Shown here piece after piece: positions 1 through 22,375 of a stretch of 22,375 nucleotides of DNA (its first letter is position 1; every line of letters begins with the position of its first letter). Made by a program: the position numbers and the translations under genes. Origin of the DNA: a virus; the IMG/VR virus record IMGVR_UViG_3300007734_000481, positions 1 through 22,375 of that record; one strand, written 5' to 3'. The notes below the pieces were generated by a model that did not search any database, had not been told where the DNA came from, and saw nothing but the letters and a program-made list of their open reading frames with translations.

Positions 1-4
1 AACT

Positions 5-34
5 AGCGTCTACCCCAATAGGGTAAACCATGAT
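5..34. repeat. Two phased 15-bp operator-like boxes at the left edge
   Basis: A clear copy of the 15-bp box AGGGTAAACC(A)TGAT lies at 20-34. A degenerate copy (AGCGT..ACCCCAAT) lies exactly 15 bp upstream at 5-19. This is the same unit and period as the array at 444-533, so these look like the end of a second array that starts left of the window. A weaker, isolated relative (AGGATAAACGTGACG) sits at 92-106. Confidence 0.5.
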
Positions 35-383
35 AGAGTGCAGACACACGGGGCCATAACCCAGCCCTCTATGCGGTTGAGCCGACCAAGTAGGATAAAC
101 GTGACGAACTGGGTGAGTCTCAAGTAGTCCTCTGCCAATGTCGTGATGACACCGCAGACAAGGCGAACAGGGCAAGCGACTCAGGCGCTAACAAAGCGTA
201 GTCTAGATAAACGAGAGGCTCCCTTTTTAAAAGGACTACCCATCTACGGGTTCCTGTCTATTCCCGACTCATACCTATTTTTTTGCAGACGGGTTTGCAA
301 TAAGCAAAAGGCTAATTGCACTTTTTCGGCGGGAGTGAAGTACCCGCAAATATTTCACCGCAACGCTGACCCTCCCCCCCCCA
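35..383. other. Non-coding stretch, no gene supported
   Basis: No reading frame here has a ribosome binding site or a recognisable protein; the 100-codon plus frame over 143-445 ends inside the repeat region and looks accidental. Weak hairpins are visible, for example GCGGG/CCCGC around 329-350 and TGCAAT (296-301)/ATTGCA (315-320). A run of nine C residues sits just before the dyads at 384. Position between two box arrays suggests a control or origin region. Confidence 0.5.
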
Positions 384-436
384 TGTTGCGCGCACACAAC
401 ACTAGCACAAACCCTGTGTTGCGTAAATACAACACA
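384..436. repeat. Two TGTTG-N8-CAACA dyads in direct repeat
   Basis: Dyad 1 is TGTTG (384-388), 8 nt, CAACA (397-401). Dyad 2 is TGTTG (417-421), 8 nt, CAACA (430-434), with arms extendable to TGTGTTG/CAACACA (415-421/430-436). Each dyad is followed by CACTAG-N-ACAAACCCT (402-415 and 440-455), so a composite unit is duplicated. The geometry suits a dimeric DNA-binding protein; which one is unknown. Confidence 0.55.
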
Positions 437-443
437 TCACACT

Positions 444-533
444 AGGACAAACCCTAATAGGGTAAACCCTGACAGGGTAAACCCGCATAGGGAAAACCCT
501 GATGGGGTAAACGATACTAGGGTTAACCCTGAT
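444..533. repeat. Six-unit array of 15-bp palindromic boxes (iteron/operator array)
   Basis: Six units begin at 444, 459, 474, 489, 504 and 519, exactly 15 bp apart. The consensus is AGGGTAAACCCTGAT. The core AGGGTWAACCCT is palindromic, and the unit at 519 (AGGGTTAACCCT) is a perfect palindrome. The same box occurs singly or in pairs at both early promoters (803-843 and 4959-4973). Units recur without unique spacers, so this is not a CRISPR array. It could be replication iterons or a multi-site operator/titration array for the phage regulator. Confidence 0.75.
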
Positions 534-550
534 GCGTGGGATGCATAGGG

Positions 551-784
551 TTATGCGTTTTTTGCATGGGGTCGGCGGGAAGGGGATGGTGCTTTTCCCG
601 GGTACTTGGTCTCGATTGTTTCACGTGAAACAGTCACAGCGATCGGATGGATTGCGCGCCACAATTCCAGCACTTCGTTGAAGCCTACGGTGATATCACC
701 TTGGCCTGCGTGTAACAGAATTTCCCTTTGTGCTGGCGTGATTTTCCGATGGAAAACTCTAGTATCCGTGCGCGGTCTTGCCAT
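551..784 (-). CDS. Small ribbon-helix-helix-like hypothetical protein
   Basis: A 77-aa protein with ATG at 784, preceded on the minus strand by AAGGGA about 7 nt away. The N-terminal segment (residues ~9-45: FHRKITPAQREILLHAG, then GDITVGFNEVLELW) has the beta-strand/helix rhythm of small phage ribbon-helix-helix proteins (a basic strand, then 'TPAQ..IL..AG.G....G'), but no family is firmly recognised. The tail is basic and proline-rich. It is transcribed away from the ArdC operon across a shared intergenic region with regulator boxes. Codons for VSRETI (about 614-632) are formed by a perfect parS site. If the resemblance is right it would bind DNA; otherwise function is unknown. Confidence 0.55.
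   Translation of the reverse strand: MARPRTDTRVFHRKITPAQREILLHAGQGDITVGFNEVLELWRAIHPIAVTVSRETIETKYPGKAPSPSRRPHAKNA
617..632. promoter_or_regulatory. parS: Consensus parS (ParB-binding) site
   Basis: The 16-bp perfect palindrome TGTTTCACGTGAAACA matches the widely conserved chromosomal parS consensus (TGTTNCACGTGAAACA). It lies inside the 551-784 gene. No parA or parB is in the window. A chance match of 16 specified bases in 22 kb is very unlikely. Known biology: host ParB loads at parS and spreads; what it does on a phage is inference. Confidence 0.85.
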
Positions 785-802
785 GTGAGCGTCCCTTAAC
801 TT

Positions 803-868
803 AGGGTAATCCCTATTAGGGTTTGATTAGGGTTTGTCCCTATTCTACTGCGTATAGCAGTCTATACA
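803..868 (+). promoter_or_regulatory. Early promoter A with two operator types
   Basis: Boxes AGGGTAATCCCTATT (803-817), AGGGTTTGATT (818-828) and AGGGTTTGTCCCTAT (829-843) precede a -10-like TATACA (863-868). No good -35 hexamer is seen; the box at 829-843 occupies that position. A perfect inverted repeat GTATAG-CAGT-CTATAC (852-867) overlaps the -10. The predicted start is near 875. Box-to-dyad (8 bp) and box-to-TATACA (19 bp) spacings are identical at promoter B (4959-4998). The promoter drives the 919-2788 operon. The same region must also serve the divergent gene at 784; TAGAAT on the minus strand (847-842) is a possible -10 for it. Confidence 0.7.
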
Positions 869-880
869 ATACCTTCCATG

Positions 881-906
881 CCCAGCGATTTCCGCAGGGT
901 CTTTTT
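881..906 (+). terminator. Leader hairpin plus U-tract (attenuator-like) before the 919 gene
   Basis: CCC-A-GCG (881-887), loop ATTTC, CGC-A-GGG (893-899) form a 6-bp stem with one A/A mismatch, followed by TCTTTTT (900-906) and directly by the AGGAGG ribosome binding site (907-912). The same layout with different stem bases occurs at 5011-5034, which is structure-preserving variation. It may terminate early transcripts at about 30 nt unless antiterminated. Confidence 0.55.
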
Positions 907-918
907 AGGAGGATCAAG

Positions 919-1137
919 ATGACCATGAATGCTTTTATCAAGACAACCAAAGGCCTGCACAAAATCTACCGCAGTGGGAATGATTGGAAAATTGTTTTTC
1001 CTGATGGTTCTGAGCGCTGGCGCTCCGTGTGGCCCGATCATGTAAAGGCCTCACTTGTCCAGGCGCTGCGTCTAATTCCTGACGCGGATCATGCCGATTT
1101 GCAGATCGTCGATCTGTATAACCATCAAACTGCCTGA
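919..1137 (+). CDS. Hypothetical early protein, first gene of the ArdC operon
   Basis: A 72-aa protein. The start at 919 is chosen because AGGAGG (907-912) sits 6 nt upstream; the open frame extends further upstream to 823 but that part covers the promoter and leader. The sequence contains a compact strand-rich segment (IYRSGNDWKIVFPDGSERW, residues 15-33) then a helix, resembling small early phage proteins with no assigned function. It is the promoter-proximal gene of the operon that encodes the ArdC-like protein, so an early host-takeover or antidefence role is possible by context only. Confidence 0.75.
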   Translation: MTMNAFIKTTKGLHKIYRSGNDWKIVFPDGSERWRSVWPDHVKASLVQALRLIPDADHADLQIVDLYNHQTA

Positions 1138-1149
1138 CATTCCAGCCTG

Positions 1150-1168
1150 TAGACCCTGCCGGGGTCTA
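1150..1168 (+). other. Hairpin in the leader of the ArdC-like gene
   Basis: TAGACCC (1150-1156) and GGGTCTA (1162-1168) form a perfect 7-bp stem with loop TGCCG. No U-tract follows, so it is not an intrinsic terminator. A second small hairpin AATGT-CGC-ACATT follows at 1177-1189. They lie between the first gene and the ArdC-like gene and could affect mRNA stability or translation. Confidence 0.5.
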
Positions 1169-1219
1169 TGGGGTGCAATGTCGCACATTCGCCCGTAAGG
1201 GACTAATTCGGAGCACATC

Positions 1220-2002
1220 ATGCAAAACACGGTCAATTGGTCTTCCCTTCTAGCTGATGCGGTCAACAAGCCCGGCATCATTTCTCAGGCCTACAGCGCG
1301 TTTTACCGCTACAGCGTAGGCAATCAAATGCTCGCTTACAGCCAATGCGTAGGGCGCAATATCCCTGTCGGGCCTATCGCTACGTTTAAGCGTTGGCAAG
1401 CCTTGGGGCGCAATGTTCTGAAGGGTTCCAAGGCTATACAGCTATGTATGCCTGTCACCATCACCAAAAAGGATGAAAACGGCGAAAAAACGGGCGATTG
1501 TTTCCAGGCCTTCGTGCTCAAAAACAATTGGTTTGTTTTGTCTCAGACCGAGGGCGCAGACTACACCGAGGAACCAGTTAGCCCACAATGGGATAAGACC
1601 CTCGCACTGCAAGCCCTAGATGTTACGGAAGTCGCCTTCGATCATACAGACGGGAATTGCCAGGGCTACGCTGTCGGGCGAAATATCGCCGTTTCCCCTG
1701 TTGCAGCCTTACCCCATAAAACCCGATTTCATGAAATCGCGCACGTTGTCCTGGGTCATACATCCGAGGGCCAATTGTCTGACTCTGAGCGTACACCTAG
1801 GGACATTCGGGAAGTGGAAGCCGAGAGCGTAGCCTACATTTGTTGCAGCATCCTAGGGCTTCCGGGCCTGACAGAGTGCAGGGGCTATATCCAAGGCTGG
1901 CTGCAAGGCGGCGAGATCACCGATAAGACCGCGCAACGCATCTTCGGGGCCGCTGAAAAGATTCTCAAGGCAGGGCGCAAGCCTGAGATGGTGACCGAAT
2001 GA
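1220..2002 (+). CDS. ardC: ArdC-like antirestriction protein (ssDNA-binding plus zincin domain)
   Basis: A 260-aa protein. Residues ~1-105 match the ArdC N-terminal ssDNA-binding domain (YSVGNQMLAYSQ, GPIATFKRWQALGR, KGSKAIQL). Residues ~160-215 carry a zinc metallopeptidase motif HEIAHVVLGH (H171, E172, H175) with a downstream acidic segment EVEAESVAY (E200/E202) as likely third ligand. ArdC proteins of plasmids and phages protect incoming DNA from restriction systems; the known ones bind ssDNA. GGAG lies 8 nt before ATG 1220. The stop overlaps the next start (ATGA). The early position behind promoter A fits a first-to-be-made antidefence protein. The protein is shorter than many plasmid ArdC/TraC forms but has both domains. 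Confidence 0.85.
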   Translation: MQNTVNWSSLLADAVNKPGIISQAYSAFYRYSVGNQMLAYSQCVGRNIPVGPIATFKRWQALGRNVLKGSKAIQLCMPVTITKKDENGEKTGDCFQAFVLKNNWFVLSQTEGADYTEEPVSPQWDKTLALQALDVTEVAFDHTDGNCQGYAVGRNIAVSPVAALPHKTRFHEIAHVVLGHTSEGQLSDSERTPRDIREVEAESVAYICCSILGLPGLTECRGYIQGWLQGGEITDKTAQRIFGAAEKILKAGRKPEMVTE

Positions 2003-2211
2003 GTCAATTTCCTGCCTATCAAACGGCAGGGATTGCAGCCCGTTGGGGCTGTTATTCCTGCTGCACTCAGCTAGACCCTGCGACCCTGCGCGAGTCCGGC
2101 TATCCACCGGGGCGCGGTCAGTATTCCATGCAATGCGCCCATTGCAAAGCCTACACATGGTTTGATTTAACCCAACAATCGGAGCCTTCATCATGCGTGA
2201 AACCATCCTAG
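1999..2211 (+). CDS. Small zinc-ribbon protein
   Basis: A 70-aa protein with ATG overlapping the ArdC stop by 4 bp, indicating translational coupling. Two knuckles, CYSC (residues 18-21, with a further C22) and CAHC (~46-49), about 25 residues apart, make a probable zinc ribbon. The sequence between them is polar and the C-terminus is Ser/Gln-rich. Such proteins often bind nucleic acid or another protein; no specific family is recognised. Its coupling to the ArdC-like gene suggests a related early role. Confidence 0.7.
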   Translation: MSQFPAYQTAGIAARWGCYSCCTQLDPATLRESGYPPGRGQYSMQCAHCKAYTWFDLTQQSEPSSCVKPS

Positions 2212-2288
2212 ACCTAGCCCTCGCAATCATCCTAGGCTGCGCCCTTGCAACCCTGGCCCTGTCCTATTTCGACATTCTCTGGAGTTAA
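2193..2288 (+). CDS. 31-aa single-pass membrane microprotein
   Basis: ATG 2193 is preceded by GGAG (2181-2184) 8 nt upstream and the frame ends at TAA 2286-2288. The product begins MRETILDLALAIILGC, continues ALATLALSYFDILWS, and is almost entirely one hydrophobic helix (residues ~5-28). It overlaps the 3' end of the zinc-ribbon gene by 19 bp in another frame, and its end supplies the GGAG (2281-2284) ribosome binding site of the next gene. Likely an inner-membrane microprotein of unknown function; an early membrane effector such as superinfection exclusion is possible but unproven. Confidence 0.65.
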   Translation: MRETILDLALAIILGCALATLALSYFDILWS

Positions 2289-2291
2289 ACA

Positions 2292-2555
2292 ATGTACTTT
2301 GAACCCGGACATTACGTTGACCCCGCAATCAACTATGAGAATGCTGCCCAGGCATGGGCTAAACACTTAGATCAGCCATTTCCAGGCAATGCCGACCCCT
2401 ACCAATTGACTATGTGCTTTGGTTTGCTTCATGCACTTTTTCGTGACGTTAACCAGCAAACGATTGATGATATAGAGGCAGACCCGGATGCATTCGCTGC
2501 CCGTGTAGCTGCCTATCGGCATAACATGGCTATGGAAAAGGTCGCGGAACAATGA
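2292..2555 (+). CDS. Hypothetical early protein
   Basis: An 87-aa soluble, acidic protein with ATG at 2292 and GGAG (2281-2284) upstream, located in the 3' end of the preceding microprotein gene. It appears largely helical in its C-terminal half (residues ~45-85), with no cysteine motif or membrane segment. The stop overlaps the next start (ATGA at 2552-2555). I do not recognise the family; operon position with the ArdC-like gene is the only functional clue. Confidence 0.7.
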   Translation: MYFEPGHYVDPAINYENAAQAWAKHLDQPFPGNADPYQLTMCFGLLHALFRDVNQQTIDDIEADPDAFAARVAAYRHNMAMEKVAEQ

Positions 2556-2788
2556 TTATCGAATACCTGCACCCTATCGGGCCTGGGCTGACCTTGGTCT
2601 GCGAGATCGAATACTATCCGGGAGACCCTGGTAACCCTGATGCTGAGTCGGGCACATGTTGCCCTCAAGAGCCAGAGCAGGCGTTTTTTTGCTCTGCCAA
2701 ACTACATGGGGTTGACGTTACCGATGTCCTCGCAGACCACCTAAAAACCTACATCGAGGAGCGCGCATTGTGGTCTATGCTGCACTAG
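2552..2788 (+). CDS. Hypothetical protein, last gene of the ArdC operon
   Basis: A 78-aa acidic protein coupled to the previous gene by an ATGA overlap. It contains a CC pair (residues ~36-37) and a single further Cys in AFFCSAKLHG, and has a strand-rich N-terminal half (LTLVCEIEYYPGD), reminiscent of small phage/prophage proteins that begin with a short beta domain. It is followed after about 40 bp by a strong terminator, so it closes the operon. Function is unknown. Confidence 0.7.
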   Translation: MIIEYLHPIGPGLTLVCEIEYYPGDPGNPDAESGTCCPQEPEQAFFCSAKLHGVDVTDVLADHLKTYIEERALWSMLH

Positions 2789-2826
2789 CCCTCATCCTGA
2801 GAATAATTCTCGGCAAGCGCTAACTT

Positions 2827-2847
2827 AGGCCCTACGGGGCCTTTTTT
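2827..2847 (+). terminator. Intrinsic terminator of the 919-2788 operon
   Basis: AGGCCC (2827-2832), tetraloop TACG, GGGCCT (2837-2842) form a GC-rich 6-bp stem followed by a T-run to 2847. It terminates plus-strand transcription. The stop codon of the convergent minus-strand gene (2846-2848) sits in the T-run, so the two operons meet tail to tail here. Confidence 0.85.
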
Positions 2848-3073
2848 ATTGGCCTGGAGCGCACCTAATCCTGAGTTTCGGTTGACCCTGCGCCGGGAAT
2901 AGTTCCTCGGCTATCACCATGCGCCCGTCAACATCGTAAGAAATGCGCCCATATTTGTTCTTACGGACACGGGTTACCGTGCCCACATACGGTTCACCTC
3001 TAACTGGATAGACCGCAGTTAGCTGCCCAGTCTTTAGGTAAACGCTGCGCCAGTTGACTCCCTTATGGTTCAC
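2846..3073 (-). CDS. Hypothetical small basic protein downstream of rusA
   Basis: A 75-aa basic protein. It starts with GTG at 3073 overlapping the RusA stop (GTGA), with GAGGA about 8 nt upstream, so it is translated in coupling with RusA. Residues ~10-55 read like a small SH3-type barrel (TGQLTAVYPVRGEPYVGTV, RISYDVDGRMVI). This is an impression, not a family assignment. Last gene of the minus-strand replication operon. Confidence 0.65.
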   Translation of the reverse strand: MNHKGVNWRSVYLKTGQLTAVYPVRGEPYVGTVTRVRKNKYGRISYDVDGRMVIAEELFPAQGQPKLRIRCAPGQ

Positions 3074-3495
3074 GGCAATTCCTCTCGGATCATAATATTC
3101 ACGCCAGGGTTTCGGTCATAAACTTTGATTATATGAAGACTCACCAACTGGCTGTCATCCTTATAAACGACCCCATTCAGCCCGTCCAGCACCGATTTTG
3201 CGAGGTTGTCTAGGTCTGGCTTTTTGGTTGGCCTCTCCAGGCCGCTTAAACAGGCCGCTATACGCTTTTTCGAGTAGCTCTTAGGGATGGGTAGCCTAAA
3301 GTAAAGAAAAGCCGCCAGGGGCGTTTCTAGCGGCTCGCGGGTCATGGCCTGTTGTGCCGCTTCCCTAACGGATGCCTCATAGTCGCTAGTTTTTTTCGGC
3401 GTGTAAGACCGGACAAAACCCCCGACTTTTGAGAATCGGGGCCTGCCCTTGGGTACTGGGTCTAGGTCAACGTGGAAAATGACAGAAAAGCTCAT
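3070..3495 (-). CDS. rusA: RusA-family Holliday junction resolvase
   Basis: A 141-aa protein, close to the usual length of RusA nucleases (about 120-140). The N-terminal VPKGRPRF (residues 14-21) and the C-terminal KPDLDNLAKSVLDGL (92-106) followed by NGVVYKDDSQL (107-117) match the family; D94, D96 and D104 are the probable metal-binding carboxylates. RusA cleaves Holliday junctions symmetrically with Mg2+, resolving branched DNA made by replication and recombination before packaging. The ATG overlaps the stop of the upstream gene by 4 bp, with AGGA just upstream. It sits in the Cro-led minus operon opposite the ERF/YqaJ recombination operon, whose joint molecules it could resolve. Confidence 0.93.
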   Translation of the reverse strand: MSFSVIFHVDLDPVPKGRPRFSKVGGFVRSYTPKKTSDYEASVREAAQQAMTREPLETPLAAFLYFRLPIPKSYSKKRIAACLSGLERPTKKPDLDNLAKSVLDGLNGVVYKDDSQLVSLHIIKVYDRNPGVNIMIREELP

Positions 3496-3662
3496 TTTTC
3501 CTTGCTCATCCAGTACAAAAGCTCTGTTGTTGCTTTTTTACCACGGATTTTCTCAATGTCCGAAATAACGCCTTCCCACCAGCCGCGAGCTTGCGTGGGG
3601 CCAATCTCCTTGGCTTTCGCCCTGTAGCGTCTGATCCACTCCCTCGCCTCGCATCGCCTCAT
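3492..3662 (-). CDS. Small Cys/Arg-rich phage protein (CEAREW family)
   Basis: The frame is open from 3764 to the stop at 3492, but the first ~34 codons overlap the well-started gene at 3771 and read like noise (Lys/Ser-rich). The convincing part begins near the ATG at 3662, MRRCEAREWIRRY, and includes GWWEGVISDIEKIRGKKA. This is the pattern of short phage proteins with a CEAR-W motif and a C-terminal helix ending in IRG. A GGAG lies only 3 nt before ATG 3662, so the start is uncertain and translation may depend on the upstream gene. The stop overlaps RusA's start. Function is unknown; placement among replication genes suggests an accessory role. Confidence 0.6.
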   Translation of the reverse strand: MRRCEAREWIRRYRAKAKEIGPTQARGWWEGVISDIEKIRGKKATTELLYWMSKEK

Positions 3663-3771
3663 ATGCTCCAAGATCTCCGGTGAGAAATAGGGCTTTATCA
3701 ACGATTGCGGCAGGGTAGTGGACTCCCTCTCGGACTTTATTAAGGATTTTTTGCGCTTGGTCATATGTCAT
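3553..3771 (-). CDS. Small phage protein (MTYDQAQKIL... family), overlaps the next gene
   Basis: A 72-aa frame starting at ATG 3771 with GGAGG five nt upstream, the best ribosome binding site nearby. The first ~34 residues (AQKILNKVREGVHYPAAIVD, then KALFLTGDLG) match a short-protein pattern I recall in phage replication regions. The remainder overlaps the CEAREW protein in another frame over about 110 bp and is less protein-like. Either both frames are translated, or the pair is an ancestral fusion broken by a frameshift, or a programmed frameshift joins them. The start overlaps the end of the replication-organizer-like gene (ATGA, 3768-3771). Confidence 0.6.
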   Translation of the reverse strand: MTYDQAQKILNKVREGVHYPAAIVDKALFLTGDLGAYEAMRGEGVDQTLQGESQGDWPHASSRLVGRRYFGH

Positions 3772-4121
3772 GATCCCCTCCTTAGTTGCTCCAGCCTCTC
3801 AAAAATATGGTCAGGCATCGGCACAGCACCCCTAATTCGCTCCTGATACTGCTCGGCCATCGTGACCTTCTTGACCGGCTCGGGTATCTCAGCACCATCC
3901 CATCGCTGCTGGTTGAGGTAGACCAACGGGGCAGGAATGTAAGCCCCATTGTCTTTGCGCCATTGGTCGGTCGTTTTTTGCCATTCGACATGCTTCAAAA
4001 TCTGGTCTGTACAATGTTCGTACAAGCCTTTTTTCCACTTGGCTTGGCAAGCTGACTTCGCACCCTTGCGAGGGCTTTTGGGCCATGCTGCCCAGAAGCG
4101 ATCAAATCCTGATTCAAACAT
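3768..4121 (-). CDS. Replication-organizer-like protein (O/DnaT C-terminal-type domain)
   Basis: A 117-aa protein. The sequence FDRFWAAWPKSPRKGAK (residues 6-22), then W-rich helices, then GAYIPAPLVYLNQQRWDGAE (~58-77) matches the C-terminal domain common in phage replication initiation/organizer proteins and DnaT-like proteins (pattern F..FW..YP...K..A...W, then YIP.P..YLN..RW). Here that domain is essentially the whole protein, without an N-terminal winged-helix origin-binding domain. It may therefore act as a helicase/primosome recruiting factor, with origin recognition supplied elsewhere (host DnaA boxes lie at 4327-4345). GGAG precedes ATG 4121, overlapping the zinc-ribbon gene by 8 bp. 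Confidence 0.75.
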   Translation of the reverse strand: MFESGFDRFWAAWPKSPRKGAKSACQAKWKKGLYEHCTDQILKHVEWQKTTDQWRKDNGAYIPAPLVYLNQQRWDGAEIPEPVKKVTMAEQYQERIRGAVPMPDHIFERLEQLRRGS

Positions 4122-4323
4122 CTTTATCTCCTGCTCCTCCAGAAAGAGAACAGCGGCAGGCGGGAGGTTCGCTTTTCAGGATGGAGATCAGGCCATCCCT
4201 AGCCGTGTCCAAAAAATCTTTGCCCTTTATCTCATACCTCTTGCAACTAGCGCAAGTCCAAGCAACCTTACCGCTTGTCAACTCGCTCTGTCTGACTTGT
4301 CCCCCACACTTGCACTGTCTCAT
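4114..4323 (-). CDS. Zinc-ribbon protein upstream of the replication gene
   Basis: A 69-aa protein from ATG 4323 (a GTG three bases upstream is also possible). GGGGA (4331-4335) lies 7 nt upstream. CKCGG (residues 4-8) and CASC (~24-27) form a two-knuckle zinc ribbon; two more cysteines follow (PPACRC, ~54-58). It resembles small phage zinc-ribbon proteins near replication genes, which probably bind DNA or partner proteins; no exact function is assigned. Its leader contains DnaA boxes and a possible pseudoknot, so its expression, and that of the coupled replication gene, may be regulated. Confidence 0.7.
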   Translation of the reverse strand: MRQCKCGGQVRQSELTSGKVAWTCASCKRYEIKGKDFLDTARDGLISILKSEPPACRCSLSGGAGDKDV

Positions 4324-4326
4324 CAC

Positions 4327-4345
4327 TTATCCCCAGTTATCCACA
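4327..4345. promoter_or_regulatory. Tandem DnaA boxes (candidate origin element)
   Basis: TTATCCCCA (4327-4335, one mismatch) and TTATCCACA (4337-4345, perfect match to TTATNCACA) lie one base apart. They sit just upstream of the zinc-ribbon and replication-organizer-like genes. Chance occurrence of one box is plausible; two adjacent boxes next to a replication gene are more suggestive of a DnaA-dependent origin or control site. Confidence 0.55.
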
Positions 4346-4385
4346 AGGGTGCTTTTTGGTGGATGTCTGAGCAAAGCACAGCCTT
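4339..4385 (-). promoter_or_regulatory. Possible pseudoknot/switch hairpin in the leader of the 4323 gene
   Basis: On the minus-strand RNA, AAGG (4385-4382), a CT bulge and GTGCTTT (4379-4373) pair with AAAGCAC (4355-4349) and CCTT (4348-4345). The loop contains ATCCAC (4364-4359), which is complementary to GTGGAT (4344-4339) immediately 3' of the stem and just before the GGGGA ribosome binding site. The lower 4 bp of the stem and the loop pairing probably exclude each other, so the element may switch between a long hairpin and an H-type pseudoknot. Confidence 0.45.
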
Positions 4386-4566
4386 ACCGTACCAAAACGG
4401 GGTTCGCTCTGTGCCTTGTGCTTTCCGGAGCCATGCCGTCGCACCGCACTATCCCAGACTATTTCAACCACCGCGCTCTAGGAATTCGCCCACGCTCCCG
4501 GCTCTGGCTTGCTCGTGTAACCGGGTATCCCAAACCTGACCATCGACGTACCGCATCAGGCCGTCC
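4386..4566. other. Untranslated stretch between structured RNA and zinc-ribbon gene
   Basis: No gene is supported. An open minus frame over 4459-4707 has a GTG start without a good ribosome binding site and runs through the structured RNA. A CCCGG/CCGGG stem of 5 bp is visible around 4496-4524 but without conserved context. Part of this stretch may be the transcribed leader of the 4323 gene. Confidence 0.4.
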
Positions 4567-4730
4567 AAAAGCAAAAACCCCGAGGAGATGCTCTGCGGTC
4601 TTGGCTCTTGGCGAGAGCAGCAGCGAGGCGATTGAAGCGTCCCAAAAGACTCGCTCACTGCTATGCAAGACCGCACAACACCCACTCGGGGCTTGAGAAC
4701 GCTTCACTCACCCAGATGCCACTCTGGACG
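4567..4730 (-). ncRNA. Candidate structured small RNA with own promoter and U-tract end
   Basis: Nested complementary segments define a branched fold. P1 is CCCCGAG 4578-4584 with CTCGGGG 4685-4691. P2 is TGCGGTCTTG 4594-4603 with CAAGACCGCA 4666-4675 (10 bp). P3 is the hairpin GCTCT/AGAGC 4604-4618. P4 is AGCAG-CGAG 4619-4627 with CTCG (4650-4653) and CTGCT (4658-4662), with a 4-nt bulge. P2, P3 and P4 meet in a nearly linker-free three-way junction. On the minus strand a TTGACA-N16-TAGAAT promoter lies upstream, a 5' hairpin (CCAGA/TCTGG, 4712-4727) follows the predicted start, and TTTTTGCTTTT follows P1. Length is about 160 nt. No known RNA family is recognised. It lies just after the Cro-like gene, the place where lambda has OOP RNA. 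Minus strand is chosen from promoter and U-tract. Confidence 0.65.
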
Positions 4731-4736
4731 ACACGA

Positions 4737-4764
4737 ATTCTATGGATCTTTCTGGACTTGTCAA
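4737..4764 (-). promoter_or_regulatory. Sigma70-type promoter for the structured RNA
   Basis: On the minus strand TTGACA (4764-4759, perfect -35) and TAGAAT (4742-4737, one mismatch from TATAAT) are separated by 16 bp; predicted start near 4730. The -35 overlaps the stop codon of the Cro-like gene. It is the best constitutive-looking promoter I see in the window, in contrast to the two operator-covered early promoters. Confidence 0.7.
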
Positions 4765-4919
4765 GTCCCTGCAAACCACTCGGGTTTTAAGACCATCAGT
4801 TGATACAGACGGCCCTTGGGGATCTGTCGCCATTGGCTGATCGCACCACGGGAAATCCCCAATAGACGAGCAAGATTGCTCTGGTTACCTGCCCTCTTGA
4901 TCGCATCCTCTTTTGTCAT
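4761..4919 (-). CDS. cro: Cro-like helix-turn-helix repressor (52 aa)
   Basis: A 52-aa protein from ATG 4919 to TGA 4761, shorter than usual ORF cut-offs. Residues 11-30 read GNQSNLARLLGISRGAISQW, a canonical helix-turn-helix, followed by RQIPKGRLYQLMVLKPEWF, the IP-x-GR tail typical of small phage Cro/YdaS-type proteins that dimerise through a short C-terminal strand. It is divergent from the ERF operon, whose promoter B and operators lie 40-80 bp upstream. No clear ribosome binding site is visible (CAGGTG is far), so weak or leaderless translation is likely. It should repress promoter B and perhaps promoter A, which has the same dyad. No CI partner is seen in the window. Confidence 0.85.
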   Translation of the reverse strand: MTKEDAIKRAGNQSNLARLLGISRGAISQWRQIPKGRLYQLMVLKPEWFAGT

Positions 4920-4958
4920 GTTGACATTGTAATACACCTGTTCAGCAATCTACACATT

Positions 4959-4998
4959 AGGGAAAGTCCTAATACGCAAGCGTTTAGACCGCTATACA
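4959..4998 (+). promoter_or_regulatory. Early promoter B with the same operator pair as promoter A
   Basis: Box AGGGAAAGTCCTAAT (4959-4973) occupies the -35 position. The imperfect dyad GTTTAG-ACCG-CTATAC (4982-4997) overlaps the -10 TATACA (4993-4998). Predicted start near 5005, where CCATGCC (5006-5012) matches CCATGCC (876-882) at promoter A at the same 13-bp offset from TATACA. It drives the ERF-YqaJ operon and lies between it and the divergent Cro-like gene. Confidence 0.72.
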
Positions 4999-5010
4999 CT
5001 CTCTCCCATG

Positions 5011-5034
5011 CCATCCATCTCGGATGGTCTTTTT
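5011..5034 (+). terminator. Leader hairpin plus U-tract (attenuator-like) before the ERF gene
   Basis: CCATCC (5011-5016), loop ATCTC, GGATGG (5022-5027) form a 6-bp stem followed by TCTTTTT (5028-5034) and AGGAG (5035-5039), the ERF ribosome binding site. GGTCTTTTTAGGAG (5026-5039) is identical to 898-911 at promoter A. The stem sequence differs there but pairing and loop size are kept. Confidence 0.6.
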
Positions 5035-5044
5035 AGGAGTAGAA

Positions 5045-5611
5045 ATGGAAAACGCAAAGATTGCTGCGGCGCTAGTCAAGGCACAAAAAGCCTTTGGCCC
5101 TGCGCTCAAGACCAGCACAAACCCCCACTTCCGCAGCCGTTACGCAGACTTGTCTGCTTGCGTCGAGGCCGTCATGGACGGTCTTGCCGCTAATGGCATC
5201 TTTTTTACGCAAAAAGTAGCCCCTTCAGACACAGGTGTCCTAGTAGAGACCGTGTTTATCCACGAATCAGGCGAGACTTTATCATGTGGGCAAATCCATG
5301 TCCCAGCATCAAAGCACGATGCACAGGGCTTCGGATCTGCCCTGACCTATGCACGGCGCTACTCCCTGATGGCAGCTTGCGGCATCGCCCCAGAGGATGA
5401 CGATGGCAATGCAGCCAGCAAGCGAGGCGGCGCAGAAGACGAGAAGTTTGAGCAAATGTACCTGAACAAGCTAAGGGAAGCCGCCATGAGTGGCCTGGAT
5501 GCCCTGGCCTCTGCATTCCGAGAAATCCCAAACACTCCCGCCAAGTCTCGGGTCTGGGCAAAGCATCAGGAAAGCCTCAAGCAAGCTGCCCAAGGTGTGA
5601 AAAATGACTGA
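5045..5611 (+). CDS. erf: ERF-family single-strand annealing recombinase
   Basis: A 188-aa protein starting at ATG 5045, with AGGAG (5035-5039) 5 nt upstream. NPHFRSRYADLSACVEAV (residues 26-43) and GSALTYARRYSLMAACGIA (97-115) followed by EDDDGNA are hallmark segments of the ERF superfamily (P22 Erf). These proteins form rings on ssDNA and anneal complementary strands for phage recombination and genome circularisation. The C-terminal part after residue ~125 is a linker and a helical tail that may contact partners. It overlaps the YqaJ exonuclease gene by 8 bp, the usual annealase-exonuclease pairing. First gene after promoter B. Confidence 0.94.
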   Translation: MENAKIAAALVKAQKAFGPALKTSTNPHFRSRYADLSACVEAVMDGLAANGIFFTQKVAPSDTGVLVETVFIHESGETLSCGQIHVPASKHDAQGFGSALTYARRYSLMAACGIAPEDDDGNAASKRGGAEDEKFEQMYLNKLREAAMSGLDALASAFREIPNTPAKSRVWAKHQESLKQAAQGVKND

Positions 5612-6221
5612 GCAGCGCACCGACGAATGGTTTGCCGAGCGCCTGGGCAAAGTCACGGCCAGCGCCCTACATAAAGTGCTGTCCAAAACCAAGACGGGCT
5701 ACGGGGCTGACCGGGGCAACTACATGACCCAGCTAGTCCTGGAGCGTATCACGGGCCAAAAGGCCGAGTCCTACACAAATGCCGCCATGCAATGGGGCAT
5801 TGAGCAGGAACCCGCCGCCAGAGCAGCATACGAGGCCTCTAGGGGCGTTTTTGTGACCGAGGTGGGGTTTATTCCTCACCCGACAATAGAAATGGCTGGA
5901 GCGTCTCCTGACGGGCTTGTAGAGGGCGGCATGGTCGAGATCAAGTGCCCTGACTCCAAGACCGCCCTGGAGTGCTGGCTGTCCAAGAACCCTGTCGAGT
6001 CCAAGTACTTCGCCCAGATGCAGTGGCAAATGCGCTGTGCTGACCGACCCTGGTGCGATTATGTAGTGTTCGATCCTCGGATGCCGCCAAAGGCTCAACT
6101 GCTTATCGTTAGGGTTAATCGGGATGACAGGTGGATCGGAGAGGCCGAAACTGAGGTCAGGCATTTTTTAGCTGAAGTGGATGAGAAAGTGCAATCGTTG
6201 AAAGCAATCATTGGAGAATGA
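5604..6221 (+). CDS. YqaJ-like (lambda-exonuclease-type) recombination nuclease
   Basis: A 205-aa protein of normal family length. RTDEWFAERLGKVTAS (residues 5-20), GIEQEPAARAAYE (65-77, acidic E68), GASPDGLV (99-106, D103), VEIKCP (111-116, E112/K114) and QMQWQM (138-143) are the YqaJ/lambda Exo core motifs of the PD-(D/E)XK fold. The enzyme resects dsDNA 5'-3' to make the ssDNA on which ERF acts. The start overlaps the ERF gene by 8 bp, with AGGTG upstream. The stop lies just before the SSB-like gene. Together these genes form a complete exonuclease-annealase-SSB module. Confidence 0.93.
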   Translation: MTEQRTDEWFAERLGKVTASALHKVLSKTKTGYGADRGNYMTQLVLERITGQKAESYTNAAMQWGIEQEPAARAAYEASRGVFVTEVGFIPHPTIEMAGASPDGLVEGGMVEIKCPDSKTALECWLSKNPVESKYFAQMQWQMRCADRPWCDYVVFDPRMPPKAQLLIVRVNRDDRWIGEAETEVRHFLAEVDEKVQSLKAIIGE

Positions 6222-6222
6222 A

Positions 6223-6483
6223 ATGAGCAAAGTTCTTAAAGAAATTAACACAATCGTTGGTGAGTACAAAAACGCCCAGGGCGAACCACGCAAGCGTTAT
6301 TTGCGTATTGGGTCAATTATCGAAACCCGAAACGGCCCAATGCTCAAGCTGGACTCTATGCCGCTCAAAGAGGGTGGATGGGATGGCTGGGCCTACATCA
6401 ACGACCCTAAGAAGGGTGACGAGGCTCCCAAGGCCAAAAAAGGCTCTGGGTTTGATGATCTGTCAGAAGACGTCCCCTTCTAA
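6223..6483 (+). CDS. SSB-like single-stranded DNA-binding protein
   Basis: An 86-aa protein. The start at ATG 6223 is chosen for GGAG (6213-6216) 6 nt upstream; a TTG at 6211 is open but less likely. The first ~60 residues are strand-rich with aromatic residues (KRYLRIGSIIETRNGPMLKL, GGWDGWAYI), as in short OB-fold phage ssDNA-binding proteins. The C-terminus is a Lys/Gly linker and the acidic tip DDLSEDVPF (78-86), like the DDDIPF tip by which bacterial SSB recruits partners. Position directly after ERF and YqaJ supports the role. Short length and unusual core mean the call is not certain. Confidence 0.75.
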   Translation: MSKVLKEINTIVGEYKNAQGEPRKRYLRIGSIIETRNGPMLKLDSMPLKEGGWDGWAYINDPKKGDEAPKAKKGSGFDDLSEDVPF

Positions 6484-6485
6484 TC

Positions 6486-6698
6486 ATGCACGCAGCCAAC
6501 ATTGAAAAGAGTGACCGCCTGCAACGGGTCGCTGATGTGCTGGCCTACGGTGGGGAGTTATCAACACTAGACATCATCAAGCAAGCCAATGTTTGCGCGG
6601 TCAATTCAATCATCTCAGAGTTGCGCCAAAACGGGTTCAACATTTCCTGCCAAAGGCGGGGTTCAAATTGGTACTACAAACTGGAGAAATTATCATGA
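6486..6698 (+). CDS. Small winged helix-turn-helix-like protein
   Basis: A 70-aa basic protein starting 2 nt after the SSB-like stop; no strong ribosome binding site, so coupling is likely. Residues ~10-67 (RLQRVADVLAYGGELSTLDI, ANVCAVNSIISELRQNGFNI, GSNWYYKL) follow the pattern of small phage helix-turn-helix proteins with a wing: two short helices, a recognition helix around 34-46, then a beta hairpin. It may be a local transcription or replication regulator. The next gene's ATG overlaps its stop (ATGA, 6695-6698). Confidence 0.75.
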   Translation: MHAANIEKSDRLQRVADVLAYGGELSTLDIIKQANVCAVNSIISELRQNGFNISCQRRGSNWYYKLEKLS

Positions 6699-6886
6699 GA
6701 AGTCAAGTGCGAGTAAAAGATGGCATGGAAAACATCTTCGTGTCCCTGCTGAACGAAAAACAGATCTTGTTTTCGATCTATGCCGGTAACGGATCTATGG
6801 GCGTTCTTCTGAACAAAGAGGAAGCTAGGCAGGTCATCGAAGCCATCAAGGAAATAGAGTCAAGTCTGAAAGAGGTGGAAGCATGA
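6695..6886 (+). CDS. Hypothetical 63-aa protein
   Basis: The start at ATG 6695 is set by GGAG (6683-6686) 8 nt upstream and the ATGA overlap with the previous gene; the open frame further upstream is shadow. The protein has a strand-rich N-terminal half (NIFVSLLNEKQILFSIYAG) and a helical, charged C-terminal half (NKEEARQVIEAIKEIESSLK), a fold outline seen in small phage regulators but without a recognised family. The stop overlaps the start of the Cys-rich exported protein. Confidence 0.7.
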   Translation: MRSQVRVKDGMENIFVSLLNEKQILFSIYAGNGSMGVLLNKEEARQVIEAIKEIESSLKEVEA

Positions 6887-7032
6887 AAAAGGTATTTGCT
6901 GGACTGGCAATCGCTCTGGTTACGACTGGAGCCTGGGCATCTTGCTCGACTCACACTTACATCATGGGAAGCCGAATGGTGACTTGTACAACTTGTTGTT
7001 TTGGTGGAAGTTGCACAACCAACTGTTTCTGA
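6883..7032 (+). CDS. Exported Cys-rich microprotein
   Basis: A 49-aa protein from ATG 6883 (ATGA overlap with the previous gene; AGAGG/GTGGAAG upstream) to TGA 7032. Residues 1-19 form a clear Sec signal peptide (MKK, hydrophobic VFAGLAIALVTTG, then AWA cleavage box). The mature ~30 residues start SCSTHTYIMG and contain six cysteines, ending VTCTTCCFGGSCTTNCF. This should fold with disulfides (or bind metal) in the periplasm or outside the cell. It is not a lipoprotein: no lipobox pattern at the first Cys. Family and target are not recognised; an envelope-acting early protein is plausible. Confidence 0.75.
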   Translation: MKKVFAGLAIALVTTGAWASCSTHTYIMGSRMVTCTTCCFGGSCTTNCF

Positions 7033-7304
7033 TGAACCCGTTTGACCCGAACTACAAGGCCCAGATAAGCCTGAAAGACCTAGAACGATCTAGGAAGACG
7101 GCTTATCAGGCCAGTAGACAAGTAAACGAGGCCAGGAAGCGCGGTATTGAACCAAGCTCCTCGGCAGCAACTAGAGAAGGATCTCACCGTGGTGGTCAGC
7201 CCGTGACCTTTACGGTGGATATGCCAACCATGCCAGTACATCCTCGAACCAAAAAGAGGCAGGGCGCAGCAGTGCCCGGAGCGGCTAGGAAAGGCTCGGC
7301 ATAG
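7032..7304 (+). CDS. Hypothetical basic protein
   Basis: A 90-aa protein whose ATG shares one base with the TGA of the Cys-rich gene (TGATG). The upstream extension of the frame to 6942 overlaps that gene and is rejected. It has an N-terminal helical, Lys/Arg-rich region (LKDLERSRKTAYQASRQVNE) and a disordered Pro/Arg/Lys tail. Its last nine codons run into the GGCNN repeat array (AARKGSA), so the C-terminus may have been shaped by repeat expansion. Function unknown. Confidence 0.6.
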   Translation: MNPFDPNYKAQISLKDLERSRKTAYQASRQVNEARKRGIEPSSSAATREGSHRGGQPVTFTVDMPTMPVHPRTKKRQGAAVPGAARKGSA

Positions 7305-7593
7305 TGGGGCGTGGAACGGCAGGGCTAGGCTAGGTTATCAGCAGATCAGGCATTTACCAAAGTGCCTTTTCTGGTGGCAACACCACACGGCGATGCGGTG
7401 CTCTGCGTGGCTGGGAAAGGCGTGGACGGGCGGGGCAACGACAGGCACTGCGCGGCTTGGCACGGCAACGCAAGGCAAAGCAAGGATGTTTATAGCGGTA
7501 TGTATCTCAAATGATACATATCGGTGGAAACACCACCTGGTATGGCAAGGCCCGGCTCGGCATGGCAAGGCCCGGCGCGGCAAGGCAAGGCAA
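7278..7593 (+). repeat. Three phased GGCNN pentanucleotide tracts with hairpin spacers
   Basis: Tract 1 (7278-7337), tract 2 (7389-7488, 20 consecutive 5-bp units) and tract 3 (7539-7593, 11 units) keep strict 5-bp phase with consensus GGCNN; most variants touch one base (GGA, TGC, CGC). The spacers hold hairpins: TGGTG-GCAA-CACCA (7372-7385) and GGTG-GAAA-CACC (7523-7534), both with GNRA loops, and TATGTATC/GATACATA (7499-7520). This ~300-bp interval between genes has no supported coding frame. GG every 5 bases could form two-layer G-quadruplexes in the plus strand or its RNA. Function unknown. Confidence 0.85.
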
Positions 7594-7611
7594 CCTTAAC
7601 GAAAGAAACTC

Positions 7612-8226
7612 ATGACAACTGCAACAACTTCAGACACACGGCTTAACATCGTACAGCGACGAATCAAGCTCAAAGGGGTTACTCCCATGATGTTTGACCG
7701 ATACGCTGGCGACAACCAAACGAAACTGGAATGGCATCAAAAAATCTACCTGCGACCAGGGACACAAAACCTGTGCCTCCCGACTCTAAACTTGGTTTCC
7801 TTCTTCACCGCGCACAACACGAACTCAGCACCCAAGAGGCTGCGCGACAAGAGGGTCTACAAGTCAATCTGCAACGCAATCCTGAGCTTCGTCAACATCA
7901 CCGCTACGGACGGTAATGCTGAGAACATTCTGATCCACAGGGACGGTAAACCCATCGAGGTCGGCACATTCACAGACCGCATAGATGACACCAGCGGCAT
8001 CTATCTGCACAGGGCCGTAGCCAGATTGGACAAGGGTATCCCTAATCCAAAAGAGCGCCCCGTCCTGCCATGCCCCTGGGAGCTTGAGTTTGACCTGACG
8101 ATCTACCCAAACAAAGAGATCAAAGAACAAGAAATCAAGAACCTGCTCAAAGAAGGCGGCATGGCTATCGGACTTGGAACCTTTAGGGGCGTGTTTGGTA
8201 AATTTGAGGTCGTTTCTTGGGAGTAA
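7612..8226 (+). CDS. Conserved phage protein with RAMP-like glycine-rich C-terminus
   Basis: A 204-aa protein with a weak ribosome binding site (GAAAGAAA). N-terminal KLKGVTPMMFDRYAGD (residues 19-34), central SAPKRLRDKRVYKSICNA, GIYLHRAVARLDKGIPNP (132-149) and C-terminal GGMAIGLGTFRGVFGKFEV (182-200) look strongly conserved. I recall the general type from phage and prophage early regions but not a function. The last motif resembles the glycine-rich loop of RAMP/Cas7-type RNA-binding proteins (G.G..R...G.F.V). That is a pattern resemblance only. It follows the GGCNN array and lies in the recombination operon. Confidence 0.75.
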   Translation: MTTATTSDTRLNIVQRRIKLKGVTPMMFDRYAGDNQTKLEWHQKIYLRPGTQNLCLPTLNLVSFFTAHNTNSAPKRLRDKRVYKSICNAILSFVNITATDGNAENILIHRDGKPIEVGTFTDRIDDTSGIYLHRAVARLDKGIPNPKERPVLPCPWELEFDLTIYPNKEIKEQEIKNLLKEGGMAIGLGTFRGVFGKFEVVSWE

Positions 8227-8228
8227 CG

Positions 8229-8429
8229 ATGAAAGATAGTGATATCTTAGAGATATGGCGTAAGCACAAAGAAGTACACGCTTTTGCTCATGAAATCTTG
8301 AACATTGAGCGCGGCATCTGTGCAAAGCTGGCAGATGAGAATGAGCGCAAGCATGAGTTGCGGCAGATCAATGGCAAATGGGAATGGGTTAGCCCTGCTG
8401 GCGATGCTATCAGGGCGAGGATCAAATGA
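8229..8429 (+). CDS. Hypothetical small helical protein
   Basis: A 66-aa protein from ATG 8229, 2 nt after the previous stop, with GGGAG (8219-8223) about 5 nt upstream. It is mainly helical and charged (LEIWRKHKEVHAFAHEILNI), ending WEWVSPAGDAIRARIK. No domain recognised. The next gene overlaps it by 4 bp (ATGA). Confidence 0.6.
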   Translation: MKDSDILEIWRKHKEVHAFAHEILNIERGICAKLADENERKHELRQINGKWEWVSPAGDAIRARIK

Positions 8430-8812
8430 CCGACCGAGACATCATGCAGCAGGCGATGGAAGCGTTGCAAGCTGTCAAAGAGGCTCCGAGCAAGGATGAG
8501 ATACAGAGGGCTTGGATTGTGTCCGATCTACTGCAAAAAAGGCTGGCTCAACCGGATCCGGTCATCGACAAGTCAGCCGCAATCCGCATCGCTACAGTGC
8601 TGGGATGGGTTCCACCCAGCGACACATCGCAAGAACGTGTCGATGAAGCGGAAAAACAGCGACAGGAGCAGGAGCCGGTGGCGTGGAAAGAAGGCTACGC
8701 CGCTGGTGCTGCTGCCGAGCGTGAGGCGTGTGCTTGCACTGTCGCATCAATTGCTGGAGACGATCAGTATCGCTGGGCGGCAGACGCCATCCGCGCAAGG
8801 GGGCAAGCATGA
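8426..8812 (+). CDS. Early phage protein with Ea22-like tail
   Basis: A 128-aa protein coupled by ATGA overlaps on both sides. The N-terminal DIMQQAMEALQAVKEAPSK and the C-terminal WKEGYAAGAAAEREACACTV then AADAIRARGQA are typical of the modular small early proteins of phages (A..EG...G...ERE.CA..., then ..AIRARG). Modules of this kind are shuffled between genes and their role is unknown. The central region is a polar linker. Soluble, no membrane segment. Confidence 0.65.
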   Translation: MTDRDIMQQAMEALQAVKEAPSKDEIQRAWIVSDLLQKRLAQPDPVIDKSAAIRIATVLGWVPPSDTSQERVDEAEKQRQEQEPVAWKEGYAAGAAAEREACACTVASIAGDDQYRWAADAIRARGQA

Positions 8813-9036
8813 AACCCAAGCTAATCCAACTGCTAGAACAGTGCATCGAGACAGGCATCCAGCGCGGCTGGAATCGCGCCTTCAAGCACGACGATGTCCC
8901 GCCTGAGGATATGGTGCGAGAGCGCATCCGCGAGGCGATCTGGCTGGAACTATACGAATGGTTTGATTTTGACGAAGATGAGCCACAACCCCTATTTGAC
9001 GACTGGGGCGGGTTCCCCTACAAGGAGAAAAAATGA
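8809..9036 (+). CDS. Hypothetical acidic protein
   Basis: A 75-aa acidic protein starting at ATG 8809 inside the previous stop (ATGA). Helical N-terminal part (LIQLLEQCIETGIQRGWNRA) and a very acidic C-terminal part (EWFDFDEDEPQPLFDDWGG) with several aromatic residues, the composition of a DNA-mimic-like or protein-binding tail. I do not recognise the family and the mimic idea is only compositional. The stop overlaps the next gene's ATG (ATGA at 9033-9036). Confidence 0.65.
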   Translation: MKPKLIQLLEQCIETGIQRGWNRAFKHDDVPPEDMVRERIREAIWLELYEWFDFDEDEPQPLFDDWGGFPYKEKK

Positions 9037-9218
9037 AGTCTAAAATCCTAGATCCTGAATTTAAGTACGTCCCAGCAGCCGCTACGGACATTCAAGCAAC
9101 ATGGAGAAAATTCGGCTGGAGGCCGCTTAATGAAATGCCCGATGTGCGGAGCGTGGACACAAGTAAAGAGAACTCATCAGAAGAACGAAATCGTCCAAAG
9201 ATCAAGAGAGTGCGGTAA
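9033..9218 (+). CDS. Small phage protein (ILDPEFKYVPAA... type)
   Basis: A 61-aa frame with an ATGA overlap at its start; AAGGAGAAAA lies directly upstream. The first ~32 residues (KSKILDPEFKYVPAAATDIQ, ATWRKFGWRPL) match a pattern I have seen in short phage proteins; the rest overlaps the zinc-finger gene at 9130 in another frame and is low-complexity charged. The stop TAA overlaps the ATG of the 9218 gene (TAATG), so termination-reinitiation coupling is likely. Confidence 0.6.
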   Translation: MKSKILDPEFKYVPAAATDIQATWRKFGWRPLNEMPDVRSVDTSKENSSEERNRPKIKRVR

Positions 9219-9357
9219 TGAGCATCGTTTTACCACTGAAGAAAGAATCATCTCAGTCAAAGTCCGAGGTAGATTTCGCAAGCTGGAAGACGGAAAACCT
9301 AGTCCAGTTTGCAAAACAGGCCAACGAACGCATCAAGGCCCAACAGGAACAGATTGA
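9130..9357 (+). CDS. NrdR-type zinc-finger-like small protein
   Basis: ATG 9130 has GGAGG (9118-9122) 7 nt upstream, the strongest ribosome binding site in this area. MKCPMCGAWTQVKRTHQ, RSRECGNEHRFTTEERI shows CPMC, then C-G-N-x-H and a FTTEERI strand, as in the zinc ribbon of NrdR-like repressors and small phage zinc proteins. No ATP-cone domain follows. The frame stays open to 9357 but overlaps the 9033 and 9218 genes in other frames, so its true C-terminus or the integrity of this stretch is uncertain. Confidence 0.55.
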   Translation: MKCPMCGAWTQVKRTHQKNEIVQRSRECGNEHRFTTEERIISVKVRGRFRKLEDGKPSPVCKTGQRTHQGPTGTD

Positions 9358-9442
9358 TGCTCTGACGATTGACTTGAAATGCGCTATGGAGGCTTACAGG
9401 AAGATCCTCATAGAGACTCGACGTTCACTATCTGACCCCTAA
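9218..9442 (+). CDS. Coiled-coil hypothetical protein, end of the recombination operon
   Basis: A 74-aa protein; ATG 9218 shares a base with the previous stop (TAATG). The stretch from residue ~18 (DFASWKTENLVQFAKQANER, AQQEQIDALTIDLKCAMEAY) is a strong amphipathic coiled-coil helix. Its start region overlaps the zinc-finger frame. It ends 35 bp inside the convergent metallophosphatase gene, so early and late transcription units overlap tail to tail with no terminator visible between them. Confidence 0.6.
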   Translation: MSIVLPLKKESSQSKSEVDFASWKTENLVQFAKQANERIKAQQEQIDALTIDLKCAMEAYRKILIETRRSLSDP

Positions 9443-10382
9443 ACTCAATGTGCTTATCATCCCACTTGTGGACAAGCTCAGGCCACAGCAACCGGCCATC
9501 TTTGAATGTCAGCACGGCAAACCCAGACCGCCAGTTTGTAGGACTGTCCTCTAGATAATCCTTAAACTGCGGCCCACTTGGGTCTGCCAAAGTGCCTGTA
9601 TCTACACCGTATCTATTGCCGGTGTAGTCAGCAAAAGGCGTGACCTTTAGCGAGTGCAGATGGCCCGTAACCATCGAAATACCCGCATTAACAGTATTGT
9701 TATGTGTTGCGTGGATACCACTTTTGTAGCGATGTTTCACTACAACTGTTTCAGTCGGCCAGCATGACCAGCATGAAATCCAAGCTGGGAAATGGTCTGA
9801 TAACTTAAAACCGCCAACAGCCATGTACTCTGGAACCGTGTTTGCCAGCCGGTTCTCAAATCGAGCATCGTGGTTGCCAAGCGCCCAGATCAGCTTTGCA
9901 CCATTAGCTGCTTCCTCAATCTCCCCAAGGCTAGCCTCACAAGCCTGTAGTTCTTGTACTACAGACGGCTTGGAGTCCCATCCAATTCTTGGGAATCGGC
10001 TGATTGATGCCCCATCAAAAGCGTCACCATTATTGATAATTGCTTTTGGCCTCAACTCATTGATAGCCCAAAGCAATCCTTTGAACGCTGTTGTCCTGAC
10101 TCCAGGCCAAAAATGAGCGTCTGAAAACACCAAAACAGTGCCGTTCTCGATGCCCAATTCATACCTAGCAGTGTTTTTCTTGAGCATCTCATCTTTGGAT
10201 TCGGATTTGAACCCGCGCTCTTTGTAAGATGCCAAAATCTGGCCCGTATCTTCCTCAATCCTCTTGCGCCGACCAAGGACTGCCCTTTCTGTCATGCCAA
10301 TAATCTTGGCAATCTTTGTTGCGCTGCCATGAGCTTTCCATAACTCTATGAACTCAGCGCGGCTTATGTTCTGAGCCGCCAT
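9408..10382 (-). CDS. Calcineurin-like metallophosphoesterase with N-terminal helix-turn-helix
   Basis: A 324-aa protein. The phosphoesterase core is complete: D88-A-H90 (VFSDAH), GD 119-120 (INNGD), GNHD 169-172 with downstream ARFENR, H224/H227 (HATHN) and GHLH 240-243, which bind two metal ions. Residues ~6-45 (SRAEFIELWKAHGSATKIAK, IIGMTERAVLGRRKRIEE) form a helix-turn-helix, suggesting DNA binding. Related phage proteins of this make-up lie near lysis or packaging genes and could be nucleases or phosphatases acting on DNA; the substrate is unknown. The start overlaps the zincin gene by 29 bp. Last gene of the late unit. Confidence 0.88.
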   Translation of the reverse strand: MAAQNISRAEFIELWKAHGSATKIAKIIGMTERAVLGRRKRIEEDTGQILASYKERGFKSESKDEMLKKNTARYELGIENGTVLVFSDAHFWPGVRTTAFKGLLWAINELRPKAIINNGDAFDGASISRFPRIGWDSKPSVVQELQACEASLGEIEEAANGAKLIWALGNHDARFENRLANTVPEYMAVGGFKLSDHFPAWISCWSCWPTETVVVKHRYKSGIHATHNNTVNAGISMVTGHLHSLKVTPFADYTGNRYGVDTGTLADPSGPQFKDYLEDSPTNWRSGFAVLTFKDGRLLWPELVHKWDDKHIEFRGQIVNVESL

Positions 10383-10740
10383 ATAACACTCTCTCCAGTA
10401 CGTTAATGACTCTGTGCTCTACAGCATCCACCGCATCTGAGTTGGCAGATCTGTCCTGCGCCGTGGTAATTAGGTCATAGAGAAACACATGAAGACACTC
10501 ATGCAGTGCCGTCATAGACAGTGTTTCGGAATTTATGGGAGAAGAGCCAAAATCACCCAGTTGGTAAGTACCAAGCCGCGCTTGACCATCGCACTCCATA
10601 GAGGCCATAGCACCTTTGGCTTGTTTTAGGCTTCTTTCGATCCTCCAATCCATCAGATTGAGGGTCTTTTGCCAATGCTTAACCCAACTATCGAACTCTA
10701 AAGCCTGCTCGGCAGTAGGTTTGTTTTGAGGTTTTGCCAT
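10354..10740 (-). CDS. Small zincin-like metallopeptidase
   Basis: A 128-aa protein from ATG 10740; the longer frame to 10875 overlaps the lysozyme gene out of frame and is rejected. TALHECLHVFLYDL (residues 77-90) contains HExxH (H80, E81, H84), and E98-99 region DAVEHRVINVL supplies a likely third ligand. The N-terminal ~45 residues include FDSWVKHWQKTLNLMDWRIE. Such small phage zincins are common and mostly uncharacterised. It begins 22 bp after the lysozyme stop, so it is in the lysis cluster; a role in lysis or virion maturation is inferred from context only. Confidence 0.75.
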   Translation of the reverse strand: MAKPQNKPTAEQALEFDSWVKHWQKTLNLMDWRIERSLKQAKGAMASMECDGQARLGTYQLGDFGSSPINSETLSMTALHECLHVFLYDLITTAQDRSANSDAVDAVEHRVINVLERVLYGGSEHKPR

Positions 10741-10762
10741 ATCTGCCCATTTTGTAGCCCAT

Positions 10763-11260
10763 CTATGACAGGAACAATTCAATCTCTGCTTTCCTGCGCC
10801 TGACAAGCCCTGGCAACTCCTTGCCACCACCCTTTGTCCAGGCCATAAAAGCCTCCGCAGCGCCTTCCCAGTCACCCCTGTTGGCCTTCATGCGGATCGT
10901 AGAACGCTGCAAGTTGCCTAGCCCTGCGTTAAAGGCAAAAGATACAAGAGCGTCAAAAGCGCCTTGACGGCCAACAACGCCGGGAATAAGTCGTAGAACA
11001 CCACGTTCAAAAGACGCGACATCAGCCGAGAATAGTTCCTCGATCTCCGCTTTACTCCATACACGCGCATCCTCCGGTTTTAAGGAATATTCCTTACGGG
11101 CTGGCTTGCCCTCGCTGGCAACCATAGGCCACCGGATCTGATCCTGATACAAGACATGACCGTATCCAATCGTCCAGATGTGCGCTGGACAGAGATACGG
11201 CTTGTTCCTACACCCCTCAAAGCGGTGCATCAGATCAGCACCGGCCTTGCTTAACTTCAT
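10763..11260 (-). CDS. Endolysin, T4-type lysozyme (glycoside hydrolase family 24)
   Basis: A 165-aa protein, normal length for the family. The catalytic spacing E-8-(D/C)-5-T is met by E15, C24 and T30 (FEGCRNKPYLCPAHIWTIGYGH). The usual Asp is Cys here, a substitution known in natural phage lysozymes and tolerated in T4 lysozyme. GAFDALVSFAFNAGLGNLQR and LPGLVRRRKAEIELFL complete the fold. It cleaves peptidoglycan after holin opening; no signal peptide or SAR anchor is evident. ATG overlaps the holin stop (ATGA, 11257-11260). Confidence 0.93.
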   Translation of the reverse strand: MKLSKAGADLMHRFEGCRNKPYLCPAHIWTIGYGHVLYQDQIRWPMVASEGKPARKEYSLKPEDARVWSKAEIEELFSADVASFERGVLRLIPGVVGRQGAFDALVSFAFNAGLGNLQRSTIRMKANRGDWEGAAEAFMAWTKGGGKELPGLVRRRKAEIELFLS

Positions 11261-11760
11261 TTCTTATTCCATTGACGCGATCCGAACCAGAATCCAATAA
11301 TCCCGCCCAACATCGCCATCTCATCCGGGCTGAAGATTATGTCTGCATACTTGAGAACATCCTCTATGCCTTCAACCAAGCCGGGATTAGCGTACAGGTA
11401 GTAGCACAGGAACAGGTTGATAAAGACCAACTCAAGCACAAAGATGTAGGTCACGGTTGGGCGCACAGTACCAACATAGTTCGCCACCCACTGAGAAGCC
11501 TTCTCCAAGACCTTCTCATCGTGCGCCAGAGCCGCCTCGGTCATCTGGGCCTCGGTCTGCATCATGACCTGATCGGTACGGATTTCCTCAATCTTCTGCT
11601 GTGCAGCAAAGCCTTGAGCCGCCAACTGCAACTCTCGCTCCGTCTGGATCTTGGCAAGCGCCAGTTCGTGCTTCTGATCTGCCTTGTTTTGGAAGTAGTC
11701 CAGCAGCTTAGGAAGGCCCGAAATCAACAGGCCACCAAGGGTAGAGATGAGAGATAGCAT
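11257..11760 (-). CDS. Holin, 3-TM GTA-type
   Basis: A 167-aa protein. N-terminal hydrophobic segment (residues 1-20), a long charged helix/coiled coil (25-90), then WVANYVGTVRPTVTYIFVLE (91-110), TM at ~102-123 and a final TM at ~148-160 (MLGGIIGFWFGSR) ending in a basic tail. This is the layout of the holin of 3 TMs family known from gene-transfer agents and phages. It would form the membrane lesion that releases the lysozyme encoded by the overlapping next gene. It follows the large ejection protein gene by 3 bp. Confidence 0.85.
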   Translation of the reverse strand: MLSLISTLGGLLISGLPKLLDYFQNKADQKHELALAKIQTERELQLAAQGFAAQQKIEEIRTDQVMMQTEAQMTEAALAHDEKVLEKASQWVANYVGTVRPTVTYIFVLELVFINLFLCYYLYANPGLVEGIEDVLKYADIIFSPDEMAMLGGIIGFWFGSRQWNKK

Positions 11761-11763
11761 TGG

Positions 11764-14478
11764 TTACTGCCCTTCAAACATGAAATATGGTTCTTGTTGA
11801 ATTTCCATTGTGCCACTCGGAGAGACAGCGGTAGCTCCACCAACATAACCAGTTCTAGCGACATTCAATCCAAACAGATTAGCCAATTTAGCCAAGTCAT
11901 TTGGGTCAATTGCTTTACGAAAATCAACTTCTTTACCATCCTTAGATATCAGACGAGTACTAGCTTCATTAATTGCCTTGACTCCAGCAGGATCCATGAA
12001 CAACTTTACATGAGCTTGTCGAGTGGCCTCATCAATTTGTGATTGGCCCAACAAACCAAGGATACGGTAACCCTTTTGTAAGTTGCTATAAATGCCGTTA
12101 ACCAAGATATTGCTGATTTGCTGCGGCGCAAGGCCTCCAATAAAACGCCTCAATGCAGACTCTTCAGCAACAGCAGCATCATTAATTGGTAACTTGTTAA
12201 TATCTACCTTTTTTGCCAATCGCGCTGTATCAGCCAATGCCGTAAGATTGTTGACATGATCTTTTCCAAAGACTTGTGTGAACGCATCTTTGTTTTTCTC
12301 TAAGAATCCAAATGGATCTTTAGAATCTAACATCGTGGTTACAAGTTGATTCCTAACAGCCATCTGGACATTGACTTTCTCATCAGGACTGAGTTTATTC
12401 AAGTCCGTAAAGAAGCGATTACGGTATCCTCGACCAGTGGCCCCAAGCATCTTAGAGATGACAGCATCTGTTCCACCAGCGTCATAGTCTCTTAGAAAAC
12501 TCTGTCCAATGCGAGTTTGTTCTGCCCTAGCAGCATCATCAATTGCTATTCTTTCAGCGCCAAGTGCTTGCGACCTTGTAACAGTATCTTGCAACCTTTG
12601 CTGCAACCCAGGAAGACTAGACACAATGTCGCTATAGCCACCGTTGATACTGGTTTTGGAAAGCAGATTTTCAAGTTTGGCTGGATCTACCAAACCATCT
12701 TTGCCCAAAGACTGGTTATACAGTCTAGACATAACAGCTTTTTCTGCTAGTTGCAAACCCTCATCACCAGACACGCGCAAGAACTGCGTCAGTGCAGTAG
12801 GAGATGATGCAATTTGCGGAGCTATTTTTTCAGCATATTCTTGAGAATTGATCCGTTGAACAGCCTCTGCATCTCGGAATGGAATCCCAACCTTGTTGTA
12901 ATAATCTCTATCAAGTTGAGTTATTGCATCGCCAAACGTGGTTTGAGTGCCACGCAAATTGACATTAATGCCTCCGCTTGTACTTTGAACCTGATCTAAA
13001 GCCTCATCTACGCGCTGCTGAAGAACGCGCAACTTATCCTGTCTTTGTGGATCTTTAATACGACGAATATCGTCAGCAACCCTGCGTTTTAGCGAATCAA
13101 GACTGGTAATGTCAAGGCCAATCCGCAAGTCTGGAGCCAATGTTGCTGGAAGTGTTGTTCCAGTTTCTACGCCTTCAACAGATCGACGCAATGCCTTAAA
13201 TTTATTTGATTGCTGTTCAACCAGTTGCAACAAACCAGACTGTCGTGCCCACGGATCTTTTTGAAAAAGATCGAATGCTGTATCCAGCAAGTTTTGTGTT
13301 TGTTGTGCTGGCAACATTGCACCTTGACTGGATGCTTGTTGCAAAACAGCTTCATACTCTGGAGACAAAGCTGCTCGTGCGGCCTTTTCCCTAGCAACAA
13401 CAAGGTTTTGTATTGATGTGCCAAGATTAATTGGAGTTACATCACCAGACAAATTAATGCTGCTCGTCAATCCTTTCAATTGATTGTTGATAGCATCAAC
13501 TCGTTTATTGAAGTCTACTGTTACCTCTTGCGCTTTTGCAGTAGCAGAAGGCATTTCAATACCAGAAGCAGGATACAGTTCAGCAGCCTTGGCCCTTGTC
13601 GCGGTTTGCAAATCTGTATAGAGCTTTTGAACATCAGCCCTAAACTTCAAATCTGTCTTAGCAAGATTTTCAAGTTTAGCTCTCAAAGCAGGGCTATCAA
13701 GTGCCGTGACTCCAGCAGGTTGATCTGCTCCAGTGACAAATTTAAGACGATCATTGATAGCCGTAATACGAGCCATCAAGTTGGGATCAGCTTCGATAGC
13801 TTTACCTATCAAATCCTTTGCACGAGAAAGACCTTCTACATTTGCAAGATCAGCAACATCTAGATCTTTAATGCCTTGTGCCTTTCGTATAACAGACTCT
13901 GTAGCTTTCATTGCTCCAGCGCCACTAAGCAAAGCCAATGTAACGCCACCAAATATCTGCCCAGGCAACCCACCTACTTGACCTCCAATTTCACCGCCGA
14001 ACTCTCCACCAACGCTAGCAACACCTCCAGCAACCGCTTGTGTGCCAAGACCAAGCAATCCTCTGCCACCAATAAGTGACGCTGGATCTAAAGCGCCCTC
14101 AACAAATGCACCAAGATATCTTTGTATGCCCGTTGTAGGTCGAATCTCTGGCTGGACACCAAACAGTCTTTGGACATTTTGTGTGGTAACTTGTTCTAAT
14201 TCTGGTTGAGCGGGAAATGCTCCAGCAAAAGTTCCAGTCGCAGCAGCAGATCCAGCAGTCAAAGCCGCTGGAGTGCGTGTTACACCACGCCGCGCAGACT
14301 CTGTTAAAAATTCACCCATCCCTGTTGCTGGCCGAGGAGCGCGCTCTAAAACAGCAGCAGATGCACTACTAGGTCGCATTTGGACTGCCATAGCAGCAAG
14401 TTGTTTGGCATCCTCAACATTGCCAGCAGCATCAGCCCGTTTCAGGGCTTCCATAACTTGCTCATAAGTTGCGGCCAT
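11764..14478 (-). CDS. Large internal virion (ejection) protein
   Basis: A 904-aa protein. Residues 1-35 (YEQVMEALKRADAAGNVEDA KQLA) form a small helical repeat seen at the N-terminus of many podovirus internal proteins. Residues ~115-190 are a glycine-zipper-like hydrophobic stretch (LIGGRGLLGLGTQAVAGGVA, GGEFGGEIGGQVGG), suited to crossing a membrane. The remainder (200-880) is mostly long helices. No lytic transglycosylase motif is recognised. Position between two other internal-protein genes and the holin supports an ejectosome role, forming the DNA channel across the envelope. The gene is clearly richer in A/T and in A/T-ending codons than the genes on either side. Confidence 0.75.
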   Translation of the reverse strand: MAATYEQVMEALKRADAAGNVEDAKQLAAMAVQMRPSSASAAVLERAPRPATGMGEFLTESARRGVTRTPAALTAGSAAATGTFAGAFPAQPELEQVTTQNVQRLFGVQPEIRPTTGIQRYLGAFVEGALDPASLIGGRGLLGLGTQAVAGGVASVGGEFGGEIGGQVGGLPGQIFGGVTLALLSGAGAMKATESVIRKAQGIKDLDVADLANVEGLSRAKDLIGKAIEADPNLMARITAINDRLKFVTGADQPAGVTALDSPALRAKLENLAKTDLKFRADVQKLYTDLQTATRAKAAELYPASGIEMPSATAKAQEVTVDFNKRVDAINNQLKGLTSSINLSGDVTPINLGTSIQNLVVAREKAARAALSPEYEAVLQQASSQGAMLPAQQTQNLLDTAFDLFQKDPWARQSGLLQLVEQQSNKFKALRRSVEGVETGTTLPATLAPDLRIGLDITSLDSLKRRVADDIRRIKDPQRQDKLRVLQQRVDEALDQVQSTSGGINVNLRGTQTTFGDAITQLDRDYYNKVGIPFRDAEAVQRINSQEYAEKIAPQIASSPTALTQFLRVSGDEGLQLAEKAVMSRLYNQSLGKDGLVDPAKLENLLSKTSINGGYSDIVSSLPGLQQRLQDTVTRSQALGAERIAIDDAARAEQTRIGQSFLRDYDAGGTDAVISKMLGATGRGYRNRFFTDLNKLSPDEKVNVQMAVRNQLVTTMLDSKDPFGFLEKNKDAFTQVFGKDHVNNLTALADTARLAKKVDINKLPINDAAVAEESALRRFIGGLAPQQISNILVNGIYSNLQKGYRILGLLGQSQIDEATRQAHVKLFMDPAGVKAINEASTRLISKDGKEVDFRKAIDPNDLAKLANLFGLNVARTGYVGGATAVSPSGTMEIQQEPYFMFEGQ

Positions 14479-14480
14479 TT

Positions 14481-15932
14481 TTAACTTCCCGGAGATAGGT
14501 ATTTATCAATCAAAGGATTGCCAGTTTTACCAGCTGGCGCAGTTGTGGTTGATGGTTGTGCAGCAGGCGTTGCAACTGGCGGCTTAATTTCGCGGAATTT
14601 AGCAAGTTCCCTGTCAATTTGTTGTATGGTTTTAGTATATTCAGGACTCTTGTCATAGCCCAAGCGTTCTGCTTGATCCATATAGAACTGCTTCTTTTCA
14701 AGCAATGCTCCACGATAGACAGCAGATAAGAATTGCATTGCCTGATCTTTTTGTCGATTTGTGCCGCGACCAGAAATAAATTCAGTGGCAGCTTGAGCAA
14801 GTCGATCATCTAGACCGCCTGTTCTAGCAAATCGTTCAATATCTTTAATAGCTAATGGGCCAGTTTCGCCAACTAGTCTTGCAAGTGTTGCAGGAAGCGC
14901 CCTTGCCGCTACATCATTACTGGTGATCCTGCTAATAGTTTGAATTGCATTTGGAGCAACAGCCAACAATTCATTGGTGCGTTTTAATGTCGGATCATCT
15001 CCAACGAACTTTTCAAACTGCATCCAATCTTTAGGCCCTACTCTCTCCCCAGGCATAATAATTTTGGGAGCAGAAGCTGTTGCTCTACGACCTTGTTCTT
15101 CTTCTACACGTTTATTAACAACTGCTCTTTCAGTTGGTGTGAGTTCATTAAATGGTTTGTCGTAAATCTCTGCTGAAACAGCTTCTCTATCTGCACCAAA
15201 TGCCGGCCCTTTTTGTTCAGCTTTTTGTGGCAATTGTTGTTGTAGTGCAGTAAGACGAGTCGTAGCCCTACGCAAAGCAGCATCTCGCTCTGGGCTTTGT
15301 GGTTGCATTGTGAGCATATCAACAGCTTCTTGAGCGCCTTCGATAGCCGATGCAAGTTGTATTTGTGGAGATTCTTTGGCTTCTTTTGTTGACCTAAGAC
15401 TTTCAAGTTTTGCCTCCAGACTCATTCTCTCCAAATCTGTTAGCCCAGGAGTTTGTAGCGCAACTGTCAAACGTGCAACTTCGTCTGCTTTTGCAATTTC
15501 TGCTGGTGTTTGTTGCACTCGTTCACGAGCAGCTTGTGCCCTAGATGCCTGAGCAGCAGCCTCAAGCCTTCCAATCTCAGCAGTGCTTTTCAGACGTTCT
15601 TGAAGCACTTGCGTCAGTTGCATTGCCCCAACTGGATCATTGGCATCACGGAGTCTTTGAATGCCAGCCTCAATGCTTTTGATATCTGTAGGATCAGTTT
15701 CTCTAGCAATAGCTTGACGATTAGAGATCAGTTGCAGCATAGGATCTTGTCCGCCCAATGCTCCGCCAAGAGCGCCAGCAAGCTGATATGCACCACGACC
15801 AATGGCAAAACGTGCGCTTTGTAATGGGTCTAGCCTTGCATACTCAAGCGCCATCCTGTCCGCTTGTGCGGCTTGTTGCTGTTGATATGCCTCTGGAGTA
15901 AGGCCGAATAGGGATTGAACAATGTCTGCCAT
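14481..15932 (-). CDS. Internal virion protein, coiled-coil rich
   Basis: A 483-aa protein with AAGGA before ATG 15932. N-terminal MADIVQSLFGLTPEAYQQQQ (residues 1-20) followed by a Gly/Ala helical segment (ARFAIGRGAYQLAGALGGAL) is the start pattern of ejection proteins in small podoviruses. Residues ~70-270 are Gln/Ala/Glu/Arg coiled coil (RLEAAAQASRAQAARERVQQ). The C-terminal ~150 residues are more globular, and the last ~30 are Pro/Thr/Ala linker. It sits 3 bp upstream of the 904-aa protein. Its composition is also AT-shifted. Confidence 0.72.
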   Translation of the reverse strand: MADIVQSLFGLTPEAYQQQQAAQADRMALEYARLDPLQSARFAIGRGAYQLAGALGGALGGQDPMLQLISNRQAIARETDPTDIKSIEAGIQRLRDANDPVGAMQLTQVLQERLKSTAEIGRLEAAAQASRAQAARERVQQTPAEIAKADEVARLTVALQTPGLTDLERMSLEAKLESLRSTKEAKESPQIQLASAIEGAQEAVDMLTMQPQSPERDAALRRATTRLTALQQQLPQKAEQKGPAFGADREAVSAEIYDKPFNELTPTERAVVNKRVEEEQGRRATASAPKIIMPGERVGPKDWMQFEKFVGDDPTLKRTNELLAVAPNAIQTISRITSNDVAARALPATLARLVGETGPLAIKDIERFARTGGLDDRLAQAATEFISGRGTNRQKDQAMQFLSAVYRGALLEKKQFYMDQAERLGYDKSPEYTKTIQQIDRELAKFREIKPPVATPAAQPSTTTAPAGKTGNPLIDKYLSPGS

Positions 15933-15941
15933 GATTAGTCC

Positions 15942-17039
15942 TTAGATGAACAACCCGTAGTCTTGATTGCCATAAGCTAGGCCAGTACCAAATCCAGAGC
16001 TACCAAGACCAGTTCTAGAGAATGCAGCCTGAGCGCCACCAAAACCACCACCCAATGCGCCCATTAGCGCAGGATTGCGAGATCCCATCGTCAAGAAATC
16101 TGCAAACGGGTTGTAGGCATTAGCACGATTAAGTGCTTCTGCGGCACTTGTGCCGCCAGCCAAGATGGCTTGAGCAGCCGCAGGACTCCTGCCTTGAGCG
16201 CCAATGTCAATGCCCAACGTAAGAGGTTGCTGTCCAAGAGCCTCGATAGCCTTTGCCTGACTCAGATACGTCTCAAACGGAGCCAGTGCGCCAATCTGAC
16301 CGCGATAAGCTGAACTAAGCAAGTCAGCGCCAGTGCCAAACAACCCAGCACCGAACCGAGTCTGCTCCATGCCAGCCCGTTGTGCATCTGCTGCCAATGC
16401 TGCATCTGCTTGTGCGATAGCGTTGTAATATGCTTCCATCTGTGGATTAGCCGCCGCAAGACCAGCAGCACCGCTAGGACGCGCACCAGTAGCGCCAACA
16501 GCCAGCCCTTCAGTGCCGGTCTGGAACAGGCGATTCTGAAGTTGTGCCAATTGCCTCTCGCGGCTAGGAGCCAACAGTTCTTGCTGACGCGCCATGTACT
16601 GCTGTGCAGCCTGTTGCGGAGACTCTGCAAGGTACTGAGCGCCCAAACCAAACAAGCCTGGGGCTGCGGCCATCAATGGCTGATACAAGCCAGGAGCAGC
16701 TTCTGCCTGGGTCAAACCCATGCCCGTCAGGCCCATCAATCGATCTTGATAAGCCCTTAGCTCAGGAGACACCTCGTAGCCAGCGCCAGTAACACGACCT
16801 TCAGGGCCGTAATCAAACATTGAGCGGCCAAATCGGGTTGTGATGCCTATTGGACGGAAACGCGCTTCTTCAGCAGATGCTTGTCCAGTTCCCTGCAATG
16901 CACCAGCATATGTCTGCGCCGCTCGTTCAGCAGAGCGCCCCTGCAACAAGCCACCAGCAATAGACCCGATTGCACCACCAACTGGGCCACCAAAAAAGCT
17001 CCCAATAGCAGGAACAATTGATTTAACTAAAGAACCCAT
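15942..17039 (-). CDS. Internal virion / DNA-ejection-like protein, Gly-Ala rich
   Basis: A 365-aa protein with GGAG 8 nt before ATG 17039. The N-terminus (SIVPAIGSFFGGPVGGAIGS, IAGGLLQG; residues 7-34) is a glycine-zipper membrane-active helix, as in P22 gp16/gp20-like and pelagic podovirus ejection proteins. The middle is Ala/Gln-rich helix, and the C-terminus is Gly-rich and flexible (LGGGFGGAQAAFSRTGLGSS). Same order as in other podoviruses: tail genes, then internal proteins. Unlike its two downstream partners it is GC-rich. Confidence 0.72.
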   Translation of the reverse strand: MGSLVKSIVPAIGSFFGGPVGGAIGSIAGGLLQGRSAERAAQTYAGALQGTGQASAEEARFRPIGITTRFGRSMFDYGPEGRVTGAGYEVSPELRAYQDRLMGLTGMGLTQAEAAPGLYQPLMAAAPGLFGLGAQYLAESPQQAAQQYMARQQELLAPSRERQLAQLQNRLFQTGTEGLAVGATGARPSGAAGLAAANPQMEAYYNAIAQADAALAADAQRAGMEQTRFGAGLFGTGADLLSSAYRGQIGALAPFETYLSQAKAIEALGQQPLTLGIDIGAQGRSPAAAQAILAGGTSAAEALNRANAYNPFADFLTMGSRNPALMGALGGGFGGAQAAFSRTGLGSSGFGTGLAYGNQDYGLFI

Positions 17040-17042
17040 GAT

Positions 17043-17327
17043 CTATCTCCAGCAATAAATAAATGCCTGCTCACCAGTGTTTGTTGTAATCGCTTGTTCA
17101 CGATCCATTCCAATCGCCTCGGCAAACTTTGTCAACTTCTCGTTTGTAACCTCAATCAACGACAACAGAGGCATCCCAATCAATCCAACCAGTGTCCTCA
17201 TGTCTTTCAGAAACCGCTTCTTGACGCTTGATGTCCACTTGAACACATCCGTATGAAACCATAGCAAGTTGTCAAAGAATTCTAGGTACATTACATACTC
17301 GTTCCTAATGACAACAGGCGTTTTCAT
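17043..17327 (-). CDS. Hypothetical protein between tail fibre and ejection genes
   Basis: A 94-aa protein from ATG 17327, which overlaps the fibre stop (ATGA) and has AAGGA upstream; a GTG at 17342 lies before it and is less likely. The sequence VVIRNEYVMYLEFFDNLLWF (residues 5-24) and the short helices after it show a compact alpha/beta protein ending in EQAFIYCWR. The position just after a tail fibre is typical of fibre chaperones or small GNAT-like assembly helpers, but no such motif is recognised, so this stays a guess from context. Confidence 0.65.
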   Translation of the reverse strand: MKTPVVIRNEYVMYLEFFDNLLWFHTDVFKWTSSVKKRFLKDMRTLVGLIGMPLLSLIEVTNEKLTKFAEAIGMDREQAITTNTGEQAFIYCWR

Positions 17328-18034
17328 GCCGTCCTTTTCCACATATACACAGTTATGTAGGGCTGGTAGTTAGCATTGGTGCCAGAAGAGCCAGCAGAGG
17401 CCACTGTCGTTGAAGCAGTAATTCCCGTTGTACTGGTACTGGTCAGCACATTTTTACCGAAAGAATTCAATCCATCGCTAGATGTCAAACCGCTTGCAAC
17501 AACCGTTCCTATTGCAAATTCGTTGGGTACTTGCGCGGTATGTGAGTGTCCAGAGTCTGTTATTGTTGTTGTGGCTGTATGTGTGTGGCTTACAGCAATA
17601 GCATCTGCCGATCCACCAGTTTCTTCTGCTGTGTCAAAAAGTGCATTGCCAGAGTCAAAACCAACAGGGACACGACCAGCGCCAAATGCAACCCAAGTGC
17701 CAAACCCAAGCAAAGTACCGGGGTTGGTAGAGTTAGTAGCGTTGATGTAAATAGATCCAACTGGATGCAGTGCGGCCATTGCAGCTTGCACAAAGGCAGT
17801 CGTTGCCAGAGCAGTTGTGTTGTTGCCAAAGCTCTGAGTTATGCCAGTAGTACCAGTTGGAAGCGATGGAGTCCCAGTAAACGTAGGAGAGGCAAGATCT
17901 GCCTTGGTGGCAACGGCAGTAGCAATGTTGTTGAATTCAGTGTCAATCTCAGTGCCCTTGACAATCTTCAAAGGATTGCCAGATGCAAGCGCATCTTTAG
18001 TGGCAAAGTTGGTGCTCTTGGTGTAGTTACTCAT
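17324..18034 (-). CDS. Tail fibre / receptor-binding protein with collar-type C-terminus
   Basis: A 236-aa protein. Residues ~1-85 are a repetitive Thr/Ala/Asn-rich shaft (SPTFTGTPSLPTGTTGITQS is a common fibre repeat). Residues ~90-125 contain PVGSIYINATNSTNPGTLLG, FGTWVAFGAGRVPVG, the phage tail-collar/fibre tip motif. SHTHT and GHSHT (~150-168) are metal-binding HxH pairs seen in trimeric tips, and the end NYQPYITVYMWKRTA is the usual last strand. It probably forms a trimer that binds the host surface. Overlaps the stabilization protein by 4 bp. As the only fibre in the window it is the likely host-range determinant. Confidence 0.85.
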   Translation of the reverse strand: MSNYTKSTNFATKDALASGNPLKIVKGTEIDTEFNNIATAVATKADLASPTFTGTPSLPTGTTGITQSFGNNTTALATTAFVQAAMAALHPVGSIYINATNSTNPGTLLGFGTWVAFGAGRVPVGFDSGNALFDTAEETGGSADAIAVSHTHTATTTITDSGHSHTAQVPNEFAIGTVVASGLTSSDGLNSFGKNVLTSTSTTGITASTTVASAGSSGTNANYQPYITVYMWKRTA

Positions 18035-19590
18035 GATAGTTTCCCATCTTTGTACTGAATCTCAATGCGCTGGATCGAAAGAGGAGATCCGTTGATGTCT
18101 GACTCATAGCCAGTCTGAACGATCTTTCCACTACCAGTTGCTGGAACAGAAAGTGTCTGGATCAATACGCCTTCTGAATAGTATGCAACCGGCGAACCGT
18201 TTGCTCCGTATTCAGCAATACCATACTCAGAAATGCCTTGAGTTGGAATTTGAGCATTAGCAGACTGATAGTTTGTAATCAGATCAAAGCCCCACTTCAT
18301 GGTCACAAATTGGTTCGTGCCACCAATGACAGTAGTCTTGAGCCTCTTCAGAATAGAAGTAACATTTGCATTGCCAAGGTCTGAGTGATTGGTGTAGTAC
18401 AACATCCTGTACGATGAGCCATCATCTTGATAGCCTGTGTACTTGCCGATATAGCCTGTCTTGCCAATCAGCACATCACCATTTCTGCGGGACAACAGCG
18501 CAGTCGGCTCAATAGAGTCCCAAACTGTCACCCTAAAAGAACCATCTTGAAGCTGGCCCCGTGTATCAAAGCAATACACCTCGTCCACGGACGGCAGCGT
18601 GAGCAAATAAAACGCCTCTTTTTCAGAGTAGACAGACTTGATGTTTGCGAAAGTCTCGCCAGCCACAATGTCCATTAGGTCATTCCTGACATTCTTGGAC
18701 AAGTCACCAAGAGGCGCAGACTTCTCAATAATCGTTCTGGCAAAAGACCGCAATCCAGAGTTGCTTAAAAACAACACATCCTTGCCGGTGGTCTGGATCG
18801 AATCCCTGGCAATGCACCCAATTCCACCAACCGTGTCACTTAAAGACATAGTTGCCGGGGTAGTAGCATCCTGATAGACAAGGATCTGACGCTTGCCAAA
18901 GATAATCAGGAAGCCATTGTGTGCAGCAAGCCCAGTGATCTCGTCAGGCCCATTTGGCCATATACGATCCACGTTCAACGATCCTGCTGTACCAGTAGAC
19001 CAAACATGGCCTGCCAGAAGGTCTGAGAAGTAGACCGTGTTCTTGACAGTAGATGTATTGGCTACCCAGAGGCGACCAAACGCCGAGATAGCAATATTAG
19101 CATTTGGAACCGTTGCCACATATCCAGTCTTTTCGCTGACCCGACGATAAGTAGTCGTACTAACTGCCGGATCGTAAATCAACGGATCATGGCCCGTCTG
19201 GAAGAAGTAAGTAATACCGTTCAGAGAGGCGCAAGACCAGTTGTTTGCCGAGATAGTAGGGGCACTACCACCACCGCCGTAAGTAAGCTCTACAACAGCA
19301 TTAGAGCCATCTAACTTGAACAACTTATTGTTGCCAGCAAATAACACCGTGAGTGTGCCATCAGACTGCACCAACTCATGGATTACGCCAACAGGATTGG
19401 CTCCAAGATTGCCAGACGAGGAGTTAACCCTAGTCCAACCTTTGCGAGATCCAATTCGCCCGTACTGGTCGATAACAGCATTTGTTGCAACCAAAGCAAA
19501 GCCAGCCGCCAGATCAAGAGGCGAGTCCTGAGTGTTCAACCCATAAAAGCCTGGGGCTGAAACACTGGCAATTTGAAGGACTTCACTCAT
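18031..19590 (-). CDS. Tail stabilization / nozzle protein (P22 gp10-like or T7 gp12-like)
   Basis: A 519-aa protein. The N-terminus GLNTQDSPLDLAAGFALVAT NA with YGRIGSRKGWTRVN (residues 18-55) and strand repeats such as VLFAGNNKLFKLDG and ITGLAAHNGFLIIFGKRQIL resemble the beta-propeller stabilization proteins that build the lower tail tube of podoviruses. No transmembrane or enzymatic motif. It lies between the adaptor gene (4-bp overlap) and the fibre gene, the conserved tail order. It probably forms the hexameric nozzle onto which fibres attach. Confidence 0.82.
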   Translation of the reverse strand: MSEVLQIASVSAPGFYGLNTQDSPLDLAAGFALVATNAVIDQYGRIGSRKGWTRVNSSSGNLGANPVGVIHELVQSDGTLTVLFAGNNKLFKLDGSNAVVELTYGGGGSAPTISANNWSCASLNGITYFFQTGHDPLIYDPAVSTTTYRRVSEKTGYVATVPNANIAISAFGRLWVANTSTVKNTVYFSDLLAGHVWSTGTAGSLNVDRIWPNGPDEITGLAAHNGFLIIFGKRQILVYQDATTPATMSLSDTVGGIGCIARDSIQTTGKDVLFLSNSGLRSFARTIIEKSAPLGDLSKNVRNDLMDIVAGETFANIKSVYSEKEAFYLLTLPSVDEVYCFDTRGQLQDGSFRVTVWDSIEPTALLSRRNGDVLIGKTGYIGKYTGYQDDGSSYRMLYYTNHSDLGNANVTSILKRLKTTVIGGTNQFVTMKWGFDLITNYQSANAQIPTQGISEYGIAEYGANGSPVAYYSEGVLIQTLSVPATGSGKIVQTGYESDINGSPLSIQRIEIQYKDGKLS

Positions 19591-20234
19591 ACAGCAACAA
19601 ATTCCTGATTCTCAGGGTAACGAGTGCCCTCAAGAGCAATGTAATCTGATAGCATGGCTCTATAAAGCTGGTACGCCTCAGATGAAGCTAAACCACCGTC
19701 TTCCCCGCGCTCCACCAGAGCACGAGCGTAGGCATTCTGTACAACCAAGACATCAGGCACAAGCACAGAAGTGCTATTAGACGACAACGTGGCTTGAGGT
19801 ACAGTCAAGGAAAACTGAATTGTGTACACATTGTCAGGACGACCCCACAGAACAACCTTTGTATCTCCGCTGCCATCTACACCATCAAAAGCATAAGCCT
19901 CTGGGATGCCAGAAACCGGAGTGCTGAAATTCTGAAGACGATTCATCTCCACAAACGAGATGTTCCGCAGTCCAACATTGGCAGTCGTATTGATTGCGTC
20001 CATGACTTGGAACTTCTGCCCAGCACCAGTCATAGAGTAGATATAAGTACCCGCTACCGTGTTGAAGGTCAGCGTAGTACCCAAGACATTCCACGCATAA
20101 GCATCCTCGATCTGACGCTTGGCATCGTTGACAAACTTGCCAATCAGCGTAGAGTAGTTCGTTTCCGTTACGGTTGAAACCTGCGTTTCCCGTAAGCGAA
20201 TCAAGACATCATTGACAAGTTCAAGATAGGTCAT
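19587..20234 (-). CDS. Tail adaptor (head-to-tail connector, gp4/gp11-type)
   Basis: A 215-aa protein. MTYLELVNDVLIRLRETQVS (residues 1-20) followed by LIGKFVNDAKRQIEDAYAWN is the start pattern of phage adaptor proteins (L..VN..L..L.E, then V..A...IE..Y.W), the ring under the portal. The middle is beta-rich (TTLTFNTVAGTYIYSM), and the C-terminus has VQNAYARALVERGEDGG and YRAMLSDYIALEG. It should seal the portal and bind the nozzle protein. Overlaps both neighbours by 4 bp. Confidence 0.85.
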   Translation of the reverse strand: MTYLELVNDVLIRLRETQVSTVTETNYSTLIGKFVNDAKRQIEDAYAWNVLGTTLTFNTVAGTYIYSMTGAGQKFQVMDAINTTANVGLRNISFVEMNRLQNFSTPVSGIPEAYAFDGVDGSGDTKVVLWGRPDNVYTIQFSLTVPQATLSSNSTSVLVPDVLVVQNAYARALVERGEDGGLASSEAYQLYRAMLSDYIALEGTRYPENQEFVAV

Positions 20235-20569
20235 TGCCGTGTCAATCCTATTTGTTCAAAGGTTGCGATAACAGAAATAGTCGAGCCAGATTCTGATAAC
20301 GCAGTGATGTAGTCACCTTCTTCTAAAACAATGTATTGATTAACATCAATCTCTGCAAGCGTTGATTTAGCAGTTAGTGTGTATTCAGTCGTGATTGGTA
20401 TGGTAGTCGCTGCACTTGCATCGTACCAACTAAAACTTATGTGCTTGTTTGCACCAGCATTGTTCGATGCGTGAAGAAGGACACACCTAGCGTAATAGCC
20501 GGTCGGCACTGTGTACAGCGTTGTAGTTGTAGCGGCAGTTAAACTTACGCCAACTGAGACTGGCCTCAC
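20231..20569 (-). CDS. Beta-rich virion structural protein
   Basis: A 112-aa protein. It is almost all beta strands with Thr/Ser/Val enrichment (AATTTTLYTVPTGYYARCVL, YIVLEEGDYITALSESG, TISVIATFE), the pattern of small jelly-roll or Ig-like phage decoration and joining proteins. Its position between the basic small proteins and the tail adaptor fits a head completion or fibre-base role. No catalytic residues. Overlaps the adaptor gene and the upstream gene by 4 bp each. Confidence 0.65.
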   Translation of the reverse strand: MRPVSVGVSLTAATTTTLYTVPTGYYARCVLLHASNNAGANKHISFSWYDASAATTIPITTEYTLTAKSTLAEIDVNQYIVLEEGDYITALSESGSTISVIATFEQIGLTRQ

Positions 20570-20859
20570 TTCTTGTTCCTCGCTGATATAGCCTTGGCTT
20601 TAGCTCTTGCATCTGCTTTGGACGATGCGCCCCAGGCTCGGAGGGACAACAGAAGGCGAGTGGGTTCGCCATCTTTGTATTCAGGCCCGGGCATATTGCC
20701 CATACGCGCTAGAAAGGAGGCCCGTCTAGGGTTGTCGCCTGATTTAACGGGAGCTTTGAGATTCCCGCCAGTTGCTTGATTATAAGACTCTCTACCCTTG
20801 GCATTCAAGCCGCCTTTAGGGTTTTGACCGGCTTTTCGTTGCCAAACGGGAGTTTTCAT
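20566..20859 (-). CDS. Basic conserved phage protein (GGLNAKGR...LRAWG type; DUF6321-like)
   Basis: A 97-aa, strongly basic protein. WQRKAGQNPKGGLNAKGRES (residues 6-25), GGNLKAPVKSGDNPRRASFL ARMGNMPGP and TRLLLSLRAWG match a conserved pattern found in many aquatic phages and viruses; I recall it as DUF6321, from memory. The Lys-Gly-rich N-terminus and KSGDNPRR motif suggest nucleic-acid contact. It is one of a chain of basic microproteins between the capsid and tail genes and may be packaged with DNA. No enzymatic motif is visible. Confidence 0.7.
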   Translation of the reverse strand: MKTPVWQRKAGQNPKGGLNAKGRESYNQATGGNLKAPVKSGDNPRRASFLARMGNMPGPEYKDGEPTRLLLSLRAWGASSKADARAKAKAISARNKK

Positions 20860-20866
20860 GCTTACC

Positions 20867-21097
20867 TCAACGATATTTGGCTGTTTTTTGAGCGATTGCA
20901 GCCGGTTGCTTTACGAATTGTTTCCCTTTACGATTCCCAGCCGCCTTAGAACGGTTTGTAGCCGCCTTTTCTGCCGGGGTGAGAGCCTCCCAAGCAGACT
21001 CTGGTAAATACCGTTTACGACCCTTTGAAGGCTTCCCATCAGATGTCCTCCACTTCTGAGCGGTCCAGTCTTTCAGGGATTGCTGAGAGGCCTTCAT
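20867..21097 (-). CDS. Basic conserved protein (DUF5872-like)
   Basis: A 76-aa basic protein. SLKDWTAQKWRTSDGKPSKG (residues 7-26), RKRYLPESAWEALTPAEKAA and KGKQFVKQP, then KTAKYR at the end, match the pattern I recall as DUF5872, found in phages and giant viruses. Probably nucleic-acid or virion associated. ATG 21097 overlaps the upstream gene's stop (ATGA). Confidence 0.72.
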   Translation of the reverse strand: MKASQQSLKDWTAQKWRTSDGKPSKGRKRYLPESAWEALTPAEKAATNRSKAAGNRKGKQFVKQPAAIAQKTAKYR

Positions 21098-21243
21098 TTC
21101 TTGACCTTTTTAGGCGGCGTATGGGTTAAAACTTTGCTCTGAGCCGTGTGTTTGGCTCCTGTCATCAGTACACTGCCAGATTTGTGCGTTGGGCCGGTGT
21201 AAACCTTCCCGTTTGGCAGGTAATGCGTTGCATTTTTGCTCAT
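21094..21243 (-). CDS. 49-aa basic microprotein
   Basis: Translated from ATG 21243 to TGA 21094. It starts MSKNATHYLPNGKVYTGPTH and ends LTHTPPKKVKK. Small, Thr/Lys/His-rich, with a Lys-rich tail. ATGA overlaps on both sides show it is part of a coupled chain. The overlapping longer minus frame 21110-21352 is a shadow. No function recognised; possibly a minor head protein. Confidence 0.7.
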   Translation of the reverse strand: MSKNATHYLPNGKVYTGPTHKSGSVLMTGAKHTAQSKVLTHTPPKKVKK

Positions 21244-21416
21244 GACTTATACCCCCCACCAGCCTTTTTGTATTCCATAGCCAACAGTTGGGCTTTCCTG
21301 GCTGACCATTCGCCAGGATCGCCACCCTTAGAGCCAGCCTTGATCTTCTCAAACAGCCGTTTCCGCATGGTTGGCTTGGTGTAGTTGCCAGCAGCGTTGA
21401 CGGTAGACTTTTTCAC
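21240..21416 (-). CDS. 58-aa basic microprotein
   Basis: GTG start at 21416 inside the upstream stop (GTGA), ending at TGA 21240. It contains KKSTVNAAGNYTKPTMRKRL, FEKIKAGSKGG and WSARKAQLLAMEYKKAGGGY. This pattern (KSTVN..GNYTKP..RK.LF..IKAG.KGG.PG.WSARKAQ) is one I recall as recurrent in aquatic phages. Highly basic with a helical C-terminus, so DNA binding in the head is plausible but not shown. Confidence 0.75.
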   Translation of the reverse strand: MKKSTVNAAGNYTKPTMRKRLFEKIKAGSKGGDPGEWSARKAQLLAMEYKKAGGGYKS

Positions 21417-21571
21417 TTCTTCTTCCGAGCTTTCCCGGCCTCAGATAGAGCAATAGCCACCGCTTGTTTAGAACTCTTTACAACGGGGCCACCTTTGCCA
21501 GAGTGCAAAGTGCCAGCCTTGTACTCGCGCATGACCTTGCTGATTTTCTTCTCAGCCTTGGTCTTTTTCAT
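21413..21571 (-). CDS. 52-aa basic protein (DUF6496-like)
   Basis: ATG 21571 to TGA 21413. ISKVMREYKAGTLHSGKGGP (residues 10-29) followed by VVKSSKQAVAIALSEAGKAR matches the DUF6496 pattern (K.M.E.K.G.L.SG..G..V..R.QA.AIALSEA). It is Lys-rich at both ends. ATGA/GTGA overlaps link it to both neighbours. The family is widespread and uncharacterised. Confidence 0.78.
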   Translation of the reverse strand: MKKTKAEKKISKVMREYKAGTLHSGKGGPVVKSSKQAVAIALSEAGKARKKK

Positions 21572-21717
21572 TTCTTGCCCCGAGTCATCTTGTTGGTCAT
21601 TGCGCGTTGACCGCGCTTGGGCAGCGGTTTGGGTTTACCAACAGCAACCATAATGGCTACGGGCATACCCATCTTTTTCCCAGGCTTTTTGTCCATCTTG
21701 GGAGCTTTACCGTACAT
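21568..21717 (-). CDS. 49-aa basic Met/Lys-rich microprotein
   Basis: ATG 21717 with AAAGGAG 7 nt upstream, ending at TGA 21568. It starts MYGKAPKMDKKPGKKMGMPV and ends RAMTNKMTRGKK; almost no acidic residue. It opens the chain of five coupled basic microproteins. Probably unstructured alone and nucleic-acid binding; family not recognised. Confidence 0.65.
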   Translation of the reverse strand: MYGKAPKMDKKPGKKMGMPVAIMVAVGKPKPLPKRGQRAMTNKMTRGKK

Positions 21718-21719
21718 GT

Positions 21720-21914
21720 TCAATCTCCTTTGGGTTTAGGTGGCCGTCCAGGCTTTTTGACCGGTGCGGTCATAGGAAGTGGACGCTCTTCTTCCTCTTT
21801 TGGCTCCGGCTCATCAATACGAATGTAACCAGCGTGGCCCTTCATGGACTCAATGTCATGAGTGTAAGTGAACGTTACCGTATTACCACTTACCAAACAA
21901 CGATAGGTAGCCAT
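21720..21914 (-). CDS. Small virion-associated-like protein with charged Pro tail
   Basis: A 64-aa protein; GGAG lies 6 nt before ATG 21914. Residues 1-33 form a short strand-rich domain (YRCLVSGNTVTFTYTHDIES, GHAGYIRID) and residues 34-64 an acidic then basic Pro tail (EPEPKEEEERPLP, KKPGRPPKPKG). The KKPGRPPKP end is AT-hook-like (GRP core), hinting at DNA minor-groove binding. It lies between a terminator and the basic microprotein chain. Confidence 0.65.
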   Translation of the reverse strand: MATYRCLVSGNTVTFTYTHDIESMKGHAGYIRIDEPEPKEEEERPLPMTAPVKKPGRPPKPKGD

Positions 21915-21924
21915 TTAAATCTCC

Positions 21925-21950
21925 AAAAAAACAGGGGGCTTGTGGCCCCC
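21925..21950 (-). terminator. Intrinsic terminator after the decoration-like gene (minus strand)
   Basis: GGGGGC (21934-21939), loop TTGTG and GCCCCC (21945-21950) form a 6-bp GC stem; read on the minus strand it is followed by TGTTTTTTT. The U-tract abuts the ribosome binding site of the next gene, so some read-through must supply the downstream genes unless another promoter exists. Confidence 0.85.
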
Positions 21951-21956
21951 CGTCCT

Positions 21957-22280
21957 TTACACAGCGCGCCCGATAATGAGCGTAACAGTGGTTGATGCCA
22001 GATTTACAGATCCAGCAGTCGGGTTGTAGGTAACGATAGTCACCGTGTTGGCAGCAGAGACATAAGCCCGTTTGACCAGACCAGCCTCGCTGACACCATG
22101 CGAAAAACCGATAACTACATCACCCAGCGCAACGCCAGGAACCGTCACCGTATCGGTGTCAGTTGCCCCAGCGCCAACAGCGCCAGCATCAAGAGTGCAA
22201 GAAACTTCCCAAGTATCCGAGAACAAGCCCCGGAATTGGTCATTCCCTCGACGGGATACAACAGCGGTTGCAGCAGCCAT
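21957..22280 (-). CDS. Capsid-adjacent decoration-like structural protein
   Basis: A 107-aa protein with GGAG 6-7 nt before ATG 22280. Rich in Ala/Thr/Val/Gly and all-beta in appearance (DTDTVTVPGVALGDVVIGFS, VSAANTVTIVTYNPTAGSV, STTVTLIIGRAV). Placed directly after the capsid gene and bounded by two strong terminators, it would be made at high level, as expected for a head decoration or head-fibre protein. No named family recognised. Confidence 0.65.
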   Translation of the reverse strand: MAAATAVVSRRGNDQFRGLFSDTWEVSCTLDAGAVGAGATDTDTVTVPGVALGDVVIGFSHGVSEAGLVKRAYVSAANTVTIVTYNPTAGSVNLASTTVTLIIGRAV

Positions 22281-22295
22281 TTCAATCTCCTATAG

Positions 22296-22323
22296 AAAAA
22301 GATCCCTCCCCCGAAGGGGAGGG
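22296..22323 (-). terminator. Strong intrinsic terminator after the capsid gene (minus strand)
   Basis: CCCTCCCC (22304-22311), CGAA and GGGGAGGG (22316-22323) form an 8-bp stem with a UUCG tetraloop on the minus-strand RNA, followed by ATCTTTTTC. This is among the most stable terminator designs and sits right after the stop of the partial gene at the edge. Confidence 0.9.
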
Positions 22324-22333
22324 GACAACTGCA

Positions 22334-22375
22334 TTAGGCCGGAACTGCCAGAGCAAACGCAGCAGAAGCGTCAGC
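22334..22375 (-). CDS. C-terminal end of a gene, probably the major capsid protein (partial)
   Basis: Only the last 13 codons and TAA (22336-22334) are in the window; they read ADASAAFALAVPA. Identity as major capsid is inferred from the strong terminator behind it and the decoration-like gene downstream, not from sequence. Confidence 0.45.
   Translation of the reverse strand, partial: ADASAAFALAVPA

Follow-up and report, generated by a model that had tools for sequence, protein, structure and literature searches.

What lies between the Cro-like regulator gene and the replication initiation gene of the phage represented by IMG/VR virus record IMGVR_UViG_3300007734_000481, and what might it do there? 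The stretch analysed (the window) comprises 22,375 bases of this record. A preliminary description, made from the letters alone, had proposed that positions 4730-4567 of the minus strand encode a new phage RNA whose structure includes a three-way junction. Folding of this strand gave -81.5 kcal/mol, compared with -57.3 ± 4.2 for shuffled sequences (z = -5.7), and none of the 200 shuffles was as stable. The RNA, which we call class A, and its surroundings are composed of the following parts.

4761-4937, minus strand: Cro-like regulator gene, upstream of the class A RNA (phrog_409, E 4e-15)
4737-4764, minus strand: sigma70-type promoter TTGACA-16-TAGAAT, 11/12 consensus, overlapping the end of the cro-like gene
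4567-4730, minus strand: class A RNA, whole transcript (inferred start 4730), based on fold z, covariance model matches and covariation
4709-4730, minus strand: P0, the 5' hairpin, with loop GTGGCA at 4717-4722; double changes in 7/8 pairs
4696-4706, minus strand: pseudoknot strand a (TGAAGCGTTCT), pairing with 4633-4643
4666-4691, minus strand: 5' strand of the long P1/P2 helix; double changes in 12/25 pairs
4621-4660, minus strand: P3, a long bulged hairpin (P4 of the preliminary description); double changes in 6/11 pairs
4633-4643, minus strand: pseudoknot strand b (GGGACGCTTCA), in the P3 loop, pairing with strand a
4604-4618, minus strand: P4, a small hairpin (P3 of the preliminary description), whose loop kisses the P0 loop (UGGC/GCCA)
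4578-4603, minus strand: 3' strand of P2/P1, supported by covariation; P1 doubles as terminator stem
4567-4577, minus strand: U-tract of the intrinsic terminator (TTTTTGCTTTT), kept in nearly all homologues
4346-4563, minus strand: block 2, another structured RNA; its first helix starts 6 nt behind the U-tract
3768-4121, minus strand: replication initiation gene, downstream of the class A RNA (phrog_9474/phrog_270, E about 1e-12)

P1, P2, both inner hairpins and the 5' hairpin were all found where they had been placed earlier, as were the near-perfect promoter and the U-tract. P1 (CCCCGAG/CTCGGGG, 4691-4685 with 4584-4578) and P2 (TGCGGTCTTG/CAAGACCGCA, 4675-4666 with 4603-4594) form one long helix broken by 1x1 mismatches. 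The bulged stem of P3 joins 4660-4651 with 4631-4621, and its loop carries an invariant UUU and pseudoknot strand b. P2, P4 and the P0 loop are nearly invariant across class A. At the 3' end lie a GC-rich stem and the U-tract. Among 119 homologues, at least five of the six letters of TATAAT are present in 112, nearly always 12-14 nt before the P0 loop, and at least five of the six of TTGACA in 64. The position of this conserved -10 element leads us to infer that transcription starts at the base of P0. In the absence of transcript data, the boundaries shown here are those predicted from DNA signals: the conserved -10 element fixes the start and the intrinsic terminator the end.

Homologues were retrieved by several routes. 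Scanning IMG/VR with the neighbouring replication protein yielded 80 rep loci, and a BLAST comparison of the RNA with all loci retrieved identified homologues in about two dozen of these, mostly at 72-80% identity. A gapped pattern on P2 and P4 recovered at least 120 distinct class A sequences from IMG/VR; two further scans gave at least 162 distinct pattern matches, a few of which are chance or antisense. Pattern-based retrieval favours conserved members of the class. A covariance model detected the class A RNA in 100 of 100 chosen loci (E <= 1e-20); these loci had been selected by pattern or homology, and the E-values are rough owing to a shortened calibration. The first alignment for this model, A3, was excluded because it contained opposite-strand mirror matches.

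In the alignment of the nested structure (100 sequences, 94 distinct rows), 97.6% of pair cells were paired, and pairing fell below 48% when the partner was shifted by one column. Double changes affected 25 pairs, against 15.4 ± 1.5 in shuffles, and 292 cells, against 83 ± 7. Since the alignment was fitted to the nested structure, these counts lean towards that structure; the same double changes are present in MAFFT alignments made before fitting. A conserved protein frame was not found: member lengths differ modulo 3 and some carry a 1-nt loop deletion, in agreement with the earlier statement that no credible frame exists. We conclude that the predicted class A fold is demonstrated by covariation.

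A kissing contact between the loops of P0 and P4 had been suggested as possible. Most members share the P0 loop UGGC and the P4 loop GCCA without change, a uniformity due in part to the first search pattern, in which the letters of the P4 loop were fixed. A scan that constrained P2 alone recovered a divergent member, L285, in which both loops differ in a compensatory manner (GCUAA/UUAGC); another member, L212, carries UGGU/ACCA, also compensatory. The putative P0-P4 contact is thus supported by two compensatory events, few but clean.

The preliminary description contained all the nested elements, but it overlooked a pseudoknot between the linker that follows P0 and the loop of P3 (4706-4696 with 4643-4633). 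This helix measures 8-15 bp across the family. In a set of 117 RNAs, the longest helix that the two regions can form averaged 10.3 bp within a molecule versus 5.6 bp between molecules, and 80 distinct helices were counted, with complementarity maintained. For the seven alignable pairs in the fitted alignment, the covariation score was 0.665 versus 0.190 after shuffling; strands a and b lie outside the model's structure, so this test gains nothing from the fit. The pseudoknot is also the fastest-changing part of the class A RNA. When scaffolds are at least 98% identical, pseudoknot letters are on average 59% identical, and below 95% scaffold identity they drop to about 30%, near chance. In two pairs of members (L208/L162 and L226/L171) the scaffolds are identical yet the pseudoknot helices differ, and the most divergent members, L285 and L332, retain the pseudoknot.

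Does this RNA belong to a known family? No Rfam 15 family reaches its curated gathering cut-off in the window, and the best permissive match to the class A RNA, mir-988, scored 14.3 bits against the required 72 and is attributed to chance; the five related loci scanned gave no Rfam match either. This agrees with the earlier view that it matches no known RNA family. By DNA similarity, no match was found in isolate phages or plasmids. A pattern search of 84,980 bacterial species/genomes returned only two matches, both of which proved on inspection to be chance. Among isolate relatives, Methylophilales phage MEP301, the nearest Erf relative, lacks the class A RNA between the corresponding genes, where its sequence folds no better than shuffles. 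No description was found in the literature, restricted to open-licence papers. Large sets of candidate structured RNAs have been compiled from viral metagenomes and published; these may include an unnamed entry for it. We conclude that class A is confirmed as a previously uncatalogued, conserved family of structured phage RNAs of about 165 nt, found in many unrelated metagenomic phages.

Type III toxin-antitoxin RNAs are marked by short repeats in tandem beside a toxin gene. In the window, the class A RNA is single-copy as read, with cro-like and replication neighbours; the replication initiation gene is present, and the phage's own packaging genes fall outside the record. Each of the 22 long contigs likewise carries one copy (22/22), the second match per row being the opposite-strand mirror of the same RNA. 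Among the matches listed, a cro-like gene lies upstream in 72 of 120 loci and rep lies downstream in 94 of 120, always co-directional with the RNA (94/94). In L285 the replication region is of the helicase type and the RNA still follows a cro-like gene (names from reading the sequences, without profile search). Terminase genes adjoin the RNA in about ten loci, and in the non-rep loci inspected the downstream terminase or structural genes run in its direction. That class A RNAs are also found next to terminase genes, in phages other than this one, indicates that the RNA moves between phage types. The slot had been likened to that of lambda OOP RNA, which is antisense to cII/O. Like OOP, the class A RNA is a small RNA between cro and replication genes, and this part of the analogy stands; unlike OOP, it is oriented in the sense of cro and rep, about twice as long, highly structured, and located beside terminase genes elsewhere.

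In many relatives (L056, L016, L079, L047 and others), the cro-rep slot is occupied by another RNA of about 105 nt, class B, with the same layout of promoter, fold and terminator. Its 5' hairpin loop pairs with a downstream single strand, forming a tertiary helix of 7-8 bp in 18 of 19 distinct sequences, in eight versions that are always complementary. The 80 rep loci comprise 24 with class A, 35 with class B and none with both. On class B loci the class A model obtained only marginal matches (E 0.08-0.9), and by that test class B is not a diverged class A.

Block 2 follows both classes, in both slots. It contains helices that covary in 44 homologues and a direct repeat, AAAGCAC, at 4418-4424 and 4349-4355. 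In all homologues measured (63/63), a repeat of 5-11 nt follows GGCTCC and recurs behind CACC at a distance of 64-81 nt, with letters that vary between homologues; homologues of this type (type I) were found in loci L007-L280. Because its first helix begins only 6 nt past the U-tract, a promoter would not fit in between, and block 2 is presumably transcribed by read-through. An action at the DNA level is not excluded. A possible H-type pseudoknot was noticed in block 2 (GCACAG, AGCGAA / CTGTGC, TTTGCT). At least four other block-2 types (GACCGTACTCCGCACGA.., GACCGTCAGGGCGCGTTAGC.., GACCGAGTGACTCGCG.., GGATTGCAGACCAAAGTT..) were seen downstream of class A (L026, L072, L178, L223, L261), some of them apparently ending in a direct repeat.

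What could such an RNA be doing at the head of these genes? Our preferred, still tentative, reading is that the class A RNA heads an attenuated or antiterminating leader controlling read-through into the downstream operon (probability about 0.4). This function is inferred, without transcript or read-through data. Transcription would start at the sigma70-type promoter, and the class A RNA would form the first module of a promoter-proximal leader. P0 would dock on the P4 loop by kissing and the linker after P0 would knot with the P3 loop, while the base of the long P1/P2 helix would serve as terminator stem. Most transcripts would end at this intrinsic terminator; the nascent RNA, once folded, would set the read-through into block 2 and the operon, either by itself or together with a phage or host factor. 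The operon contains replication genes here and packaging or structural genes in other phages.

We favour this leader because a co-directional operon lies behind the class A RNA, because block 2, as an RNA, requires read-through of the terminator, and because an unrelated RNA with the same layout, class B, replaces class A in the slot. The genes upstream are divergently oriented in L221, L231 and L261, which makes the class A promoter the nearest for the operon. The divergent L285 also has GGAGG in P1, just before the next ATG. Several observations weigh against a leader. An alternative antiterminator pairing was not found, the terminator stem itself belonging to the conserved fold. Where cro lies upstream, transcription from the cro promoter could also extend into block 2. 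The leader model leaves the hypervariability of the pseudoknot unexplained, and a trans-acting small RNA would be built in just the same way, as an RNA bounded by a terminator.

The class A RNA might instead be a "moron", a self-contained trans-acting unit whose knotted RNA has a conserved protein of host or phage as its partner (a nuclease, polymerase, ribosome or defence factor being candidates) and contacts it through an invariant face made of P2, P4 and the P0 loop; the pseudoknot would do no more than lock the fold. This model fits the self-contained unit and its invariant surface nearly as well as the leader does, and we regard it, the main rival, as possible, if doubtful. It would account for the RNA having its own promoter and terminator, for stems that close both of its ends, for its occurrence in unrelated phages and two different slots, for its single copy per long contig (22/22) and for the near invariance of the proposed face. 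It fits less well with the co-directional operon that class A heads in the inspected loci, with a second RNA that follows without a promoter gap, and with the strict replacement of class A by class B at a single site, which suggests a place-tied role.

Other explanations start from the hypervariable helix itself. On a fixed scaffold, a self-complementary helix of this kind could act as a barcode by which each phage's RNA recognises only itself, classes A and B having converged on this in the same slot; we hold this to be unlikely. If true, it would imply homo-oligomers, or an absence of cross-talk during co-infection. In a related reading, which we rate as distinctly improbable, the helix forms between molecules by domain swapping and builds phage-specific homo-oligomers, by analogy with the interlocking loops of phi29 pRNA. 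The helix does turn over fastest of all parts while keeping its complementarity, class B also has a variable tertiary helix, and terminase genes adjoin the RNA in some loci; yet an intramolecular pseudoknot is simpler, the P0-P4 contact already docks the 5' domain, and the cro-rep majority has no packaging link. Variable strands on a fixed scaffold would also suit an antisense or guide RNA in which one strand pairs with a target and the other is a built-in lock. Neither strand, in either orientation, showed an excess of matches in the same contigs over permuted sequences (partial contigs, without host genomes), and we consider this very unlikely. Finally, chance stem-loops or a coding region are contradicted by the covariation, which is far above both controls, as well as by the fold z-score and the lack of a conserved frame; we give this virtually no credence.

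The class A RNA can be compared with several known systems. Control at the lambda late leader, PR'-6S RNA-tR', operates via Q loaded at DNA. It resembles class A in having a strong promoter, a short terminated leader and an operon behind the terminator; we know of no ornate conserved RNA fold there. The phi29 pRNA belongs to phi29-type packaging, in phages with protein-primed replication, and its loops pair between subunits to form a ring. It shares with class A a similar size, a three-way junction and loop-loop pairing with letters that differ between phages; class A has no sequence or Rfam match to it, and the class A strands are complementary within each molecule and might also pair between molecules. 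HK022 put RNA is about 70 nt long, with two stem-loops, no reported pseudoknot and no terminator of its own (PMC9378689). Like class A, it is an RNA of the phage early region that lies close to a promoter, with terminators and replication genes downstream; it acts by structure without a known phage protein, which for class A is inferred. Class A differs in its length (about 165 nt), pseudoknot, kissing loop and integrated terminator; put suppresses termination in cis, and for class A antitermination is only inferred. GOLLD and ROOL form homo-oligomeric cages and often lie near tRNA islands (PMC12286853); like class A they are ornate phage-associated RNAs that contain pseudoknots and kissing loops and have no known function, but they are far larger, and class A has no Rfam match.

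Few new RNA families are well supported and also have covariation evidence for their tertiary contacts. Class A is common in phage metagenomes while absent from isolates and Rfam, and its hypervariable pseudoknot poses a sharp puzzle. Should the leader model hold, RNA-based control of read-through, known mainly from HK022, would be widespread and carried by at least two unrelated, mutually replacing folds.

Some further features were observed in passing. The window encodes an anti-restriction-like protein at 1220-2002 on the plus strand (phrog_7245, E 9e-12). At 7338-7600, a gap between early genes, both strands give repetitive conceptual translations of low complexity, a sign of probable short, imperfect repeats in the DNA. 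In L259, a terminase-like frame upstream of the class A RNA runs into an intein/Hint-like stretch (CTPGTLIAMADGSQKPIESV..), judged by eye only. The cro-rep interval may contain a third RNA: a match to int-alpA RNA (RF02996) at 4209-4136 on the minus strand scored 30.2 bits, below the gathering score of 35.8 (E 7.6e-5), and L026 has a similar weak match.
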